Shown here in pieces: positions 1 to 64,000 of a stretch of DNA of 64,000 nucleotides; positions within the stretch are counted from its first letter, which is position 1; the number at the start of each line of letters is the position of its first letter. Location of the stretch: positions 62,001 through 126,000 of the forward strand of contig NZ_JNFC01000023.1 in NCBI RefSeq assembly GCF_000756385.1. The letters run 5' to 3'. The notes beneath the pieces were generated by a model. The model ran no database searches, had not been told where the DNA came from, and saw only the letters and a program-made list of their open reading frames with translations. The stretch comes from Sphingopyxis sp. LC363. GTDB taxonomy: Bacteria; Pseudomonadota; Alphaproteobacteria; Sphingomonadales; Sphingomonadaceae. A program made the position numbers and the translations under genes.

Positions 1-481
1 CGTTCACGATCGCTTCCCACTTGAGCATGTGTTTGACACGCGGCGGAATGTTGAGCGAGCGGAGCAGCGGGGCGATGACGGTCGGCCCCGTGACAACCAT
101 CACGCCGCCGAAGAGCGCCGCGAGTTCGAGCGGCAGGCCCGCGCCATAATAGGCGGCGGCGGTGCCGAGCGCCCAGCCGAGAGGGACGCCGATGAACACG
201 AGCATCAGCACCGCGGTGCCGGCCTGTCGCAGCTCGCGGAACTTGAGGCTGAGTCCGCCCTCGAAGAGGATCACCGCCACGGCCAGCTTGATGATGGGCT
301 CGCGCAGCGCGCCAAAATCCCGCTCGGGATTGATGAAGCCCAGAATCGGTCCCGCGACGATCCCCGCGATCAGCATCAGGGCGATCGCGGGCCGCCCCGT
401 TCGCCAGGCAATCCACTGGGCGCCCAGGCCGATGATGCCGATAAGCGCGATTTTGACGAGCAGCGAGTCGATTGCGAACAT
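1..481 (-). CDS. Cation/proton antiporter, N-terminal part (cut by window edge)
   Basis: The minus strand from an ATG at 481 stays open to the window edge, giving about 160 residues. It consists of consecutive hydrophobic segments. Stretches such as RTGRPAIALMLIAGIVAGP, FEGGLSLKFREL and GGVMVVTGPTVIAPLLR are typical of the NhaP/CPA1 Na+(K+)/H+ exchangers of the inner membrane. The phrase FEGGLSL and the TGPT motif in the transport core are the strongest marks. The rest of the gene lies outside the window. It sits 174 bp downstream of the TonB receptor on the same strand. Substrate ion cannot be told from this part. Confidence 0.85.
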   Translation of the reverse strand, partial: MFAIDSLLVKIALIGIIGLGAQWIAWRTGRPAIALMLIAGIVAGPILGFINPERDFGALREPIIKLAVAVILFEGGLSLKFRELRQAGTAVLMLVFIGVPLGWALGTAAAYYGAGLPLELAALFGGVMVVTGPTVIAPLLRSLNIPPRVKHMLKWEAIVN

Positions 482-655
482 ATGGGCAAGCTATGCGGGA
501 AGGGCGCTATGGTTCCCGCCTCGATGCGCCATCGGGTATCGCGTCTTTTCGCCGATGCTCCGGCCGGGAGCCCGGCGGAGTCGTGCCGCGGAGCATGTAA
601 GGGCTGCAGCTGGATGCTCCGATGCCATATCCGGTTTCCTGTTTCGACGGATCGA

Positions 656-2575
656 TTACAGGTCCATTGTAATTCTGGCCGCGATTTGTCGAGGCTGAAT
701 GTAGACGAAGGCATTGTCGCCCGCGACTTCCCAACCATAAGCGTTGAACAGGTTCGTGGCCTGGATACGAAAGACGGCGGTCGATCGGCCTATGGCGAAG
801 CGTTGGCGCAGTCCGATATTGACCGTTGTATAGGATGCGACGTCGACAAGGTTCAGCCTGTCCGCGGTGTTCCGCCCGACATGCTCGACGGTGGCATCGA
901 TTGAGGTCGGGGATGACGGCCACCGCCAATCGACGCTGGCGACGATCTTTCGCGACGGCACGTCGATCGGCCGACGGCCGATCGCGCCGGACGCGGCTTC
1001 GTCGCCCCTGACGCGTGCCCGGATAAACGACCCGCCCGCGACCAGCGTCAATCCGGGCGTGGGCGAACCGCTCAGCGACGCCTCTATTCCGCGGTGTCGC
1101 ACCACACCCAGCCGCCGGAAGAAATTACCTCCATCGACACCGAAATAAGGTCGTTCGATATCGAATGCACCCGCGATCAGCGTCATTCCGCCTGTACGCA
1201 ACTTCACGCCGGCATCGACTTGCCGCGTCCGGATCGCAGGCGGTGCCTCGTCGCGGTTCACCGCGGTTTCCGGCGCAACATCGCTCTCCTCCAGCCCGCG
1301 CGCGAAAGAAGCATAAAGCGATATCGCGGCGGCGAGATCGATCGTCGCGGTCGCGTTGATCAGCCACGGCGTATCGCGTGATTCGGGCGCGGGGCCGTTC
1401 GGCGTGGTCACCCGCTTGCTATAGTCGACCTTCTGCGCACCGATGCTGAATTGTCCGAGGCGCTGTACCCGCAGCTGATAGTCGAGACCGATCGACCATT
1501 GCCGAACGCGGTCGTTGGACTGCGCCGCGAAATCGAAGTCCGGCCGGGCGACATAATCGGCTTCTCCGAACGGTGCGGATCCCAGCGAGCGCCGGATCGA
1601 ACCGCCGTACCGCCGGTCTTGGGCGCGCCCGCGCGCGACGAGCTGGATGCGATGTTCGAAGGCACCGGTAGAGAAACTGCGCGCGACGCCCAGCTCGCCG
1701 CTTGTCGAAACGCCGGTCCGGCCCGGATAGGTGCTGACGATGCGGTCGGCCGGCGCCCCCAAGGGGGCGGCGCGCAGAAAGATATTGTGTCCCTCGCGCA
1801 CCGCGTTGTCCGACCGGAACAGTCCGGCGCGCACCGCAAAGCCGGCGATGCCGGTGCGGCCCATCGCGCCGAAGGTGTAGCGCTCGGTCTCGACATCCGC
1901 CCATTTCTGACCCAGAAACCGCCGCCGCGTCAGGCGGCCCGGCGTCTCCGCGCCGTTTCCCAGGATGATGGGATAGATGTCCTCGTCGGCGATGCGCGTG
2001 CGGCTTCCGAACAGCTTCAGATCGGTTCCGGCTGTGGGCCGCAAATGCGCGATCGCGGCGAGGTTGGTGATGTCGGCGTTGTTCCCCGAAGGATATTCGC
2101 TCCGGCTGAAGCTCGCGCCCCCTCCGAGGTTCAGCACGTCGTTTATCGGCAGTGCGGCGTCGATCTCGACCAGTGCACCGCCCCAGCTATTGGCCTGGAT
2201 CACGCCGCTCAACATCGCGTCCTCGCCGGGCGAACGAAGGCGATAGTCGACGACGCCCGATGGCGCCGGAAAGGGGTAGCTGACCGCCGAGGGGCCGACC
2301 CTGATCCGGTTGCCTTCGACAAGCCTGGGCGAAAAATCGCCTTGGCGGTCGAAATACAGGCCTTCGAGCCGCACATTACCGGCGTCGATCGGCGAGAAGC
2401 CGCGTACCGAGTTCGGACTGTAGATGCCGAGCGTTTCGCCGCCGTCGTTGGAACCGAACGCGTCCTCGGCGTCGGCGATCGCGTTGTCGTCCGCCCTCTG
2501 GGCGAACGCGGGTGAGTGAGCCGGTAGGGCGACAAGCGATGCGGCGATACCGGCTATAGTTCTGAATCGTGCCAT
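656..2575 (-). CDS. TonB-dependent outer-membrane receptor
   Basis: A 639-residue protein starting at ATG 2575. Residues 1-25 form a Sec signal peptide ending in PAHSPAFA. Then comes a short plug-like region (about 40-150) with the phrase NSVRGFSPIDAGNVRLEG, followed by a barrel of alternating aromatic strands. The C-terminus reads NLFNAYGWEVAG...RQIAARITMDL, a usual receptor ending except for a final Leu. An in-frame start 87 codons upstream would run into the divergent regulator and is rejected. Its divergent neighbour is a LysR-type gene, which suggests that regulator controls it. The ligand is unknown; siderophore, vitamin or plant compound are all possible. Confidence 0.85.
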   Translation of the reverse strand: MARFRTIAGIAASLVALPAHSPAFAQRADDNAIADAEDAFGSNDGGETLGIYSPNSVRGFSPIDAGNVRLEGLYFDRQGDFSPRLVEGNRIRVGPSAVSYPFPAPSGVVDYRLRSPGEDAMLSGVIQANSWGGALVEIDAALPINDVLNLGGGASFSRSEYPSGNNADITNLAAIAHLRPTAGTDLKLFGSRTRIADEDIYPIILGNGAETPGRLTRRRFLGQKWADVETERYTFGAMGRTGIAGFAVRAGLFRSDNAVREGHNIFLRAAPLGAPADRIVSTYPGRTGVSTSGELGVARSFSTGAFEHRIQLVARGRAQDRRYGGSIRRSLGSAPFGEADYVARPDFDFAAQSNDRVRQWSIGLDYQLRVQRLGQFSIGAQKVDYSKRVTTPNGPAPESRDTPWLINATATIDLAAAISLYASFARGLEESDVAPETAVNRDEAPPAIRTRQVDAGVKLRTGGMTLIAGAFDIERPYFGVDGGNFFRRLGVVRHRGIEASLSGSPTPGLTLVAGGSFIRARVRGDEAASGAIGRRPIDVPSRKIVASVDWRWPSSPTSIDATVEHVGRNTADRLNLVDVASYTTVNIGLRQRFAIGRSTAVFRIQATNLFNAYGWEVAGDNAFVYIQPRQIAARITMDL

Positions 2576-2644
2576 GCACACATATTCACACCGCGAATGA
2601 CGCTTGACATTACACAAGGGTCGCAGCGATCGTGTGTGAATGGC
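2571..2644. promoter_or_regulatory. Symmetric divergent promoter region, candidate LysR operator
   Basis: The 64-bp gap between the receptor and the LysR gene is bounded by GCCATGCACACA (2571-2582) and TGTGTGAATGGC (2633-2644), inverted copies matching at 11 of 12 positions and covering both start codons. An additional TTCACAC (2585-2591) mirrors GTGTGAA (2634-2640). A TTGACA-like -35 lies at 2604-2609 without a clear -10. Such symmetry between a LysR gene and its divergent neighbour fits an autoregulatory operator; that role is inference. Confidence 0.45.
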
Positions 2645-3545
2645 GCACAGCTCATACGATCTCCCGCCGCTCGACGGCCTGACCGCGATGCTCGCCGCGG
2701 CGGAGGAAGGGTCCTTCAGCGCGGCGGCGGGGAAATTGGGGCTTACCCACGGCTCGGTCAGCCGCCGGATCGCGGCGCTCGAGCACTGGCTGGGAGCGTC
2801 GCTCTTCGAACGCCATGGTCGGGGCGTCCGGCTCACGCCGGCGGGACTGCGATTTGTCAGGGACGCCCGGCAGAGCCTCGGCCGATTGTCGCACAGTGCC
2901 GAGCAATGGCGGCCGCGACGCGGCCGTCAGACGGTCCGGATGTCGGTCGTCCCGTCCTTCGCGCGGCTCTGGCTGCTGCGCCGCCTCCCGGCCATCGAGC
3001 AAAGCGATACGCATATCGACCTGTCGCTCGATCACCGGATGACCGACCTCGACAACCGCGAAGCCGAGGTGGTGATACGCTATGGGCGCGGCACATGGGT
3101 CGGCGTCGATGCGCGGCAGATCGTCGAGGAAATGCTCGCGCCCGCCGCCTCGCCCGGGCTGCGCGACCGGATGAGCGCCGCGCCTGTGATCGACGAACTG
3201 CTTCAATGGCCGTTGCTGCACGACTCCGATACATCGCAGTGGCGGGCTTTTCTGAGCCGGGCAGGTGTATCGTACCGGCCGCGCTGGCAGGACCGGCGCT
3301 TCGAGGATTATGATACCGTCCTCGCCGCGGCGGAGGCGGGGCTCGGCGTCGCGCTCATTCGCCAGCCTCTCGCGGCCGACTGGCTGACCGACGGCCGGCT
3401 GACGACGATAACGCTGCAGACGATGGCGAATCCCGCCAGCCATTTCGTTTGCGTGCGCGCGGGCGAAACCCGTCAGGCCGTCCTAACCGTGCGCGACCGG
3501 ATTCTGGCGCTCGCGGCTGAAGACAGGTTGGAAAAAACGGCGTAA
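2640..3545 (+). CDS. LysR-family transcriptional regulator
   Basis: A 301-residue protein of normal LTTR length. Residues about 10-65 hold the winged helix-turn-helix, with the typical AAAEEGSFSAAAGKL...GSVSRRIAALE and RHGRGVRLTPAG wing. Residues about 95-295 form the effector-binding domain, ending with the RFEDYDTVLAAAEAGLGVAL stretch seen in GcvA-type members. It is divergent from the TonB receptor with only 64 bp between start codons, so the receptor is its most likely target. The coinducer is not recognisable. Confidence 0.93.
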   Translation: MAHSSYDLPPLDGLTAMLAAAEEGSFSAAAGKLGLTHGSVSRRIAALEHWLGASLFERHGRGVRLTPAGLRFVRDARQSLGRLSHSAEQWRPRRGRQTVRMSVVPSFARLWLLRRLPAIEQSDTHIDLSLDHRMTDLDNREAEVVIRYGRGTWVGVDARQIVEEMLAPAASPGLRDRMSAAPVIDELLQWPLLHDSDTSQWRAFLSRAGVSYRPRWQDRRFEDYDTVLAAAEAGLGVALIRQPLAADWLTDGRLTTITLQTMANPASHFVCVRAGETRQAVLTVRDRILALAAEDRLEKTA

Positions 3546-3557
3546 TCGCCCGGCGCC

Positions 3558-3586
3558 CCGCGCCGCCTGACGGCGCGGTTCTCCTT
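3558..3586 (+). terminator. Hairpin terminator of the LysR gene
   Basis: A perfect 8-bp stem CCGCGCCG (3558-3565) / CGGCGCGG (3571-3578) with loop CCTGA is followed by TTCTCCTT. It sits in the 45-bp gap between the LysR gene and the convergent DUF899 gene. The T-tract is imperfect, so confidence is moderate. Confidence 0.5.
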
Positions 3587-3590
3587 CGGG

Positions 3591-4334
3591 TCAGTTGCCC
3601 AGATCGTCCGAAAAACCGGCTTCGAGGCGCTGCCATTGCCCGATGGGACGCCCATCGCTGCGGAAGGGGTGCACCTTTTCATTTTCTCCCCAGCCTTGCG
3701 GCCAGCCGGGGGGCGAGATTTCCTGCTCCTCTTGCCGTCCATAGACGGTGAGGTCGAGGAGCCTGTAGCTATTGTCCATCGCCTCGACCCCGCGGCGCGT
3801 CGTCCAATAGGTCTCGAAGACATCGGAGCCGCGGCGCAGATAACAGATGAGGTACATGCTGCCCGCCTCGCGGCCGGCCAGCAGGGTGTCGAGCCCCTCC
3901 GTCACTGAATACCATGGCATGTTCCATCCCATGAAATCGCGATACCGGCTGCTCTCTTCATACGGACCTTGGCAGAATGTCGCATAGGTCGCGTCGCGCG
4001 AATGGATGTAGCTGAGCTCGCGCACCTGCGAGGTGAACCAGCTGCATCCCTGGCATTGTCTTTCCGCGGGCCGGCCGGTGAACCACATATAATAATAGGC
4101 GATCAGCATTCGCCGGCCCTCGAACGCGTCGAGCAATGTCGTGGGGCCGTCCTTGCCGATCAGCCGCGCGGCGCCGTCGACCGCCACCATCGGCAGCCGG
4201 CGCCGCGCCGCGGCGATTTCGTCGCCGGCGCGCGTATGCGCCTTTTCGCGCGCGCGCAGTTCGTCCAGTTGCGCCTGAAATGCCGCCCGGTCCGCGATCT
4301 CGGGCGTGGCGGCTTCACCTTCGGCTATGTGCAT
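3591..4334 (-). CDS. DUF899 family thioredoxin-like protein
   Basis: A 247-residue protein of the DUF899 family, which has a thioredoxin-like fold and unknown reaction. It shows the family phrases LIAYYYMWF, CQGCSWFTSQV (Cys 94 and Cys 97 form a CxxC) and SVTEGLDTLLAGREAGSMYLICYLRRGSDVFETYWTT. The start at ATG 4334 is preferred over 4346 because GGAGAG lies just upstream of it. It follows the VOC gene by 41 bp on the same strand. In other bacteria DUF899 genes commonly sit beside VOC/glyoxalase-fold genes, but no shared function is established. Confidence 0.88.
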   Translation of the reverse strand: MHIAEGEAATPEIADRAAFQAQLDELRAREKAHTRAGDEIAAARRRLPMVAVDGAARLIGKDGPTTLLDAFEGRRMLIAYYYMWFTGRPAERQCQGCSWFTSQVRELSYIHSRDATYATFCQGPYEESSRYRDFMGWNMPWYSVTEGLDTLLAGREAGSMYLICYLRRGSDVFETYWTTRRGVEAMDNSYRLLDLTVYGRQEEQEISPPGWPQGWGENEKVHPFRSDGRPIGQWQRLEAGFSDDLGN

Positions 4335-4375
4335 CTTTCTCTCCATATCTTATGAGGCCCGCCGACCGGCACGCA

Positions 4376-4735
4376 TCACGCCGCCGGGAAGGCACGCGAG
4401 GGCGGTGTCGCCAGCGTCACCAGATTGCCGTCGGGATCACGCACTTGCGCGAGGGTCGAATAGTCGCCTGCAATGTCTTCGCCGAGCGCGATACCGGCGC
4501 TTTCAAGCCGGCGGCGCTCCGCTTCAAGCTCCGCCACATAGAGGAAGATCGAACCCCGGCCGGCAATCTCGTCGCTGGTCGAGACCATGAGCCCGCATTC
4601 GTCGAACAATTCCCAGTGCAGCAAAGTGGGCATGGGTCGATGATCGGGCCCGCGACCGAGCAGGCCCGTATACCAGCGCTCGGCCATGGCGAGATCCGCG
4701 ACGAGCAACGAAGGATAGATTTTCTCCACTTTCAT
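4376..4735 (-). CDS. VOC (glyoxalase/bleomycin resistance fold) protein
   Basis: A 119-residue protein with one VOC fold: N-terminal IYPSLLVADLAMAERWYTGLLG, central GSIFLYVAELEAERRRLESAG and C-terminal STLAQVRDPDGNLVTL. The final DPDGN turn is typical of the family. The start at 4735 is chosen because GGAG lies 9 bases upstream; the in-frame ATG at 4744 would place that GGAG too close. It leads a probable two-gene operon with the DUF899 gene. The metal-ligand pattern is incomplete, so a catalytic role is uncertain. Confidence 0.85.
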   Translation of the reverse strand: MKVEKIYPSLLVADLAMAERWYTGLLGRGPDHRPMPTLLHWELFDECGLMVSTSDEIAGRGSIFLYVAELEAERRRLESAGIALGEDIAGDYSTLAQVRDPDGNLVTLATPPSRAFPAA

Positions 4736-5005
4736 TTTTGGCATCTCCGGCTTTCCTCGCCTGTGATCGCGGCGTGGCCTTCCTTCCATATACCGCAGGA
4801 GGAGGCCTTGGTTCCGTGCATGGGTCGCGCAGGACATGCGTATATGGCGCACACCGAACGGTGCGAATTCATCCACCGTCGGCGCGTCACGGGGCCGGTT
4901 CCACGCGCGAAACTCCGGACGATCCAGCGTCCGGTTATCCGGGCTAGTTGTACATTTCGGTCGGTCCGGGATACCCGATTGGCGCCGCGGGCGAATGCAC
5001 GCCGA

Positions 5006-5152
5006 TCACTGCTCCATTTGGTCGCCGAGCATTTCACCGAACTCGGTCAATGCCGGACCGAACACGCGACGCAGAGCGCCACGGCTGCCACCCGCGACCT
5101 CCTTGGCCAATTCGGCACCGGGGCCAGATAGTTCTACGCTAACATCAACCAT
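5006..5152 (-). pseudogene. 48-codon N-terminal gene fragment, DUF4393/Abi-alpha-like
   Basis: A short reading frame with ATG at 5152, an upstream GGGTGAGGG that can serve as ribosome site, and TGA at 5006-5008. It contains ELAKEVAGG and ends FGPALTEFGEMLGDQMEQ. That ending resembles the region shortly before the first conserved helix of DUF4393 (Abi-alpha) proteins, where a Gly-Pro...GxxLxD phrase is normally followed by Trp-Arg and about 200 more residues. Here it stops. It reads as a truncated or nonsense-mutated defence or mobile-element gene. It lies 195 bp beyond the 3' end of tRNA-Ser. The family assignment comes from memory of the motif and is tentative; a genuine small protein is the alternative. 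Confidence 0.4.
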
Positions 5153-5347
5153 ACCCTCACCCCCGCGATTGGCGCTTGTTGAATGAGAGGATCGAGGCGC
5201 ATCGTTGTCAACGCCTGACCAAGCTACCTAAGCGAATCTCAACGCCCGCAAATTTACGTGCATTGTCCGAAATTAGGATGGGGCTTGGGACGGGGACGGT
5301 CGAAATCCCCAATTTTCAAGCATTTTCAATCCACTAGGAAAGGAAAA

Positions 5348-5437
5348 TGGAGGAGAGTGAGGGATTCGAACCCTCGGTACCGTTGCCGGCACTTCGCATT
5401 TCGAGTGCGACGCTTTCGACCACTCAGCCAACTCTCC
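5348..5437 (-). tRNA. tRNA-Ser (anticodon CGA)
   Basis: On the minus strand the acceptor stem GGAGAGT (5437-5431) pairs with ACTCTCC (5358-5352). There is a D-arm with a GCT/AGC stem, an anticodon stem TCGCA/TGCGA with loop CTCGAAA (anticodon CGA), a long class-II variable arm GTGCCG/CGGTAC, and a T-arm GAGGG-TTCGAAT-CCCTC. CCA is encoded at 5350-5348. The discriminator base would be U73, whereas G73 is usual for serine tRNAs. The total is 90 nt including CCA. Its 3' side faces the gene fragment at 5006-5152, so it may have been an integration site. Confidence 0.95.
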
Positions 5438-5529
5438 TCGCTGAGAGGAGACGCCCCTAGCGGCGGTCCGCACGTCTTGCAACCCTCTCGTCACAAAATT
5501 GCGGCCCGCCGCTGATTTTGGCGGGCGAC

Positions 5530-8500
5530 TCAGGGCTTGTCGGCCTCCCACCAATAGGGCTGGCGCTTGCGGTCGCCCGTCGCGACCTCGTTCATCGTCA
5601 GCGGGTCGTAGAGCCGCCCGCCGATCATCACGCGGTGGATTTTCTCGGTATTGCGGATGTCCTGCGTCGGATCGGCGTCGAGAATCACCAGATCGGCAAG
5701 CTTGCCCGCCTCGAGCGACCCGACATCCTTGCCATAGCCCAAGGACGTCGCCGGCATGATCGTCGCGGCGCGCAGCGCGTCGATATTGCTCCAGCCGCCG
5801 CGCACGAACGACCAGATTTCCCAATGTGCTCCGAGCCCCGATTGCTGGCCGTGCGCACCGATCGATACCATGCGGCCCGCCGCGGCGATCTTGCCCGCCT
5901 CGCGCGCCGAATCATCGTCGACATAGTCGCTCTCAGGGGCGATCACGCGGCGCTTGTTGTTCGCCGCGAGTTCGGCCGGCGGAATGTGCTTGGTCAGGAT
6001 CGGATGCTCCCAGACGTTCGTGTGCGCGCGCCAATAGGGGTCGCCGGCGGGGCCGCCATAGGTGACGACCAGCGTCGGGGTATAATCGACCTGCGTCTGG
6101 CCCCACAGCTGGACGAGATCCTTGTAGAAGATGTCGAGCGGGATGTTGTGCTCGACGGTCGAGTTGCCGTCCTGGATCAGCGTCACGTCCTGCGTGAACA
6201 GCGAGCCGCCCTCGGGTACGACGGTCATGCCTTCCATCTGCGCGGCCTTGACGACCATCTGCCGCTGGTCGCGGCGCGGCTGGTTGTAATTTTTGACGCT
6301 GTGTGCGCCCTGCGCCTTCAGGCGGCGCACGTGCGCAAGCGCATCGTCATAGCCGTTGATCTCGGCATAGACGCCCGCCGCCTTCGCGCCATAGATGACC
6401 TCGCCGGTCGAAAAGATGCGCGGTGCGAGGATCAGCCCGGCGCGCTGCATTTCGGACGATACGAAGATTTCCGACGCGCGCGACGAGGGGTTGTGGCTCG
6501 TCGTGGTGCCCATCGCCAGGTTGACGATCTCCGACCAGTTCTGCTGCGGTACCAGCTCGTCGTCGCCGTGCGATCCGTGCGCGTGCGCATCGACGAAGCC
6601 GGGGACGATCGTCTTGCCCGCCGCATCGACCGTCACCGCGCCCGCCGGAACGGTAATCGTGCCCGCCACGCCGACCGCCGTGATGCGGTCGCCGTCGATG
6701 ACGATCGCGCCATTTTCGATCACGCCGCCGTCCTTGTCGGCCATCGTCACGATCTTGGCGCCGGTGATGACGACGACGCCCTCGTGCTTTGCCGCCTCGC
6801 GCGTCATCGAGAGCGACACGCCATCGGTCGGCGGAGCGAACTTCGGCGCCTTTTCGTCGACCGGCGCGCTTGCGAAAAGGCTCGCAAGATCGGCGCTGAA
6901 CAAGGTTGCGCCGCGGCTCCAGTGGAGACGGCGGCCGCCGTCGGACCAGTGCATATATTCGGCGCCGCTGCCCGAAACGCGCGTCACGGGGAGCGCGGCG
7001 CTCTTCGTGCCGAGCGACACATCCTGCCCGCCGGGCATCAACGGGGTGACATAGGCGTCGTAATTCTGCCGGAAGGCGAGTGTGCGGCCGTCAGGCGAAA
7101 TCTCGTAATCGCTGACGAGCTCGCCATTGGCGTGCACACGCTTGTCCTGACCATGAAGATCGGTGCTGACGAGCTGGCGCTTGCCATCGCTCGCGGTGAC
7201 CATGAACACCCGGTCGCTCGTCGCGCCGAATTGCGGCTTGGCGCCATCGCTCGCGATCCGTTCGGCCGTGCCGCCGGCGGCGGCGATGCGATAGACGCCG
7301 GGGTCCTCGCCCCAGCGGCCCGAGGTGAGGTCGCCGCCGCTACGCCGCTCGAACACGATCGTCTTGCCGTCGGGCGAGAAACGCGGTTCGGCATAATGGC
7401 CGGGCGTCGTCGTCACCTTGCGCGACGCGCCGCCGCCCGCGCCGGTGACGTGGATTTCGCCAAGGCCGGCATCGGTCCAGCGCACAAAGACCACCGACTT
7501 GCCATCGCGCGACCAGCTCGGCCACAATTCCATCGCCGCATCCTTGGCGCTCGTCAGCCGCCGCGCGGTGCCGCCGGTCGCGGGCTTGATCCAGAGCTTG
7601 CCGAGCGTTTCGAAGACAACGCTGCGGCCGTCGGGCGACACTTCGGCCCAGCGCGGCATTTGCGTGGCAAAGCTGTCGGGCGCGACCTCGACCGCCGGAT
7701 GCGTCGCATCGACGATCACGCGGTCGTCGTTGATCGCGAACGGGATGACCTGGGCCTCGCCGCCGTCGCCGCTCACGCGGCGCAGCTTGCCGCCGGCCCA
7801 GAAGACGATGTCGCGGCTGTCGGGTGTCCACGCCATGTTCGGATAGACGCCGGTGACCGCCCAGGTTTCCTGCACATCCTGGTCGAGCGCGTCATAAACC
7901 TTCTTCTCGGCGCCCGAGGCGAGATCTTTCACATAGAGCTTCGACTGCGTGCCCTCGCGCCGCACAAAGGCGAGGCGCTTGCCGTCGGGCGAAGGCGTCG
8001 GGCGCACCGCGCCGCCGGGGCCCGACGCCGCGGTGCTGATTTCGCCATCCTCGAGGCTGTAGCTTTCGATGTGGAACAGGTCGGTGTTGCTGTCCTGCGC
8101 ATATTCGAAGATCGGCCCGGGCGTGACGTTGCGCGTATAATAGACGCTCTTGCCGTCGGGAGCGAAGATCGGTTCGCCGAGCTCCTTCTGATGCTTTTCA
8201 TTGGGCTTCTTGACCAGAGGCACGCCCGCGCCGCCCGACACATGATACATCCACACCTCGCCGGTGCCGAGCGACCGGCCCGTGGTGAAATGCTTCTTGG
8301 CGACGAGGAACTGGCCGTCGGGCGACCAGCTCGGCTGGTTGAGCAGGCGGAAATCCTCTTTCGAAATCTGGCGCTTGTCGCTGCCGTCGCGGTTCATCAG
8401 CCAGATATTGTCACCGCCCGCACGGTCGGAGACAAAGGCGATGCGCTGGCCGTCGGGCGAGAAGCGCGGCTGATGTTCAAAGGCGAGCCCCTCGGCAATC

Positions 8501-8763
8501 CGCGTCGGCGTCCCGCCCTCGATCGGCATGGTGTAGATGTCACCGAGCAGGTCGAAGGCGATCGTGCGGCCGTCGGGCGCGACGTCGACGTTCATCCAGC
8601 TTCCCTCGTCGACCGCGATCGGCACCTTGCGCGTCGCGAGGCCCGGCGGCGCATTGACGTCCCACTTGTCCTCCTTCTTCGTGTCGGCGTCAGGCGCGGC
8701 CTGCGCCCAGACCGAGGTTGAACAAGCCAAAGTCGCCGCAAGGGCGAGAGCGAAGCGCGCCAT
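5530..8763 (-). CDS. Periplasmic PD40/TolB-like propeller fused to amidohydrolase
   Basis: A 1077-residue exported protein. The ATG at 8763 begins a signal peptide (MARFALALAATLACSTSVWAQ). Residues about 60-640 carry repeated PDG-type WD40-like blades, for example PRFSPDGQRIAFVSDRAGG and TPSPDGKRLAFVRR. Residues about 660-1070 are a metal-dependent amidohydrolase. Visible features are a HAH motif near residue 723 (GFVDAHAHGSHGD), HSVKNY near 823, TVEHNIPL near 870, GAHGQQSG near 971 and the closing GKLADLVILDADP. Fusions of this kind are known in sphingomonads and related bacteria and are annotated as amidohydrolases of unknown substrate. It is followed downstream by tRNA-Ser and is transcribed away from the CoA-transferase. 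Confidence 0.9.
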   Translation of the reverse strand: MARFALALAATLACSTSVWAQAAPDADTKKEDKWDVNAPPGLATRKVPIAVDEGSWMNVDVAPDGRTIAFDLLGDIYTMPIEGGTPTRIAEGLAFEHQPRFSPDGQRIAFVSDRAGGDNIWLMNRDGSDKRQISKEDFRLLNQPSWSPDGQFLVAKKHFTTGRSLGTGEVWMYHVSGGAGVPLVKKPNEKHQKELGEPIFAPDGKSVYYTRNVTPGPIFEYAQDSNTDLFHIESYSLEDGEISTAASGPGGAVRPTPSPDGKRLAFVRREGTQSKLYVKDLASGAEKKVYDALDQDVQETWAVTGVYPNMAWTPDSRDIVFWAGGKLRRVSGDGGEAQVIPFAINDDRVIVDATHPAVEVAPDSFATQMPRWAEVSPDGRSVVFETLGKLWIKPATGGTARRLTSAKDAAMELWPSWSRDGKSVVFVRWTDAGLGEIHVTGAGGGASRKVTTTPGHYAEPRFSPDGKTIVFERRSGGDLTSGRWGEDPGVYRIAAAGGTAERIASDGAKPQFGATSDRVFMVTASDGKRQLVSTDLHGQDKRVHANGELVSDYEISPDGRTLAFRQNYDAYVTPLMPGGQDVSLGTKSAALPVTRVSGSGAEYMHWSDGGRRLHWSRGATLFSADLASLFASAPVDEKAPKFAPPTDGVSLSMTREAAKHEGVVVITGAKIVTMADKDGGVIENGAIVIDGDRITAVGVAGTITVPAGAVTVDAAGKTIVPGFVDAHAHGSHGDDELVPQQNWSEIVNLAMGTTTSHNPSSRASEIFVSSEMQRAGLILAPRIFSTGEVIYGAKAAGVYAEINGYDDALAHVRRLKAQGAHSVKNYNQPRRDQRQMVVKAAQMEGMTVVPEGGSLFTQDVTLIQDGNSTVEHNIPLDIFYKDLVQLWGQTQVDYTPTLVVTYGGPAGDPYWRAHTNVWEHPILTKHIPPAELAANNKRRVIAPESDYVDDDSAREAGKIAAAGRMVSIGAHGQQSGLGAHWEIWSFVRGGWSNIDALRAATIMPATSLGYGKDVGSLEAGKLADLVILDADPTQDIRNTEKIHRVMIGGRLYDPLTMNEVATGDRKRQPYWWEADKP

Positions 8764-8905
8764 GAAATTATCCCCGTTTGAAATTATGTGCCGAGCATAT
8801 GGCGCGAGGGCGAACATGCAAGCGACAGCTTTCGACGAAGGCGCTGGCAGGCTCGACGGGCGGCTGCTAGCCCGGTCGAAAGACAAGGATCGGAGAGGAT
8901 GAGGT

Positions 8906-10084
8906 GTGCCGTTAAAAGGGATCAGGGTACTGGATTTCGGCCGTTATATCGCCGGCCCCTATTGCGCGGCGCTGCTCGCCGATTATGGCGCCGACGTGAT
9001 CCGGATCGAGGCGCCCGGCGGCAATGACGACCGCTATACGGTGCCGGTCGCCGACGACGGATCGGGCGCGATGTTCATGCAGATGAACCGCGCCAAGCGC
9101 GGCCTGACCCTGAAACCCGGCAGCCCGGAGGGACGCGAGATCGTCCGCCGCCTTGTCGAAACCGCCGATGTCGTGATCGCCAATCTGCCGGACGACGCGC
9201 TGGTCAAATTGGGCCTCGACTATGACAGCCTTTCCGCGATCAACCCGCGCATCATCCTCGCGACCGCATCGGCATTCGGCAGCGAAGGCCCGCTCGCCAG
9301 CCGCGTCGGTTTCGACGCGGTCGGACAGGCGATGTCGGGAACGGTGCACCTCACCGGCACCCCCGACCAGCCCTATCGCGCGCAGGTCAATTATGTCGAT
9401 TTCGGCACCGCGCTCCACTGCGCCTTCGGCATCATGCTCGCGCTGCGCGAACGCGAGGCGACGGGGAAGGGGCAATGCGTGTCGGGATCGCTGCTCGGCA
9501 CCGCGCTCGCGCTGTCGAACGCGCTGACGATCGACCATGCGCTGAACGGCATCGACCGCCAGCCGATCGGCAACCGCGCTTTCAGTTCGGGGCCGACCGA
9601 CCTGTTCAGGACGCGCGACGGCTGGATCGTCACCCAAATCGTCGGGAATGGCATCTTCGCGCGCTGGGCCGAACTTGTCGGGCGCCCCGAATTGGTCGAC
9701 GATCCGCTTTACGCCAGCGACATCTTGCGCGGCGACAATGGCGAGGAACTCAGCGCGATCATGCAGCGCTGGTGCATCGATCGGACAAGCCTCGACGCGA
9801 TCGCTGAACTCGCCGCCGCGCGCGTTCCCGCCGCGCCGGTGCTGCGCGCGGGCGAGGCGCTCGCGCAGCCGCAGGTCGCCGCGATGGGATTGGTCGAGCC
9901 CGTCGATTATCCGGGCGCCCACGGCGCGGTTCCCGTCATCCGGGCGCCGATCCGACTTTCCGGAAGCGACAAGGTCGATCCGGCGCGCGCACCGCGGGTC
10001 GGCGAGCATAGCGACGCGATCCTTTCCGAACTCGGTTATGACGCCGCGGCCATATCGGCTTTGCGCGCGGCAAAGATTATTTGA
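8906..10084 (+). CDS. CaiB/BaiF family class III CoA-transferase
   Basis: A 392-residue protein of normal family length. The GTG start at 8906 is preceded by GGAGAGG. N-terminal LKGIRVLDFGRYIAGPYCA...ADYGADVIRIEAPGG is the family hallmark, and the VDFGTALH segment places the likely catalytic aspartate at residue 165. Members move CoA between carboxylic acids through a covalent aspartyl intermediate. The carboxylate substrate is not deducible. It is followed 74 bp later by a YghU-like gene. Acyl-CoA dehydrogenases 4 kb downstream hint at a fatty-acid or side-chain catabolic setting, but there is no operon link. Confidence 0.93.
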   Translation: MPLKGIRVLDFGRYIAGPYCAALLADYGADVIRIEAPGGNDDRYTVPVADDGSGAMFMQMNRAKRGLTLKPGSPEGREIVRRLVETADVVIANLPDDALVKLGLDYDSLSAINPRIILATASAFGSEGPLASRVGFDAVGQAMSGTVHLTGTPDQPYRAQVNYVDFGTALHCAFGIMLALREREATGKGQCVSGSLLGTALALSNALTIDHALNGIDRQPIGNRAFSSGPTDLFRTRDGWIVTQIVGNGIFARWAELVGRPELVDDPLYASDILRGDNGEELSAIMQRWCIDRTSLDAIAELAAARVPAAPVLRAGEALAQPQVAAMGLVEPVDYPGAHGAVPVIRAPIRLSGSDKVDPARAPRVGEHSDAILSELGYDAAAISALRAAKII

Positions 10085-10158
10085 AGGGGGGAGGGTGGAC
10101 AAACGGCAATCGCGACTTAAGTTACCGGTCAGTATAAAAATCAGCCGAGGAGCTCCCG

Positions 10159-11034
10159 ATGACCGATAACAGCGAATATGTGCCGCCGAAGATCTGGACG
10201 TGGGACAAGGAAAGCGGCGGTCGTTTCGCCAATATCAACCGGCCCGTCGCGGGTCCGACGCACGCCAAGGACCTGCCGGTCGGCAAGCATCCGCTCCAGC
10301 TTTATTCGCTCGGCACGCCCAACGGCGTGAAGGTCACCGTGATGCTCGAGGAATTGCTCGCGGCGGGCCACGGCGGCGCCGAATATGACGCTTGGCTGAT
10401 CAACATCGGCGAGGGCGACCAGTTTTCGAGCGGCTTCGTTGGCGCCAATCCGAACAGCAAGATCCCCGCGCTTGTCGACCGCAGCGGCGCCGAACCGATC
10501 CGGGTGTTCGAATCGGGGGCGATCCTGATCCATCTCGCCGAAAAATTCGGCGCCTTTCTGCCCACCGACCCCGCGAAGCGCGCCGAAACCTTGTCGTGGC
10601 TGATGTGGCAGATGGGCAGCACCCCCTTCCTCGGCGGCGGTTTCGGCCATTTCTATGCCTATGCGCCGACGAAGCAGGAATATCCGATCAATCGCTATGC
10701 GATGGAGGTGAAGCGCCAGCTCGACGTGCTCGACCGGCGCCTCGCGGAGCATGAATATATCGCCGGCGCCGACTATACGATCGCCGACATGGCGATCTGG
10801 CCCTGGTATGGCGCGCTCGCCAAGGGGCTCGTCTATGACGCCGGCGAATTTCTGCAGGTCGACGATTACAAGAATGTCCAGCGCTGGACCGATCAGCTCG
10901 CGACGCGCCCGGCGGTCAAGCGCGGGCGCATGGTCAACCGCGTGACCGGCGATCCGGCAAGCCAGCTTCGCGAGCGCCACGACGCGTCGGACTTCGATCT
11001 GCGCACGCAGGACAAGCTGGAGAACGCCGAATAA
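10159..11034 (+). CDS. yghU: YghU-type glutathione S-transferase / disulfide reductase
   Basis: A 291-residue protein closely following the Nu-class GST YghU layout. It has a long N-terminal extension (VPPKIWTWDKESGGRFANINRP), a thioredoxin domain at about 46-130 (LQLYSLGTPNGVKVTVMLEE; NPNSKIPALVDR; FESGAILIHLAEK) and an all-alpha domain (SWLMWQMGSTPFLGGGFGHFY; YTIADMAIWPW). YghU proteins bind two glutathiones and reduce disulfides. AGGAG upstream (GCCGAGGAGCTCCCG) supports the ATG at 10159. It appears monocistronic. Confidence 0.92.
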   Translation: MTDNSEYVPPKIWTWDKESGGRFANINRPVAGPTHAKDLPVGKHPLQLYSLGTPNGVKVTVMLEELLAAGHGGAEYDAWLINIGEGDQFSSGFVGANPNSKIPALVDRSGAEPIRVFESGAILIHLAEKFGAFLPTDPAKRAETLSWLMWQMGSTPFLGGGFGHFYAYAPTKQEYPINRYAMEVKRQLDVLDRRLAEHEYIAGADYTIADMAIWPWYGALAKGLVYDAGEFLQVDDYKNVQRWTDQLATRPAVKRGRMVNRVTGDPASQLRERHDASDFDLRTQDKLENAE

Positions 11035-11202
11035 GCGCATTTTGCGCACAGCGGGACATCGCGGCGATTAACGATCGCGCAATAGCTGCCGCTGTGCCGC
11101 CGATCGCCGCGACATGATGCGCGGCGAAATCCTGCAAAATACATAAAGGCGGCGTCGGGTCTTCTCGACGCCGCTTTCATTCGCCCGCGCCATCCTGGCC
11201 GC

Positions 11203-11646
11203 ATGACCGGCTCCAGCTTCTTTTCGCGGCGCATCCGCAAGATCGGCGTCACAGGCCTTACCCTGGCGCGCGGGGAGCGTGGCGCCGCCATCGTCGAAAT
11301 GGCGCTGGTGCTGCCGCTGCTCCTCGCGTTGCTGATGGGCGTTCTCGTCTACGGCCAATATTTCATGCTCGCGCATAATGTGCAGCAGGCCGCCAACGAT
11401 GGCGCGCGGGCGTCGATCGTCGGCCTCGACGCCGCCGACCGCAGTGCGGTCGCGAGCCGCGCGGTGGCGCGCAGCCTGTTGGCAGTCGGCGGCACGCACA
11501 GCGTCGCTGTGTCCGAAACGAGCGAGGCGATCACCGTCGCCGTCACCTATACCGCGCCGCAGGGCAGCCTCTTGCGCTCGAGCCTCGTTCCGTCGCCGGA
11601 CCATATCATCCGCGCCCGCGCGACCTTCGAATTGCCGGCCGACTGA
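11203..11646 (+). CDS. tadE: TadE-like pseudopilin/assembly protein
   Basis: A 147-residue protein with the TadE layout. After a basic N-terminus comes ERGAAIVEMALVLPLLLALLMGVLVYGQ, where the Glu within AIVEMALV is the pseudopilin-type residue following a cleavable leader. The rest is a small extracytoplasmic domain. It overlaps no gene and is followed 2 bp later by the TadG-like gene, so the two form one unit. In Tad systems TadE/TadF/TadG are minor pseudopilins or anchoring factors. The remaining tad/cpa genes are about 28 kb away at 41.5-48.7 kb. Confidence 0.85.
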   Translation: MTGSSFFSRRIRKIGVTGLTLARGERGAAIVEMALVLPLLLALLMGVLVYGQYFMLAHNVQQAANDGARASIVGLDAADRSAVASRAVARSLLAVGGTHSVAVSETSEAITVAVTYTAPQGSLLRSSLVPSPDHIIRARATFELPAD

Positions 11647-11648
11647 CC

Positions 11649-13277
11649 GTGGCGTTCTTTCCGTTCCTTCGCCGCCTCGCCCGCAGCCGCCGCGCGAGCA
11701 TCAGCATCACGACCGCCTTCGGCATGGCGATGCTGATCGGCTCGGCCGCCTTCGCGGTCGACCTCGGCTCGCTCTATCTCGATCGCCGCAAATTGCAGGG
11801 GATCGCTGATGCCGCGGCGATGGCGGCGGCGGCGCGGCCCGGCGAGGAGCGCGCGGCGGCGGAGCGGATCATCGCGGCCAATTGCGACTGCGGCATCGAA
11901 ATCGCCGCGCTTACGCCGGGCACCTACACCGCGGATCCTTCGGTTCAGGCGGAACAGCGCTTCACCGGCGGCGGTGCGTCGCCGAACGCGATACGCGTCA
12001 CGCTGACGCGCGATCGCCCGCTGTTCTTCGGCAGTTTCCTGACGGGCCGGCAGGACAGCATCATCCGCGCGACCGCGACGGGCGCACGGCGCGGCTATGC
12101 CGCCTTTTCGCTCGGATCGCGCGTCGCGGCGCTCAACGGCGGCCTGCCCAACGCGCTGCTGTCCAGCCTGACCGGCAGCGAGGTCAATCTGTCGGTGATG
12201 GATTATAATGCGCTCGCCAGCACCGACATCGATCTGCTCGCCTTTTCCGACGCGCTCCGCACCGAACTCGATGCCGATGTATTGACCTTCGGTCAGACGC
12301 TGAACACGCAGGCGACGCTGCCGCAGGTGGTGTCGGCGCTGGCGAGTGCGTCGGACGGGCAGGCGGCGAGCGCGCTCGAACATATCGCCGATGCCGCGCT
12401 GCCGCGCGCGCTGCTGCCGTCGCGCGCGATCGACCTCGGGCCGCGGTCGTCGAGCATCCGCATCGACGCCGCCAATCCGGTGAAGGTCAATGCGCTCGGC
12501 CTGCTGCGCACGATGTTGCTCCTCGGCAATGCGAACCGCCAAGTCGACCTGTCGCTCGCGAGCAGCCTGCCCGGCGGATCGGGCATCGACGTCGCGCTGC
12601 TGGTCGGCGAACCACCCGCCGATTCTCCGCTCATCGCGGTGACCGATACCAATGACGTCGTCGTCCGCACCGCGCAGGTCCGCTTGAAGGTCGATACGCG
12701 CGTCGCGACGCCGCTCGCCAGCGTCCATGTGCCGCTGCTTGCGGAGCTTGGATCGGCGTCGGCGCGGATCACCGACATCGATTGTGCGCCGGACAGCGCC
12801 GCCGCGGTCTCGCTCGGCGTCGTCACCTCGCCGGCGATGGTGGCGATCGGCACGGTTCCCGACAGCGATTTTCAGGACATGCAGCGCCCGCTTGAGCCCC
12901 AGCCCGCCCGCGTGGTGAAACTGCCGCTCGTCAGCATCGACGCACAGGCCGAACTGATCCTGTCCGACCTCAATGAAAAGCAGGTGGCCTTTTCGCGAAG
13001 CGAGATCGACGACGGGCAGGTCAAGACCGTGTCGAGCAGCGGGCTGGTCGCGGGTGCGGGGGAATCGCTTTCGGACCGGATGGAACTCGACGTTAATGTC
13101 CTCGGCCTCGCGCTCAATCTGAAAGCGTTGACGGCGGTAGTGGGCGAAACCGTCGCGCTCGCGGCGCCGGTGCTCGATACCGTCCTCGCCGATCTCACGG
13201 GCTTGCTCGGCCTGCAGGTCGGGCAGGCCGACACGCGGGTCAACGCGCTGCGCTGCGGCAAGGCGCGGCTGGTCTGA
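11649..13277 (+). CDS. tadG: TadG-like pilus assembly protein
   Basis: A 542-residue protein with a GTG start 2 bp after the tadE stop. The N-terminus (RRASISITTAFGMAMLIGSAAFAVDLGSLYLDRRKLQGIADAAAMAAA) is the putative Flp/TadG N-terminal membrane segment. The long remainder is extracytoplasmic and low in aromatic residues. Inside it are CDCGIEIAA and a late region (about 420-500) rich in acidic and polar residues. TadG members often carry a von Willebrand A domain; no MIDAS motif is visible here, so this belongs to the shorter type. It works with TadE in the envelope part of a Tad pilus. Confidence 0.82.
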   Translation: MAFFPFLRRLARSRRASISITTAFGMAMLIGSAAFAVDLGSLYLDRRKLQGIADAAAMAAAARPGEERAAAERIIAANCDCGIEIAALTPGTYTADPSVQAEQRFTGGGASPNAIRVTLTRDRPLFFGSFLTGRQDSIIRATATGARRGYAAFSLGSRVAALNGGLPNALLSSLTGSEVNLSVMDYNALASTDIDLLAFSDALRTELDADVLTFGQTLNTQATLPQVVSALASASDGQAASALEHIADAALPRALLPSRAIDLGPRSSSIRIDAANPVKVNALGLLRTMLLLGNANRQVDLSLASSLPGGSGIDVALLVGEPPADSPLIAVTDTNDVVVRTAQVRLKVDTRVATPLASVHVPLLAELGSASARITDIDCAPDSAAAVSLGVVTSPAMVAIGTVPDSDFQDMQRPLEPQPARVVKLPLVSIDAQAELILSDLNEKQVAFSRSEIDDGQVKTVSSSGLVAGAGESLSDRMELDVNVLGLALNLKALTAVVGETVALAAPVLDTVLADLTGLLGLQVGQADTRVNALRCGKARLV

Positions 13278-13308
13278 TCGCGCGCGGAGTGGCGCCAATA
13301 AGGATATA

Positions 13309-14268
13309 ATGGCGCGCCCGATCACCCCTTGCACGCCCTATAATGGTCGAAAGAATTTGGGGGTGAGCGTGGCGACCGCACAAGAACCACAGCGCGTATC
13401 GGCGGCGGATTTCATCCGCGGCTTTGCCAATTGGCGATTGCAGTCGGCGCGCAAGCCCGTCGTCGTGACGCATCACGGCAAGGACGCGCATGTGCTGATC
13501 TCGCTCGACGATTATCGCCGTCTCGACGGCAAGACGGCGCGCGATGTCGCCGCGGCTTCGGATATGCTCCAGGCCTCGCTCGCCGGGCTCGTCGAATCGG
13601 TCCGCGACGCGGTGATCCTGATCGACCGGCAGCGACGCATCGTCGCGGTCAATCCGGCGGCGTCCGACATGCTCGAAATGCCCGCGGCGGACCTGATCGG
13701 CGAGGAGTTGACCGCCGCGCTGCCGTCGCTCGGCGACAGCCTCATCCTTCATCACATCGTCCGCCTGCTCGACCATAGGGAGAGGTTTTCGGGCGACTTG
13801 CCGGGGCTGCTGCGACCGCGCCAATGGCTGCACGTCGATCTGGTTCCAGCGCCCGTCGGCGGTGCGATCATGCTGCGTGACGTCAGCGGAGCGATGGAGG
13901 ATTTCGCGGCTGGCGGCATGCGTGCCGCAATGCTGGAGGCCGTAGAGGTCGACGGCGGGATCGGTCACGCCCGCATTTCGGTTCGCGAGGCGGTGGAATC
14001 GGCCAATGCAATGCTCACCGAACTGGTCGGCGTCGATCCCGCCGCGATCCGCCGGGTGCGTTTTTCCGCGCTCCTGCCCGTGGGGCAACGCGCCGCCTTC
14101 GTCGAGGCGCTCGAATCGGTCTTCCGTTCGGGCGATCCCGCCCGCATCGCGTCGCAAATGGTGACACGCGACGGGGGCGTCGTCGCCGTCAACCTGACGA
14201 TTGCCGAAGTCCGCGGACCTTATGCCAGCGACGGCGCGGTCATCCTCGTCACACGCCGCACGGACTAG
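13309..14268 (+). CDS. YefM/Phd-like domain fused to two PAS domains
   Basis: A protein of up to 319 residues. Residues about 30-73 (VSAADFIRGF...ARKPVVVTHHGKDAHVLISLDDYRRL) have the pattern of YefM/Phd antitoxin DNA-binding domains. Residues about 85-210 form a PAS domain (LVESVRDAVILIDRQRRIVAVNPAASDML). Residues about 225-315 are a second, degenerate PAS. No kinase, cyclase or other output domain follows. GTG codons at 13363 and 13369 lie just downstream of, or within, GGGGGTGAG, so the real start may be 18 or 20 codons later. TATAAT sequences at 13305 and 13339 could be -10 boxes. No toxin gene is adjacent. A role as a ligand- or redox-sensing repressor is inferred. Confidence 0.75.
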   Translation: MARPITPCTPYNGRKNLGVSVATAQEPQRVSAADFIRGFANWRLQSARKPVVVTHHGKDAHVLISLDDYRRLDGKTARDVAAASDMLQASLAGLVESVRDAVILIDRQRRIVAVNPAASDMLEMPAADLIGEELTAALPSLGDSLILHHIVRLLDHRERFSGDLPGLLRPRQWLHVDLVPAPVGGAIMLRDVSGAMEDFAAGGMRAAMLEAVEVDGGIGHARISVREAVESANAMLTELVGVDPAAIRRVRFSALLPVGQRAAFVEALESVFRSGDPARIASQMVTRDGGVVAVNLTIAEVRGPYASDGAVILVTRRTD

Positions 14269-14358
14269 CCGCCGCCCCCACCTGTCGCCCCGGCTGGACA
14301 AGCTCTCGCATTCCGCGCAATCATCGCCCCGCGAAACGTTGCAAGTCGCAACTTGCCG

Positions 14359-14368
14359 TTTACGTAAA
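14359..14368. promoter_or_regulatory. Palindrome TTTACGTAAA upstream of acyl-CoA dehydrogenase
   Basis: A perfect 10-bp palindrome 48 bp before the acyl-CoA dehydrogenase start. Operators containing ACGTAAA or its repeat are known for regulators of branched-chain and fatty acyl-CoA breakdown (LiuR- and PsrA-type) in proteobacteria. A binding role here is inference. A second dyad GCAAGT/ACTTGC lies at 14341-14356. Confidence 0.35.
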
Positions 14369-14415
14369 GGTGAGCGCCCACTATAAGGGCGTCAGTGCCC
14401 AATGGGAGATTCGTG

Positions 14416-15609
14416 ATGGACATGGAATTCAGCCCCGAGGATTTGGCCTTCCAGCAGGAAGTGCGCCAATTCATCGCCGAAAATTACCCCGCGGAACTCC
14501 GCGGCAAACAGGACGAGGGCGAAGAATTGTCCAAGGAGGATTTCCTCGCCTGGCACAAGATCCTGTACAAGAAGGGCTGGATCGCGCCCGCCTGGCCGGT
14601 CGAATATGGCGGCACCGGCTGGACGCCGACGCAGCGCTTCATCTGGTCCGAAGAGACCGCGCGCGCCGACTGCATCCGCCTGATGCCCTTCGGCCTCGCG
14701 ATGGTCGGCCCCGTCATCTACACCTTCGGCACCCCCGAACAGAAGGCGCATTTCCTGCCGCGCATCCTGTCGGGCGAGGATTGGTGGTGCCAGGGCTATT
14801 CGGAACCGGGCTCGGGCAGCGACCTCGCTTCGCTCCGCACAACGGCCGTCCGCGACGGCGACGACTATATCGTCAACGGGCAAAAGACCTGGACGACGCT
14901 CGCGCAGCACGCCGACTGGGGCTTTTTTCTCGTCCGTACCGACAAGGACGCGAAGCAGCAGGAGGGCATCAGCTTCCTCCTCATCGACATGAAATCGCCC
15001 GGCATCACCGTCCGCCCGATCATTACGCTCGGCGGCGAGCATGAGGTCAACGAGGTCTGGCTCGAGGACGTCCGCGTACCGCAATCGCAGCGCGTCTATG
15101 AAGAGAATAAGGGCTGGACCTGCGCCAAATTCCTGCTCGCGCACGAACGCACCGGCATCGCGGGCGTCGCGGCGTCGAAGCGCGGGATCGAGAAGGTGAA
15201 GGACATCGCGCGCACCGAACTCGACGGCGACAAGCCGTTGCTTCAGAACCCCTTCTTCAAGCGCAAGGTCGCCGAGCTCGAGGTCGACCTGACCGCGCTC
15301 GAATTCACCGAACTCCGCAGCCTCGCCGGCGCCAATGCGGGCAAGGGACCGGGACCCGAGTCGAGCCTGCTCAAGATCAAGGGCTCGGAAATCCAGCAGC
15401 GCCTCACCGAACTGGCGCTCGAAGCCGTCGGCCATTATGGCGCTCCTTACTTTCGCGGCTTCGGAGAGGGCGACAACGAGCATCCGATCGGCCCCGATTA
15501 TGCGCACCGCGCCGCGCCGACCTATTTCAACATGCGCAAGACGACCATCTATGGCGGATCGAACGAGATCCAGCGCAACATCATCGCGAAGATGGTGCTC
15601 GGCCTTTGA
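14416..15609 (+). CDS. Acyl-CoA dehydrogenase (long form)
   Basis: A 397-residue flavoprotein. The start at ATG 14416 is preferred over 14395 because GGGAG lies 7 bases before it. Family marks are AFQQEVRQFIAENYP at the N-terminus, QGYSEPGSGSDLASLRTTA (FAD contact) near 135-155, VNGQKTWTTLAQHADW, and the C-terminal YGGSNEIQRNIIAKMVLGL. It oxidises an acyl-CoA to its enoyl-CoA and passes electrons to ETF. With the next gene it makes a pair of unlike acyl-CoA dehydrogenases, an arrangement typical of heteromeric enzymes for steroid or bile-acid side chains and related substrates. That pairing is inference. Confidence 0.93.
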   Translation: MDMEFSPEDLAFQQEVRQFIAENYPAELRGKQDEGEELSKEDFLAWHKILYKKGWIAPAWPVEYGGTGWTPTQRFIWSEETARADCIRLMPFGLAMVGPVIYTFGTPEQKAHFLPRILSGEDWWCQGYSEPGSGSDLASLRTTAVRDGDDYIVNGQKTWTTLAQHADWGFFLVRTDKDAKQQEGISFLLIDMKSPGITVRPIITLGGEHEVNEVWLEDVRVPQSQRVYEENKGWTCAKFLLAHERTGIAGVAASKRGIEKVKDIARTELDGDKPLLQNPFFKRKVAELEVDLTALEFTELRSLAGANAGKGPGPESSLLKIKGSEIQQRLTELALEAVGHYGAPYFRGFGEGDNEHPIGPDYAHRAAPTYFNMRKTTIYGGSNEIQRNIIAKMVLGL

Positions 15610-15622
15610 TCAGATAATCGAC

Positions 15623-15681
15623 GTCATCCCGGCGAAGGGTGCTCAGAGGCCGTGACTCTGAGCACCCTTCGCCGGGATGAC
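15623..15681. repeat. Perfect 26-bp inverted repeat between acyl-CoA dehydrogenases
   Basis: Arms at 15623-15648 and 15656-15681 are exact reverse complements, separated by 7 bases (GCCGTGA). The outer part begins GTCATCCCGGCGAAGG. It occupies nearly the whole gap between the two dehydrogenase genes and ends 21 bp before the second start. It will be transcribed as a very stable hairpin. Sequences starting this way are dispersed intergenic repeats in many sphingomonads (from memory). It could stabilise or attenuate the operon message. Confidence 0.9.
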
Positions 15682-15702
15682 GGTGAAATAGAGGATAAGA
15701 TA

Positions 15703-16842
15703 GTGGATTTCACCTACACCGAAACGCAGGACATGATCCGCGACACGCTGTCGCGCTTCCTCAGCGACACCTATGACTTCGAGACGCGCCAGAAGTTCAT
15801 CAACTCGGACAGCGGCCGCGATCCGGCGATCTGGACCGCGCTCGCGCAGGAGCTCGGCATGCTCGGCGCGCCCTTTGCCGAAGAGCATGGCGGCCTCGGC
15901 GGCGGCGCGCTCGAAAATGCGATCGTGATGGAGGAACTGGGCAAGTTCATCGGGATCGAGCCCTATCTGCCGACCGTCGTCATCGCGGGCGGCGCCTTGA
16001 AGGCCGTCGGCGGCGCGCAGGCCGATGCGATGATTCCCGAGATCATCGCGGGCAATGCGATCGTCGCTTTCGCCTATGCCGAGCCGCAGGGGCGCTACGA
16101 CCTCGCCAATCTGCGCACCACGGCGAAGAAGGATGGCGCGGGTTACGTGCTGAACGGTCACAAGGGCGTCGTCTATGCCGCGCCCTGGGCGACGCACCTG
16201 CTCGTCACCGCACGCACCGGCGGCGCTCAGCGCGACAAGGACGGCGTGTCGCTGTTCCTGATCGACGCCAATCTGCCCGGCATCGTCCGCCGCGACTATC
16301 CGACGGTCGACGGCAGCCGCGCGTCGGAAATCTATTTCGAAAATGTCGCGATCCCCGGCGACGCGTTGCTCGGCGGCGAAGGCGCAGGCCTGCCGCTTGT
16401 CGAGCAGATCGTCGACGAAGCGACGGTGGCCGTCTGCGCCGAAGCGACCGGCGTGATGCAGAAACTGCACGAAGGCACGCTCGAATATACGCAGCAGCGC
16501 AAGCAGTTCGGCGTGCCGATCGCGAAGTTCCAGGTGCTCCAGCACCGGATGGTCGACATGTTCATGGAGGTCGAACAGGCGCGATCGATGACGATCATGG
16601 CGACGCTGAAGCTGGGCCTGCCCGCGAACGAACGCATGGCGGCGGTGTCGGCGGCGAAGAACAAGGTTGCGCGCGGCGCGAATTTCGTCGGGCAGAATGC
16701 GATCCAGACCCACGGCGGCATCGGCATCACGCAGGAACTGGCGATCGGCCATTATTTCAAGCGCGCGACGATGATCGAAGGCCAGTTCGGCAGCGCCGAT
16801 TTTCATATGGACCGCTACGAGCGGATCACGCTGGCGGATTAA
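15703..16842 (+). CDS. Acyl-CoA dehydrogenase (second subunit-like)
   Basis: A 379-residue flavoprotein. GTG 15703 is chosen as start because AGAGGATAAG precedes it and the protein then begins MDFTYTETQDMIRDTLSRFL; the ATG at 15652 lies inside the inverted repeat. Motifs are FAEEHGGLGGGALENAIVMEELGKF, FAYAEPQGRYDLANLRTTA, and QTHGGIGITQELAIGHYFKRATM at the C-terminus. It is more divergent than its neighbour in the substrate and FAD loops. That fits the partner subunit of an alpha2beta2-type acyl-CoA dehydrogenase, or an independent enzyme. The acyl substrate is unknown. Confidence 0.92.
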   Translation: MDFTYTETQDMIRDTLSRFLSDTYDFETRQKFINSDSGRDPAIWTALAQELGMLGAPFAEEHGGLGGGALENAIVMEELGKFIGIEPYLPTVVIAGGALKAVGGAQADAMIPEIIAGNAIVAFAYAEPQGRYDLANLRTTAKKDGAGYVLNGHKGVVYAAPWATHLLVTARTGGAQRDKDGVSLFLIDANLPGIVRRDYPTVDGSRASEIYFENVAIPGDALLGGEGAGLPLVEQIVDEATVAVCAEATGVMQKLHEGTLEYTQQRKQFGVPIAKFQVLQHRMVDMFMEVEQARSMTIMATLKLGLPANERMAAVSAAKNKVARGANFVGQNAIQTHGGIGITQELAIGHYFKRATMIEGQFGSADFHMDRYERITLAD

Positions 16843-16844
16843 TT

Positions 16845-17041
16845 GATCCTCCCTGTCGCGAAGCGATGGGGAGGGGGAGTGCAGGGATGGATTGCCCCCG
16901 GCAATCCAAGTCCAGTCCTGGGGCTGGACGACCCGGCACTTTCGCGAAGCGAATGGTGGAGGGGCCGCGCCGCCGCGCCAAGGGCCCCTCCGTCAGCCCT
17001 GCGGGCTGCCACCTCCCCATGCCTGCGGCACAGGGAGGATC
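16845..17041. repeat. Compound palindromic repeat, copy A
   Basis: A 197-bp element between convergent genes. It begins GATCCTCCCTGTCGCGAAG and ends CAGGGAGGATC, the two ends being inverted copies. Inside, ATGGGGAGG near the left mirrors CCTCCCCAT near the right, and GGAGGGGCC mirrors GGCCCCTCC. A second copy with the same order of blocks lies at 62663-62806. It holds no plausible gene. Confidence 0.9.
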
Positions 17042-17047
17042 TCGCGC

Positions 17048-19540
17048 TCAATAGGCCACGTCCACCGCGATCCGCAGCGTGCGCGGGCGCAGCGGCGTGA
17101 GAAAGCCCTCGTTCCCCTCGAGGAACGGCGTTCCCAGCGAAAAGCGGTTGCCGCGCGAATCGAACAAATTGGTGAGGGTCAGCGACAGCCCGCGGCGATT
17201 GTTGCCGACCCGCATCGCAAGCCCGGTATCGACATAATCGCCCTGGCTTTCGCCCAGCACCGGACCGATGCCGAGCCGCGACGGCCCGATATAATTCGCC
17301 CAGCCGTTCACGCGGAAATCCTCGTCGCCGATCATCGTCGCATAGTTGACCGACCCGCGCACCGCATGGCTCGCGACATTGGGGATGCGGCCGAGCCGCG
17401 CGGGCGCCGCGGCGAACACCGGCAGGATCTGCGGCGAAAGATCGTCGACGCGGCTGTGGTTATAGACCGCGCCGAGTTCAAAGGTCAGCGCATCGGTCGG
17501 CCGCATCGCGACCGCACCCGACAGGCTGGTGATCCGGCCGTTGCCGATATTGGCGGTGGTCGGAAAGCCGCTGCTGTCGATAAAATCCGCCTGGATGTTG
17601 CGCCAGCGGCTGTGCGAAACCGAAATGCTCGCGTCGAGCAGGCTCCGTCCCTTGTCGCCGAACCGCATTCCCGCTTCCCAGGTGCGCACCTGATCGTTGA
17701 GGAACCGCCGCACGAAATTGCCGTCGACCGCAAGGCCGCCGGGGCGGAACCCCTCCTGATAGCGTGCGTAGAGCCGGACGTTGTCGAGCGGGGTCGCCAG
17801 CAGCGAAACCGACGGCAGCAGATCGGTTTCGTTGCGCGATGCGGTCGTCGCGCGGTTCGCTTCCGCCAAGGCAAAGGAAACACCCTCGGCCTCGCCGCCC
17901 AGCCGCGCGTGCGAGAGGCGCAGGCCGCCCGAGGCGATCAGATTGGGCATGATTTCGACCGTCGCCTCGGCATAGCCGGTGACCTCGGTGATCCGGTTGG
18001 TGACGCCGGGCAGGACCGCGCTAAGTGGGCCATAGGCATATTCGCGGTCCTGCCGCGCGCGATTGTGGATGAAGCTCGCGCCGACCACCCAGCCGAGCCC
18101 GTCGTGATAGGGCCGCGACAGGCGGTTCTCGCTGACGAACATGCGCGTGTCATTGTGCTGGTCGAGCACGCGCGGCACGTCGGCCATCGGCACGACCTCG
18201 ACCGGGGCGAACAGGCGCTCGACATCGACCGCGCCCATGGCGGCGCCGGCACCGTCCCCGTCGCCGCGCCGCGATTCGGGCAGGCTCGCATCGAACCGCT
18301 CGAAAAGGCGATGGTCGATGAAGGCGTTGGACGACTGGAAATACAGGTCGCCCCAATCCTTCATCACGACGATCGTGCCCATGCCATAACGCGCGGTCGC
18401 ATTCTGCTCGACCATCGAGGCGCGGGTCAGCGGCGGCGCGTCCTTGTCGGCATATTGCGCGTCGTCGGAGGTGATCGCCTGATAGATGCCGCCGAAATCG
18501 ACCGTCCAGCCGTCGCCGGCCTCAAGGCGGAAGGTGCCCCGTCCGCCGCGGACATGGACGCGGTTGACGTCATTCTGTCCGCGCAGCGGATTGTCGATAT
18601 AACCGCCGTCGGTGAGCATATAGCCGACCAGGCGCAGCGCATGTCCGTTGTCGCCCACGGGCAGGTTGGCGATCGCGGCGATGTCGCCGCCGGGGTCGCC
18701 ATGTTGGGTCACCGACAGGCCGGCGATCGCCTGGACGCTCATCGCGCGCGGATCGGGCGCTTTCGGCACGACGTGGATGATCCCGCCCAGCGAGCCCGCG
18801 CCATAGAGCGTGCCCTGCGGCCCTTCGAGGATTTCGACATTGTCGATGTCGTAGAGGCGCAGGTCGGGGTCGGGCGCGTTGTAGCTGAGGCGGATGTCGC
18901 CGAAATATTGGCCGACGGTCGATTGCGTCGGGCCGGTGAAGCTCGAATCGGCGATGCCGCGGATGAACAGCTTGTTGCGCCCCGAACCCAGATGGGTCGA
19001 GGAAACGGTCGCGGTGCGCGAGAGGATCGAATCCATCCCGCGTTCACCGCCAAACGCCAAATCGTCGCCATCCAATCGGGTGACGACGCCCGCGAAATGC
19101 GAATGGGGAAGGTCGGTCTTCGACGCGGTGACGATGATCTCGTCTCGCGCCGCCGCGATCAGGTCGTTCGCCGGTTCGCGCGCCCGCGGCTGCGGCACCG
19201 GTCGCGGCGCAGCGGCGGCCTTCGCGACGCGGGCCGGCGCGGGCCGCCGTTCGATCCGCCAGCTCGTCGCGCTGACCCGGACCGCGCGCGCATCGGAGCC
19301 GTCGAGCAGGCGCTGGATCGCCTTTTCGACGCTCATCCGCCCGCGCACGGGCTTGACGCGCGCCTGCCACAGCTTCGCGTCGGCGACGCTGATACTGACG
19401 CCCGCCTGCCGGCTGATCAGCGGGAGAGCGGACGACAGGCTGCCTTTCGGCACATTGAACGCGCGCTCGTCCGCCGCCAGCGCCTGCGCGGGCAGGCACA
19501 GCGCTATCGCTGCGACGGCGAGGGAAAGGCGCGGGTGCAT
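17048..19540 (-). CDS. TonB-dependent receptor with STN signalling domain (FecA-like)
   Basis: An 830-residue outer-membrane receptor. After a signal peptide (MHPRLSLAVAAIALCLPAQALA) residues about 24-95 form a secretin/TonB short N-terminal (STN) domain: FNVPKGSLSSALPLISRQAGVSISV. A plug domain (about 130-260) includes VEILEGPQGTLYGAGSLGGIIHVV, and the rest is a 22-strand barrel ending TLRIAVDVAY. The STN domain contacts a FecR antisigma factor, whose gene is directly upstream. The start at 19540 lies 2 bp beyond the FecR stop; ATG 19561 has an AAGG before it and cannot be excluded. Ferric siderophore is the usual ligand type for such cassettes. Confidence 0.93.
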   Translation of the reverse strand: MHPRLSLAVAAIALCLPAQALAADERAFNVPKGSLSSALPLISRQAGVSISVADAKLWQARVKPVRGRMSVEKAIQRLLDGSDARAVRVSATSWRIERRPAPARVAKAAAAPRPVPQPRAREPANDLIAAARDEIIVTASKTDLPHSHFAGVVTRLDGDDLAFGGERGMDSILSRTATVSSTHLGSGRNKLFIRGIADSSFTGPTQSTVGQYFGDIRLSYNAPDPDLRLYDIDNVEILEGPQGTLYGAGSLGGIIHVVPKAPDPRAMSVQAIAGLSVTQHGDPGGDIAAIANLPVGDNGHALRLVGYMLTDGGYIDNPLRGQNDVNRVHVRGGRGTFRLEAGDGWTVDFGGIYQAITSDDAQYADKDAPPLTRASMVEQNATARYGMGTIVVMKDWGDLYFQSSNAFIDHRLFERFDASLPESRRGDGDGAGAAMGAVDVERLFAPVEVVPMADVPRVLDQHNDTRMFVSENRLSRPYHDGLGWVVGASFIHNRARQDREYAYGPLSAVLPGVTNRITEVTGYAEATVEIMPNLIASGGLRLSHARLGGEAEGVSFALAEANRATTASRNETDLLPSVSLLATPLDNVRLYARYQEGFRPGGLAVDGNFVRRFLNDQVRTWEAGMRFGDKGRSLLDASISVSHSRWRNIQADFIDSSGFPTTANIGNGRITSLSGAVAMRPTDALTFELGAVYNHSRVDDLSPQILPVFAAAPARLGRIPNVASHAVRGSVNYATMIGDEDFRVNGWANYIGPSRLGIGPVLGESQGDYVDTGLAMRVGNNRRGLSLTLTNLFDSRGNRFSLGTPFLEGNEGFLTPLRPRTLRIAVDVAY

Positions 19541-19542
19541 GG

Positions 19543-20475
19543 TCAGCGGGTCAAGATCCATCCATCGCCTTGCCGCGCGGCCTTCGTCCCCGACAATGCG
19601 GCAAGGTCGGCGATCGTGCGGTCGCGGTTCTTGTCGATGATCAGCGCGCCGCGGAACGACAGGTCGGTCGCCTCCGGCGCGATGCGCACCTCCATCCCGG
19701 CGGTGCGCTTCAGATCCTCGGCGACGACGGCGAGCGGCGTGCCGTTATATACGAGCAAACCGCTGCGCCAGCCGCCGACATTCGCGACGTCGATGTCCTG
19801 TACGACCGGCGGGTTGCGGTCGCCGTCGCGCACTTCAATGCCTTTGCCCGCGACGAGCCGGACATTGTCGCGGTCGGGGTTGTAGAGGACGATGCCTTCG
19901 GACACGGCAACGCTGGTCTGACGGTCGCGGCGCACGACGTTGAAGGCCGTGCCGAGATCGACGATCTTTGCGCCGCCCGTCTCGACAATAAAGGGATCGT
20001 TATCGCGGTGCACGACATGGAACATCGCCTCGCCCGATTCGAGCTTGGCAAAACGCGGACGATCCGCGTCGATTTCGACCACCGAGGCGCCGTTGATCTC
20101 GATCTTCGATCCGTCGGCGAGGGGGACGGTGCGATGTTCGCCCGCAAGGGTCTCGATCCGGTCGCCGCCACCCAACAGGCCGAGCCCCGAGATGCCGATC
20201 ACCCCGACGATCGCGGCGGCCATGGCGCCGCCGAACCAGGCGCGCCGCGAAGGCCGGCGCGGGGCGTCGGGGATCATCACGACCGACGGCGCAGGGGAGG
20301 GCGGCAGTGCATCGAGGTCGCGATCAAGGCTCGCGACCGCGTCGTAAATCGCGGCGTGCGAGTCATCTTCGGCGAGCCAGTCGGCAAAGCCGCCCCAGTC
20401 GGTGAAATCGGGATCGCGCTGGCGGACCAGCCAGTCGATCGCGCGCGCTTCGGCGTCCGCCCGTTCAACCTGCAT
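19543..20475 (-). CDS. FecR-family antisigma/transmembrane sensor
   Basis: A 310-residue inner-membrane protein. GGAGG 7 bases before ATG 20475 fixes the start. Residues about 5-50 are the cytoplasmic DUF4880 domain (ARAIDWLVRQRDPDFTDWGGFADWL). A transmembrane segment lies at about 80-105 (AWFGGAMAAAIVGVIGISGLG). The periplasmic FecR domain (about 110-210) has LADGSKIEINGASVVEID and VDLGTAFNVVRRD. It holds the neighbouring ECF sigma factor inactive until the STN domain of the receptor signals ligand uptake. It overlaps the sigma gene end by 11 bp, which implies translational coupling. Confidence 0.93.
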   Translation of the reverse strand: MQVERADAEARAIDWLVRQRDPDFTDWGGFADWLAEDDSHAAIYDAVASLDRDLDALPPSPAPSVVMIPDAPRRPSRRAWFGGAMAAAIVGVIGISGLGLLGGGDRIETLAGEHRTVPLADGSKIEINGASVVEIDADRPRFAKLESGEAMFHVVHRDNDPFIVETGGAKIVDLGTAFNVVRRDRQTSVAVSEGIVLYNPDRDNVRLVAGKGIEVRDGDRNPPVVQDIDVANVGGWRSGLLVYNGTPLAVVAEDLKRTAGMEVRIAPEATDLSFRGALIIDKNRDRTIADLAALSGTKAARQGDGWILTR

Positions 20476-20986
20476 CGAACTGCCTCCGGATTTCGGCGAG
20501 CTTCGCATAGACCTTGCGCAGATCGGCTTCGACGGTGCTCAGGCTGACCCCCATTTCACTGGCAATATCGCGTTGATGGATCCCGTCGACGCGAAAGCGC
20601 CTGAAAATCCGGGCAGGGCGCTCGCCCATTGCCGCAATCGCACTTTCGACGATTGCGAGCTGTTCGCGCGAAATCAGCGCGCTTTCGCTCGATGGACTTT
20701 GCGTCGCCGATGCTTCGCCCCATGCCTTGTCGCGCAGCTCGCGCTGGCGTGCCGAGCGGTAGCGGTCGAGCATCAGATTGTTCGCGGCGCGCATCACATA
20801 GGGCAGGGGGTCCGAAATCGGCCCCATGCGCCGGTCGGTAAGCCGCATCCACAAATCCTGGAACAGATCCTCGGCGCCGTCGCCCGCGCCGCGAACCTCT
20901 AGGAAACGCACGATACGGTCGCGGTTGGCAAGCAACACGCCTTCGATGCCCTGGGCGGCGTCGGTTCGATCCTGCGTATGGGTCAT
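20465..20986 (-). CDS. ECF RNA polymerase sigma factor (FecI-like)
   Basis: A 173-residue sigma factor. Region 2 is RFLEVRGAGDGAEDLFQDLWMRL and PLPYVMRAANNLMLDRYRSARQRE. Region 4 is MGERPARIFRRFRVDGIHQRDIASEMGVSLSTVEADLRKVYAKL. ATG 20986 gives a normal length; ATG 21010 is also possible and has GGAAG immediately before it. It heads the sigma-FecR-receptor operon and is expected to transcribe the receptor when the signal arrives, as in the FecIRA paradigm. Members of this group are usually induced under iron limitation, but no Fur box was recognised. Confidence 0.92.
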   Translation of the reverse strand: MTHTQDRTDAAQGIEGVLLANRDRIVRFLEVRGAGDGAEDLFQDLWMRLTDRRMGPISDPLPYVMRAANNLMLDRYRSARQRELRDKAWGEASATQSPSSESALISREQLAIVESAIAAMGERPARIFRRFRVDGIHQRDIASEMGVSLSTVEADLRKVYAKLAEIRRQFDAG

Positions 20987-21159
20987 GGATTGCTTGCTCT
21001 GGAACGCCATCTTCCGTCGGGTAGCGCCGCTTCGCCCTGCGCCATACGTCCCCCTGATGACGCCGTCATATAGCGTCCAGGCTCCACCGCGCAACCGCGG
21101 TGCCGGGAAAGCGGGGATGGACAGTGCAAGCATCGTCTTCTTCATTCATTTCTGCCTAT

Positions 21160-21200
21160 GCAAGGGGGAAGCGTGGGTAGGGGATGCGCTTCCCCCTTGC
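21160..21200. terminator. 14-bp stem-loop downstream of the autotransporter gene
   Basis: Arms GCAAGGGGGAAGCG (21160-21173) and CGCTTCCCCCTTGC (21187-21200) are exact inverted copies with a 13-base loop. It lies 22 bp after the autotransporter stop and about 170 bp upstream of the sigma-factor start, so it probably ends the autotransporter transcript. The T-run after the stem on the minus strand is absent, so a factor-dependent or mRNA-stabilising role is possible. Confidence 0.55.
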
Positions 21201-21221
21201 GGGCGGGGTCGGCCCGGGGGG

Positions 21222-24200
21222 CTAGAGACCGACCCGCAGGCTCGCACGGAACGCCCAGCCGATGTGGCTTTGCTGTTCTTCCGCGGAGACTTCACCGGCG
21301 AACTGGAAGGCCGAGTTGCCGGCGATGCCGCGGAAACGGCCGACCCAGCCGCTCGTGCGATCATCCGGAACCAGCGTGAAGGGCGTGCCGTCCTTGAACG
21401 ACGCGGTCGTCGCGCCCAGCGCGCCGCTGACGATCTGGCGGCGGCCGCCTTCGAGTTCGAAGCGCGTCCAGCCGTCATATTCGTCGGCGCCGCCGAATTC
21501 GAGGCCGAGCGTCATCGTGCCCGACACCGCGAGCTCGTCGCTATCGCGGCTCAGGACCGTCAGGTCGAGCGCGTCGCCGCCGCCCGTTTCCTGATAACCG
21601 TCCTCCTTCAGCTTGAAATAGTCGACCGCGACCATCGGGCGGAGGGTGAGGCCGCCGACCCGCGTGTCATAGGCGAGCGAGCCCGACGCCGACCACAGCG
21701 TCGCGTCCCACTTGCCCTTCATCGTCTTTTCGATGTCCTCGGCGCCGGCTTCGGCGCGGAAGATGCGCGTGCCCTTCAGGCTGATCGGCGCGCCCGAGAC
21801 GCGGGCGTTCGCCATGAAACCGTCGGAGCGCAGGCGCCAGTGCAGCGCGCCTTCGAACTGGCTGGTGCTGACTTCATTGGCGTTGCTGCCGTTGCCGTCC
21901 TTGCCGCTGAGATAGCCGATCGAGCCGCCGAAATTGCCGACGTCGCTCTCGATCTCGGCGCCGAGCGAGATGCCCCAGCCGCTGACGTCATAGCTCGCGG
22001 TATCGCCGACGCTCTTCGATGTGCCCCAGACCGCCTGGTTGACCCAATAGCCCCATTTGCCCTCGTCCTGGAACGGCGCGTTGGGATCCTGGAGATAGCG
22101 CGACAGCGCGCGCGAGCCCGAGGTGACGGTTTCGAACACGCCGCCTTCATGCTCGGGCAGCATCTGGCCGAGCTGGCCCCGGAACTGGTCGCCGTCGGTG
22201 ATGCCGAGGAAGACGTCCTCGATCTTCTCGTCGGCGACGACGGCATCGAGCACCGCATCGAAAGCGCCGCTTTCCGAACGGTTGAGGCCGAGCTCGCTCG
22301 TGCTCTTGCGCGACACGTCGACGATCAGCTGGGTGGCGTTCGAGCTCAGCGTACCCTTGTAGAGGAAGGGCAGCAGCGTCTGCGACGCGGTCAGCTTGTC
22401 CGCGCCGGTCAGCGTGCCGGCGGTCAGCACGACATGCTGGCCCTCGGCCTGCTCGATGCTCGACAGCTTGAGCGCGAGTTTCGATTCTTCGCCGAAGCTG
22501 GCGTTGCCGGTGACCTGAAGATTGGTGCCGGTCGCGCCGGTATCGAGCATCACCGCCAGCGTGCCCTTTTCGGTCACCGCGAGCGACGAGATCGTCGCCG
22601 CGCCGCCGACGTCGAAGGTGCCGCCGGCTACCGAAACCGCGAGGCCCTGCGAATTGGCGAGCGTGCCCGCAAAGGTCGAGGTGCCGCCGATCGTCAGCGT
22701 GTCGGCGCCGCCGCCGAAATCGGCGAGCCCGGTGAACGTCGAGGTCCCGGCCAGCGTCATCGTGTCGCTGCCGGCGCCGAAGCGGGCGTTGCCGGCGTAG
22801 GTCGCATCGCCCGACAGCGCGAGCTTGTTGTCGCCGGCGCCGAAGAAGCTGTTCCCCTTCACCGAACCGTCGGCGATGTCGAACACGTCGTTGCCGCCGC
22901 CGAAGCGGACGTCGCCGACGATGCTCGGCGCCGTGATGCCCGAGGCGACCGCGGTCTGCTTCACGGTCGCGCCATTGCCGTTCGCCGACAGGTCGATCGC
23001 GATATTGCGGTCCGACGAGGCGAGCGCGCCGCTGGCACTGATCGTGCCGCTGTTCTCGACCGTATCGACCGTCCCCGACAGATCGACGATAGCGCGCGCG
23101 GTACCGCCGTCGCCCCCGGTCTTGGCGGCGATCGAGCCGCTGTTGCGGATCAGCGCGACATCGCCGCCGGCTTCGACGAGCACGGCCGTCGCGACCGCGC
23201 CGGCGTCCTTGCCGCCGCTCGTCGCCTCGATCTTGCCCGCGTTGCGGATTTCGGGGGTCGTCGCGCCGCTGCCGATGCGGATCGCCGTTGCCGCCTTGTC
23301 GTGCGACTTCGCCGCGACGCTGCCGGTCGCGCCGATGCCGATGCCGCCGGCAATGGTCACCGCGCCGCCGAGCCCGCCGATCTGGATCCCGTTGCCGTCC
23401 TTGCCCGCATAAAGCCCGTCGCCGAGCACCGCGCCGTCGATGATGAAGCCAAGCCCCGTGCCGGTCCCGGCAACCGCGCCGATCGCGACATCGCGGTCGG
23501 CCGACCCGATGCGGATCGCCGCAGCCGAGCCGTAGGAGCGCACGACGGCATTGCCTTCCTTGGCGTCTTCGATCCCGTCCTTGTCCTCGTCCTTGTCGTC
23601 GGGCTTGGCATCCTTGGGCGCGACGGCGAGGACGATGCCGCCGGTCACATCGCCTTCGACCGAGAGCGCGTTGCCGCCGATCAACAGGTCGTCGGCGTCG
23701 AGCTTCGACGGGTCGGCCGGCGGCGTGGTGACGCGATAGCCGGTGGCGGTAAGATTGCCCTGGACGACCAGCGCACCGGTGACGTCGCCGGCGAGGCGCG
23801 CGCCGATCGCGTCGACACCCGTGGCGGAGATGGTTCCAGCGATGCGGACATCGCCCGTCACATCCTGCAACCCGACGCCGAGCGCGCGGTCGCCGAGAAC
23901 GCTGATCGTCCCGTCGTTGGTGAATTTGCCCGTCAGCGGACCGCCGAGGCGGATACCCGCCGAATCATTGCCTTCGATCGCGATCGCGCCCGAATTGACG
24001 ATGTTGCCGGTAAAGGCGCCCGCGGTCGCGATGCCGACGCGGTTGCTGCCGATCGCGAACGGACCGTCGATGTCGCCATCCTTGTCGATGTCGGTCGCGG
24101 CATAGGTTTCCCCGATCGTGATCTTGCCGGTCGCGCCGTTCGTGATGCCGCCCGAGGTGCCGGCGCCCGCGAGGATGCCCGTCGCCCCGTCGACATTGGT

Positions 24201-24437
24201 GAACTCGATCGTGCCTTCGTTGACGACCTTGTGATTGCTGTCGATCGTGACCGCGGGCCCGGCAACGGTCGGCTTGATCGACCCCGCCGAGGTGATCTTG
24301 ATATCGTCGGGCGCGCCGGACTTGATCGTCGAGGTGCGCACCGGCGCCGTCGTCGCGGTGGTGATCGTCGTTTCGGCGTGGGCGGCGGTTGAAATCAGGG
24401 TGGCCAGGCAGGTGGAGGCCAGCAAGGTCTTGCGCAT
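21222..24437 (-). CDS. Large autotransporter (type V secretion)
   Basis: A 1071-residue protein. AAGAGGA precedes ATG 24437. Residues 1-21 are a signal peptide (MRKTLLASTCLATLISTAAHA). Residues about 22-780 are a low-aromatic, Gly/Ala/Thr/Asp-rich passenger with repeated phrases such as IVNSGAIAIEGNDSAGIRLGG, which fit a beta-helix. It contains the acidic DKDGDIDG and DKDEDKDGIEDAKEG, which may bind calcium. Residues about 800-1071 are the autotransporter barrel (KWGYWVNQAVWGTSK; GYLSGKDGNG; LTLRPMVAVDYF), ending GWAFRASLRVGL. No protease or lipase motif was seen in the passenger, so an adhesin-like role is more likely. Confidence 0.9.
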   Translation of the reverse strand: MRKTLLASTCLATLISTAAHAETTITTATTAPVRTSTIKSGAPDDIKITSAGSIKPTVAGPAVTIDSNHKVVNEGTIEFTNVDGATGILAGAGTSGGITNGATGKITIGETYAATDIDKDGDIDGPFAIGSNRVGIATAGAFTGNIVNSGAIAIEGNDSAGIRLGGPLTGKFTNDGTISVLGDRALGVGLQDVTGDVRIAGTISATGVDAIGARLAGDVTGALVVQGNLTATGYRVTTPPADPSKLDADDLLIGGNALSVEGDVTGGIVLAVAPKDAKPDDKDEDKDGIEDAKEGNAVVRSYGSAAAIRIGSADRDVAIGAVAGTGTGLGFIIDGAVLGDGLYAGKDGNGIQIGGLGGAVTIAGGIGIGATGSVAAKSHDKAATAIRIGSGATTPEIRNAGKIEATSGGKDAGAVATAVLVEAGGDVALIRNSGSIAAKTGGDGGTARAIVDLSGTVDTVENSGTISASGALASSDRNIAIDLSANGNGATVKQTAVASGITAPSIVGDVRFGGGNDVFDIADGSVKGNSFFGAGDNKLALSGDATYAGNARFGAGSDTMTLAGTSTFTGLADFGGGADTLTIGGTSTFAGTLANSQGLAVSVAGGTFDVGGAATISSLAVTEKGTLAVMLDTGATGTNLQVTGNASFGEESKLALKLSSIEQAEGQHVVLTAGTLTGADKLTASQTLLPFLYKGTLSSNATQLIVDVSRKSTSELGLNRSESGAFDAVLDAVVADEKIEDVFLGITDGDQFRGQLGQMLPEHEGGVFETVTSGSRALSRYLQDPNAPFQDEGKWGYWVNQAVWGTSKSVGDTASYDVSGWGISLGAEIESDVGNFGGSIGYLSGKDGNGSNANEVSTSQFEGALHWRLRSDGFMANARVSGAPISLKGTRIFRAEAGAEDIEKTMKGKWDATLWSASGSLAYDTRVGGLTLRPMVAVDYFKLKEDGYQETGGGDALDLTVLSRDSDELAVSGTMTLGLEFGGADEYDGWTRFELEGGRRQIVSGALGATTASFKDGTPFTLVPDDRTSGWVGRFRGIAGNSAFQFAGEVSAEEQQSHIGWAFRASLRVGL

Positions 24438-24660
24438 CGGGTTCCTCTTGAGATCGGGACCGGGACCTCTTCCCGGCGACAATCACAAGACGGAATGCTG
24501 TCCGCGCGGCCTTGGAAAAAAATGCGCGAGGTTCGATGACGTCTTCCGCAGCCCGCCTGCCGCGCAAGAGGCGCGCGCGCATAGCTATGCCCTGTTGCAT
24601 CGATTTCGGCTGTGCGACATGCCACCATGGCACCGGCGCAGGGACCGGCAAGGGAGAGTC

Positions 24661-25635
24661 ATGAGCGAACAGATCGTCACGGTGGACATCGGCGGCACGC
24701 ACGCGCGCTTCGCCATCGCCGAGGTCGAGGGCGGCCGCGTCCTTTCGCTCGGCGAAGCGACGACGCTGCACACCAAGGATCATGCGAGCTTCCAGACCGC
24801 GTGGCAGGATTTCGAACGGCAGCAGGGCGGAACCTTGCCGCGCGCCGTCGCCATCGCGATCGCGGGTCCGACGCGCGGCGAGATCATCCGCTTCACCAAC
24901 AATCCGTGGATCATCCGCCCGGCGCTGATCGGCGAAAAGCTGAACGTCGACCGCTATGTGCTCGTCAATGATTTCGAAGCCGTCGGCCATGCCGTCGCGC
25001 AGGCCGACGAGGGGTATTTCGAGCGGCTCGCCGGCCCCGACCAACCGCTGCCCGCGACCGGCACGATCACGGTCATCGGCCCCGGCACCGGGCTCGGCGT
25101 CGCGCATATCTGGCGCGACGGCCACCAATATCGTGTCCAGGCGACCGAGGGCGGGCATATCGACTTCGCCCCGCTCGACAGCATCGAGGATGCGATCCTC
25201 GCGCGGCTGCGCAAGCGCCACCGGCGCGTATCGGTCGAGCGGATCGTATCGGGCCCGGCGATCGTCGATATCTACGAAACGCTCGCCGCGCTCGAAGGGC
25301 GCGCGGTGACCCCGCTCGACGACAAGGCGATCTGGACCCGGGCGATGAACCGCGAGGACAGCCTCGCAGCCGCGGCGGTCGACCGCTTCTGCCTCTCGCT
25401 CGGCAGCGTCGCGGGCGACCTCGCGCTGGCGCAGGGCGCCAGCGGCGTCGTCGTCGCGGGGGGGCTCGGCCTGCGCATCCGCGACAGCCTCGTCCGCTCG
25501 GGCTTCCCCGAACGCTTCATCGAAAAGGGACGCTTCGAAGGCTTCATGTCGGCGCTGCCGGTCAAGCTGATCACCCACCCGCAACCGGGCCTGTTCGGCG
25601 CGGCGGCGGCGTTCGCGCGGCAGCACGCGGAATAG
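24661..25635 (+). CDS. glk: Glucokinase
   Basis: A 324-residue protein of bacterial hexokinase-like Glk type. The ATP phosphate-1 loop is DIGGTHARFAIAE (residues 9-21). NDFEAVGHAVAQ and GPGTGLGVAHIW mark the sugar and phosphate-2 region, and GPAIVDIYETLAALEG is typical of proteobacterial Glk. AGGGAGAG lies just before ATG 24661. It phosphorylates glucose to glucose-6-phosphate for the Entner-Doudoroff route. It is divergent from the autotransporter with 223 bp between starts and appears monocistronic. Confidence 0.95.
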   Translation: MSEQIVTVDIGGTHARFAIAEVEGGRVLSLGEATTLHTKDHASFQTAWQDFERQQGGTLPRAVAIAIAGPTRGEIIRFTNNPWIIRPALIGEKLNVDRYVLVNDFEAVGHAVAQADEGYFERLAGPDQPLPATGTITVIGPGTGLGVAHIWRDGHQYRVQATEGGHIDFAPLDSIEDAILARLRKRHRRVSVERIVSGPAIVDIYETLAALEGRAVTPLDDKAIWTRAMNREDSLAAAAVDRFCLSLGSVAGDLALAQGASGVVVAGGLGLRIRDSLVRSGFPERFIEKGRFEGFMSALPVKLITHPQPGLFGAAAAFARQHAE

Positions 25636-25665
25636 CTGGCGCTATCCGCTAGCGACCGAACCTAG

Positions 25666-25757
25666 CCGTCGCCCCCGCGAAGGCGGGGGCCGCTGTCGTT
25701 TTACACAATGCCGCTGAGTAAGGCCGCTAGCGGCCCCCGCCTTCGCGGGGGCGACGG
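25666..25757. repeat. Perfect 29-bp inverted repeat downstream of glk
   Basis: Arms at 25666-25694 and 25729-25757 are exact reverse complements with 34 bases between them. The outer part begins CCGTCGCCCCCGCGAAGG, a GC-rich palindromic block in itself. It lies 30 bp after the glk stop and 94 bp before the next start. It may act as a terminator of glk, but its size and exactness fit a mobile palindromic repeat. Confidence 0.9.
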
Positions 25758-25850
25758 TTGTGGAATGTCCGCTCCCCACCCCAAAACCGACACCACCCAC
25801 GCCCCATATTTCGCTGGCGCCCGTCCCCGAAACGCGGCAGCGTGGGCGCC

Positions 25851-26591
25851 ATGTCGCAACGCCCCGTCCTCGGCATTATCGCCTGCAACCGCACCGTCGG
25901 GACCGAGATCGCGCAGACGGTGATCAACCGCTATGCGACCGCGGCGATGCGCCATGCCGACTGTGCGGCGCTGATCATTCCCTCGCTTCCCGACTATATG
26001 CGCGCCACCGAGATCGTCGGTCGGCTCGACGGGGTGTTGCTCACCGGCACACCGTCGAACGTCGAACCCGTGCGCTACGGCGATGCGTCCGAAGGCGAGG
26101 GACCCTTCGACCCCGATCGCGACCGCATGATGACCGAACTGGTCGAGGCGGTCATCGCGGCGCAGCGGCCGCTGTTCGGCATCTGCCGCGGCTTTCAGGA
26201 GATCAATGTCGCGCTCGGCGGCACATTACGCCGCGACACCTCGGCGAGCGACGAACTGCTCCACCATCATGCGCCCGATGGCGTCGGCTTCGACGGCATG
26301 TTCGATCACCATCACAAGGTCGATCTGGTCGAAGGCGGCTTGCTCGCCTCGGCCTATGGCGCGCCGTCGCTCGATGTGAATTCGGTTCATTATCAGGGCA
26401 TCGGCGCGCTCGCCGACGGGCTGGCGGTCGAGGCGCGCGCTCCCGACGGGCTGGTCGAGGCCTATAGCGCGCGGCCGAACGGCGCGCCACTGCTCGCGGT
26501 GCAATGGCATCCCGAATGGCGCGCCGACGCAAGCGACCAGAGCCAGACCTATTTCCACCTTCTCGGGCGCGCGTTAAGAGGCGAATTATGA
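25851..26591 (+). CDS. puuD: Gamma-glutamyl-gamma-aminobutyrate hydrolase (PuuD-like)
   Basis: A 246-residue class-I glutamine-amidotransferase-fold hydrolase. The nucleophile elbow is FGICRGFQEINVALGG with Cys 112. The catalytic His and Glu are in VQWHPEW (His 220, Glu 222). The N-terminus LGIIACNR and LLTGTPSNVEP match PuuD, which releases GABA from gamma-glutamyl-GABA. The start at 25851 is preferred because the upstream in-frame stretch is proline-rich and lies in the spacer. It precedes a putrescine-type aminotransferase, and the two PuuA-like genes and PuuB are 7-11 kb away. Confidence 0.85.
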   Translation: MSQRPVLGIIACNRTVGTEIAQTVINRYATAAMRHADCAALIIPSLPDYMRATEIVGRLDGVLLTGTPSNVEPVRYGDASEGEGPFDPDRDRMMTELVEAVIAAQRPLFGICRGFQEINVALGGTLRRDTSASDELLHHHAPDGVGFDGMFDHHHKVDLVEGGLLASAYGAPSLDVNSVHYQGIGALADGLAVEARAPDGLVEAYSARPNGAPLLAVQWHPEWRADASDQSQTYFHLLGRALRGEL

Positions 26592-26677
26592 ACCGCCGCG
26601 TCACCCGTTACGACCGCTACCTCGCGCGGATCAGCTTTTCGCCCTGATCGAAGAGCCGCGGCTCTCGTCCGCTCGTG

Positions 26678-26741
26678 TCGAGCGAAGTCGAGACACCCAT
26701 CGTCGTAGCGCAGGATCGAGAGACATCTCGACTTCGCTCGA
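26678..26741. repeat. Inverted repeat TCGAGCGAAGTCGAGA
   Basis: The 16-base arm at 26678-26693 is exactly inverted at 26726-26741 with 32 bases between. It sits 33 bp before the aminotransferase start. The sequence TCGAGCGAAGTCGAGA is a widespread intergenic palindrome unit in sphingomonads (from memory). It may affect the message leader of the aminotransferase. Confidence 0.85.
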
Positions 26742-26773
26742 TGCGAACGGACTTCTGGATCAGGAACAAGATT

Positions 26774-28147
26774 ATGCCCCGCAATCACGACATCGCCGAA
26801 CTCAAGCGCCTCGACATCGCGCACCATCTTCCCGCGCAGGCCGATTGGGCCGAAATCGAAGCTTTGGGCGGCAGCCGCATCATCACCCATGCCGAGGGCT
26901 GCTACATCACCGATGGCGACGGCCACCGCATCCTCGACGGCATGGCGGGCCTCTGGTGCGTCAATGTCGGCTATGGCCGCGAAGAACTGGTCGAGGCGGC
27001 GGCGGCGCAGATGCGCGAGCTGCCCTTTTACAACACCTTCTTCAAGACCGCGACGCCGCCGACGGTGACGCTCGCGGCAAAGATCGCGAGCCTGACAGGC
27101 AATCGCCTGCCGCATATCTTCTTCAACGCCTCGGGCAGCGAAGCGAACGACACCGTGTTCCGTATGGTGCGCCATTATTGGAAGCTGAAGGGCGAACCCA
27201 AACGTACGATCTTCATCAGCCGCTGGAACGCCTATCACGGCTCGACCGTCGCGGGCGTGTCGCTCGGCGGCATGAAGGCGATGCACGTACAGGGCGACCT
27301 GCCGATCCCGGGCGTCGAGCATGTGCGCCAACCCTATGCCTATGGCGAAGGGCAGGGGATGACCGAGGAAGAGTTTTGCGACGCCTGTGTGCAGGCGATC
27401 GAGGACAAGATTCTCGAGGTCGGCCCTGAAAATTGCGCCGCCTTCATCGGCGAGCCGGTACAGGGGGCGGGGGGCGTGATCATCCCGCCCCAGGGCTATT
27501 GGCCCAAGGTCGAGGCGGTGGTCCGCAAATATGGCCTGCTCTTGGTGTCCGATGAGGTGATCTGCGGCTTCGGGCGCACCGGCAGCATGTGGGGGCACGA
27601 GACGATGGGCTTCACCCCCGACCTGATGCCGATGGCGAAGGGGCTTTCGTCGGGCTATCTGCCGATTTCGGCAACTGCGGTTGCCGCGCATGTCGTCGAG
27701 ACGCTCAAGACCGGCGGCGATTTCGTCCATGGCTTCACTTACTCGGGGCATCCTGTCGCCGCGGCGGTCGCGCTCAAGAATATCGAGATCATCGAGCGCG
27801 AAGGCTTGGTCGAGCGCACCGGCAACGTCACCGGGCCGCATCTGGCCAAGGCGCTCGCGACGCTGAACGATCATCCGCTCGTCGGCGAGACGCGCTCGGT
27901 CGGGCTGCTCGGCGCGGTCGAGATCGTCGCCGACAAGGAAAGCCGCGCCCGCTTCGGCGGCGCCGAGGGAACCGCCGGCCCGATGGCGCGCGACGCGTGC
28001 ATCGCGAACGGGCTGATGGTGCGCGGCATCCGCGACAGCCTCGTCATGTGCCCGCCGCTCATCATCACCACGCAGCAGATCGACGAGATGGTTGCCATCA
28101 TCCGCAAATCCTTGGATGAGGTGATGCCCAAACTCCGCGCGCTCTGA
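26774..28147 (+). CDS. Class III aminotransferase, putrescine:pyruvate type (SpuC-like)
   Basis: A 457-residue PLP enzyme. The chosen ATG 26774 has AGGA upstream, and the protein then starts with the typical HHLPAQADWAEIEALGG. GSEANDTVFRMVRHYW and ISRWNAYHGSTVAGVSLGG contact PLP. The Schiff-base lysine is in MAKGLSSGYLPI (Lys 289), and the C-terminus has RGIRDSLVMCPPLIIT. The sequence style matches SpuC-type aspartate-aminotransferase-superfamily enzymes that transaminate putrescine with pyruvate. Context (PuuD upstream, polyamine transporter downstream) supports that. Other omega-amine substrates remain possible. Confidence 0.88.
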   Translation: MPRNHDIAELKRLDIAHHLPAQADWAEIEALGGSRIITHAEGCYITDGDGHRILDGMAGLWCVNVGYGREELVEAAAAQMRELPFYNTFFKTATPPTVTLAAKIASLTGNRLPHIFFNASGSEANDTVFRMVRHYWKLKGEPKRTIFISRWNAYHGSTVAGVSLGGMKAMHVQGDLPIPGVEHVRQPYAYGEGQGMTEEEFCDACVQAIEDKILEVGPENCAAFIGEPVQGAGGVIIPPQGYWPKVEAVVRKYGLLLVSDEVICGFGRTGSMWGHETMGFTPDLMPMAKGLSSGYLPISATAVAAHVVETLKTGGDFVHGFTYSGHPVAAAVALKNIEIIEREGLVERTGNVTGPHLAKALATLNDHPLVGETRSVGLLGAVEIVADKESRARFGGAEGTAGPMARDACIANGLMVRGIRDSLVMCPPLIITTQQIDEMVAIIRKSLDEVMPKLRAL

Positions 28148-28167
28148 ACAGGAAAGACCAAACCCTT

Positions 28168-29106
28168 ATGCCCTCCGGCCTTTTTGCCCTGCTCGACGAC
28201 ATTGCGACCATCGCCAAGGTCGCCGCCGCGAGCATCGACGATATCGGCGCCGCGGCGTCGAAGGCCGGGGTCAAGGCGGCGGGGGTCGTCGTCGACGATA
28301 CCGCGGTGACGCCGCGCTACGTCACCGGCTTCACCCCCGACCGCGAACTCCCGATCATCTGGCGGATCACCAAGGGGTCGATCTTCAACAAGCTGGTGCT
28401 GATCCTGCCCGCATTGCTGTTGCTGTCGGCGGTCGCGCAATGGGCGATCACCCCGCTCTTGATGATCGGCGGCGCCTATCTCTGTTTCGAGGGGGCAGAG
28501 AAGGTGCTGCACTCGCTTCAGAAGGACAAGACGAGCCTTGCCGAAGATGCGGCGATCGTCGCCGACCAGGACCATGAAGAGGCGATGGTGAAGGGCGCGG
28601 TGCGGACCGACTTCATCCTTTCGGCCGAGATCATGGTGATCGCCTTGAACGAAGTGCTCGACGAACATTTCGCGATGCGCGCCGCGACGCTCGCGGTGGT
28701 CGCGATCGCGATCACCATAGCGGTTTACGGCGTCGTCGGGCTGATCGTGAAGATGGACGACATCGGGCTCCACATGGCGAAGGAAGGGAGCAATGCGCGC
28801 CGCGCGATCGGGCGCGGGCTTGTGACCTTCATGCCCAAGCTGCTCGCGGCGCTGGCGCTGATCGGCACCGCCGCGATGCTGTGGGTCGGCGGCCAGATTT
28901 TCCTCCACGGTCTCGACGAATATCATATCGGCAACATCGGCCACGGCCTCCACGACTTCGCCCATGCGGTCGCGGGCAATCTGCCCGGCGCGGGCGTCTG
29001 GGAATGGCTGATCAACGCGGCCGGTGCGGGCATATTCGGCCTGCTGCTCGGCGGTCTGATCGTCGGCGTGCTGCACTTCATTCCGGGGAAGAAGGCCGCT
29101 CACTGA
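28168..29106 (+). CDS. DUF808 family inner-membrane protein (YedI-like)
   Basis: A 312-residue membrane protein with the DUF808 opening MPSGLFALLDDIATIAKVAAASIDDIGAAA and a VVDDTAVTPRYVTGF segment. About six hydrophobic segments follow, ending LLLGGLIVGVLHFIPGKK. The family's function is unknown. It starts 20 bp after the aminotransferase stop, so the two may share a transcript. It converges with potG, the stop codons being only 5 bp apart. Confidence 0.88.
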   Translation: MPSGLFALLDDIATIAKVAAASIDDIGAAASKAGVKAAGVVVDDTAVTPRYVTGFTPDRELPIIWRITKGSIFNKLVLILPALLLLSAVAQWAITPLLMIGGAYLCFEGAEKVLHSLQKDKTSLAEDAAIVADQDHEEAMVKGAVRTDFILSAEIMVIALNEVLDEHFAMRAATLAVVAIAITIAVYGVVGLIVKMDDIGLHMAKEGSNARRAIGRGLVTFMPKLLAALALIGTAAMLWVGGQIFLHGLDEYHIGNIGHGLHDFAHAVAGNLPGAGVWEWLINAAGAGIFGLLLGGLIVGVLHFIPGKKAAH

Positions 29107-29111
29107 GATCG

Positions 29112-30242
29112 TCACCCCAGCAAAACGACCGGGCTGTCGGCGCGCCAGTGCATGCTGACCTTGTCGCCCCAGGTGAAATCCTCCTGGTCGCGGCGCGACA
29201 GGTTCGGGCGCGACACCCGGATGCGCGCGCCGGTCTCGAGCTCGATCTCGAACAGCGTGATGTCGCCGAGGTAGGACATGCCCCTGATCGTCCCGCGCGC
29301 GAAATTGTGACCTTCGGGCGCATCCTGCGCCGCGGCCGTGACCGCCTTGCCCGCGCCGGGGACGTGGAGATAGATTTTCTCGGGCCGCAGCGCGACCCAG
29401 ACGTCGGCGCCATGCGGGCCCGTAACGCCATGATTTAGATATATTTTTCCTAATCCTGGACAGTCCACCGCCGCCCTGTCGGGCTCGTCGAGCGTCAACT
29501 TCCCCTCGAAGATATTCACCGATCCTACAAAGTCGGCGACGAAACGGTTCGCGGGAAATTCGTAAAGATCCGACGGCGCCGCGAGCTGCGACACCTCGCC
29601 CTTGTTGATCACGGCTATCCGGCACGCCATCGACAGCGCCTCGTCCTGGTCGTGGGTCACAGTGACGAAGGTGATGCCGACCTTTTCCTGAAGCTCCGAC
29701 AGCTCGAACTGCATCTGCGCTCGGAGTTTGGCGTCGAGCGCCGACAGCGGTTCGTCGAGCAGCAGCACCTTGGGCCGCATGACGAGACTGCGCGCGAGCG
29801 CAACGCGCTGGCGCTGTCCGCCCGACATCTGATCGGGCATGCGCGTCTCGAAGCCGCCGAGTTTCACCAGTTCGAGCGCCTCAGCGACGCGATCCTTGAC
29901 TTCGCCGCCCTTCACGCCCGCGATCTTGAGGCCGTAGGCGACATTGTCGGCGACGCTCATGTGCGGGAAGACGGCGTAGCTCTGGAACACCATGTTCACG
30001 GGCCGCTTGTTCGGCGGGATGCCCTCCATGTCTTGTCCGTCGATCAGGATGCGCCCTTCGGTCGGCAGTTCGAACCCCGCGATCATACGCAGCAGCGTCG
30101 TCTTGCCGCAGCCCGACGGGCCAAGCAGGACGAAAAATTCGCCAGCGTTGATGTCGAGGCTGACATTGTCGACCGCGGTGACCTTGCCAAAGCGTTTCGA
30201 GACATTCTGGATCTGTATGATCGGTTTGGCGGGATCGGTCAT
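29112..30242 (-). CDS. potG: Polyamine ABC transporter ATP-binding subunit
   Basis: A 376-residue ATPase. Walker A is GPSGCGKTT (residues 41-49), the signature is MSGGQRQRVALARSL near 140-155, and Walker B is KVLLLDEPLSALD. Residues about 245-370 form the TOBE-type regulatory domain typical of the PotA/PotG/MalK group. It starts 2 bp after the potI stop and is the last gene of the potF-H-I-G unit. It powers uptake of putrescine or spermidine through the PotH/PotI channel. PotG rather than PotA is preferred from the gene order and the neighbouring Puu genes. Confidence 0.92.
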   Translation of the reverse strand: MTDPAKPIIQIQNVSKRFGKVTAVDNVSLDINAGEFFVLLGPSGCGKTTLLRMIAGFELPTEGRILIDGQDMEGIPPNKRPVNMVFQSYAVFPHMSVADNVAYGLKIAGVKGGEVKDRVAEALELVKLGGFETRMPDQMSGGQRQRVALARSLVMRPKVLLLDEPLSALDAKLRAQMQFELSELQEKVGITFVTVTHDQDEALSMACRIAVINKGEVSQLAAPSDLYEFPANRFVADFVGSVNIFEGKLTLDEPDRAAVDCPGLGKIYLNHGVTGPHGADVWVALRPEKIYLHVPGAGKAVTAAAQDAPEGHNFARGTIRGMSYLGDITLFEIELETGARIRVSRPNLSRRDQEDFTWGDKVSMHWRADSPVVLLG

Positions 30243-30244
30243 GG

Positions 30245-31087
30245 TCAGTGGGTTTCCGCAATGGCTTTCACGCCCTGCGCCTTCAGGGCGACGAAGGTGA
30301 GGGCGACGGTCAGGATGATGAGCAAAGTCGAGGCGGCGTTGACCTCGGGCGTCACGGAGAAGCGGACCATCGAATAGACTTTCACGGGGAAGGTGATCGT
30401 GTCGGGGCCGCTGGTGAAATAGGTGATGACGAAATCGTCGAGGCTGAGCGTGAAGGACAGCAAGGCCCCCGCGACGAGCGCGGGTTTGATGTGCGGGATG
30501 AGGACGTCGCGAAACACCTGCCACTCGCTCGCGCCGAGATCCTTCGCCGCTTCTTCCTGCTCGCGGTTGAAGCTTGCGAGGCGCGACCGCACGACCATCG
30601 TCACGAAGGGGAAGCAGAAGGTGACGTGCGCGATGGTGATCGCGCCGAGGTTGAACGGCCAGACGAGGTCGGTCGGCCAGCCCACCGCGGCAAAGAACAT
30701 CAGAAAGGCGACGCCGAGGCAGATTTCGGGGACGATGATCGGCAGCGAGACCGTGCCGTCGACCGCGCCCTTCAATGGAAAGCGGAAACGCCAGAGCATC
30801 ACCGCGGCGACCGCGCCGAGCGCGAGGCTGACGATCGTCGCGAGCGCCGCGATGGTCAGCGAGTTGAGCAGCGCCTCGACGAGCTGGTCGTTACCCAGCG
30901 CCTTCTCATAATATTTCGTTGTGAAGCCGCGCCAGACGACGTTGCGCTTGCTGTCGTTGAAGCTGAAGATCACGAGTACGATCAGTGGAGCGTAGAGGAA
31001 CAGCATCACCGCGCCGACCCACAGGCGCATCCAGAGGGTGCGGCTATATTCGAGCGGTGCGCGCGGGATGCGGGCGAAGAGCGCCAT
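30245..31087 (-). CDS. potI: Polyamine ABC transporter permease
   Basis: A 280-residue integral membrane protein with six hydrophobic segments and the EAA loop (EEAAKDLGASEWQVFRDVLIPHIKPA) that contacts the ATPase. LDDFVITYFTSGPDTITFPVKVYS is typical of PotI/PotC. The start codon overlaps the potH stop (TGATG), so translation is coupled. It forms the inner-membrane channel with PotH. Confidence 0.93.
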   Translation of the reverse strand: MALFARIPRAPLEYSRTLWMRLWVGAVMLFLYAPLIVLVIFSFNDSKRNVVWRGFTTKYYEKALGNDQLVEALLNSLTIAALATIVSLALGAVAAVMLWRFRFPLKGAVDGTVSLPIIVPEICLGVAFLMFFAAVGWPTDLVWPFNLGAITIAHVTFCFPFVTMVVRSRLASFNREQEEAAKDLGASEWQVFRDVLIPHIKPALVAGALLSFTLSLDDFVITYFTSGPDTITFPVKVYSMVRFSVTPEVNAASTLLIILTVALTFVALKAQGVKAIAETH

Positions 31088-31992
31088 CAATGCGCCTCCG
31101 GCACTTTGCGGCGCATCGACTGTATCGCGATCAGCGCGAACATCGCATATATGAGCAGGAAGGAAAGCGCGGCGCCGAACGGCCAGTCGTTCGCCTTCTT
31201 GAACTGGCGTTCGATCACATTGGCGATCATCTGGCTGTCGGTCCCGCCCATCAGGTCGGGCGTGAGGTAGGCGCCCAATGCGGGGATGAGGGTGATCATC
31301 ACCCCGGCGATGATGCCGGGCGCGGCGAGCGGTATGACAATGCGCATGATCGTGCGGAAATGGCCGGCGCCGAGGTCGAGGCTCGCCTCGATCAGGCTGC
31401 GGTCGAGCCGGTCGAGCGCCGCATAGAGCGGCAGGACCATGAAGGGCAGGTGGACATAGACGAGCCCGAAGACGACCGCGAAATTATTGAATAGGAGCTG
31501 TACCGGCTCCCATGTCGGGAGCGGTTGCAGCCCGACGAGCGTCTTGATCCAGCTCGTTCCCTCCCAGAGCGCGCCGAGCCCCTTGTTCGCGAAGCCCTGC
31601 GTGCCGAGCAGCATCATCAGCGCATAGGTGCGGATGAGCAAATTGGTCCAGAAGGGGAGCATGATGCCGAGGAGCAGCCACGGCCGCCACTTCTCGCTCG
31701 CGAAGGTGATCGCCATCGCAACCGGAAAGCCAAGGATCAGGCAGATCAAGGTGACGAGCGCCGCGACCGCGAAACTCTTGCCGAAAATCGTGAGATAAAG
31801 CCACTCGGTCGCGCGCTTGTAATTGCTGAGCGTGCCCGAAATTTCGATCTCGGTGAGGCCCCGGTTTTCGCCGAAGCTGTAGAGCCAGACGATCGCCATC
31901 GGCACGAGGAAGAAAAGAACGATCCAGAAGAGCGTCGGCAGCGACACGGCCGCGAAGGCTCTCCTGTTCGCTTTCCAGTCCTGCTCGGCCAC
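31087..31992 (-). CDS. potH: Polyamine ABC transporter permease
   Basis: A 301-residue integral membrane protein with PotH/PotB features: IVWLYSFGE, TNLLIRTYALMMLLG, NNFAVVFGLVYVHLPFMVLPLYAALDRLD, the EAA loop SLDLGAGHFRTIMRIVIPLAAPG, and LGAYLTPDLMGGTDSQMIANVIE. The GTG at 31992, preceded by GGGGCATCGGGG, is preferred because it gives MAEQDWKANRRAF and leaves 22 bp after potF. An ATG at 32049 would overlap the potF end. Confidence 0.92.
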   Translation of the reverse strand: MAEQDWKANRRAFAAVSLPTLFWIVLFFLVPMAIVWLYSFGENRGLTEIEISGTLSNYKRATEWLYLTIFGKSFAVAALVTLICLILGFPVAMAITFASEKWRPWLLLGIMLPFWTNLLIRTYALMMLLGTQGFANKGLGALWEGTSWIKTLVGLQPLPTWEPVQLLFNNFAVVFGLVYVHLPFMVLPLYAALDRLDRSLIEASLDLGAGHFRTIMRIVIPLAAPGIIAGVMITLIPALGAYLTPDLMGGTDSQMIANVIERQFKKANDWPFGAALSFLLIYAMFALIAIQSMRRKVPEAH

Positions 31993-32014
31993 CCCCCGAT
32001 GCCCCTGTTGACCC

Positions 32015-33121
32015 TTATGCGGCCCGCACCCTTGTAAAGGCTTCTTCATAGAGCGGCTGAAGCTCGGGATTGAAACGCGCATATTCGCACTTCGCCAAGG
32101 CTTCCGCGGGCGGGAAGATGACCGGATTGTTCTGATAGCTGTCGGGCATCAGCTTTCGCGCCGCAGTGTTGGGCGTCGGATAGAGGATCGTCTCGGTGAT
32201 ATGCTTGTCGACATTGGCGTCGAGGATATAGTTGATAAAGGCATGCGCATTCTTCGGGTGCGGCGCGCCCTTCGGGATGCAGAGATTGTCCGAGTTGAGC
32301 TGGCTGCCCTCCTTCGGAATGACGAAATCGATGTCCTTGTCCTCGACCATCGCCTGCGCGATGTCGCCATTATATTCGAGCACGACGTCGCAGTCGCCCT
32401 TCAGAAGCAGGTCCTGCCCGTCATCCTCGTGGAATTTCTTCACATTGGGTTTTTGCTTGATCATCATCTTTTCGATCGTCGCAATGTCCGCCGGGGTCAG
32501 CGCATTAACCGATTTGCCAAGATATTTGCCGAAAAGCCGGAACATGTCGCCCGCCTCCGACAACCAGGCGATGCGGCCCGCATATTCGGGACTGTCGAAC
32601 AGCACCTTCCAACTGTCGGGCGTCGCCGATACCTTCGACTTGCGATAGCCGATGCCGAGCGCAAGCCAGGTGTAAGGCATCGAGAATTTGCGCTGGAGGT
32701 CATATTCGACGTTGATATAGGCGGGGTCGATATTCCGCTTGTTCGGAATCAGGCTATGGTCGAGCGGCAAGAGCATGCCGGCCTTCGACATCCGCTCGAC
32801 GAAGTCGTTCGACGGCACGATCACGTCGTAACCGGGGTTGCCCGCCTTGAATTTGGCGAACAGCACGTCGTTGCTGTCGAACAGGTCCATCGTGACGTCG
32901 ACGCCGGTCGCTTCCTTGAAATTATCGAGCGTGTTTTCGCCGATATAAGTGTCCCAATTGTAGAAATTGAGCTTGGCTTCCTCGCCGTTCGCGAGCGTTT
33001 TGCCGCCCTGCTTGCTGCACGCCGCGAGCCCGCCGAAGCTGATCCCGACCGCCGCGACACCGAGCGCCTGGAGCAGCGAGCGGCGCCCGCGGGTTTGCTT
33101 GATCAGTTCGTTGAAATCCAT
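32015..33121 (-). CDS. potF: Polyamine-binding protein of the Pot transporter
   Basis: A 368-residue substrate-binding protein. GGGAGG lies 7 bases before ATG 33121. The N-terminus has a twin-arginine-like run (TRGRRSLLQALG) followed by a lipobox ending LAAC, so it is probably a lipoprotein and perhaps Tat-exported. The mature part shows LNFYNWDTYIGENTL, VDVTMDLFDSNDVLFAKFKAGNPGYDVIVPSN and LEYNGDIAQAM, the PotF/PotD family pattern with its aromatic and acidic polyamine-binding residues. It is the first gene of the potF-H-I-G unit and lies 91 bp after the upstream glutamine synthetase gene. Confidence 0.93.
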   Translation of the reverse strand: MDFNELIKQTRGRRSLLQALGVAAVGISFGGLAACSKQGGKTLANGEEAKLNFYNWDTYIGENTLDNFKEATGVDVTMDLFDSNDVLFAKFKAGNPGYDVIVPSNDFVERMSKAGMLLPLDHSLIPNKRNIDPAYINVEYDLQRKFSMPYTWLALGIGYRKSKVSATPDSWKVLFDSPEYAGRIAWLSEAGDMFRLFGKYLGKSVNALTPADIATIEKMMIKQKPNVKKFHEDDGQDLLLKGDCDVVLEYNGDIAQAMVEDKDIDFVIPKEGSQLNSDNLCIPKGAPHPKNAHAFINYILDANVDKHITETILYPTPNTAARKLMPDSYQNNPVIFPPAEALAKCEYARFNPELQPLYEEAFTRVRAA

Positions 33122-33140
33122 GGCCAGCCTCCCTGTATGG

Positions 33141-33157
33141 GACTCAAGCTGACTCAA
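33141..33157. promoter_or_regulatory. 17-bp motif before potF shared with the puuA promoter
   Basis: On the minus strand this reads TTGAGTCAGCTTGAGTC, a direct repeat TTGAG-N5-TTGAG. It lies 19 bp upstream of potF. The same layout, TTGAGCCAACTTCAGGA, occurs upstream of the other end of the polyamine run at 37253-37269 (12 of 17 positions identical). A shared polyamine- or nitrogen-responsive regulator could bind both. Confidence 0.45.
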
Positions 33158-33212
33158 TAAGGGCGGCTTGGAAAGAGGCTTTTTTGCGCTGCACCAAGAT
33201 TTTGTGAAATTA

Positions 33213-34604
33213 TCATGCGTTGCGCAAATACCAATCGTAATCGAGCGCCGGTACCACGCTGAAATAATTGTCCTGTTCGACGCGCTTCACGATGCTGAAC
33301 ATCTCGACGAACCGGGCCCCGAGATAATCGCGCATCAGCTTGGAGCCTTGAAAGCGGTCGACCGCAGCGAACCAGTTCGAGGGCGGTTTGTCGTCGCCGC
33401 TATTGTCGCGATCGTAGCCGTTGCCGATGACGGCGGGGCCGGGATCGCTCTGGTTCGCCATGCCGTGGTGCATGCCGGCAAGAACGGCTGCGACGGCGAG
33501 ATAGGGGTTGGCGTCGGCGCCGCACGCGCGATGCTCGACGTGGCGGCTCACCGGCGCGCCGGCGGGGATGCGGAACGACACGGTGCGGTTGTTGACGCCC
33601 CACGTCGGCGCGACGGGGGCGTAGCTGTTCGCCTTGAAACGGCGATAGCTGTTCGCATGCGGAGCGAAGAGCGCGAAACCGTCGCCGCCGCTGCCGATCA
33701 CCCCGCCGATCGCGTGGCGAAGCGCGGGCGTACCTTCGGGGTCGTCGCTGGCGAAGATATTCGCGCCCGCCGCGTCGTTGACCGAGACGTGGATGTGCAT
33801 GCCGCTGCCCGCCTGATCGGCGAAGGGCTTGGCCATGAAGGTCGCCTCGAGCCCATGTTGCTGCGCGATCGCCTTGACGAGGCGCTTGTACATGATGGCA
33901 TCGTCGCAGGCGCGCAGCGCGTCGGGCTTGTGGCGTAGCGTCAGCTCGAATTGCCCGGGCGCGAATTCGGAGATCGCGCTTTCGAGCGGCAGGCCCTGCA
34001 CATCGGTCGCGGCGTAGAGCGCATCGAAGAATGGGCGGAAATCGTCGAGTTCGCGGAGGCCATAAACCTCGACATTGCGCGGGGTGTCGCGGCTGTAGCC
34101 GGGGCGTGCGGGGCGGATGCGGCCGTCGCGCGCGCGACGCGGATCGACGAGGTAGAATTCGAGTTCGACCGCGAGCACCGGGGTCAGGTCATCGGCGGTA
34201 TAGCGGTCGATGACGCGGCCGAGGACGTGGCGCGGGTCGAGGTCGTGCGGGGTGCCGTCGAGTTCGTAGAAACCGACGAGGAACTGCCCGGCATTCTCGC
34301 CGCCCCATGGGGTGCGGACGAGCGTGCCGGGGGCCGGCTTCATCGAGCGGTCGGCATCGCCATCCTCCCACACGAGGCCCGTTTCGACCGTGTCCTGCCC
34401 GGTGATGTCGACGACGGTGATCGATCCCGGCATCATGCGGCCGCTTTCATACACCGCAAGCACCTCGTGCTGGCGCAGCCGCTTGCCGCGCGGCACGCCG
34501 CCCATGTCGGTGTAGATCATCTCGATCGAATCGACGTCGGGGTTCGCCTTGAAGAAGGCCTCCGCCTCGGAGCGCGGCGCGATCACGCCCGATGACTTCG
34601 ACAT
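33213..34604 (-). CDS. Glutamine synthetase family, gamma-glutamylputrescine synthetase-like (copy 1)
   Basis: A 463-residue GS-fold ligase. AAGGAG precedes ATG 34604. Conserved parts are IYTDMGGVPRGKRL (N-domain), VLAVELEFYLVD (metal glutamate), FAPGQFELTLRH, KPFADQAGSGMHIHVSV (metal His/Glu and ATP site), PTWGVNNRTVSFRIP and EHRACGADANPYLAVAAVL. No adenylylation tyrosine motif as in GlnA is seen, which fits PuuA-type enzymes that join glutamate and putrescine. It follows the PuuB-like gene by 10 bp. It is clearly distinct from copy 2, and the two may prefer different amines. Confidence 0.88.
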   Translation of the reverse strand: MSKSSGVIAPRSEAEAFFKANPDVDSIEMIYTDMGGVPRGKRLRQHEVLAVYESGRMMPGSITVVDITGQDTVETGLVWEDGDADRSMKPAPGTLVRTPWGGENAGQFLVGFYELDGTPHDLDPRHVLGRVIDRYTADDLTPVLAVELEFYLVDPRRARDGRIRPARPGYSRDTPRNVEVYGLRELDDFRPFFDALYAATDVQGLPLESAISEFAPGQFELTLRHKPDALRACDDAIMYKRLVKAIAQQHGLEATFMAKPFADQAGSGMHIHVSVNDAAGANIFASDDPEGTPALRHAIGGVIGSGGDGFALFAPHANSYRRFKANSYAPVAPTWGVNNRTVSFRIPAGAPVSRHVEHRACGADANPYLAVAAVLAGMHHGMANQSDPGPAVIGNGYDRDNSGDDKPPSNWFAAVDRFQGSKLMRDYLGARFVEMFSIVKRVEQDNYFSVVPALDYDWYLRNA

Positions 34605-34614
34605 AAATGCTCCT

Positions 34615-35841
34615 TCACCCCAACCGGTCGCGCAGCGCATACCAGAGCAAACCAAGCGTGGCGAGCGGGCGGCGCAGCCATTTTCCGCCGGGGAAGGGCT
34701 TCGAAGGCAGGTTCGCGAGAATGTCGAAGCGTTCGGCGGTTTCCGCCATCGCCTCGGCGATCAGTTCGCCCGCGAGCGTCGTCACCAGCGCGCCGTGCCC
34801 CGAAAAACCGTGGGCGAAAAAGATGTTTCCGCGACGCCCGATATGCGGCAGCCGGTTCATCGTCACCGCCACCGCGCCGCCCCAGCCATAGTCGATCTTC
34901 GCGTCGGCGATCTGCGGGAAGACTTCGGCCATGAAGGGCCGCACGAACGCCGCGATGTCGCGCGGCGGGGTTTGTGAGTAACGCTCGCCGCCGCCGAAGA
35001 TCAGCCGCTTGTCGGCCGAAAGGCGGAAATAGTTGAGCACGAAGCGGCTGTCGGCGACCGCCGCGTCGGTGGGGAGCAGTTCGTCGGCATTCGCGAGCGG
35101 TGCAGTCGCGATATTATAGTTCATGATCGGCACGGTGTAGCGGCCGAGAGCGGGCTCGACGTCGCCGATCCAGCTGTCGGTGGCGTCGATGACATAGCGC
35201 GCCTTGGCGGTGTCGAGCGATGCACGGCGCCCCTCGACGATCCGCACGCCAGCCGTCTCGGCGGCCTGCGCGAGGCCGATCGCATAATTCAGCGGATGGA
35301 AATGTCCGCCCTGCGGATCATGGATGCCGCCGTGATAGAGCGGGCTGGCGATATGTCTGCTCATCTCGCCTTTGGCGACAATCTCGGTCCGATAGTCGAA
35401 GCGGTTGGCAAGATAATCGGCCTCGCGCCGCATGTCGTCGAAGTCTTTCGGCGTCCATGCCGCCTCCAAATGCCCGGCCTTCAGATCGCAGTCGATGCCG
35501 TGCCTCGCGATCCGGTTCTTCACGCGATTGTCGCGCCAGCAGAGATCGAACAGTGCACCGGCGCGCTCGCGTCCGAATTCCCTTTCGATTTCGGACGCGG
35601 TCCAGCGGAGGCCGGGAATAAGCTGCCCGCCGTTGCGCCCCGACGCACCGAAACCGACATGTTCGGCTTCGAAAAGGATGACCGAAAAGCCGCGCTCGGC
35701 GCAGGCGAGCGCGGCGCCAAGCCCGGTGAAGCCGCCACCGATGACCGCGACGTCGCATTGAAGGTCGCCTTCGATGTCGCGCTGCGGCTGCCGCTTATGC
35801 GCGGTCGCCGCATAATAGCTGTGGTTCAGCGGATCGGTCAT
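34615..35841 (-). CDS. puuB: Gamma-glutamylputrescine oxidase-like FAD enzyme
   Basis: A 408-residue DAO-fold flavoprotein. The FAD motif CDVAVIGGGFTGLGAALACAERG is at residues about 29-51. GFGASGRNGGQLIPGLRW is typical of PuuB/OrdL, as is the C-terminal GRRGNIFFAHGFSGHGALVTTLAGELIAEA. It oxidises gamma-glutamylputrescine to the aldehyde with release of ammonia and peroxide. It sits between two PuuA-like genes, 14 bp after the upstream one, which supports the assignment strongly. Confidence 0.9.
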   Translation of the reverse strand: MTDPLNHSYYAATAHKRQPQRDIEGDLQCDVAVIGGGFTGLGAALACAERGFSVILFEAEHVGFGASGRNGGQLIPGLRWTASEIEREFGRERAGALFDLCWRDNRVKNRIARHGIDCDLKAGHLEAAWTPKDFDDMRREADYLANRFDYRTEIVAKGEMSRHIASPLYHGGIHDPQGGHFHPLNYAIGLAQAAETAGVRIVEGRRASLDTAKARYVIDATDSWIGDVEPALGRYTVPIMNYNIATAPLANADELLPTDAAVADSRFVLNYFRLSADKRLIFGGGERYSQTPPRDIAAFVRPFMAEVFPQIADAKIDYGWGGAVAVTMNRLPHIGRRGNIFFAHGFSGHGALVTTLAGELIAEAMAETAERFDILANLPSKPFPGGKWLRRPLATLGLLWYALRDRLG

Positions 35842-35855
35842 CGCCGGCGCGCGGA

Positions 35856-37202
35856 TCAGACCCGCATCAACAGGTGCTCGCGTTCCCAACTCGACACGAC
35901 CGACTGATAGTTGAACAGCTCATAATCCTTCACCGCAAAGAAGATTTCGAAGAAATCGTCGCCGAGCAGGTTGCGCACTTTCTTGCACGAGGCGAAGCGG
36001 TCGAGCGCCGCTTCGAGGGTGCGCGGCAGCGTGCGTGCGCGGTTGTACGCGCTACCGCTGATCGGCTTGGGCGGGACCATGCGGTCGACCATGCCGATAT
36101 AGCCGCAGACGAGCGATGCCGCGATCGCCAGATAGGGATTGCTGTCGGCGCCCGGGAGACGATTTTCGACGCGGCGGTTGTGCTTGTCGGCGATGGGCAC
36201 GCGAAAGCCGCAGCTCCGGTTATCCTCGCCCCACTGGACGTTGATCGGCGCGGCGCTGTCGGGACGCATGCGGCGAAAGCTGTTCACATTGGGCGCCCAC
36301 ATCGGCGAGATTTGCGGCATGAAGCGGATGAGGCCGGCGATATAGCTGCGGAACGCCGCGCTGTCGCGGCCATTGGCGGTCGCGAACAGGTTGCGCCCGG
36401 TCTCGGCATCGACCACCGACTGGTGGACGTGCATCGCGCTGCCCGGCTGGCCCGCCATCGGGTTCGCCATGAAGGTCGCATAGACATTGTGCTGCTTCGC
36501 GACGTTGCGCACGACGCGCTTGAACAGGAAGACCTCGTCGGCGAGACGCAGCGGGTCGCCGTGGATGAAATTCACCTCGAGCTGCGCGGCGCCCATTTCG
36601 TGGATCATCGTGTCGATATCGAGCCCCATCAGCTCGCAATCGTCATAGATATGATCGATGATATCTTCATATTCGTTCATCGCCTCGAGCCCATAGGGCT
36701 GGCTGGCGCTCTCGCTGCGTCCCGACTGGCCGGTGGGCGGGGTGAGCGGGAAATCGGGGTCGGTGTTCTGAGAGACGAGATAGAATTCGACCTCGGGCGC
36801 GATGATCGGTTTCCAGCCCTTTTCTTCGTAGAGGCCGAGCACCTTCTTAAGGATCGTGCGCGGCGCGATGTCGACTTCGGTGCCGTCGCGGTTGAACGCG
36901 TCGGCGATGACGAAGGCGGTCGGCGAGGTGAAGCCCGGTGCGACGCAGATCGTGTCGGGGTCGGCGATCAGGACCTTGTCGGGATCCTTGTCCCAAATGT
37001 CGTCGATGTCTTCGGGATAATGGCCGTCGATCGTGCAGATGAAGACGCTGCCCGGGATGCGCAGCGACTTGTCCTTGACCGACGACAGGAACTTCTTGGC
37101 CGGCAACACCTTGCCGCGCTGAACCCCGTTGATGTCGGGGACGATACATTCGACTTCGTCGATATTATGGTCGCTGATCCATTGTTCCAGATTGACTGAC
37201 AT
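35856..37202 (-). CDS. puuA: Glutamine synthetase family, gamma-glutamylputrescine synthetase-like (copy 2)
   Basis: A 448-residue GS-fold ligase and first gene of the run. It shows VECIVPDINGVQRGKVLPAKKF, PIIAPEVEFYLV, GAAQLEVNFIHGDPLRLADEVFLFKRVVR, MANPMAGQPGSAMHVHQSV, NVQWGEDNRSCGFRVPIA and ENRLPGADSNPYLAIAASL. Compared with copy 1 it is nearer to E. coli PuuA in layout. It makes gamma-glutamylputrescine from glutamate, putrescine and ATP. The ATG at 37202 follows GGGGGCGC. The divergent aminotransferase starts 150 bp away, so the control region is shared. Confidence 0.88.
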   Translation of the reverse strand: MSVNLEQWISDHNIDEVECIVPDINGVQRGKVLPAKKFLSSVKDKSLRIPGSVFICTIDGHYPEDIDDIWDKDPDKVLIADPDTICVAPGFTSPTAFVIADAFNRDGTEVDIAPRTILKKVLGLYEEKGWKPIIAPEVEFYLVSQNTDPDFPLTPPTGQSGRSESASQPYGLEAMNEYEDIIDHIYDDCELMGLDIDTMIHEMGAAQLEVNFIHGDPLRLADEVFLFKRVVRNVAKQHNVYATFMANPMAGQPGSAMHVHQSVVDAETGRNLFATANGRDSAAFRSYIAGLIRFMPQISPMWAPNVNSFRRMRPDSAAPINVQWGEDNRSCGFRVPIADKHNRRVENRLPGADSNPYLAIAASLVCGYIGMVDRMVPPKPISGSAYNRARTLPRTLEAALDRFASCKKVRNLLGDDFFEIFFAVKDYELFNYQSVVSSWEREHLLMRV

Positions 37203-37252
37203 GCGCCCCCGATTGGGCCGAGGAGCCGGCCCGCTTGTGGAAGACAAGCCTA

Positions 37253-37269
37253 TCCTGAAGTTGGCTCAA
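37253..37269. promoter_or_regulatory. 17-bp motif before puuA shared with the potF promoter
   Basis: On the minus strand this reads TTGAGCCAACTTCAGGA, 12 of 17 identical to the site before potF. It lies in the 149-bp divergent gap between puuA and the second aminotransferase, where a TTGACA-like box for the plus-strand gene is also seen at 37288-37293. A regulator bound here could act on both directions. Confidence 0.45.
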
Positions 37270-37351
37270 GCGCCAGAGGGGCGGGTTTTGACATTGCCAG
37301 CCGTGCGTGCACCCGCCAGATTGGGCCCGACAAGATCAGGAGATGTTCGCG

Positions 37352-38668
37352 ATGCGCGGTGACAACGACCAGCTGGCCTCCTTCTGGATGCCCTTTACCG
37401 CGAACCGGGCCTTCAAGCGCCAGCCGCGCCAGCTCGTTTCGGCGAGCGGCATGTTCTATCGGTCGAGCGACGGGCGCGAGATCCTCGACGGGACATCGGG
37501 TCTGTGGTGCAGCAACGCGGGCCATTGCCGCCCCGAGATCAGCGAGGCGATCGCAAAGGCGGCCGCGACGCTCGATTTCGCGCCGACGTTTCAGCTCGGC
37601 CACCCGCTGCCGTTCGAACTGGCGCAGCGGCTCGCCGAATTGATGCCCGAAGGGCTCGATCGAATCTTCTTTACGAATAGCGGATCGGAGTCGGTCGATA
37701 CCGCGCTTAAGATTGCGCTCGCTATCCAGCGCGCGAAGGGCGAGGGAACACGCACGCGGCTGATCGGGCGCGAGCGCGGCTATCACGGCACCGGCTTCGG
37801 CGGGATTAGCGTCGGCGGGCTCGTCAACAACCGGCGCGCGTTCGGCGGCGGGCTGTCCGGGGTCGATTATCTGCGGCACACGCACGACATCGAACGCAAC
37901 GCCTTTACCCGAGGATTCCCCCAGCATGGTGCCGAGCTTGCCGACGATCTCCAGCGCCTCGTCGATCTGCACGGCGCCGAGACGATCGCCGCGGTGATCG
38001 TCGAGCCGATGGCGGGATCGACGGGGGTGCTCGTGCCGCCGATCGGCTATCTCCGGCGCCTGCGCGAGATTTGCGACCGGCACGGCATTATCCTGATCTT
38101 CGACGAGGTGATCACAGCCTTCGGGCGCGTCGGCGGCGCGACGGCGTCCGAAACCTGGGGTGTGACACCCGACATAATCACCATGGCGAAGGGCCTCACC
38201 AACGCGGCGGTGCCGATGGGCGCGGTCGCGGTGAAGCGTGAACTGCACGATGCGGTGATCGACAGCGTGCCGGGCGGGATCGAGCTGTTCCACGGCTATA
38301 CATACTCGGGGCATCCGCTGGCGAGTGCGGCGGGGCTCGCGACGCTCGATCTGTATGCGCGCGAGCGGCTGTTCGACCGCGCGAACGAGCTGGGCAGCCA
38401 TTGGGAGGATGCGGCGCACAGCCTGAAAGGTGCGCGCCATGTCATCGATATCCGCACGATCGGGCTCGTCGCGGGGATCGAACTCGAACCGCGGCCGGGG
38501 GAACCGACCGCGCGCGCGATGGAGTTGTTTCACGCCTGTTTCGACAACGGGCTGCTCGTCCGCGCGACGGGCGACATCATCGCGCTGTCGCCGCCGCTGA
38601 TTGTCGAAAAACCGCAGATCGACGAGATGTTCGGAAGGATCGCCGATCTGCTGAGCGCGATCGACTAG
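37352..38668 (+). CDS. Class III omega-amino acid:pyruvate aminotransferase
   Basis: A 438-residue PLP enzyme of the beta-alanine:pyruvate type. Features are FWMPFTANRAFK, GTSGLWCSNAGHCRPEI, TNSGSESVDTALKIALA, GYHGTGFGGISVGG and MAKGLTNAAVPMGAVAV with the PLP lysine at residue 280. The start at 37352 is chosen because AGGAG lies 9 bases before it; at the alternative ATG 37343 it would abut the codon. It is divergent from puuA and could handle GABA, beta-alanine or polyamine-derived products. The stop overlaps that of the convergent kinase gene by 4 bp. Confidence 0.9.
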   Translation: MRGDNDQLASFWMPFTANRAFKRQPRQLVSASGMFYRSSDGREILDGTSGLWCSNAGHCRPEISEAIAKAAATLDFAPTFQLGHPLPFELAQRLAELMPEGLDRIFFTNSGSESVDTALKIALAIQRAKGEGTRTRLIGRERGYHGTGFGGISVGGLVNNRRAFGGGLSGVDYLRHTHDIERNAFTRGFPQHGAELADDLQRLVDLHGAETIAAVIVEPMAGSTGVLVPPIGYLRRLREICDRHGIILIFDEVITAFGRVGGATASETWGVTPDIITMAKGLTNAAVPMGAVAVKRELHDAVIDSVPGGIELFHGYTYSGHPLASAAGLATLDLYARERLFDRANELGSHWEDAAHSLKGARHVIDIRTIGLVAGIELEPRPGEPTARAMELFHACFDNGLLVRATGDIIALSPPLIVEKPQIDEMFGRIADLLSAID

Positions 38669-39888
38669 GCGGCGAGCGGGAAGGTCACCGATACCTTCGT
38701 TCCCTTGCCAAGCTCGCTCTCTATGTCGAGCTGGCCCTGGTGGCGTTCGCTGATATGCTTGACGATCGCGAGGCCGAGGCCGGTGCCGCCGACCGAGCGG
38801 CTGCGCGCTTCGTCGACGCGATAGAAACGTTCGGTCAGGCGCGGCAGATGATCGGGCGCGATGCCGTCGCCTTCGTCGCTGACCGACAGCCGCACGCGGC
38901 TTCCCTCGCGCGCAAGTTCGACCGTGACGGGGGTTCCCGGATGGCCATATTTCATCGCGTTCGAAATGATATTGTGCGCGAGCTGGCCCAGCTGCGCGCC
39001 GTCGCCGAGCATCGGCTGCGGCGCGTCGCCCAGCATCGCGACGATGTCCTTCGCGCGCGGCTGTTCGCTGTCGCGAAGCTGCGCGACCGACGTCTGGACG
39101 ATCGCCACTAGGTCGACCGGCGTCGTCGGGCGGCGAAAGCGGTCGGCCTCGACCCGCGAGATCGAGAGCAGGTCGATGACGAGCTGCTGCATCCGCCCCG
39201 CTTCGCGGTGGATGATCGACAGGAAGCGGCTGCGCGTCGGCGCGTCGGTATCGCCGTTCATGTCCTGCAGCGTTTCGACATAGCCGAGGATCGCGGCGAG
39301 CGGGGTGCGCAGCTCGTGGCTCGCATTGGCGACGAAATCCGATCGCATGCGGTCGGCGGCGTCGATTGCCGAATGGTCCGACAGCATGATGATGCGCTGT
39401 CCGCCCGATAGCGCCGCGACGCGCATCGTCCAGCGCTGGCCGGGGCGGGGGAAATCGACGAGATTGACCGTTTCCAGCGGGCCGTCACTGTTGATGCGCG
39501 ACAACCACTCTGTGGCCGCCGGATGGCGGATCGCGGTGCGTATGTCGGCGCCGACGATATGGCGCCCGAGCAGGCGGATCGCCGCGTCGTTGGCGATTGC
39601 AACGATGTTGTCGGAAACGCCGAGGAGCGGGTCTTTTTCCTGGTCGACCCAGCGTGCGAAATCGGGGTGGCGGAGAAGCGAGACCGGCGGGGCATCAGCC
39701 GCCGGCGCCGCACCCGGCGCGTCCGGGAGCGGGGCGGGAAGCGCGCTGTAAACCGTGCCTGCGGCGGCGAAGCCCGCGATCGCCATCATCGCGATCGACA
39801 AGGGGTCGCCCCCCGTCAGCGCGGCAAAGATCGCCGCGATGACGACCAGCGTCAGGGCGATGACGAGGCTGGACAGACGATCGAACAT
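38665..39888 (-). CDS. PhoR-like sensor histidine kinase
   Basis: A 407-residue kinase. Two hydrophobic segments lie at residues about 5-50, and a PAS-like region at about 75-175. The dimerisation domain has ASHELRTPLAAILGY with phospho-accepting His 191. The ATPase domain has ISNAMKYGHPG (N box), VSDEGDGIAPDHLPRLTERFYRVD and GTGLGLAIVKHISERH (G boxes). The FYRVD phrase and the domain order are typical of PhoR. No response regulator, pst or phoU gene is adjacent, so assignment to phosphate sensing is tentative. A longer N-terminus in frame is possible but less hydrophobic. Confidence 0.9.
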   Translation of the reverse strand: MFDRLSSLVIALTLVVIAAIFAALTGGDPLSIAMMAIAGFAAAGTVYSALPAPLPDAPGAAPAADAPPVSLLRHPDFARWVDQEKDPLLGVSDNIVAIANDAAIRLLGRHIVGADIRTAIRHPAATEWLSRINSDGPLETVNLVDFPRPGQRWTMRVAALSGGQRIIMLSDHSAIDAADRMRSDFVANASHELRTPLAAILGYVETLQDMNGDTDAPTRSRFLSIIHREAGRMQQLVIDLLSISRVEADRFRRPTTPVDLVAIVQTSVAQLRDSEQPRAKDIVAMLGDAPQPMLGDGAQLGQLAHNIISNAMKYGHPGTPVTVELAREGSRVRLSVSDEGDGIAPDHLPRLTERFYRVDEARSRSVGGTGLGLAIVKHISERHQGQLDIESELGKGTKVSVTFPLAA

Positions 39889-40037
39889 GCGCCGCTCGGG
39901 TCGCACGAAGCGGGGGATCAGCGCAAGCGGCTTTGCGGTCGTTAACGCTTTTTGCCCGCATGTGCCAAAGCGGGAAGCCGGTGATCTGCGGCGGTCTTTT
40001 TCTTTTCCTAGGCGCTTCATTGCGTTATGCGCCGACC

Positions 40038-40451
40038 ATGGAAAACAGCGACATTCCCGCAGGGCCGCCCGAAATGGATGACGAAGCCGTGCCGTCGCGC
40101 CGCAAGATGCTGGCGCTTGGCGCCGCCGGCGTGTCGGCGGCGCTGACGATCCGGCCCGCCTTTGCGCAGACCGCGGTGTCGGTGATGAATTGCGAGATTC
40201 CGGTTCCGAGCCCCACGGCAGCGGGCCAATATATCGACCGCGCGGGCAAGCTGGTGCCTCCGGGGACGAAAGGTGCGTTTCCGGGAGCGCCGCGGCCGTT
40301 TACGGGCGAGGAAGTGAAACGCGCCTTCCGCGGCCAGACGCTGCCCGGAACGACCTACAACCAGTCGCAAGCCTATCTGCAATATATCCGGCGCTTGCAG
40401 GCAGGGCAGAGCGGCTTTACCTGTTTCGCATCGATCACGACGTCGCGCTGA
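40038..40451 (+). CDS. Small Tat-exported protein of unknown function
   Basis: A 137-residue protein. Residues about 20-45 are a twin-arginine signal (PSRRKMLALGAAGVSAAL, ending RPAFAQ). The mature part of about 90 residues has GKLVPPGTKGAFPGAPRPFTGEEVKRAFRGQTLPGTTYNQ and ends GFTCFASITTSR, with two cysteines. I do not recognise the family. It is 59 bp upstream of the FAH-family gene and could be cotranscribed. Tat export suggests a folded or cofactor-bearing periplasmic protein, but its size is small for that. Confidence 0.75.
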   Translation: MENSDIPAGPPEMDDEAVPSRRKMLALGAAGVSAALTIRPAFAQTAVSVMNCEIPVPSPTAAGQYIDRAGKLVPPGTKGAFPGAPRPFTGEEVKRAFRGQTLPGTTYNQSQAYLQYIRRLQAGQSGFTCFASITTSR

Positions 40452-40510
40452 TTATCGCTTCCCGACAGGCGATGACGGTTTCAGCCGCATCGTCAGACAA
40501 GGGAGTTTTC

Positions 40511-41512
40511 GTGAAACTAGCATCGCTCAAAAAGGGCCGCGACGGCCGTCTGGTCGTCGTTTCGGACGATCTCGCCTGGTATGCCGACGCCGGCGAGATC
40601 GCGGCGACGATGCAGGCGGCGCTCGACAATTGGGCCTATGCCGCGCCGCGCCTCGCCGCGCTCGCCGAGGACCTCAACCACGACGCGATCCCGAAGGAGC
40701 GGTTTCACGAGCGCGATGCGGCGTCGCCGCTGCCGCGCGCCTATCAATGGGCCGACGGCAGCGCGTATGTGAACCATGTCGCGCTCGTCCGGCAGGCGCG
40801 CGGCGCCGAAATGCCTGACAGCTTCTGGCACGACCCGCTGATGTATCAGGGGGGCAGCGACGCCTTTCTGGCCCCCCGGGACCCGATCCCGCTCGGCGAT
40901 CCCGCGTGGGGCTGCGACATGGAGGCCGAGGTGGTGGTCGTGACGGGCGATGTGCCCGCCGGTATCGATGCCGCCGCGGCGCGCGACAAGATCCTTCTCG
41001 TCGGCCTCACCAACGATGTGTCGCTGCGCGGGCTGATTCCCGCCGAACTCGCCAAGGGCTTCGGCTTTTTCCAGTCGAAACCGTCGAGCGCGATGTCGCC
41101 GGTGTTCGTGACGCCCGAGGCGCTGGGCGATCGCTGGCAGGACGGCAAGCTGCACGGGACGCTTTCGGTCGACCTGAACGGCGAACCGCTGGGCCGCGCC
41201 GATGCCGGGGTCGACATGACCTTCGACTTCGGCGCGCTGATCGCGCACGCCGCGAAAACGCGCGATCTGGGCGCGGGCACGATCATCGGGTCGGGCACGG
41301 TGTCGAACCGCGACGCCGACGGCGGCCCGGGCAAGCCGATCAGCGAAGGCGGGCTGGGTTATAGCTGCCTTGCCGAAGTGCGGACGGTCGAGACGATCCA
41401 ACTGGGTGAGCCCAAGACCCCGTTCATGAAAAAGGGCGATACGGTCCGCATCTGGATGGACGATGACCGTCACCACAGCATCTTCGGCGCGATCGAACAA
41501 AGCGTGGCCTGA
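40511..41512 (+). CDS. Fumarylacetoacetate hydrolase family protein
   Basis: A 333-residue FAH-fold enzyme. GGGAG precedes the GTG at 40511. The C-terminal FAH domain carries the metal ligands in WGCDMEAEVVVVTGDVP and LVGLTNDVSLRGLIP, plus KPSSAMSPVFVTPEALG and TIIGSGTVSNRDADGGPG. Members split C-C bonds of beta-diketo acids or hydrate related compounds. The form with an N-terminal domain MKLASLKKGRDGRLVVVSDD is common as a fumarylacetoacetase in tyrosine degradation, but hppD and hmgA are not nearby, so the substrate is open. Confidence 0.9.
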   Translation: MKLASLKKGRDGRLVVVSDDLAWYADAGEIAATMQAALDNWAYAAPRLAALAEDLNHDAIPKERFHERDAASPLPRAYQWADGSAYVNHVALVRQARGAEMPDSFWHDPLMYQGGSDAFLAPRDPIPLGDPAWGCDMEAEVVVVTGDVPAGIDAAAARDKILLVGLTNDVSLRGLIPAELAKGFGFFQSKPSSAMSPVFVTPEALGDRWQDGKLHGTLSVDLNGEPLGRADAGVDMTFDFGALIAHAAKTRDLGAGTIIGSGTVSNRDADGGPGKPISEGGLGYSCLAEVRTVETIQLGEPKTPFMKKGDTVRIWMDDDRHHSIFGAIEQSVA

Positions 41513-41514
41513 TA

Positions 41515-41549
41515 AAAGAGGGCGGAAGTCGCCTCCGCCCTCTTTCTTT
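41515..41549. terminator. Bidirectional terminator between FAH gene and tadC
   Basis: A perfect 12-bp stem AAAGAGGGCGGA (41515-41526) / TCCGCCCTCTTT (41534-41545) with a 7-base loop, followed by CTTT on the plus strand and preceded by A residues that make a T-run on the minus strand. It lies directly after the FAH stop and before the tadC stop, so it can serve both convergent transcripts. Confidence 0.85.
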
Positions 41550-41569
41550 AACCGGCGCTGGAGCTGTGA

Positions 41570-42616
41570 TCAGCCCTTGCCGCCGAAGCTGCCGCCCGAC
41601 ATCGCGTCGCTCAGCGAACAGGCAGCCGGGCCCAAAATGACGATGAACAGCACCGGCAGGATGAACAGGATCAGCGGCACCGTCATGATCGCGGGCAGGC
41701 GTGCAGCCTTTTCCTCGGCGCGCATCATGCGTTCGTTGCGGAATTCGGCCGACAGGACGCGAAGTGCAGACGCGAGCGGCGTGCCGTATTTTTCGGTCTG
41801 GATCATGGTTGTGACCACGCCCTTCACCGATTCAAGATTCACGCGATAGGCGAAATTTTCGAACGCCTGTCGGCGCTCGGTCAGGAAGCCGAGTTCGATC
41901 GACGTCAGGGCGAATTCCTCGCCCAGTTCGGGATAGGCGCGGCCCAGTTCCTTCGACACACGTGCGAAGGCGGAGTCGACCGTCAGGCCCGCCTCGGCGC
42001 AGATGACGAGGAGGTCGAGCGCGTCGGGGAGGCCTTTGCGGATCGCGTCGGTGCGCTTTTGGCGCATATTGTCGACGAAGAGGTCCGGTGCCTTGTAGCC
42101 GAGGATCAACGCACCCATCGTATAGGCCGAGCGTTTGAACGAAGTCAGGTCGGGCCACATATCGACCCCATAGATCAGAAAAAGCGCAAGGCCCCCAAAC
42201 AGGATCGGCAACACCATGCGGCCGAAGATCACCGCAACGGCGAGATCCTTCGACCGGATACCAGCCTGCGCGAGCTTCTGCTGGACTTCCTTGATCTGAC
42301 CATCCTGCAGGACCTGGAGTTTGCCCAGAAAAGTGCGCATCTTGTCGGCGGTCTGGTTCTTGCGGACCAGCCGGGCGCGGCGCTTCGCCGTCGAGGCCGT
42401 GATGCCGGCCTTCAGTTGTTCGCGTCGATCGTTGAGCGCCTTGACGCGTTTCGTCATCGGATTGCGTACGGTCAGCGCGTTATAGATCGCGAACAGCACG
42501 GCGAAGACCCCGACCGCCGCCAGCATGGTGCCGGCCCATACGACGTCGATGCCGAGCAGGGTCGGGCCGCTTTGTGCGCCTGTGAAGGCGGACGAGAGAA
42601 GGAGGCTGCTGTTCAC
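41570..42616 (-). CDS. tadC: Tad pilus inner-membrane protein TadC (type II secretion F domain)
   Basis: A 348-residue membrane protein with a GTG start at 42616. A hydrophobic segment is near residue 30 and a T2SSF domain spans about 190-325 (LPDALDLLVICAEAGLTVDSAFARVSKELG, RAFENFAYRVNLESVKGVVTTMIQTEKYGTPLASALR). Two C-terminal membrane segments follow. It pairs with TadB as the platform of the Tad/Flp pilus machine. It is 13 bp after tadB and the last gene of the locus. Confidence 0.92.
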   Translation of the reverse strand: MNSSLLLSSAFTGAQSGPTLLGIDVVWAGTMLAAVGVFAVLFAIYNALTVRNPMTKRVKALNDRREQLKAGITASTAKRRARLVRKNQTADKMRTFLGKLQVLQDGQIKEVQQKLAQAGIRSKDLAVAVIFGRMVLPILFGGLALFLIYGVDMWPDLTSFKRSAYTMGALILGYKAPDLFVDNMRQKRTDAIRKGLPDALDLLVICAEAGLTVDSAFARVSKELGRAYPELGEEFALTSIELGFLTERRQAFENFAYRVNLESVKGVVTTMIQTEKYGTPLASALRVLSAEFRNERMMRAEEKAARLPAIMTVPLILFILPVLFIVILGPAACSLSDAMSGGSFGGKG

Positions 42617-42629
42617 TGTTTCTGCCCCC

Positions 42630-43598
42630 TTAGATTTCGAAATTGACCATCTTGGCCATGATGCCGGCGCCGATGCTCATCCAGATCAGGCCGCCGATAC
42701 CGGCAATGATAAGGCGTTCCTCGACGAAAAAGCCTTCAAGGTAGCCGGGGTTTACCGTCCAGACGACGCCGAACACGAAGAAGGGCAGCGCGCCAACGAT
42801 GTAAGCAGACGCCTTGGCCTCCGACGACATCGCGCGGATCTTGAGTTTCATCTGGGCGCGCTTGCGCAGGACGTCGGACAGGTTGGCCAGCGTTTCGGCC
42901 AGATTGCCGCCGGTTTCGCGCTGGATCTGAATCGTGATACAGAAGAACTGGAATTCGGGAGTGCCGAGCATTTCGGCCGATTCCTGTAGCGCGGCTTCCA
43001 TCGTATTGCCGATGCGGATGCGCTCGACGACGCCCTTGAACTCTTCACCGACCGGCCCGGGAAGTTCCTGGCTAACCACCTGAAAGGTCTCGGTGACCGG
43101 CAAGCCCGACTTGAGACCGCGGACGAGCAGGTCGATCGCGTCGGGAAAGCGGCTGTTGAAAGCGGCTACGCGCCTTTTGATCGTCATGCCGACGACGAGA
43201 TAGGGGAGCCCAAGGCTGAGCAACAATCCGACCAGGCCGGCCATCAGGACGGGCGCGCGGACGATAAGCATCGCGCCGGTGGCGACGACGAACACGATCA
43301 TCGTCGCAAACATATATTGCGTCAGCGTCCAGTTCTTGCCGGTACGGCGGATGCGCTTCTCAAGCTCTTCGCGGCGTGGCAGCAGATGGGTCAGCGACGA
43401 GTCGCCCGCGCGGCCCGACTGGATCGTCTTGCGCATCTGCGCCGCGACGACCGCTTCGGTCGAAGCCGCATGGCGATCCTTGACCATCGCCAGTCGCCGC
43501 GTCTTCGCCTTGCCCTCCGAAGGCCCGCCGAGCAGGATCACGAGGAGGACGAAAGCGAGAAGGGCCCCGGCGATGATAAGGATGACTGGCAGGTTCAT
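42630..43598 (-). CDS. tadB: Tad pilus inner-membrane protein TadB
   Basis: A 322-residue membrane protein. After an N-terminal membrane segment and a basic region come two central hydrophobic segments (near 95-130) and a T2SSF domain (FPDAIDLLVRGLKSGLPVTETFQVVSQELPGPVGEEFKGVVERIRIG; FFCITIQIQRETGGNLAETLANLSDVLRKR). It works with TadC and needs the CpaF/TadA ATPase. In Caulobacter-type loci cpaF lies directly before tadB, but here the upstream gene is cpaE with only 57 bp between. Confidence 0.92.
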   Translation of the reverse strand: MNLPVILIIAGALLAFVLLVILLGGPSEGKAKTRRLAMVKDRHAASTEAVVAAQMRKTIQSGRAGDSSLTHLLPRREELEKRIRRTGKNWTLTQYMFATMIVFVVATGAMLIVRAPVLMAGLVGLLLSLGLPYLVVGMTIKRRVAAFNSRFPDAIDLLVRGLKSGLPVTETFQVVSQELPGPVGEEFKGVVERIRIGNTMEAALQESAEMLGTPEFQFFCITIQIQRETGGNLAETLANLSDVLRKRAQMKLKIRAMSSEAKASAYIVGALPFFVFGVVWTVNPGYLEGFFVEERLIIAGIGGLIWMSIGAGIMAKMVNFEI

Positions 43599-43655
43599 GG
43601 TCAGCTGGTGTCCGCTTCTATGACAGAGGATCGCGACGGCGTGCCGGTGGCGTCC

Positions 43656-44927
43656 TCACGCCGCCTGCTTCGCGCCCTTTTTGGTCAAGCCGAGCTTGCC
43701 GAGCAGCGAACCGCCTGATTTGCTTTTCGCGGCCGAGACCGGTGCGTCCTCGGCATCGACGTCGGCGCCGTCGAGGACGAGACGCATCAGATTGTTCCAA
43801 ACCTGCGCCGATTTGGTGCCCTTGCAGGTTTCGGCGTAGGATTTTCCGAGCTTCGCCGACTGGGCGACGAGCTTGGGATCGAACGGGATGACGATGTCGA
43901 TCGGCCGTTCGATCGAGGATTCGAACTCCTTGCGCGACAGTTCGCCGATCGCGTTCTGGAACTTGTTGGCGACGAGCACGACGCGCGCGCCGGGAACGTT
44001 TTGCTTGAACCACGACAGAAGCCGGATCGTGTCCCGCGCCGCCGCGAGCGTCACGTCGCTGACGAGCAGGATGGTCCCCATTTCCGACACGAGGTGCGGG
44101 AAGGGGATCAGCACCTGACGCGGGATGTCGACGATCGTCATCTCGAACGCGTTGCGCAACTCTTCCTCGAGCTGAAAAAAGGCTGAGCCGTCGGTCATCA
44201 CCGGCTGATGGATCGGCGCTTCGGCCGAAAGCAGGCTGAGCTTGTCCGACGCGCGCACCATCGCGCGCTCGATGAACAGGCCGTCGATGCGGCTCGGATT
44301 GTCGATCGCGTCGATCAGGCCGCGCCCGGGTTCGAGGTCGAGCGTAAGCGCGCCCGTTCCGAAATGGACGTCGAGATCAAGCAGAGCGGTCTGGCGATCC
44401 GCCTGTTCGCTGATCGCCCAGGCGAGCGACGTCGCGACGAGCGATGCGCCGACGCCGCCCCGCACACCCACGACACCCATCATGTGATGCGGCTTGTCGT
44501 CGTGCATATCGGCGTGTTTCGGGGCCGAAAGCATGGCTTGCGCCATGGTCAGCGATTCGCGGACCTGTTCGAGCGACAGCGGCTTCAGAAGATAGTCCTG
44601 AATGCCGCTTGACAGAAGGTCGCGATACAGGCGCACATCGTTGACCTGACCGGCGGCGATCACGACCGTTCCGGGCTCGCAGACTTCAGCCAGCGCATTG
44701 ATATCGTTGATCGGGTCGCCCGATTCGGACATGTCGACGAACAGGATATTCGGGCTCGCCGACACCGACAGCGACTGCACCGCGTTGCGCAGGCCGCCCT
44801 TGTTGCACTTTTCGATCGGCCAGCCCATGTCGCCCGCCGCCGCGCGGATCAACTCCAGCGTATCGTCGTCGCAGACGAAGGCGTTGAAAGGATCACGCAG
44901 TCCTGCTGATTTGAAAGGAGCGTTCAC
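43656..44927 (-). CDS. cpaE: CpaE/TadZ-like pilus localisation ATPase
   Basis: A 423-residue protein. Residues about 15-130 form a receiver-like atypical domain (NILFVDMSESGDPINDINALAE; LLSSGIQDYLLKPLSLEQVRE). Residues about 150-400 are a MinD/ParA-like domain with a deviant Walker A (GVRGGVGASLVATSLAWAIS) and DLDVHFGTGALTLDLEPGRGLIDAI. The C-terminus is positively charged. It targets pilus assembly to the cell pole. The GTG start overlaps the cpaD stop by 4 bp (GTGA), with GGAGG 6 bases upstream. Confidence 0.92.
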   Translation of the reverse strand: MNAPFKSAGLRDPFNAFVCDDDTLELIRAAAGDMGWPIEKCNKGGLRNAVQSLSVSASPNILFVDMSESGDPINDINALAEVCEPGTVVIAAGQVNDVRLYRDLLSSGIQDYLLKPLSLEQVRESLTMAQAMLSAPKHADMHDDKPHHMMGVVGVRGGVGASLVATSLAWAISEQADRQTALLDLDVHFGTGALTLDLEPGRGLIDAIDNPSRIDGLFIERAMVRASDKLSLLSAEAPIHQPVMTDGSAFFQLEEELRNAFEMTIVDIPRQVLIPFPHLVSEMGTILLVSDVTLAAARDTIRLLSWFKQNVPGARVVLVANKFQNAIGELSRKEFESSIERPIDIVIPFDPKLVAQSAKLGKSYAETCKGTKSAQVWNNLMRLVLDGADVDAEDAPVSAAKSKSGGSLLGKLGLTKKGAKQAA

Positions 44928-45565
44928 TGGCCACCTCCGCTGGTGGGTGCTTTGGTCAACTCGCCGGCACCGGTCTGGGGTTTCGTCCGATAGGTCTGGA
45001 TCGCGCGCGTCGCAGCGAGCGGGTCATGCCCCGTGTCGCGCGTGCCTTTGATGAGGTCGTTGGGATCGGCGACCATCGTGGCGAGGTTGCTGTTGATTGC
45101 GCAGCCATAATTGGACGAGGTCGCATTGGCCGGGTTCAAGGAGGACTTGCTTTCCCAGTTGGGACATCCTGGAACCGAAGCCGACGCGCGCGTCACGACG
45201 ACGCGCAAATATCCTTCCGGAACTGCGCCCGTCGTCACCGGCACGTCCCGGCTCAGCAACAGTCCGCGACGTTCGACCATCGCACGGACGGTCGCCTGCG
45301 CCGACGTTGCCCCATATGTCGAGGGGTCTTCGACCGCGATGCGGTCGCCGTAGCGAACGCCCATCGCGTCGAGCCAGCCTTGCAGCCGGCCCTGCTCGCC
45401 GGGCGGCAGTTCGCCATTCGCGGTTGCGACGTCGAATTGATAAAGATTGTTGCGCACCACCGGCTGATGCACCGATTCCAGGCTGCGATTGCTATATGCT
45501 GCGCCGGTGCATCCGGCGAGCGAGGTCGCGCATGCCAGGACCGTCCAAGTTGCGATTTTCTTCAT
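44924..45565 (-). CDS. cpaD: CpaD-type pilus lipoprotein
   Basis: A 213-residue lipoprotein. AGGAG precedes ATG 45565. The signal peptide ends in a lipobox (ATSLAGC, Cys 18). The body carries the CpaD pattern: QFDVATANGELPPGEQGRLQGWLDAMGVRYGDRIAVEDP, PGCPNWESKSSLNPANATSSNYGCAINSNLATMVADPNDLIKG. The phrase with two Cys around NYGCA and the closing RAIQTYRTK are characteristic. CpaD probably assists the CpaC secretin in the outer membrane. It lies between cpaC and cpaE. Confidence 0.92.
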   Translation of the reverse strand: MKKIATWTVLACATSLAGCTGAAYSNRSLESVHQPVVRNNLYQFDVATANGELPPGEQGRLQGWLDAMGVRYGDRIAVEDPSTYGATSAQATVRAMVERRGLLLSRDVPVTTGAVPEGYLRVVVTRASASVPGCPNWESKSSLNPANATSSNYGCAINSNLATMVADPNDLIKGTRDTGHDPLAATRAIQTYRTKPQTGAGELTKAPTSGGGQ

Positions 45566-45590
45566 CACTTTGCTCCTGAGATCCAGCGCG

Positions 45591-47072
45591 TCACTTGATG
45601 TTGAAACCGGGCGCCGCGTTGCCGCTGCCGGTCCGCGGACGGTCGGCGTCGCCGACATTGGTATCGAGCCGCGGTTTGGGGCGGTCGCCGCCGGTTACGC
45701 CGTCGCTCGTCTGGTTGAGCAGCAACCGCTGCAGGTCGTGCGTGTCCTGGAAGGCGTCGGTCGGCAGCTTGATGTCATTCGCCGACACGGGCTGGACCAG
45801 ATAGGGCGTCACGACGATCACGAGTTCGGTTTCGCCGCGGCGGAAACTGTCCGACTTGAACAGCATGCCGAGCAGCGGGACGTCTCCGAGTCCGGGCATC
45901 TTGTCGATCGCGCCGATCGAGCGGTTGTTCAGCAACCCCGCGATCATGAAGCTTTCGCCCGATCCGAGTTCGACCGTCGTTTCGGCGCGGCGGATTGTCA
46001 GCGCGGGGACCTGAAAGCCCTGCATCTCGATCGCGCCCTCGGTCGACAGTTCGGACACCTCGGGGCGGACGCGCAGGCTGATCCGGCCGTTCGACAATAC
46101 GGTCGGCGTGTAGGCGAGGCTGACGCCATATTTGCGATATTCGATCGTCGTGCCCGCGAAATTCCCCGGGATCGGTACCGGGAATTCACCGCCCGCCAGG
46201 AAGTCGGCGGTTTCGCCGGAAATTGCGGTCAGGTTGGGCTGCGCCAGCGTTGCGACCAAGCCCGATCGCTCGCCGATATCGAGTGAGGCAATCAGATCGA
46301 GCCCGAACAGGCGGCCGGCACCGGCGAGGCTGCGCGTCCCCGCTGGCGTGTTGATCGTATAGGTGGTGTTGCCATTGGCATCGGTCGTGATCGTGCCCGC
46401 TTGACGCCCTCCGAAAACCCCACCCAGAAAGCCGTTGCCAAGCGGGCCGTCGGTGTCGCGGGTCAGGAGGTTGCCGCTGATTTCCTTGACCAGCGACCGG
46501 TTCACTTCGGCAATGCGGACCTGCAGATTGACCTGCAGGGGCGTGGCGGTACGCAGGCGCGAGAGCACCTTGGTTTCCTCGCCGACAAAGGCCTGAACCA
46601 GCCGTTCCGCTTCGGCGGCGTCGTCGGGCGACCGAACCGTTCCGGTGAGCAGCACAAAGCCGTTCATCGGGTTCGCCGCAATGCTGGCTTCCGGCATCGC
46701 GAGCGACAGCATCTGGTCGATGGTTTCGATATTGTTGCCGACGCGGGCGACGGTCGAAAAGACGACCCGACCGCTGGCATCGGTAGCATAGATGCTGGTT
46801 TCGCCCGGCTTTTTGCCAAAGACATAGAGCTGGCGGCCCGAGCGGACCTGAACGTCGGCGACTTCGTCATTGGCGACGAAGACGTCGGACATCGTGGCGG
46901 GAAGGCTGACCAGGCGGCCGCGCCCCACCGAGAGTTCGAGGCTGCCGCTCGCATTCTGGACGGCTTGGGCGATAGCGGTTTGCGAAGGCGCCGCGACGAG
47001 CGTCGCCGCCACCAGGCCGATGGCCAGGGTGCGCGCCAGTGCCGCCACCTTGAAATTGGCGTTGCTGTTCAT
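45591..47072 (-). CDS. cpaC: CpaC/RcpA outer-membrane secretin of the Tad pilus
   Basis: A 493-residue secretin. The signal peptide is within residues 1-36 (IGLVAATLVAAPSQTAIAQA). An N-domain at about 40-120 includes GRGRLVSLPATMSDVFVANDEVADVQV, and a BON-like region has GFVLLTGTVRSPDDAAEAERLV. The secretin domain (about 220-450) has VATLAQPNLTAISGETADFLAGGEFP and LTIRRAETTVELGSGESFMIAGLLNN. The final 70 residues are a polar tail. It starts 1 bp after the cpaB stop and forms the outer-membrane pore. Confidence 0.94.
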   Translation of the reverse strand: MNSNANFKVAALARTLAIGLVAATLVAAPSQTAIAQAVQNASGSLELSVGRGRLVSLPATMSDVFVANDEVADVQVRSGRQLYVFGKKPGETSIYATDASGRVVFSTVARVGNNIETIDQMLSLAMPEASIAANPMNGFVLLTGTVRSPDDAAEAERLVQAFVGEETKVLSRLRTATPLQVNLQVRIAEVNRSLVKEISGNLLTRDTDGPLGNGFLGGVFGGRQAGTITTDANGNTTYTINTPAGTRSLAGAGRLFGLDLIASLDIGERSGLVATLAQPNLTAISGETADFLAGGEFPVPIPGNFAGTTIEYRKYGVSLAYTPTVLSNGRISLRVRPEVSELSTEGAIEMQGFQVPALTIRRAETTVELGSGESFMIAGLLNNRSIGAIDKMPGLGDVPLLGMLFKSDSFRRGETELVIVVTPYLVQPVSANDIKLPTDAFQDTHDLQRLLLNQTSDGVTGGDRPKPRLDTNVGDADRPRTGSGNAAPGFNIK

Positions 47073-47073
47073 C

Positions 47074-48114
47074 TTACTTACCCCCCACGGGAACTTCGGT
47101 CATCTTGTCGCCGCGGGTGACGCGCACGACCGGGCCGGTCGGCACCGCCGCCTGTCGCCCAGCATTGGACGGTGCATAGCCGCCGCTGTTCTCGGACTGC
47201 TGCGGGCGCGGCGAGGTGACGCGGCCGCGCACCGGGATCCAGAAACGCGACACGTCGCCGCCGGTCGTCGCCGACGAGCGGCTGGCGGTCGGACGCGCGG
47301 CGGCTTGGGCCAGCATCTTCTTTTCGGCGGCGGTATCGGCCCCTGCGGGGACGTCAATCTCGCCCGAGGCGATCGCGGCTTCGAGTTCGCCTGCGCTTTC
47401 GGCCAGCGGCCGCAGCGCGAGCGACAACTTTCCCATGTCCTGGGCGACGGCGATTTTCTCGGCGATCTCCGGCGTTGCTTCGAGCGTCACCGAGCTGAAG
47501 GTGCGTACCGGCGTCTTGCCCGTCTCGTCCTCGGCATTAAAGCGCTGGTCGGTCGCCAGAACGCGAACGTTGCGGATGATCGTCTCTGCGGTGAACAATT
47601 CCTTGTCCGGGTAGGACGACGTTTCGGAATCGACCGAGATCTGCTGCGCGAGCACGACGTCGACACGGTCGCCCGGAAAGACGAAACCGCCGACGCCCTC
47701 TTCGCGCGAAACCTTCACGGTGACCGCGCGCATGCCCGGACCAAGCGCCGCAGCGAGGAAGCCGCGGTCGTCGGGATGAACGAGGGCGCCCTGCGTGAGC
47801 GGCTGTCCGGCGGTTATCGCGTGACGCACGACGGTGCCGACCAGCGTGTTCACGTCGGTCTTGTCCTTCAGAAAATAGGCCTGTTCGACCAATTCCTTCG
47901 GCCATGGCTGAAACCGGAAACTGTCAGGGCCGATGATCGTGCCGACCGGCAGCTGCCGCGTCGCGACAAGGATCATCGGGCCCGTAATTTCCGGCGCCGC
48001 GGCGGCGCGTGCCGACGGAGCGGCGGCGCCGCGCATCATCTTGTTGACCCCGAACGCCGCGCCGATGGCAATCACCAGCGCGCCGACGATCAGCATAATC
48101 TTTCGCGTATCCAT
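47074..48114 (-). CDS. cpaB: CpaB/RcpC pilus assembly protein
   Basis: A 346-residue protein. AGGAGG lies 11 bases before ATG 48114. There is one N-terminal membrane segment (RKIMLIVGALVIAIGAAFGVNKMM). An SAF-type domain follows (ILVATRQLPVGTIIGPDSFRFQPWP; RHAITAGQPLTQGALV), then the RcpC region with VTVKVSREEGVGGFVFPGDRVDVVLAQQ. The C-terminal 90 residues are Ala/Pro/Gly rich. CpaB is a periplasmic factor linked to the secretin. It is followed by cpaC. Confidence 0.92.
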   Translation of the reverse strand: MDTRKIMLIVGALVIAIGAAFGVNKMMRGAAAPSARAAAAPEITGPMILVATRQLPVGTIIGPDSFRFQPWPKELVEQAYFLKDKTDVNTLVGTVVRHAITAGQPLTQGALVHPDDRGFLAAALGPGMRAVTVKVSREEGVGGFVFPGDRVDVVLAQQISVDSETSSYPDKELFTAETIIRNVRVLATDQRFNAEDETGKTPVRTFSSVTLEATPEIAEKIAVAQDMGKLSLALRPLAESAGELEAAIASGEIDVPAGADTAAEKKMLAQAAARPTASRSSATTGGDVSRFWIPVRGRVTSPRPQQSENSGGYAPSNAGRQAAVPTGPVVRVTRGDKMTEVPVGGK

Positions 48115-48168
48115 GACGAGTTTTCGCCCTCCTGCACCCACCAGAGACGGTCGTGCTTTTCCCTCAGG

Positions 48169-48651
48169 TCATCCGATAACCTGAAACTGGTTAAGATAGT
48201 GTTGGTGAAGCGCCCACAGGCCCGCCGCGGCGATAGCGACCCCGTAGGGCACCTCGACCGGCTTGTCCGAAGGTCGCAATTTCATATGGATAAGCATCAG
48301 GGCGGACAGGATGCCGCCGCCGATGGCCATGACCGTCAGCATCGACAGAAACAGCGGAAGCGGGATCCAGAGCATTACCGCACCGATCATTTTCACGTCG
48401 CCGCCGCCCATCGCTCCGATCGCGAACAATCCGGCGAAGAGAAGGAAAACCAGAAAGGCCGCGCCGAACTGGATCGCGACCTCGGGCCAGAGCGCGAGGC
48501 CGGAAGCGATCCAGAAGGGGATCGCGAGCAGCGCCATCGCGGCGTTGAGCCGGTTGGAAATCGTTCGCGACCCGACATCGCTGATCGCCGCGGCAATCAT
48601 CAGCAGGCCGAGTAGGGCCATCAGGCCGAGCGAGATCGCGTCGCTATTCAT
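48169..48651 (-). CDS. cpaA: Prepilin peptidase CpaA/TadV (A24 family)
   Basis: A 160-residue membrane aspartic protease. The two catalytic aspartates are Asp 25 in AAAISDVGSRTISN and the Asp of the GGGDVKMIGA motif near residue 86. Four to five hydrophobic segments are seen. It cleaves leaders of Flp-type prepilins and TadE/TadF pseudopilins. It is the first gene of the locus; no flp pilin gene precedes it. An inverted repeat lies 14 bp before its start. Confidence 0.92.
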   Translation of the reverse strand: MNSDAISLGLMALLGLLMIAAAISDVGSRTISNRLNAAMALLAIPFWIASGLALWPEVAIQFGAAFLVFLLFAGLFAIGAMGGGDVKMIGAVMLWIPLPLFLSMLTVMAIGGGILSALMLIHMKLRPSDKPVEVPYGVAIAAAGLWALHQHYLNQFQVIG

Positions 48652-48664
48652 CGGCTCCTCCTAC

Positions 48665-48697
48665 GCAACATGGCTTACCAAAGAGTAACCATGTTGC
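48665..48697. promoter_or_regulatory. Dyad between cpaA and divergent FAD oxidoreductase
   Basis: GCAACATGG (48665-48673) is exactly inverted at 48689-48697, and the symmetry continues inward with TTAC/GTAA apart from one extra base. It covers nearly all of the space upstream of cpaA. It could be an operator for a dimeric regulator of the pilus genes or a hairpin at the 5' end of the message. Confidence 0.5.
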
Positions 48698-48744
48698 GGG
48701 CGACGCGGCTTGCATTCCGCGGTCCAGCCGATATGCGGCGGGCC

Positions 48745-49875
48745 ATGACCGACCGGCCGCCCTCCGCCACCGATGTGCTGATCGTAGGCGCCGGTATCGC
48801 CGGCGCGAGCCTGGCGGCTGCGCTTGCGCCCTGGCGCCGCGTCGTGCTGGTCGAAGCCGAGGATATACCCGGCTATCACGCCACAGGCCGGTCTGCAGCG
48901 TTCTGGCACGAAACCTATGGCGGGGCGGCAGTGCAACCCCTGACGCTGGCTTCGCTGGGGACGCTGCGGAACCCAGATCCGGCCTTTTCTGATCGTGCTT
49001 TCCTGTCGCCGCGCTCGGCATTGACGATCGGACGGACATCCGAAGCGGCAGCGGTCGATGCCTTCGTCGCCGAGTTCCGGGCGAAGGGTGTCGATGTCGA
49101 GCGCATGTCGGGCGCCGCCGTTGCCTCGAGAGTTCCGGGGCTGCGTTCCGAATGGAGCGAAGCCGCCTATGAGGCGGCGTGTCGGGATATCGACGTCGGC
49201 GGCCTCCACGCCGCCTATCTTCGCGCCGCGAAGCGGGCGGGCGCCTTGCTCGCCACCCGCGCGCCGCTGCGCAGTGCCCGCCGCGTCCGCGACGGATGGA
49301 GGGTCGCGCTGGGTGAGGAGGAGGTGGACGCAGCGGTGATCGTCAACGCCGCGGGCGCATGGGCCGACACGGTCGCGGCCGCTTGCGGTATCGCGCCGCT
49401 CGGGATCCAGCCGTATCGGCGGACAGTTCTGCAGGTTCGTCTCGACGTCGCGGTTCCGGCCGAACTGCCGCTGGTGATCCATGTCGGCGGCCAATTCTAT
49501 TTCAAGGGCGAAAGTGTCGGGCGTGTATGGCTGAGCCCGCACGACGAGACCCCAAGCATCGCGCATGACGTGGCGCCCGAAGATTGGGACGTCGCAACCG
49601 CCATCGAGCGCATGCAATCGGTCGTCGACTGGCCGGTCGCCGCCGTCGAGCGCAAATGGGCGGGGCTGCGTAGCTTCGCCCCCGACCGGATCCCCGTCTT
49701 CGGTCCGGATCCCCATGAAGGCCGTTTCATCTGGTGCGCGGGGCAGGGCGGGTTCGGCATTCAGACCGCGCCGGCGATCGCCGGGTTGCTCGCGGCGCAA
49801 CTGGGAGCGCCGCCGCCACCGGGCGCGATCGGACGGGTCGACCCATTGCCCTTCGCTCCCGCACGCTTCACCTGA
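48745..49875 (+). CDS. FAD-dependent oxidoreductase of the DAO family
   Basis: A 376-residue flavoprotein. The dinucleotide fold is ATDVLIVGAGIAGASLAAALAP, followed by VLVEAEDIPGYHATGRSAAFWHETYGG. A second conserved part is DAAVIVNAAGAWADTVA, and the C-terminus has GGFGIQTAPAIAGLLAAQL. This layout fits D-amino-acid dehydrogenase or glycine/sarcosine oxidase-like enzymes, but the exact substrate is not readable. ATG 48733 is an alternative start. It is divergent from the cpa operon. Confidence 0.88.
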   Translation: MTDRPPSATDVLIVGAGIAGASLAAALAPWRRVVLVEAEDIPGYHATGRSAAFWHETYGGAAVQPLTLASLGTLRNPDPAFSDRAFLSPRSALTIGRTSEAAAVDAFVAEFRAKGVDVERMSGAAVASRVPGLRSEWSEAAYEAACRDIDVGGLHAAYLRAAKRAGALLATRAPLRSARRVRDGWRVALGEEEVDAAVIVNAAGAWADTVAAACGIAPLGIQPYRRTVLQVRLDVAVPAELPLVIHVGGQFYFKGESVGRVWLSPHDETPSIAHDVAPEDWDVATAIERMQSVVDWPVAAVERKWAGLRSFAPDRIPVFGPDPHEGRFIWCAGQGGFGIQTAPAIAGLLAAQLGAPPPPGAIGRVDPLPFAPARFT

Positions 49876-49962
49876 GCCGATCTTGTCTTGCACGGCGAAA
49901 CGAGCGAATTAACATATGTTTAGCCCGCCACCCCCGGCGCGGCGCGACGTGTGGAGGATGGC

Positions 49963-50139
49963 ATGGCCCATTATTTCGAGATCAAGAAGAACAAGGCCGG
50001 CGAATTTGTCGCCTATTTCAAATATAACAGCGAGCCGATCTTCTGGACCGAAGGCTATAGCAGCAAAGCCTCCGCGCAAAATGCCATCGACTCGATCCTG
50101 AAAAACGGTCCCGGCGCCGAAGTTCGCGAGGCCGAGTGA
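49963..50139 (+). CDS. YegP-like DUF1508 protein
   Basis: A 58-residue protein with one DUF1508 unit: HYFEIKKNKAGEFVAYFKYNSEPIFWTEGYSSKASAQNAIDSILKN. GGAGG lies 6 bases before ATG 49963. E. coli YegP has two such units; single-unit forms are frequent. The fold is small alpha/beta and the function is unknown. It is convergent with rnhA, the stops being 10 bp apart. Confidence 0.88.
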   Translation: MAHYFEIKKNKAGEFVAYFKYNSEPIFWTEGYSSKASAQNAIDSILKNGPGAEVREAE

Positions 50140-50149
50140 TCTTCAGGGG

Positions 50150-50623
50150 TTAGCGCGCGGGCGCCCTGCGCGCCCGCGCGACCTCGATCGCGGCATCGCT
50201 GGCGAGCTGGTCGGCGAGTTCGTTGTCGCCGTGGCCCGCGTGGCCCTTGACCCAGATCCATTCGACCTTGTGCCGCGCGTTTTCGCTGACCAGCCGCTGC
50301 CAAAGATCGGCATTGGCGACGGGCTTTTTGGCGGCCGTTTTCCAGCCGTTCTTCTGCCAGCCGAATATCCATTTGGTGATGCCGTCGCGGACATAGACGC
50401 TGTCGGTCGACAACTCGACGTTGCAACTGCGCTTAAGCGCGGCGAGCGCCTCGATCGCGGCCATCAGTTCCATGCGGTTGTTCGTCGTATCGGGCTCGCC
50501 CCCCGACAGGGTCTTCACGACGTCGCCCCAGCGCAGCACGGCACCCCAGCCGCCAGGGCCGGGATTGCCCTTGCACGCGCCGTCGGTGGCGACGATCACG
50601 GTCTTGCCGGTGCTTGTCGTCAT
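50150..50623 (-). CDS. rnhA: Ribonuclease HI
   Basis: A 157-residue enzyme that cuts RNA in RNA-DNA hybrids. All catalytic acids are visible: Asp in [21 protein letters not shown], Glu in [13 protein letters not shown], Asp in [12 protein letters not shown], and the terminal [14 protein letters not shown] with His and Asp. [21 protein letters not shown] is the basic handle. It overlaps the thrB stop by 4 bp (ATGA). A 10-bp GC stem-loop at 50155-50179 lies in its last codons and may help end transcription. Confidence 0.97.
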
Positions 50624-51582
50624 GCGAGCGTGAACAGGTCGGCAGCGTCGGCGGCGCGATAGCGCTGCAGGCGGGCGAGGAAGGGCGAGGGATCCTTGCG
50701 CGTGACGAGCGCGTCGGCGGGTGTGTGCACCCAGTCGTGCGCGCGGGTCAGCAGGAAGCGAAGCGACGCGCCGCGCGCAAGCAGGGGCAGGGCGGCAATC
50801 TCCGCATCGGTCAGCGCGATTTCGCGAGCATAGCCCCGCATCAGCGCGCGCGCGCGCGCCGGATCGCACGCTTTGCCGTCGGCCGAAAAAGTCCAGGACG
50901 CGTGGGTGATGGCAAGATCATAGGCGCGAAAATCGCTCGCGGCGAAATAGAAGTCGATCAAGCCGGTGACGCGATCGCCGAGCATCAGAACATTGTCGGG
51001 GAACAGGTCGGCATGGATCACATGCGCCGGCAAACCGGTCGGCCAGTGCCTGTCGAGATGTTCCAGCTCGCCGTCGACGATCGCTTGCAGCCCCGGGAGA
51101 ACCGCGTCGAGATCGCCCGCCCCCTCGGCCACCGTGCGCCAGTGACGATGGCCCATGCTGTTCTCGCGCGCGCCGGCATAGGTTTCGAGCGCGCGGTGCA
51201 TCGCGCCGAGCGCCGCGCCGGCGGCTTCGCACTGGCCGGGTGTCGGCTGGGTCAGCGAAATGCCCTGAAGAAACTGGATGACGCAGGCGGCTCGTCCCGA
51301 AACCTGCTGGATGGCGACGCCCTCGCAGTCGCGGATCATCGCCGGAACCGGGCAGCTCCGGTTTGCGAGATGGTCGAGCAGATCGACGAAGAAGGGCAGG
51401 TCGCCTTCGCTGACGCGCTTTTCGTAAAGCGTCAGGATAAAGCGGCCGCCCGTGGTTTCGAGCAGGAAGTTGCTGTTCTCGACGCCCTCGGCGATGCCCT
51501 TGCACGAGACGACGGTGCCGATGTCGTAACGCGCCACCAGCGCCGCAAGGTCGTCGGGCTCGACGTGGGTATAGACCGCCAT
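50620..51582 (-). CDS. thrB: Homoserine kinase ThrB (APH-fold type)
   Basis: A 320-residue kinase of the aminoglycoside-phosphotransferase fold used for ThrB in alphaproteobacteria. Family marks are [47 protein letters not shown], the Brenner-type [13 protein letters not shown] and the metal-binding GLIDFYFA. It makes O-phosphohomoserine for threonine synthesis. The start at 51582 fits the family N-terminus. The start lies only 4 bp from the inner side of a long inverted-repeat element that fills the gap to ispH. The order ispH-thrB-rnhA is usual in sphingomonads. Confidence 0.95.
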
Positions 51583-51585
51583 CGC

Positions 51586-51851
51586 AGGGTCAAAACCCGC
51601 GTATGACGCGATCGAGGCGTCGAAATGGCGAAGATATCGGCTTTGCGTGACCGCCGAAGATGGTGGTTCCATCTTCAAGGGGGCGCGGAGACGAGATCGA
51701 AGCCATTTCGATGTCCCGAGGGGATTTGATCGATTTTGTCCACGGCTGCGTCAGCGAGCCTTGGAATATATTCATATGCCTACGTCTCACTTCCTTGCCG
51801 TGAACAAAATCGCTTCAAACCTCGACCGCGTCATACGCGGGTTTTGACCCT
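51586..51851. repeat. 266-bp nested inverted-repeat element between ispH and thrB
   Basis: Outer arms 51586-51617 and 51820-51851 match as inverted copies at 31 of 32 positions and span exactly from the ispH stop to the thrB start. Inside are further pairs: TCGAAATGGC (51620-51629) / GCCATTTCGA (51702-51711), a perfect 8-bp hairpin GAAGATGG/CCATCTTC (51656-51676), and CGATTTTGTCCACGGC (51731-51746) inverted at 51797-51812 with one mismatch around a GGAATATATTC centre. No gene is evident. No target-site duplication was found at the ends. Confidence 0.85.
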
Positions 51852-52830
51852 ATGCCGCTTCGAGCCCGCGCGGCAGCTTGAAGATCATATGCTCTTCGGC
51901 GGTCACGACGATATCTTCGACGATCGTCCTCACGGCCGCAACGGCGTCGATCACTTCGCGAACCAACGTTTCCGGCGCGCTCGCGCCGGCCGTGATACCG
52001 AGCGTTGCAATATCTTCCAGCCAGGCCGGATTGATGTCGCTGCCGCGCTGGACGAGATGGGCGGGGGTGCCGAGCCGCTCGGCCACCTCGACAAGGCGCA
52101 GGCTGTTCGAGCTGTTCGGCGCCCCGATCACGATCATACGGTCGCACTGCCCGGCGATCGCCTTCACCGCGTCCTGCCGGTTCGAGGTGGCATAGCAGAT
52201 ATCCTCGCCGCGCGGCCCGCTGATCGCGGGAAATTTGTGCTGAAGCGCCGCTATAATGTCGCGCGTATCGTCGACCGACAGCGTCGTCTGCGTCAGATAG
52301 GACAGCATCGCGGGGTCGGCGGGTACGAGCGCGGCGACATCGTCGACCGATTCCACCAGCGTCATCGCGCCTTCGGGAAGCTGGCCCAGCGTGCCGACGA
52401 CTTCGGGATGGCCCGCGTGTCCGACAAAGACGATATGCCGTCCCGCTTCATGCGCGCGTTCGGCTTGGCGGTGCACCTTCGACACCAGGGGGCAGGTCGC
52501 GTCGATATAGTCGAGCCCCCGCAGCTCGGCTTTCGCGGGAACCGCCTTGGGCACGCCATGCGCGCTGAACACGACCGGAACGCCATCGGGAACCTGGTCG
52601 AGCGATTCGACGAAAATCGCGCCTTTCGCTTTCAATGAGTCAACGACATAGCGGTTATGCACGATCTCGTGCCGGACATAGACCGGCGCACCATATTTCT
52701 GCAGCGCGAGTTCGACGATACGGATCGCGCGATCGACCCCGGCGCAAAAACCGCGCGGCGCGGCGATCAAAACCTTGAGTTCCGCCGCTTCATGGCCGGG
52801 CGCAGGCGTCGTCGGGTGGGGTGCGTTCAT
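51850..52830 (-). CDS. ispH: 4-hydroxy-3-methylbut-2-enyl diphosphate reductase
   Basis: A 326-residue iron-sulfur enzyme of the MEP isoprenoid pathway that makes IPP and DMAPP. The three cluster cysteines are in [11 protein letters not shown] (Cys 29), [11 protein letters not shown] (Cys 113) and [11 protein letters not shown] (Cys 212). [38 protein letters not shown] and [12 protein letters not shown] are also conserved. Its stop codon overlaps the long inverted-repeat element that separates it from thrB. Confidence 0.97.
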
Positions 52831-53002
52831 GATGCGCGCGCTCTAGCGCAGCAAGTCCCACGGGGTAAAGCCGCTTCGTCCCGTCGATTGGTCGTTCTCT
52901 TTGTTGCGCCGCGTTCATCGCACCGATAAGAAGCGGCGCGCATGAAGCGGGATCAATCGTCCCGGCACCTGTCAAAGCGCCTGTTTGGAAAGCCCGATTA
53001 TC

Positions 53003-53674
53003 ATGATGTCCAATTCGTTCCCGTCGCGTAAGTTTCTGACTGTGCTGTGCGGCACGGCAGCCATGGCGACGGCGGCGGGCTGTGCGAAGGACAATGAAAT
53101 CGAGCTTTCGGGCGGCGTCGGCATCACCGCGACACGCAGCGCGTGTCCGGCGGTCGCTGTGCCGCTGCACACGGGCGATATCACGTTGTTCGATCCCGCG
53201 ACCAGCCGCGACGCGCGCGCGATCGACGTCGTCGCGGCGATCACCAATGTGACGCCGCAGTGCAACGAAACGGGCGAGAAAGTCTATCAGCTAGCGAGCT
53301 TCGAAGTCGTCGCGACGCGGCGCGAGGCCGGACCGGCGCGCACCGTGACGCTGCCCTATTACGCCACGGTGCTCCAAGGCGGGACCGCGGTGGTCGCGAA
53401 GCGCCTCGGCAATGTCGCCGTGACCTTCGCCGAGGGGCAGGTGCGCGGCACGGGGCGCGGGCAGGCTTCGGCCTATGTCGACCGCGCCGCCGCCACGCTT
53501 CCCGCCGATATTCAGGAACGCATCATGCGCAAGCGCAAGCCGGGGGATCAGGACGCGGCGATCGATCCGCTGAGCCTGCCCGAAGTGCGCGCCGCGGTGC
53601 AGCGCGCGAGTTTCGAACTGCTGGTCGGCTTCCAGCTGACGCAGGACCAGCTTGAATATAACGTCCGACGATAA
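53003..53674 (+). CDS. Conserved-looking lipoprotein, function unknown
   Basis: A 223-residue protein with a signal peptide and lipobox ending TAAGC (Cys 27 counted from ATG 53003). The mature part has SGGVGITATRSACPAVAVPLHTGDITLF, NVTPQCNETGEKVYQLASFEVVATRRE and a C-terminal PLSLPEVRAAVQRASFELLVGFQLTQDQLEYNVRR. No enzymatic motif was recognised. It is probably anchored to a membrane in the periplasm. It is divergent from ispH, stands between it and argS, and is closed by a strong terminator. Confidence 0.85.
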   Translation: MMSNSFPSRKFLTVLCGTAAMATAAGCAKDNEIELSGGVGITATRSACPAVAVPLHTGDITLFDPATSRDARAIDVVAAITNVTPQCNETGEKVYQLASFEVVATRREAGPARTVTLPYYATVLQGGTAVVAKRLGNVAVTFAEGQVRGTGRGQASAYVDRAAATLPADIQERIMRKRKPGDQDAAIDPLSLPEVRAAVQRASFELLVGFQLTQDQLEYNVRR

Positions 53675-53711
53675 TCTCGCGGCGGCGCGGTGGCGCCGTT
53701 CGCTTCTTCAC

Positions 53712-53744
53712 GCCCTGCGCGCCGCCCGGTGACGCAGGGCTTTT
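53712..53744 (+). terminator. Rho-independent terminator after the lipoprotein gene
   Basis: The stem GCCCTGCG (53712-53719) / CGCAGGGC (53733-53740) is followed directly by TTTT. It lies 38 bp after the lipoprotein stop and 65 bp before argS. Confidence 0.85.
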
Positions 53745-53808
53745 CGCGTGCGCCAAGCTGGGTTAGGGCGCGCGCAAGCGTTTCTCCGATCCAAGATAGG
53801 CCAGTCCC

Positions 53809-55536
53809 GTGACCCTGTTCAGCCGTTTTTCCGATCATATAGGCGCCGCGCTCGACGCGCTTGTTGCCCAAGGTGCCCTGCCGGACGGCCTCGATCGCGG
53901 TGCGATCAGCGTCGAACCGCCGCGCGATCCCGCGCATGGCGATGTCGCCACCAATGCCGCCATGGTGCTCGCGAAGCCTGCGGGAATGAATCCGCGCGCG
54001 CTCGCCGACCTGCTTGTTGCCGAACTCGGCAAGCTTGACGAGGTGACCGAAGCAAGCGTCGCCGGCCCCGGCTTCATCAATCTGCGCCTCGCCGACGACA
54101 GTTGGCGCGACGAGCTGGCGCTGATCTTCAGCGAAGGTCGCGATTACGGGCGGTCGGCGATGGGGCAGGGGCGGCGCGTCAATGTCGAATATGTTTCGGC
54201 GAACCCCACGGGCCCGATGCACGTCGGCCACTGCCGTGGCGCCGTGGTCGGCGACGCGCTCGCCGCGTTGCTCGAATATGCGGGGCACGAGGTGATCCGG
54301 GAATATTATGTCAACGACGCCGGGGCGCAGGTCGACGTGCTCGCGCGCTCGGTTCACATGCGCTATCGCGAGGCGCTCGGCGAGGATGTCGGCGCGATCC
54401 CCGAGGGACTTTACCCCGGCGATTATCTGAAACCTGTCGCGGGCAAGCTGGCGGCCGAATATGGCGACCGCTTCGTCGATGCGCCCGAAAGCGCGTGGCT
54501 CGGCCTGTTCCGCGCCGAGGCAGTCAGCGCGATGATGGACATGATCCGCGCCGATCTCGCCAAGCTCGGCATCCATCACGACCTCTTCTCTTCGGAAGCG
54601 GAGCTCCAGGCCGAGGGCAAGCCCGCCGCCGCCGAAAAATGGCTGCGCGACCATGATCTCGTCTACGACGGCCTGCTCGAAGCGCCGAAGGGCGAAACGC
54701 CCGAGGATTGGGAGCCGGTCGAACTGCCGCTGTTCCGCTCCACGCGCTTCGGCGACGATCAGGATCGTCCGATCAAAAAGTCCGATGGCAGCTGGACCTA
54801 TTTCGGCGCCGATCTCGCCTATCACTACGAGAAGAGCCGGAATGCCGACGAGCTAATCGACATATGGGGCGCAGACCATGCCGGCACGGTCAAGCGGATC
54901 AAGGCCGCGGTCGCCGCGCTGACGGACGGTAAGACCCGTTTCGACGTCAAGCTGGTGCAGATGGTCCGCCTGCTCAAAAATGGCGAACCGTTCAAGATGT
55001 CGAAACGCGCGGGCAATTTCGTCACGCTCGCCGATGTCGTCGACGAAGTCGGCAAGGATGCGGTGCGTTTCACCATGCTGACGCGCAAGGCCGACGCGCA
55101 GATGGACTTCGACTTTGCCAAGGTGGTCGAGGCATCGCGCGACAATCCGGTCTGGTATCTGCAATATGCCAACGCCCGGATTTCGCGCCTGCGCAAGAAG
55201 GCGGCCGAGGCGGGGATCGACCTGCCAGCGCCGGCTCCGGCACGGCTTGGCGCGCACGAATTGGGGCTGATCAAGCTGCTCGCCCAATTCCCGCGCACTG
55301 TTGAGGCGGCCGCGTCGGCGCGTGAGCCGCACCGGATCGCTTTCTATCTGGCCGACGTCGCCGCGGCGTTCCACGCTTGGTATAATCTGGGCAATGACGA
55401 CCCGTCAGCGCGGATCGTGGTCGACAATGACCCCGAACTGACCGCGACGCGCCTTTATTTGGCCGACGGAATAGGGCAGGTTATCCGCAACGGGCTCTTC
55501 CTGATGGGGGTCGAGGCGCTCGAGGAGATGAATTGA
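53809..55536 (+). CDS. argS: Arginyl-tRNA synthetase
   Basis: A 575-residue class I synthetase with a GTG start. The HIGH-type motif is TGPMHVGHCRGA (His 138), and the KMSK motif is KMSKRAGNFVT (Lys 396). N-terminal GFINLRL belongs to the Arg-N domain, REYYVNDAGAQVD is typical of ArgRS, and the DALR anticodon-binding domain ends LFLMGVEALEEMN. It charges tRNA-Arg. It is the first gene of a tight run with the SPOR, nagZ, scp and tat genes. Confidence 0.97.
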   Translation: MTLFSRFSDHIGAALDALVAQGALPDGLDRGAISVEPPRDPAHGDVATNAAMVLAKPAGMNPRALADLLVAELGKLDEVTEASVAGPGFINLRLADDSWRDELALIFSEGRDYGRSAMGQGRRVNVEYVSANPTGPMHVGHCRGAVVGDALAALLEYAGHEVIREYYVNDAGAQVDVLARSVHMRYREALGEDVGAIPEGLYPGDYLKPVAGKLAAEYGDRFVDAPESAWLGLFRAEAVSAMMDMIRADLAKLGIHHDLFSSEAELQAEGKPAAAEKWLRDHDLVYDGLLEAPKGETPEDWEPVELPLFRSTRFGDDQDRPIKKSDGSWTYFGADLAYHYEKSRNADELIDIWGADHAGTVKRIKAAVAALTDGKTRFDVKLVQMVRLLKNGEPFKMSKRAGNFVTLADVVDEVGKDAVRFTMLTRKADAQMDFDFAKVVEASRDNPVWYLQYANARISRLRKKAAEAGIDLPAPAPARLGAHELGLIKLLAQFPRTVEAAASAREPHRIAFYLADVAAAFHAWYNLGNDDPSARIVVDNDPELTATRLYLADGIGQVIRNGLFLMGVEALEEMN

Positions 55537-56270
55537 TGGTCGAGGGAAAGGATGCGGGGCAGGGCGACGCGGGGCTGGGTCTCGATGATGAAGACCGGCT
55601 CCCCTGGCTTGAAGCGGCCGACGGGTTCGAGGAAGATGGCGAGGTTTCGCCGGTGCGCCTGCTCGTCATGGTGCTCGGCGGGCTGCTTCTGATCGGAGCG
55701 GTTCTCGGCGGCCTGTGGTGGATCCAGAATGGCGGCGCGCGCGGCAACGGCGAGCTGATCGCGGCGCAGCAGGGCGATTACAAGGTCGCGCCCGAGACTG
55801 ACGGCGCAAAGACCTTCGAGGGCGAAGGCGACGCAGCTTTTTCCGCCAGCGAGGGGGCGGAACCCGCGGGCAAGGTCGATCCGGCGCGCATGCCCGAAGA
55901 GCCTGCCGTGACGCCGGCAAAGCGTCAGGCGGCCGCCAAGAAAGCGGCCCCGGCCCTGACCAAGGCCGCTCCTCAGGAGAAAGCGAAGCGGGTCGCGCTG
56001 GCCAAAACCGCCGAAGCCAAGCCTTCGGCGTCGGGTTCGGCGATGATCCAGATCGGCGCCTTCAGCAGCGAGGGCGCCGCCGCCAAGGCATGGACCAACC
56101 TGTCGAAACGTTTCGCCTATCTGGCCGAACTCAATAGATCGATTTTACCCGCCAAGGTCGGCGACGATACCGTCTATCGCTTGCGCGTGTCGGCAGGAAC
56201 GGCCGCCAATGCGGCGAATTTATGCGGAAAATTACGCGTTGCCGGTGAAAATTGCGTCGTCGTCCGCTGA
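55536..56270 (+). CDS. SPOR-domain membrane protein
   Basis: A 244-residue protein whose ATG overlaps the argS stop (TGATG). One membrane segment (about 45-68: LLVMVLGGLLLIGAVLGGLWWI) follows a cytoplasmic N-terminus rich in Asp/Glu. A linker rich in Ala, Lys and Pro (about 90-165) leads to a C-terminal SPOR domain (MIQIGAFSSEGAAAKAWTNLSKRF...VYRLRVSAG). SPOR domains bind denuded septal peptidoglycan, so a cell-division role is likely. The next gene, nagZ, handles peptidoglycan fragments. Confidence 0.92.
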   Translation: MVEGKDAGQGDAGLGLDDEDRLPWLEAADGFEEDGEVSPVRLLVMVLGGLLLIGAVLGGLWWIQNGGARGNGELIAAQQGDYKVAPETDGAKTFEGEGDAAFSASEGAEPAGKVDPARMPEEPAVTPAKRQAAAKKAAPALTKAAPQEKAKRVALAKTAEAKPSASGSAMIQIGAFSSEGAAAKAWTNLSKRFAYLAELNRSILPAKVGDDTVYRLRVSAGTAANAANLCGKLRVAGENCVVVR

Positions 56271-56377
56271 TTCGGCCCGCTTGGCCGCAGACTCCGTTGG
56301 TGCGCCCCGGTCCTTATGGCATATTCTTGTCTTGGCTGCTGCCTGAGGGGGCGGCTGCCGATGGAGTTTGATGGACG

Positions 56378-57385
56378 ATGATACCGGCTATTTTCGGCCT
56401 GTCGGGCTTGGCCCTCACCGACGATGAGCGCGCCTTTTTCCGCGACAGCGACCCGGCAGGATATATTCTGTTCGGGCGCAACATCGAAAATCGCGACCAG
56501 TTGCGGCGCCTGACCGACGAGCTTCGTAGTCTCGACGGCCGCGCCAACCTGCCGATCCTGATCGATCAGGAAGGCGGGCGCGTGGCGCGGATGAAGTCGC
56601 CTGAATGGCCGCCTTTCCCGAGCGGCGCGGCGTTCGACGCCCTGTATGACCGCGCCCCCGCCAGCGCGATCGAAGCGGCGCGGCTCAACGCGATGGCGCT
56701 CGCTGCCATGCTTTCCGAGGTGGGCATTACCGTCGACTGCCTGCCGCTGCTCGACGTCCGCCAGCCGGGGGCCAGCGATGTCATCGGCGATCGCGCGCTC
56801 GGCAGCGAACCGATGCGCGTCGCCGCGCTTGGCCGCGCGATCCTCGGCGGATTGCAGGCGGGCGGCGTCGTCGGCATCGTCAAGCATATCCCCGGCCACG
56901 GCCGCGCGCTGCTCGACACCCATGAGGCGCTGCCGACGGTGACCGCGTCGGATCGCGACCTGCAGACCGATCTCGCGCCGTTCGCGGCGCTCCGCGACGC
57001 CGCGATGGCGATGACCTGCCACGTCATTTTCGAAGCCTGGGACCCCGACCGGCCCGCGACGCTGTCGCCTATCGTCATCGACAATATCATTCGTCAGCGC
57101 ATCGGTTTCCACGGTTTGCTGATGACCGACGACCTCGACATGAAAGCGCTGTCGGGCGACGTGCCGTCGCGCGCCGCCGATGCGATCGCCGCAGGCTGCG
57201 ACATCGCGCTCAATTGCTGGGCGAGAATGGACGACATGATTGGCATAGCGAATGCGCTCGACCCGATCAGCACGGTGTCGCTCGCGCGGCTGGAGGGCGC
57301 GATGGACCGAATTTCGGGCGACAGCGACGGCCGCGAATTCGCGATGCTGGTCGATCAGCGCGACGCGCTGCTGGCGACGGCCTGA
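56378..57385 (+). CDS. nagZ: Beta-N-acetylhexosaminidase NagZ (GH3)
   Basis: A 335-residue cytoplasmic glycosidase for peptidoglycan recycling. Family marks are GYILFGRNIENRDQLRRLTDELR, LPILIDQEGGRVARMKSPEWPPFPSG, the catalytic-loop motif VKHIPGHGRALLDTHEALPTV (Lys 169 onwards), and LLMTDDLDMKAL. It removes GlcNAc from muropeptides. ATG 56378 gives the usual N-terminus MIPAIFGLSG; its ribosome site is weak. Confidence 0.95.
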   Translation: MIPAIFGLSGLALTDDERAFFRDSDPAGYILFGRNIENRDQLRRLTDELRSLDGRANLPILIDQEGGRVARMKSPEWPPFPSGAAFDALYDRAPASAIEAARLNAMALAAMLSEVGITVDCLPLLDVRQPGASDVIGDRALGSEPMRVAALGRAILGGLQAGGVVGIVKHIPGHGRALLDTHEALPTVTASDRDLQTDLAPFAALRDAAMAMTCHVIFEAWDPDRPATLSPIVIDNIIRQRIGFHGLLMTDDLDMKALSGDVPSRAADAIAAGCDIALNCWARMDDMIGIANALDPISTVSLARLEGAMDRISGDSDGREFAMLVDQRDALLATA

Positions 57386-57391
57386 TCGCCG

Positions 57392-58165
57392 GTGGAGGCG
57401 TTGCCGCTGGATTTCGAGATCGTACCGGCGGCGCCCGAGCGCGAGGATGCGTTGCAGCTTTCGCTGGAAAGCTGGGAGGGGCCGCTCGATCTGCTTCTGG
57501 CGCTCGCGCGGAGCCAGAAGGTCGACCTCAAGCAGATTTCGATCCTTGCGCTGGTCGAACAATATCTGACCTTCATCGCCGAGGCGCGCGAACTCAAGCT
57601 GGAAGTCGCGGCCGACTATCTGGTGATGGCGGCGTGGCTTGCCTACCTCAAGTCGGCGCTGTTGCTGCCCAAAGATCCGCTCGAGGATCCGTCGCCGGAC
57701 GAGCTGGCGCTGCGCCTGCAACTGCGCCTGCAGCGGCTCGCGGCGATGCGCGACGCGGCCGCGCGGCTGCTCGCGCGCGACCGGATCGGCCGCGACGTCT
57801 TTCTGCGCGCAAAGCCGGAGGGGCTGCGCGACATCAAGGTGCGCCGCTGGGATGCGAGCCTTTATGACCTTCTCGCTGCCTATGGGCAGGTCAAGCTGCG
57901 CGCCGAACCCGTCGTGCATATGGTGTCGCGTCGCCCGGTGATCACACTCGACGCCGCGCTGCACCATCTGCAGCGGATGCTGGGGGTAAAGCTTGACTGG
58001 GCCGAACTCGCCGATTTCCTGCCGCCCGACTATGACGGCCCGCTGCGCCGGTCGGCGATCGCGTCGAGTTTCGTCGCCGCGCTCGAACTGGCGCGGCAGG
58101 GGCGGGTCGAGCTGAAACAGGAAGGCGCCTTCGAACCACTTTATTTGAAAGCCGCAGGGGTATGA
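57392..58165 (+). CDS. scpA: Segregation and condensation protein A
   Basis: A 257-residue kleisin with a GTG start 6 bp after nagZ. Typical parts are LSLESWEGPLDLLLALARSQKVDLKQISILALVEQYLTFI, AADYLVMAAWLAYLKSALLLP, and a winged-helix C-terminus. It bridges SMC heads and works with ScpB in chromosome condensation. The stop overlaps the scpB start by 4 bp. Confidence 0.95.
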   Translation: MEALPLDFEIVPAAPEREDALQLSLESWEGPLDLLLALARSQKVDLKQISILALVEQYLTFIAEARELKLEVAADYLVMAAWLAYLKSALLLPKDPLEDPSPDELALRLQLRLQRLAAMRDAAARLLARDRIGRDVFLRAKPEGLRDIKVRRWDASLYDLLAAYGQVKLRAEPVVHMVSRRPVITLDAALHHLQRMLGVKLDWAELADFLPPDYDGPLRRSAIASSFVAALELARQGRVELKQEGAFEPLYLKAAGV

Positions 58166-58755
58166 TCGACGATCTTGAACGCGCGATAGAAGCGATGATT
58201 TTCGCCAGCGACGAACCGCTCGATGCGCGGCAGGTCGCCGGGCGGCTTGGCGACCAAATGACGCCCGGACAGGTGAAGGCGATCATCGAAACCATCGCGC
58301 AGCGCCATGCGGGAAGCGGGATCGAGCTCGTCGAGCGCGGTGGCCATTGGCATTTTCAGACGCCCGCCGACCTTGCGCATCTTTTGCGCCGCGAACGCGA
58401 CGATCCGCGAAAATTGTCGCGTGCCGCCGCCGAGGTGCTGGCGATCATCGCCTATCACGAGCCCGTCAGCCGCGCCGAAATCGAGGCGATCCGGGGCGTT
58501 CAGACCTCCAAGGGAACGCTCGACGTGCTGATGGAGGCCGAATGGGTCATGCCCGCCGGGCGCCGCGAAGTTCCGGGGCGGCCGCTGATCTACAAGACGA
58601 CCGACGCTTTCCTGCAACATTTCGGCCTCACCAGCCGCAAGGACCTGCCGGGAATCGAGGATTTGCGTGCGGCGGGTCTGCTCGACCCGGTCGATCTCGC
58701 TTTCGAGGAAGCGATGGGCGAACTGGACCTAGTAAAAGACGGTGAAGAGGCTTAG
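58162..58755 (+). CDS. scpB: Segregation and condensation protein B
   Basis: A 197-residue protein of two winged-helix domains. Family parts are IEAMIFASDEPLDARQVA, LSRAAAEVLAIIAYHEPVSRAEIEAIRGV and GRPLIYKTTDAFLQHFGLTSRKDLPGI. It joins ScpA in the SMC complex and is translationally coupled to it (ATGA overlap). Confidence 0.96.
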   Translation: MIDDLERAIEAMIFASDEPLDARQVAGRLGDQMTPGQVKAIIETIAQRHAGSGIELVERGGHWHFQTPADLAHLLRRERDDPRKLSRAAAEVLAIIAYHEPVSRAEIEAIRGVQTSKGTLDVLMEAEWVMPAGRREVPGRPLIYKTTDAFLQHFGLTSRKDLPGIEDLRAAGLLDPVDLAFEEAMGELDLVKDGEEA

Positions 58756-58780
58756 ATGAGCCCTTCAAGGAGAATTTGAG

Positions 58781-59014
58781 ATGGGTAGCTTCAGCATCTG
58801 GCACTGGCTCGTGGTCGGGATTCTTGTCCTGCTGCTGTTCGGCAAGGGCCGCTTTTCCGACATGATGGGCGACGTCGCCAAGGGCATCAAAAGCTTCAAG
58901 AAGGGCATGTCGGAAGACGATACGCCGACCCCCGCGCCGAAGCAGATCGAGGGCCAGCGCGCGCCCGACGCCACCCCGGTTTCGACCCCGACGGCCGAGC
59001 GCGACAAGCTCTGA
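58781..59014 (+). CDS. tatA: Twin-arginine translocase subunit TatA
   Basis: A 77-residue protein: one membrane helix ([18 protein letters not shown]) followed by the amphipathic helix ([19 protein letters not shown]) and a polar tail. AAGGAG precedes the ATG. TatA forms the translocation pore for folded proteins. It begins the tatABC unit, 25 bp after scpB. Confidence 0.96.
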
Positions 59015-59046
59015 TCGCAGTCCGCTTGCGGGGGAAGTTTTAGGTC

Positions 59047-59436
59047 ATGTTCGATGTTGCGCCCACCGAGTTGCTGCTCGTCGTGGTGGTGGCCCTGGTC
59101 GTTATCGGCCCCAAGGACCTTCCCAAGGCGATGCGTTTCGTCGGCAAATGGATGGGGAAGGCGCGCGGGATGGCGCGCCATTTCCGTGCCGGGCTCGACA
59201 CGATGATGCGCGAGGCCGAACTCGAGGAACTCGAGAAGCAGTGGCGCGAGCAGAATGAGGCGATTATGCGCGAGTTTCCGCGCATCGACGATGTGAACGT
59301 ATCTCCAACGCCAACGCCCGCCTCGACGCCGGCGGTGGAGGCCAAGCCCCCAACCGAGATCGATACCGACGGGGCGGCTGCCGCCAACCCTCCCGAAACG
59401 CATGCGGTGCCGCCCAAGGACGGCCCGTTGCCATGA
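59047..59436 (+). CDS. tatB: Twin-arginine translocase subunit TatB
   Basis: A 129-residue protein with the TatB N-terminus MFDVAPTELLLVVVVALVVIGPKDLPKAMR, an amphipathic helix and a Pro/Ala/Thr-rich tail. The conserved Glu in the membrane helix and the GPKDLP turn are present. TatB and TatC form the receptor for twin-arginine signals. The stop overlaps the tatC start by 4 bp. Confidence 0.96.
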   Translation: MFDVAPTELLLVVVVALVVIGPKDLPKAMRFVGKWMGKARGMARHFRAGLDTMMREAELEELEKQWREQNEAIMREFPRIDDVNVSPTPTPASTPAVEAKPPTEIDTDGAAAANPPETHAVPPKDGPLP

Positions 59437-60242
59437 CCGAGGAAACGGCGTCTACTGCCGGGGACGAGGATGGCGGCGGCGGCAAGATGCCGCTCCTCGA
59501 TCATCTGATCGAACTGCGCTCGCGCCTGTTGAAGTCGCTTCTGGCAATCGGTCTCGCCTTCGGGGTTTGCCTCTATTATGCGAAGCCGATCTTCGGCATT
59601 CTGGTCCAGCCGCTCGTGCGCGCGGGGCAGGGCAAGCTGATATACACCCAGCTGTTCGAGGCCTTTTTCGTCGAGATCAAGGTCGCTTTGTTCGCGGCGA
59701 CAATGATCGCCTTTCCGGTGATCGCCAACCAGCTCTGGAAATTCGTCGCGCCGGGGCTTTATCGCAAGGAAAAGCGCGCGCTGCTGCCTTTCCTGCTCGC
59801 GACCCCGGTGCTGTTTGCGATCGGTGCGAGCTTCGCCTATTTCATCACCATTCCGATCGCGCTCAAATTCCTGCTCGGATATCAGGGCGACATCGGCGGA
59901 ATTACGCAGGAAGCGCTGCCGTCGGTCGGCAATTATCTGAGCTTTACGATGCAGTTCATCATGGCGTTCGGCATCGCCTTCCTGCTGCCGATCCTGTTGA
60001 TGCTGATCGAACGGTCGGGGCTGGTGACGCGCGAGCAGCTCGTGTCGGCGCGCCGTTATATGATCGTCGCGGCCTTTGCGATCGCCGCGGTGTTCACACC
60101 GCCCGACATCCTCAGTCAGCTGTTACTGGCGGTGCCGCTCGTATTTCTCTACGAAATGTCGCTCTTTGCGATCTGGTTTACCCAGCGCCGACGCAAAACA
60201 GGCGCCGAAGAGGCGCCTGTCGAGCCTCTCGAAGAGGCTTAG
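59433..60242 (+). CDS. tatC: Twin-arginine translocase subunit TatC
   Basis: A 269-residue protein with six membrane helices. Typical phrases are LLDHLIELRSRLLKSLLAIGLAF, QLFEAFFVEIKVALFAATMIAFPVIANQLWKFVAPGLYRKEKRALLPF and FGIAFLLPILLMLIERSGLV. It recognises twin-arginine signals such as those on the small exported protein at 40038. The last codons hold two stem-loops, one of which terminates the opposite-strand entericidin transcript. Confidence 0.97.
   Translation: MTEETASTAGDEDGGGGKMPLLDHLIELRSRLLKSLLAIGLAFGVCLYYAKPIFGILVQPLVRAGQGKLIYTQLFEAFFVEIKVALFAATMIAFPVIANQLWKFVAPGLYRKEKRALLPFLLATPVLFAIGASFAYFITIPIALKFLLGYQGDIGGITQEALPSVGNYLSFTMQFIMAFGIAFLLPILLMLIERSGLVTREQLVSARRYMIVAAFAIAAVFTPPDILSQLLLAVPLVFLYEMSLFAIWFTQRRRKTGAEEAPVEPLEEA
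60194..60220 (-). terminator. Terminator of the entericidin-like gene, inside tatC
   Basis: On the minus strand the stem ACAGGCGCC / GGCGCCTGT (60220-60212 and 60206-60198, loop TCTTC) is followed by TTTT (60197-60194). It lies 39 bp after the entericidin stop. The plus strand here encodes the tatC C-terminus. A second stem AGCCTCT/AGAGGCT is at 60223-60239. Confidence 0.8.
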
Positions 60243-60258
60243 GGTAAGATCCTTCAGA

Positions 60259-60387
60259 TCAGTCGATCGCGTCGCTGCCGGCCTGACCGACCGATTCGAT
60301 ATCCCGGCCGACACCCTTCACCGTGTTGCAACCAGCGACCAGAAAGCTGGCAAGCAGGGTAAGAAGGATAATACGAACACTCGACAT
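60259..60387 (-). CDS. Entericidin-like small lipoprotein
   Basis: A 42-residue protein with ATG 60387 and GAGGTGAAGA just upstream. The signal peptide MSSVRIILLTLLASFLVAGC ends in a lipobox with Cys 20. The mature part NTVKGVGRDIESVGQAGSDAID matches the entericidin A/B pattern (CNTxxGxGxDIxxxG). Entericidins are small envelope lipoproteins linked to stationary phase and stress. The upstream EcfG-type promoter fits that role. The leader between promoter and start is about 120 nt and holds two hairpins. Confidence 0.9.
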   Translation of the reverse strand: MSSVRIILLTLLASFLVAGCNTVKGVGRDIESVGQAGSDAID

Positions 60388-60412
60388 TCTTCACCTCATC
60401 AGAATTGAGCGC

Positions 60413-60507
60413 AAAATGGCCCGGCACGCTTCGAGGGGGGGGAGGGAATGCGAGCCGGGCCAATGTTGCTGAGCAGCGCTGCGGGGGGGCGATGACCGCT
60501 GCTCGAA
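60413..60507 (-). ncRNA. Candidate two-hairpin small RNA or structured leader with C-run loops
   Basis: Read on the minus strand, hairpin one has the stem GAGCAGCG/CGCTGCTC (60504-60497 and 60478-60471) with an 18-base loop containing seven C. Hairpin two has the stem GGCCCGGC/GCCGGGCC (60461-60454 and 60425-60418) with a 28-base loop containing CCCTCCCCCCC, and is followed by ATTTTG. The start is set just below the EcfG-type promoter, so hairpin one would begin at the very 5' end. Loops of this kind can pair with ribosome-binding sites, as in known alphaproteobacterial sRNA families. The 95-nt transcript is inferred; a mere 5' leader of the entericidin gene is the alternative. Confidence 0.55.
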
Positions 60508-60512
60508 TAGGA

Positions 60513-60538
60513 AACGACCGATGCGGCCGATAAGTTCC
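60513..60538 (-). promoter_or_regulatory. EcfG-type general stress promoter (GGAAC-N17-CGTT)
   Basis: On the minus strand GGAAC lies at 60538-60534 and CGTT at 60516-60513 with 17 bases between. This exactly matches the consensus for the alphaproteobacterial general-stress sigma factor EcfG. The expected transcript begins near 60507 and leads into the two hairpins and the entericidin gene. Confidence 0.8.
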
Positions 60539-60606
60539 CGAAAAAAATCGCAGGCATGAAATTTTTTTCGCCGCTTTTGAATCGCTCGGATTTCAGCGGC
60601 TTGGCT

Positions 60607-62046
60607 TCAAAGCGTGGTGAGTCCGCTGAGCACGGCGAGGCCCAGAAAGGCCAGGAAACCCATGGAATCGGTCGTCATCGTCACGAATATCGAGCTGGCG
60701 ACCGCGGGATCCTGATCGACACGGTCGAGCAGCAGGGGGATTGCGACCCCCGCGACCCCGGCGACGAAGATATTCACGATCATTGCCGCGGCGATCACGC
60801 CGCCGAGCATCGGGTTGCCGAACCAGAGCGCCGTCGCAGTGCCGGCGATGAGCGCAATCGTGCCGCCGTTGAGCAGCGCGATCTTCATTTCGCGCCAGAT
60901 CGCGCGCCAGCTGTTCGAATCGGTGAGCTGGTTCATCGCGAGGGCGCGCACCGTCACCGCCAGTGTCTGCGTCCCGGCGTTGCCGCCAACCCCCGCGACA
61001 ATCGGCATCAGCGCCGCGAGCGCGACCATATGTTCGATCGCGCCGCCGAACAGGCCGACGATCGTCGAGGCGACGAGTGCGGTGCCGAGGTTGGCGACGA
61101 GCCAGCGCACGCGCGCGCTGTACGTCTCGCGGATCGGCTCGTTGATGTCGCCGTCGCCGGCGCCCGACAGGCGGAGAATATCCTCGCCCGCCTCTTCCTG
61201 GATGATGTGGACAACATCGTCGACCGTGATCATGCCGACGAGGCGCCCCGCCTTGTCGACGACGGCGGCCGAGATCAGCGCATATTTCTGAAAGCGTAGC
61301 GCGACCTCTTCCTGATCCATATCGACCGGGATCAGCGTCTGTTCGCGCTTCATCACGTCACCGATCGCGATGTCGCGCGGAGTGCGCAATATCCAGCTCA
61401 GCTGGCAGGTGCCGACCGGGCGGTGCATCGGATCGACGACGAAGATTTCCCAGAAATCGCTGGCAAGCTCAGTATCTTCACGAAGGCGGTCGATGACATC
61501 GCCGACGGTCACATGTTCGGGCACTGCGACCAGGTCGCGCTGCATCAGGCGGCCCGCCGATTCCTCGGGGAAGGACAGCGCGTCCTCGATCGCGGCGCGA
61601 TCCTCGGGCTCCATCGCCTGAAGGACGGCCTGCTGCTCGTCCTCCTCCATATCCTCGATGATCGCGACCGCGTCGTCGGTGTCGAGTTCGGAGGCGAGTT
61701 CGGCCACTTGCTCCGGCGCGAGAAGATCGATCAATTCTTCGCGAACATAATCGTTCATTTCCGCGAGCACGTCGGCGGAAAGCATGTCGCCAAGCACCGC
61801 GGCGAGCATCGGACGCTCGTCGGTGCGCGCGAGTTCGAACAGATCGGCGATGTCGGCGGGATGGAGGCGGCCCACGCGCTCGCGCGCGGCCTCTCCCTCG
61901 CCGGCCTCGGCAAGTTCGATCACGTCGCGGACGAATTCGGGTTTCAGCCGATCATCCTCGTCGAGTTCGGTTTCGGGCTCGCGGCTGAGGGCATCGTCAA
62001 CAATCGCCATATCATCAGGCGGCAGGGAATCTTCGCGTTTGTCCAT
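60607..62046 (-). CDS. mgtE: Magnesium transporter MgtE
   Basis: A 479-residue protein. The N-terminal superhelical domain (about 30-165) has LHPADIADLFELARTDERPMLAAVLG and AIIEDMEEDEQQAVLQAME. Two CBS domains (about 165-285) include VGTCQLSWILRTPRDIAIGDVM and MITVDDVVHIIQEEAGEDIL. Five membrane helices follow, with MPIVAGVGGNAGTQTLAVTVRALA, the Mg2+ pore signature. GGGAGGA lies before ATG 62046. The cytoplasmic domains gate the channel according to internal magnesium. Confidence 0.95.
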   Translation of the reverse strand: MDKREDSLPPDDMAIVDDALSREPETELDEDDRLKPEFVRDVIELAEAGEGEAARERVGRLHPADIADLFELARTDERPMLAAVLGDMLSADVLAEMNDYVREELIDLLAPEQVAELASELDTDDAVAIIEDMEEDEQQAVLQAMEPEDRAAIEDALSFPEESAGRLMQRDLVAVPEHVTVGDVIDRLREDTELASDFWEIFVVDPMHRPVGTCQLSWILRTPRDIAIGDVMKREQTLIPVDMDQEEVALRFQKYALISAAVVDKAGRLVGMITVDDVVHIIQEEAGEDILRLSGAGDGDINEPIRETYSARVRWLVANLGTALVASTIVGLFGGAIEHMVALAALMPIVAGVGGNAGTQTLAVTVRALAMNQLTDSNSWRAIWREMKIALLNGGTIALIAGTATALWFGNPMLGGVIAAAMIVNIFVAGVAGVAIPLLLDRVDQDPAVASSIFVTMTTDSMGFLAFLGLAVLSGLTTL

Positions 62047-62203
62047 CGCGCGGTCCTCCCTGGTCTTGCGGCGTCCGAGCCTTCCCCTAGAGCGGCCATG
62101 CTCCGATGGCAACGCCGTGACGGACCCTTTCGGCATTTAGAGCGTGGCCTTGGGCGCCGCGTCCGTCTATGGCACCGCCAAACCCGACCATAGGAGTAAC
62201 AAT

Positions 62204-62650
62204 ATGTCCGAAACCCTCACGCTTTCGCTGTCGACCGGCGATGTCGTCATCCGCTTGCGTCCCGACCTCGCCCCGCAGCATGTCGAGCGCATCACCAGCC
62301 TTGCGAAGGAAGGCTTTTACGACGGCGTCGTGTTCCACCGCGTGATCCCCGGCTTCATGGCCCAGGGCGGCGACCCGACGGGCACCGGCATGGGTGGGAG
62401 CAAGCTGCCGGACCTGCCGCAGGAATTTAGCAGCGAGCCGCATGTCCGTGGCGTTTGCTCGATGGCGCGCGCGCAGAATCCGAACAGCGCCAACAGCCAG
62501 TTCTTCATCTGCTTCGAAGATGCGCGTTTCCTCGACAACCAGTATACCGTCTGGGGCGAAGTCACCGAAGGCATGGAAAATGTCGATGCGCTGCCCAAGG
62601 GCGAGCCGCCGCGCGAGCCCGGCAAGATCGTCAAGGCGACCGTTTCGTAA
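62204..62650 (+). CDS. Cyclophilin-type peptidyl-prolyl isomerase
   Basis: A 148-residue cytoplasmic cyclophilin without a signal peptide. AGGAG lies 7 bases before ATG 62204. Motifs are FYDGVVFHRVIPGFMAQGGDPTGTGMGGSKLPDLPQEF with the catalytic Arg in FHRV, MARAQNPNSANSQFFICFEDARFLDNQYTVWGEV. It speeds cis-trans turnover of prolyl bonds. It is divergent from mgtE. Confidence 0.95.
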   Translation: MSETLTLSLSTGDVVIRLRPDLAPQHVERITSLAKEGFYDGVVFHRVIPGFMAQGGDPTGTGMGGSKLPDLPQEFSSEPHVRGVCSMARAQNPNSANSQFFICFEDARFLDNQYTVWGEVTEGMENVDALPKGEPPREPGKIVKATVS

Positions 62651-62662
62651 TCGACGACCGCA

Positions 62663-62806
62663 ATCCTCCCTGTGCCGCAGGTATGGGGAGGGGGACCATC
62701 GGGAGGATGGTGGAGGGGCTGCGAGCATCGCGAGCGCTTCGCGCTCTGCCCCTCCGTCAGCCGCGATACGGCTGCCACCTCCCCATCGCTGCGCGACAGG
62801 GAGGAT
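62663..62806. repeat. Compound palindromic repeat, copy B
   Basis: A 144-bp element between the convergent cyclophilin and nitronate monooxygenase genes. It begins ATCCTCCCTGTGCCGCAGG and ends CGACAGGGAGGAT. It shares with copy A (16845-17041) the blocks ATGGGGAGGGGG, TGGTGGAGGGGC, CCCCTCCGTCAGCC, GGCTGCCACCTCCCCAT and CAGGGAGGATC, in the same order. It differs in the centre. Confidence 0.9.
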
Positions 62807-62818
62807 CAACGACGCGAG

Positions 62819-63955
62819 CTAGTCGCCGATAAAGCCGTTGAGTCGTTCGCAGGCCGCGACCCAGTCTTCCTTGAATGCCTGCACGACCTGCCCGGCGCCC
62901 ATCGCCTCGTTCATCAGGCCGACACCCTGACCGACCCAATAGGTCGCGAGCGCCTTGGCGCCTTCGTGGCCGCCTTCGGACAATTTATCGACCTTGCGCA
63001 GCGCGGGTTCGCTGACCAGCGACTGGAGCGGCATCGGCAAGGGTTTGGGCGCCCCCTCGGCCTCCCACGCGTCGGTCCATGGCGAGCGGAGCTGGCGTGA
63101 CGTCTTGCCGGTGCGGCTTTTCGAGCGCACGGTGTCGCGCGCCGAGGCGGCGAGCATCTTTTCCTTCACGACCGGGTTGGTTTCGGCCTCGGCAGTGGTG
63201 AGCCACACCGATCCGCACCAAGCGCCGTGCGCGCCCATCGCCATCGCCGCCGCCATCTGGCGCCCGGTGACGATGCCGCCCGCGGCGAGGATCGGCGTGC
63301 TCGCGCCGATCGCCTCGACCGCCGCCGCCACTTCAGGCACGAGCACCATCGTCGCGACCTCGCCGCAATGGCCGCCCGCTTCGCCGCCCGCGACGACAAG
63401 GATGTCGACGCCCGCGCGAACCTGCGCCAGCGCATGGTCGCGCGTCCCGACGAGCGCGGCGACCGGGACATTGTGGCGCTTGCCGAGCTCGAGCATCAGC
63501 GGTGGCGGGACGCCGAGCGCATTGGCGATCAGCTTGATCGGGTGGCGGAAGGCGACTTCGAGAAGTCTGGCCGCGCCGTCTTCGTGCATATTGTCGCCGA
63601 AGCTTTGGCGCGTTTCCATCGCTGCCTCGAGCCCCGCGGCATCGACGTCGAACTTGCCGAGCAGGTCGGCGGCGAATTGCAGATGGGTTTCGGGCACCTT
63701 CGCGACGCCCGACGAGGGGGCGTCGCCTTTGCCCGCGAAGCTGTTGGGGACGATCAGGTCGACGCCATAGGGGCGACCGCCGATATGCTCGTCGATCCAT
63801 GCGAGTTCCTCTTCGAGCCGTTCGGGCGGTAGTGCGGCGGCGCCGAAGACGCCCATGCCGCCCGCTTTCGACACGGCGACGACGACGTCGCGGCAGTGCG
63901 AGAAGGCGAGGAGGGGGAATTCGATGGCGAGCATCGCGCAGATGGGGGATTGCAT
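62819..63955 (-). CDS. Nitronate monooxygenase family flavoprotein
   Basis: A 378-residue TIM-barrel FMN protein. GGAGAGG precedes ATG 63955. Typical parts are FPLLAFSHCRDVVVAVSKAGGMGVFGAAALPPERLEEELAWI, AGGEAGGHCGEVATMVLVPEV, PILAAGGIVTGRQMAAAMAMGAHGAWCGSVWLTTAEAE. The HCGE phrase and the AAGGI phosphate site fit NMO and 2-nitropropane dioxygenase-like enzymes. The true substrate may be another nitronate or an enoate. The C-terminus (KALATYWVGQGVGLMNE) is also family-like. Confidence 0.88.
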   Translation of the reverse strand: MQSPICAMLAIEFPLLAFSHCRDVVVAVSKAGGMGVFGAAALPPERLEEELAWIDEHIGGRPYGVDLIVPNSFAGKGDAPSSGVAKVPETHLQFAADLLGKFDVDAAGLEAAMETRQSFGDNMHEDGAARLLEVAFRHPIKLIANALGVPPPLMLELGKRHNVPVAALVGTRDHALAQVRAGVDILVVAGGEAGGHCGEVATMVLVPEVAAAVEAIGASTPILAAGGIVTGRQMAAAMAMGAHGAWCGSVWLTTAEAETNPVVKEKMLAASARDTVRSKSRTGKTSRQLRSPWTDAWEAEGAPKPLPMPLQSLVSEPALRKVDKLSEGGHEGAKALATYWVGQGVGLMNEAMGAGQVVQAFKEDWVAACERLNGFIGD

Positions 63956-64000
63956 GGGACCTCTCCGAAGTTGGCAAAGTTGCCGCGTGGCGTGCATGTC

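Follow-up and report, generated by a model that had tools for sequence, protein, structure and literature searches.

A candidate small RNA gene of the general stress response in Sphingopyxis and other sphingomonads

An element on the minus strand of the window, the 64,000-nucleotide (nt) stretch of Sphingopyxis sp. LC363 DNA analyzed here, very probably encodes a trans-acting small RNA (sRNA) of the general stress response (GSR), as judged from its sequence, its relatives, and its genomic surroundings. The element and its neighbors comprise the following features, listed in the direction of the minus strand.

60607..62136, minus strand: mgtE magnesium transporter, upstream on the same strand (Pfam MgtE, NCBIfam TIGR00400)
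60534..60538, minus strand: GGAAC, -35 element of an EcfG (sigma-EcfG)-type promoter (mean identity of 0.994 over 69 Sphingopyxis loci)
60513..60516, minus strand: CGTT, -10 element, 17 nt after GGAAC and ending 8 nt before stem 1
60411..60504, minus strand: predicted sRNA of about 92 to 95 nt (covariance-model match)
60471..60504, minus strand: hairpin 1, 8-bp perfect stem with C7 in loop GTCATCGCCCCCCCGCAG (sequence, folding, covariation)
60504-60497 and 60478-60471, minus strand: stem 1 arms GAGCAGCG and CGCTGCTC, 8 bp, perfect
60463..60470, minus strand: linker AGCAACAT, whose GCAA is able to pair with UUGC in the tail
60417..60462, minus strand: hairpin 2, proposed intrinsic terminator, 9-bp outer stem plus 3-bp inner stem with C8 loop (sequence, folding, covariation)
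60461-60454 and 60425-60418, minus strand: stem 2 arms GGCCCGGC and GCCGGGCC, 8 bp, perfect
60411..60417, minus strand: tail ATTTTGC, proposed 3' end (sequence; conservation falls beyond the tail)
60259..60387, minus strand: entericidin EcnA/B family lipoprotein, 42 amino acids (aa), downstream gene (Pfam PF08085, 26.1 bits, cutoff of 23.3)
59433..60242, plus strand: tatC, convergent, downstream (Pfam TatC, NCBIfam TIGR00945)

Two tandem hairpins behind an EcfG-type promoter

A sequence-only reading of this DNA had noticed two perfect 8-bp stems in series, with C runs of at least seven in the loops and TTTT after the second, and these are confirmed at a level far above chance. Their folding energy corresponds to a z score of -4.66 over 112 nt and -4.78 over 94 nt, and none of 200 dinucleotide shuffles reached equal stability at either length. 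The boundaries proposed in that reading, 60507-60413, are right to within about 3 nt, but hairpin 2 has more than a plain loop: a mismatch, CGC/GCG pairs, and an inner loop with C8 follow inward of the outer stem. An additional pair (U60462-A60417) extends stem 2 to 9 bp.

A sequence pattern for hairpin 1 that includes the C run retrieved at least 119 loci from a named genome collection, with 18 of the listed loci in Sphingopyxis and 101 elsewhere. Among these listed matches, the promoter pattern GGAAC-N16/17-NGTT ends 8 to 12 nt before stem 1 in 117 of 119 loci, compared to 55 of 11377 control windows, and the distance from promoter to stem 1 is 8 to 9 nt in 115 of the 117. The two listed loci without NGTT have CATT in the same place. 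The promoter is also present in 32 of 33 other-genus loci that were found by a covariance model (R1, below), and the -35 element of the window matches that of GGAAC-N16-CGTT, the motif described for the GSR of S. granuli TFA (PMC7083833). The transcription start that the earlier reading had placed at an EcfG promoter is supported both by the presence of this element and by its near-fixed spacing in the listed relatives.

Hairpin 2 is GC rich, as expected of a terminator, and is followed by four U residues and then GC. The number of T residues in the 10 nt after the hairpin averages 4.4 in the 17 of 18 listed Sphingopyxis loci that were measured and 4.9 in 72 of the 101 listed loci from elsewhere. 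Because the U tract is short and can pair in part with the linker, hairpin 2 may terminate poorly. It was absent from the output of a simple terminator scan of 59500-61500, presumably because its loop exceeds the 8-nt loop limit of the scan. The possibility that the element is a small open reading frame (ORF) instead of an RNA was rejected because of indels in the C run (6, 7, or 8 C in loop 1), which oppose coding.

Conservation within Sphingopyxis

A 286-base query matched 76 of the 80 genomes of the same genus, its own included, among 148 genomes searched; five other genomes of the same family matched via the entericidin gene only. In the 75 matching Sphingopyxis genomes that were examined (G049 was left out), a pattern fixing the stem arms identified the complete RNA in 70, with 41 distinct sequences. 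This pattern fits 70 of 71 complete copies, and L076 (genome G078) holds a complete but diverged copy. Identity was measured on 69 rows selected by the same pattern, with L068 excluded from both this measure and alignment A1 on account of its inverted inner loop.

Over these 69 loci, whose stem arms are fixed by the selection, the RNA slice (60505-60412) has a mean identity of 0.980, and 65 of its 94 positions are invariant. The corresponding values are 0.674 for the promoter spacer slice, 0.857 for the entericidin coding slice, and 0.663 for the 24 nt that follow the tail. Conservation tracks the borders of the RNA.

Some Sphingopyxis assemblies behave unusually at hairpin 2. Draft contigs of genomes G012 and G065 stop in the C run of its loop, one of G030 stops just before that run, and one of G011 stops in the 5' arm of stem 2, so that the four contig ends (L078-L082) look as if hairpin 2 halts assembly. 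In L068 (genome G076, positions ~655-753, minus strand), the outer stem of hairpin 2 is normal but its inner part is inverted, with 13 G replacing the C run; this is either a misassembly or a genuine inversion between the two arms of the inner stem.

Covarying stems and C-rich loops

Covariance model R1 was built from 41 sequences and model R2 from 43. The alignment restricted to Sphingopyxis (A1) has 5 double-changed cells, its sequences being too constant to say much. Alignment A3 includes only 11 of the 41 A1 rows and omits L128 and L129, R1 matches that resemble ordinary terminators, as well as L117, whose RNA is identical to that of L116. Stem 1 occurs as GAGCAGCG, GGATAGYG, GGATAGCA, GGACGGCA, and other variants, with a matching 3' arm each time.

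On 42 distinct rows, 96.7% of the cells are paired (86.0 in shuffles and 32 to 43 in slid versions), and 14 of the 23 pairs change on both sides (9.0 in shuffles and at most 3 in slid versions). There are 93 double-changed cells (21.3 in shuffles and at most 16 in slid versions), and the covariation score is 0.338, versus 0.159 for shuffles. None of 500 shuffles reached the values observed for pairing, double changes, or score; 124 of the 500 reached the observed number of further pair types. The shuffles ignore relatedness; the slid versions keep it and still fall far short.

Non-Watson-Crick cells number 68, consisting of 37 G-U, 6 A-C, and 25 other mismatches, with the A-C cells and other mismatches confined to three inner pairs. 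The preponderance of G-U over A-C cells (37 versus 6) points to an RNA of the minus strand. Both loops hold a C run of at least 6 in all 43 rows.

Distribution across the Sphingomonadales

Model R1 matched 48 of 296 genomes of the order. Of 396 genomes of the order, R2 matched 127 at E <= 0.01 and 113 at E <= 1e-5. The 127 belong to 24 of 84 genera, all within one family (f1), and two of them have two matches each. When R2 was applied to 385 genomes of the class, two matches fell outside family f1, both weak. The sequence-only reading had proposed such a search of the Sphingomonadales, together with the preservation of the stems by compensating changes as a test of its RNA; homologues were recovered, and their stems covary.

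The listed loci come from Sphingomonas, Sphingopyxis, Sphingomicrobium, Stakelama, Hephaestia, Sphingosinicella, Rhizorhabdus, Polymorphobacter, or higher sphingomonad groups, apart from six assigned just to Alphaproteobacteria, Proteobacteria, or an uncultured bacterium. Stakelama and Polymorphobacter were confirmed as Sphingomonadales, an order to which we take the other six genera to belong as well.

The tatC region was inspected in 18 genomes of the family, of which 16 had no earlier match at the element and two (G015 and G163) had weak ones. Within the loci examined, 16 of the 18 have no R2 match near tatC. Genome G163 carries a diverged copy of the RNA with an EcfG promoter. In the small-genome Sphingopyxis G015 (L432, 1204-1289), the hairpins are kept, but loop 1 has only C4 and no GGAAC promoter can be recognized, making decay possible. 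In genome G331 (L128, 1001-1078), an unrelated reading frame is followed by a hairpin that resembles a terminator and has a CCTCCCCCCCC loop, and C-rich terminator loops may serve elsewhere in the family.

Position at the general stress response locus

The GSR switch consists of HWE or HisKA2 kinases together with NepR and PhyR (PMC7083833). Outside Sphingopyxis, the predicted RNA gene forms the end of the core GSR locus, with phyR, nepR, and a kinase gene all directly upstream in 67 of the 71 listed loci with enough sequence. As counted by homology searches, a histidine kinase is the next gene upstream in 92 of the 101 listed loci (89 of the 95 with at least 600 nt upstream), nepR precedes the kinase on the same strand in 74 of the 78 with 2000 nt upstream, and a divergent phyR occurs in 67 of the 71 with 2500 nt upstream. 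Pfam assigned the representatives tested to PhyR (PF22029, PF22233), HisKA_2 (PF07568), and NepR (PF18557) and reported no ATPase domain for the kinase representatives. This fits the PhyP kinase of S. melonis, for which a degenerate CA domain is described (PMC5964349), and the HisKA_2 kinase may be a PhyP. In L166, L169, L184, and L234, the RNA is kept and phyR, nepR, and the kinase are all missing, representing further partings from the stress locus.

None of these GSR neighbors is present at the 18 listed Sphingopyxis loci, all of which have mgtE upstream, a gene that is upstream in none of the 101 others. The upstream gene ends ~90 to 110 nt before stem 1 in all 18 listed Sphingopyxis loci and mostly 50 to 110 nt before it in the other listed loci. 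Downstream, 94 of the 119 listed loci have a tatC homologue on the other strand. The genome of the window has two nepR loci with phyR beside them, and neither contains a homologue of the HisKA_2 kinase or an R2 match. In this genome, the predicted RNA, entericidin, and tatC are parted from the nepR loci, a natural rearrangement in which the promoter and sequence of the RNA persist after separation from the stress locus.

Relation to the entericidin gene

A downstream entericidin was detected at 17 of the 18 listed Sphingopyxis loci and at 70 of the 101 other listed loci; the 31 without a detected entericidin include some contig ends. In Sphingomicrobium lutaoense (G235), the sole PF08085 match is ~98 kb from the RNA. 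GGAAC occurs between the RNA and entericidin in 68 of the 70 listed non-Sphingopyxis loci with entericidin, and in 61 of those 68 it is followed after 16 to 17 nt by CATT (e.g., L130). The pattern GGAAC-N16/17-CATT is found in 5 of 10853 control windows, although the CATT test was set post hoc, after the regions had been inspected, and an earlier count requiring NGTT gave 0. The CATT of the entericidin promoter is consistently unlike the -10 element of the RNA promoter, which is mostly CGTT.

In Sphingopyxis, ~120 nt separate the start of stem 1 from entericidin, and a second EcfG-type promoter between the two is found in none of the 17 listed loci with entericidin (GGAAC is present in 2 of the 17 intervals, both without a -10 element). 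Given the entericidin's own promoter elsewhere and the distant entericidin in G235, the predicted RNA is not an entericidin leader by origin; in Sphingopyxis, entericidin seems to rely on the promoter of the RNA. In S. granuli TFA, ecnAB (SGRAN_1922) is part of the GSR regulon (PMC7083833). It may be the same gene as the downstream entericidin here, but two PF08085 matches occur in 2 of 5 Sphingopyxis genomes tested.

These neighborhoods bear on three proposals of the sequence-only reading. A separate short RNA gains support from the loci in which entericidin either was not detected or has its own promoter, and a role in stress from the adjacent phyR, nepR, and kinase genes of other genera. 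Expression of entericidin by readthrough is plausible in Sphingopyxis but does not extend to other genera, most of which have a separate entericidin promoter.

Alternative explanations

It is improbable that the element is only a structured 5' leader of the entericidin mRNA, an attenuator or translational control element with no independent RNA. Such a leader would account for the missing second promoter in Sphingopyxis (0 of 17 listed loci) and for the place of ecnAB (SGRAN_1922) in the S. granuli TFA GSR regulon (PMC7083833), but not for the 31 of 101 listed loci elsewhere without a detected entericidin (some of them contig ends), the ~98 kb in G235, or the GGAAC ahead of entericidin in 68 of 70 listed loci, 61 with CATT at 16 to 17 nt. 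If the element were the 3' untranslated region or the terminator of the gene before it (mgtE in Sphingopyxis, the histidine kinase elsewhere), it would have no regulatory role. Although that gene ends within the short distances given above and a GC-rich hairpin 2 is followed by U, the RNA persists behind different upstream genes, and a terminator has no need of two C-run hairpins or of an EcfG promoter 8 to 9 nt before stem 1, making this explanation very improbable.

We consider it scarcely credible that the element acts as DNA, as a palindromic protein-binding site or cruciform, and not as RNA. The two palindromes, the four Sphingopyxis contigs that end inside hairpin 2, and the apparently inverted inner loop of L068 are all compatible with such a site, which, however, requires neither the 37 G-U versus 6 A-C cells nor an almost fixed distance from promoter to stem. 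An RNA that is real but serves as a sponge or protein-binding RNA, engaging a C-binding protein or a G-rich RNA in place of pairing with mRNAs, is unlikely. It would be in line with the finding of no conserved mRNA target among 80 G7 regions and 27 ftsW loci; against it stands the analogue GsrN, for which pairing of the C-rich loop with the katG leader was demonstrated by compensatory mutations (PMC5869019).

Proposed function and search for targets

In the trans-acting sRNA model, sigma-EcfG would start the RNA at ~60504-60506 under stress, and transcription would terminate at ~60413-60411, at hairpin 2 and the short U tract behind it. The C loops would act as seeds for pairing with G-rich segments of mRNAs, which by analogy may include ribosome-binding sites, and pairing would either block ribosome binding or open a leader, as GsrN does on katG. 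In Sphingopyxis, the start of the RNA probably also feeds entericidin through partial readthrough.

The pattern GGGGGGN{3,10}ATG occurs 108 times in the genome, versus 26 for the reversed pattern, with long runs counted more than once. G7 sites were listed in seven genomes, and 80 regions from six of them were examined: all sites of G000 and G034 other than the sRNA, all those of G056 and G061, 12 of G013, 11 of G047, and none of G148. An ORF of at least 45 aa is present in 42 of the 80 regions. These ORFs form four clusters, two of them within one genome; the remaining two are a short frame resembling part of a glyoxalase-type protein and an ftsW-like gene, names that have no family search behind them. 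As a target, ftsW was rejected: over 27 loci, the G run lies in apparent codons 3 to 4 after an upstream start and is often just G5, falling below G5 in two. These G-run searches (80 G7 regions in six genomes and 27 ftsW loci) yielded no convincing conserved target.

A broader proposal seems to us evenly balanced between right and wrong. The elements would constitute an undescribed RNA family that is the Sphingomonadaceae counterpart of GsrN, set within a core stress locus of phyR, nepR, a PhyP-like kinase, the RNA, and entericidin; a two-seed C-loop RNA would provide a wide posttranscriptional arm of the GSR through G-rich translation starts; and in Sphingopyxis, relocation and promoter loss would have created a dual-output unit, RNA plus entericidin, from one stress promoter.

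Comparison with known RNAs

Neither the window element nor 18 relatives matched an Rfam family at gathering score, and no description of the RNA was found in the full-text literature searched, whose scope ended short of supplementary tables and subscription papers. The best subthreshold Rfam match is ar14 (RF02344; 31.9 bits, E = 0.00011, gathering score of 58.8 not reached), an alphaproteobacterial sRNA that likewise has tandem hairpins with C-rich loops. The ar14 alignment, however, takes the promoter as its first hairpin, with nonstandard pairs, and the ar14 loops are CUCCUCC-like as opposed to the plain C runs here.

Within the genus, SuhB of Sphingopyxis granuli TFA is also a trans-acting sRNA that is highly conserved in Sphingopyxis; it is 61 nt long, is raised at high growth rate, and acts on thnR with Hfq, with EcfG control unmentioned in the available text (PMC6563040). 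For the window element, the SuhB Rfam model gave no match at gathering score and is missing from the list at E <= 5. The four sibling RNAs SisA-D of Caulobacter share a 10-mer and have a sponge RNA, and the available text mentions neither an EcfG promoter nor C-run loops (PMC12559287).

The best reading, by analogy, is that of a general-stress sRNA that is the putative sphingomonad counterpart of GsrN. GsrN of Caulobacter crescentus is made by an EcfG-type sigma factor, and its six tandem C residues pair with G-rich targets, including katG (PMC5869019). It is also stabilized by Hfq and cleaved by endonucleolytic processing. Like GsrN, the predicted RNA has a sigma-EcfG promoter directly upstream, recognized here from sequence, and a C-rich loop near its 5' end; unlike GsrN, it has a second C-run loop, in the 3' hairpin. 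By BLASTn, relatives of GsrN are limited to Caulobacteraceae, and Erythrobacter litoralis (Sphingomonadales) is drawn in the same study without an apparent gsrN-like gene (PMC5869019). GsrN relatives are typically located near ecfG, nepR, or phyR, with C. crescentus gsrN itself an exception that lies elsewhere (PMC5869019); the RNA described here resembles the former outside Sphingopyxis (67 of 71 listed loci) and the latter in Sphingopyxis (0 of 18 listed loci). EcfG-controlled sRNAs have been proposed to be prevalent in Alphaproteobacteria (PMC5869019), and this family offers, for many sphingomonads, a candidate in the same kind of place as the GsrN relatives that comes with both a covariance model and a promoter.
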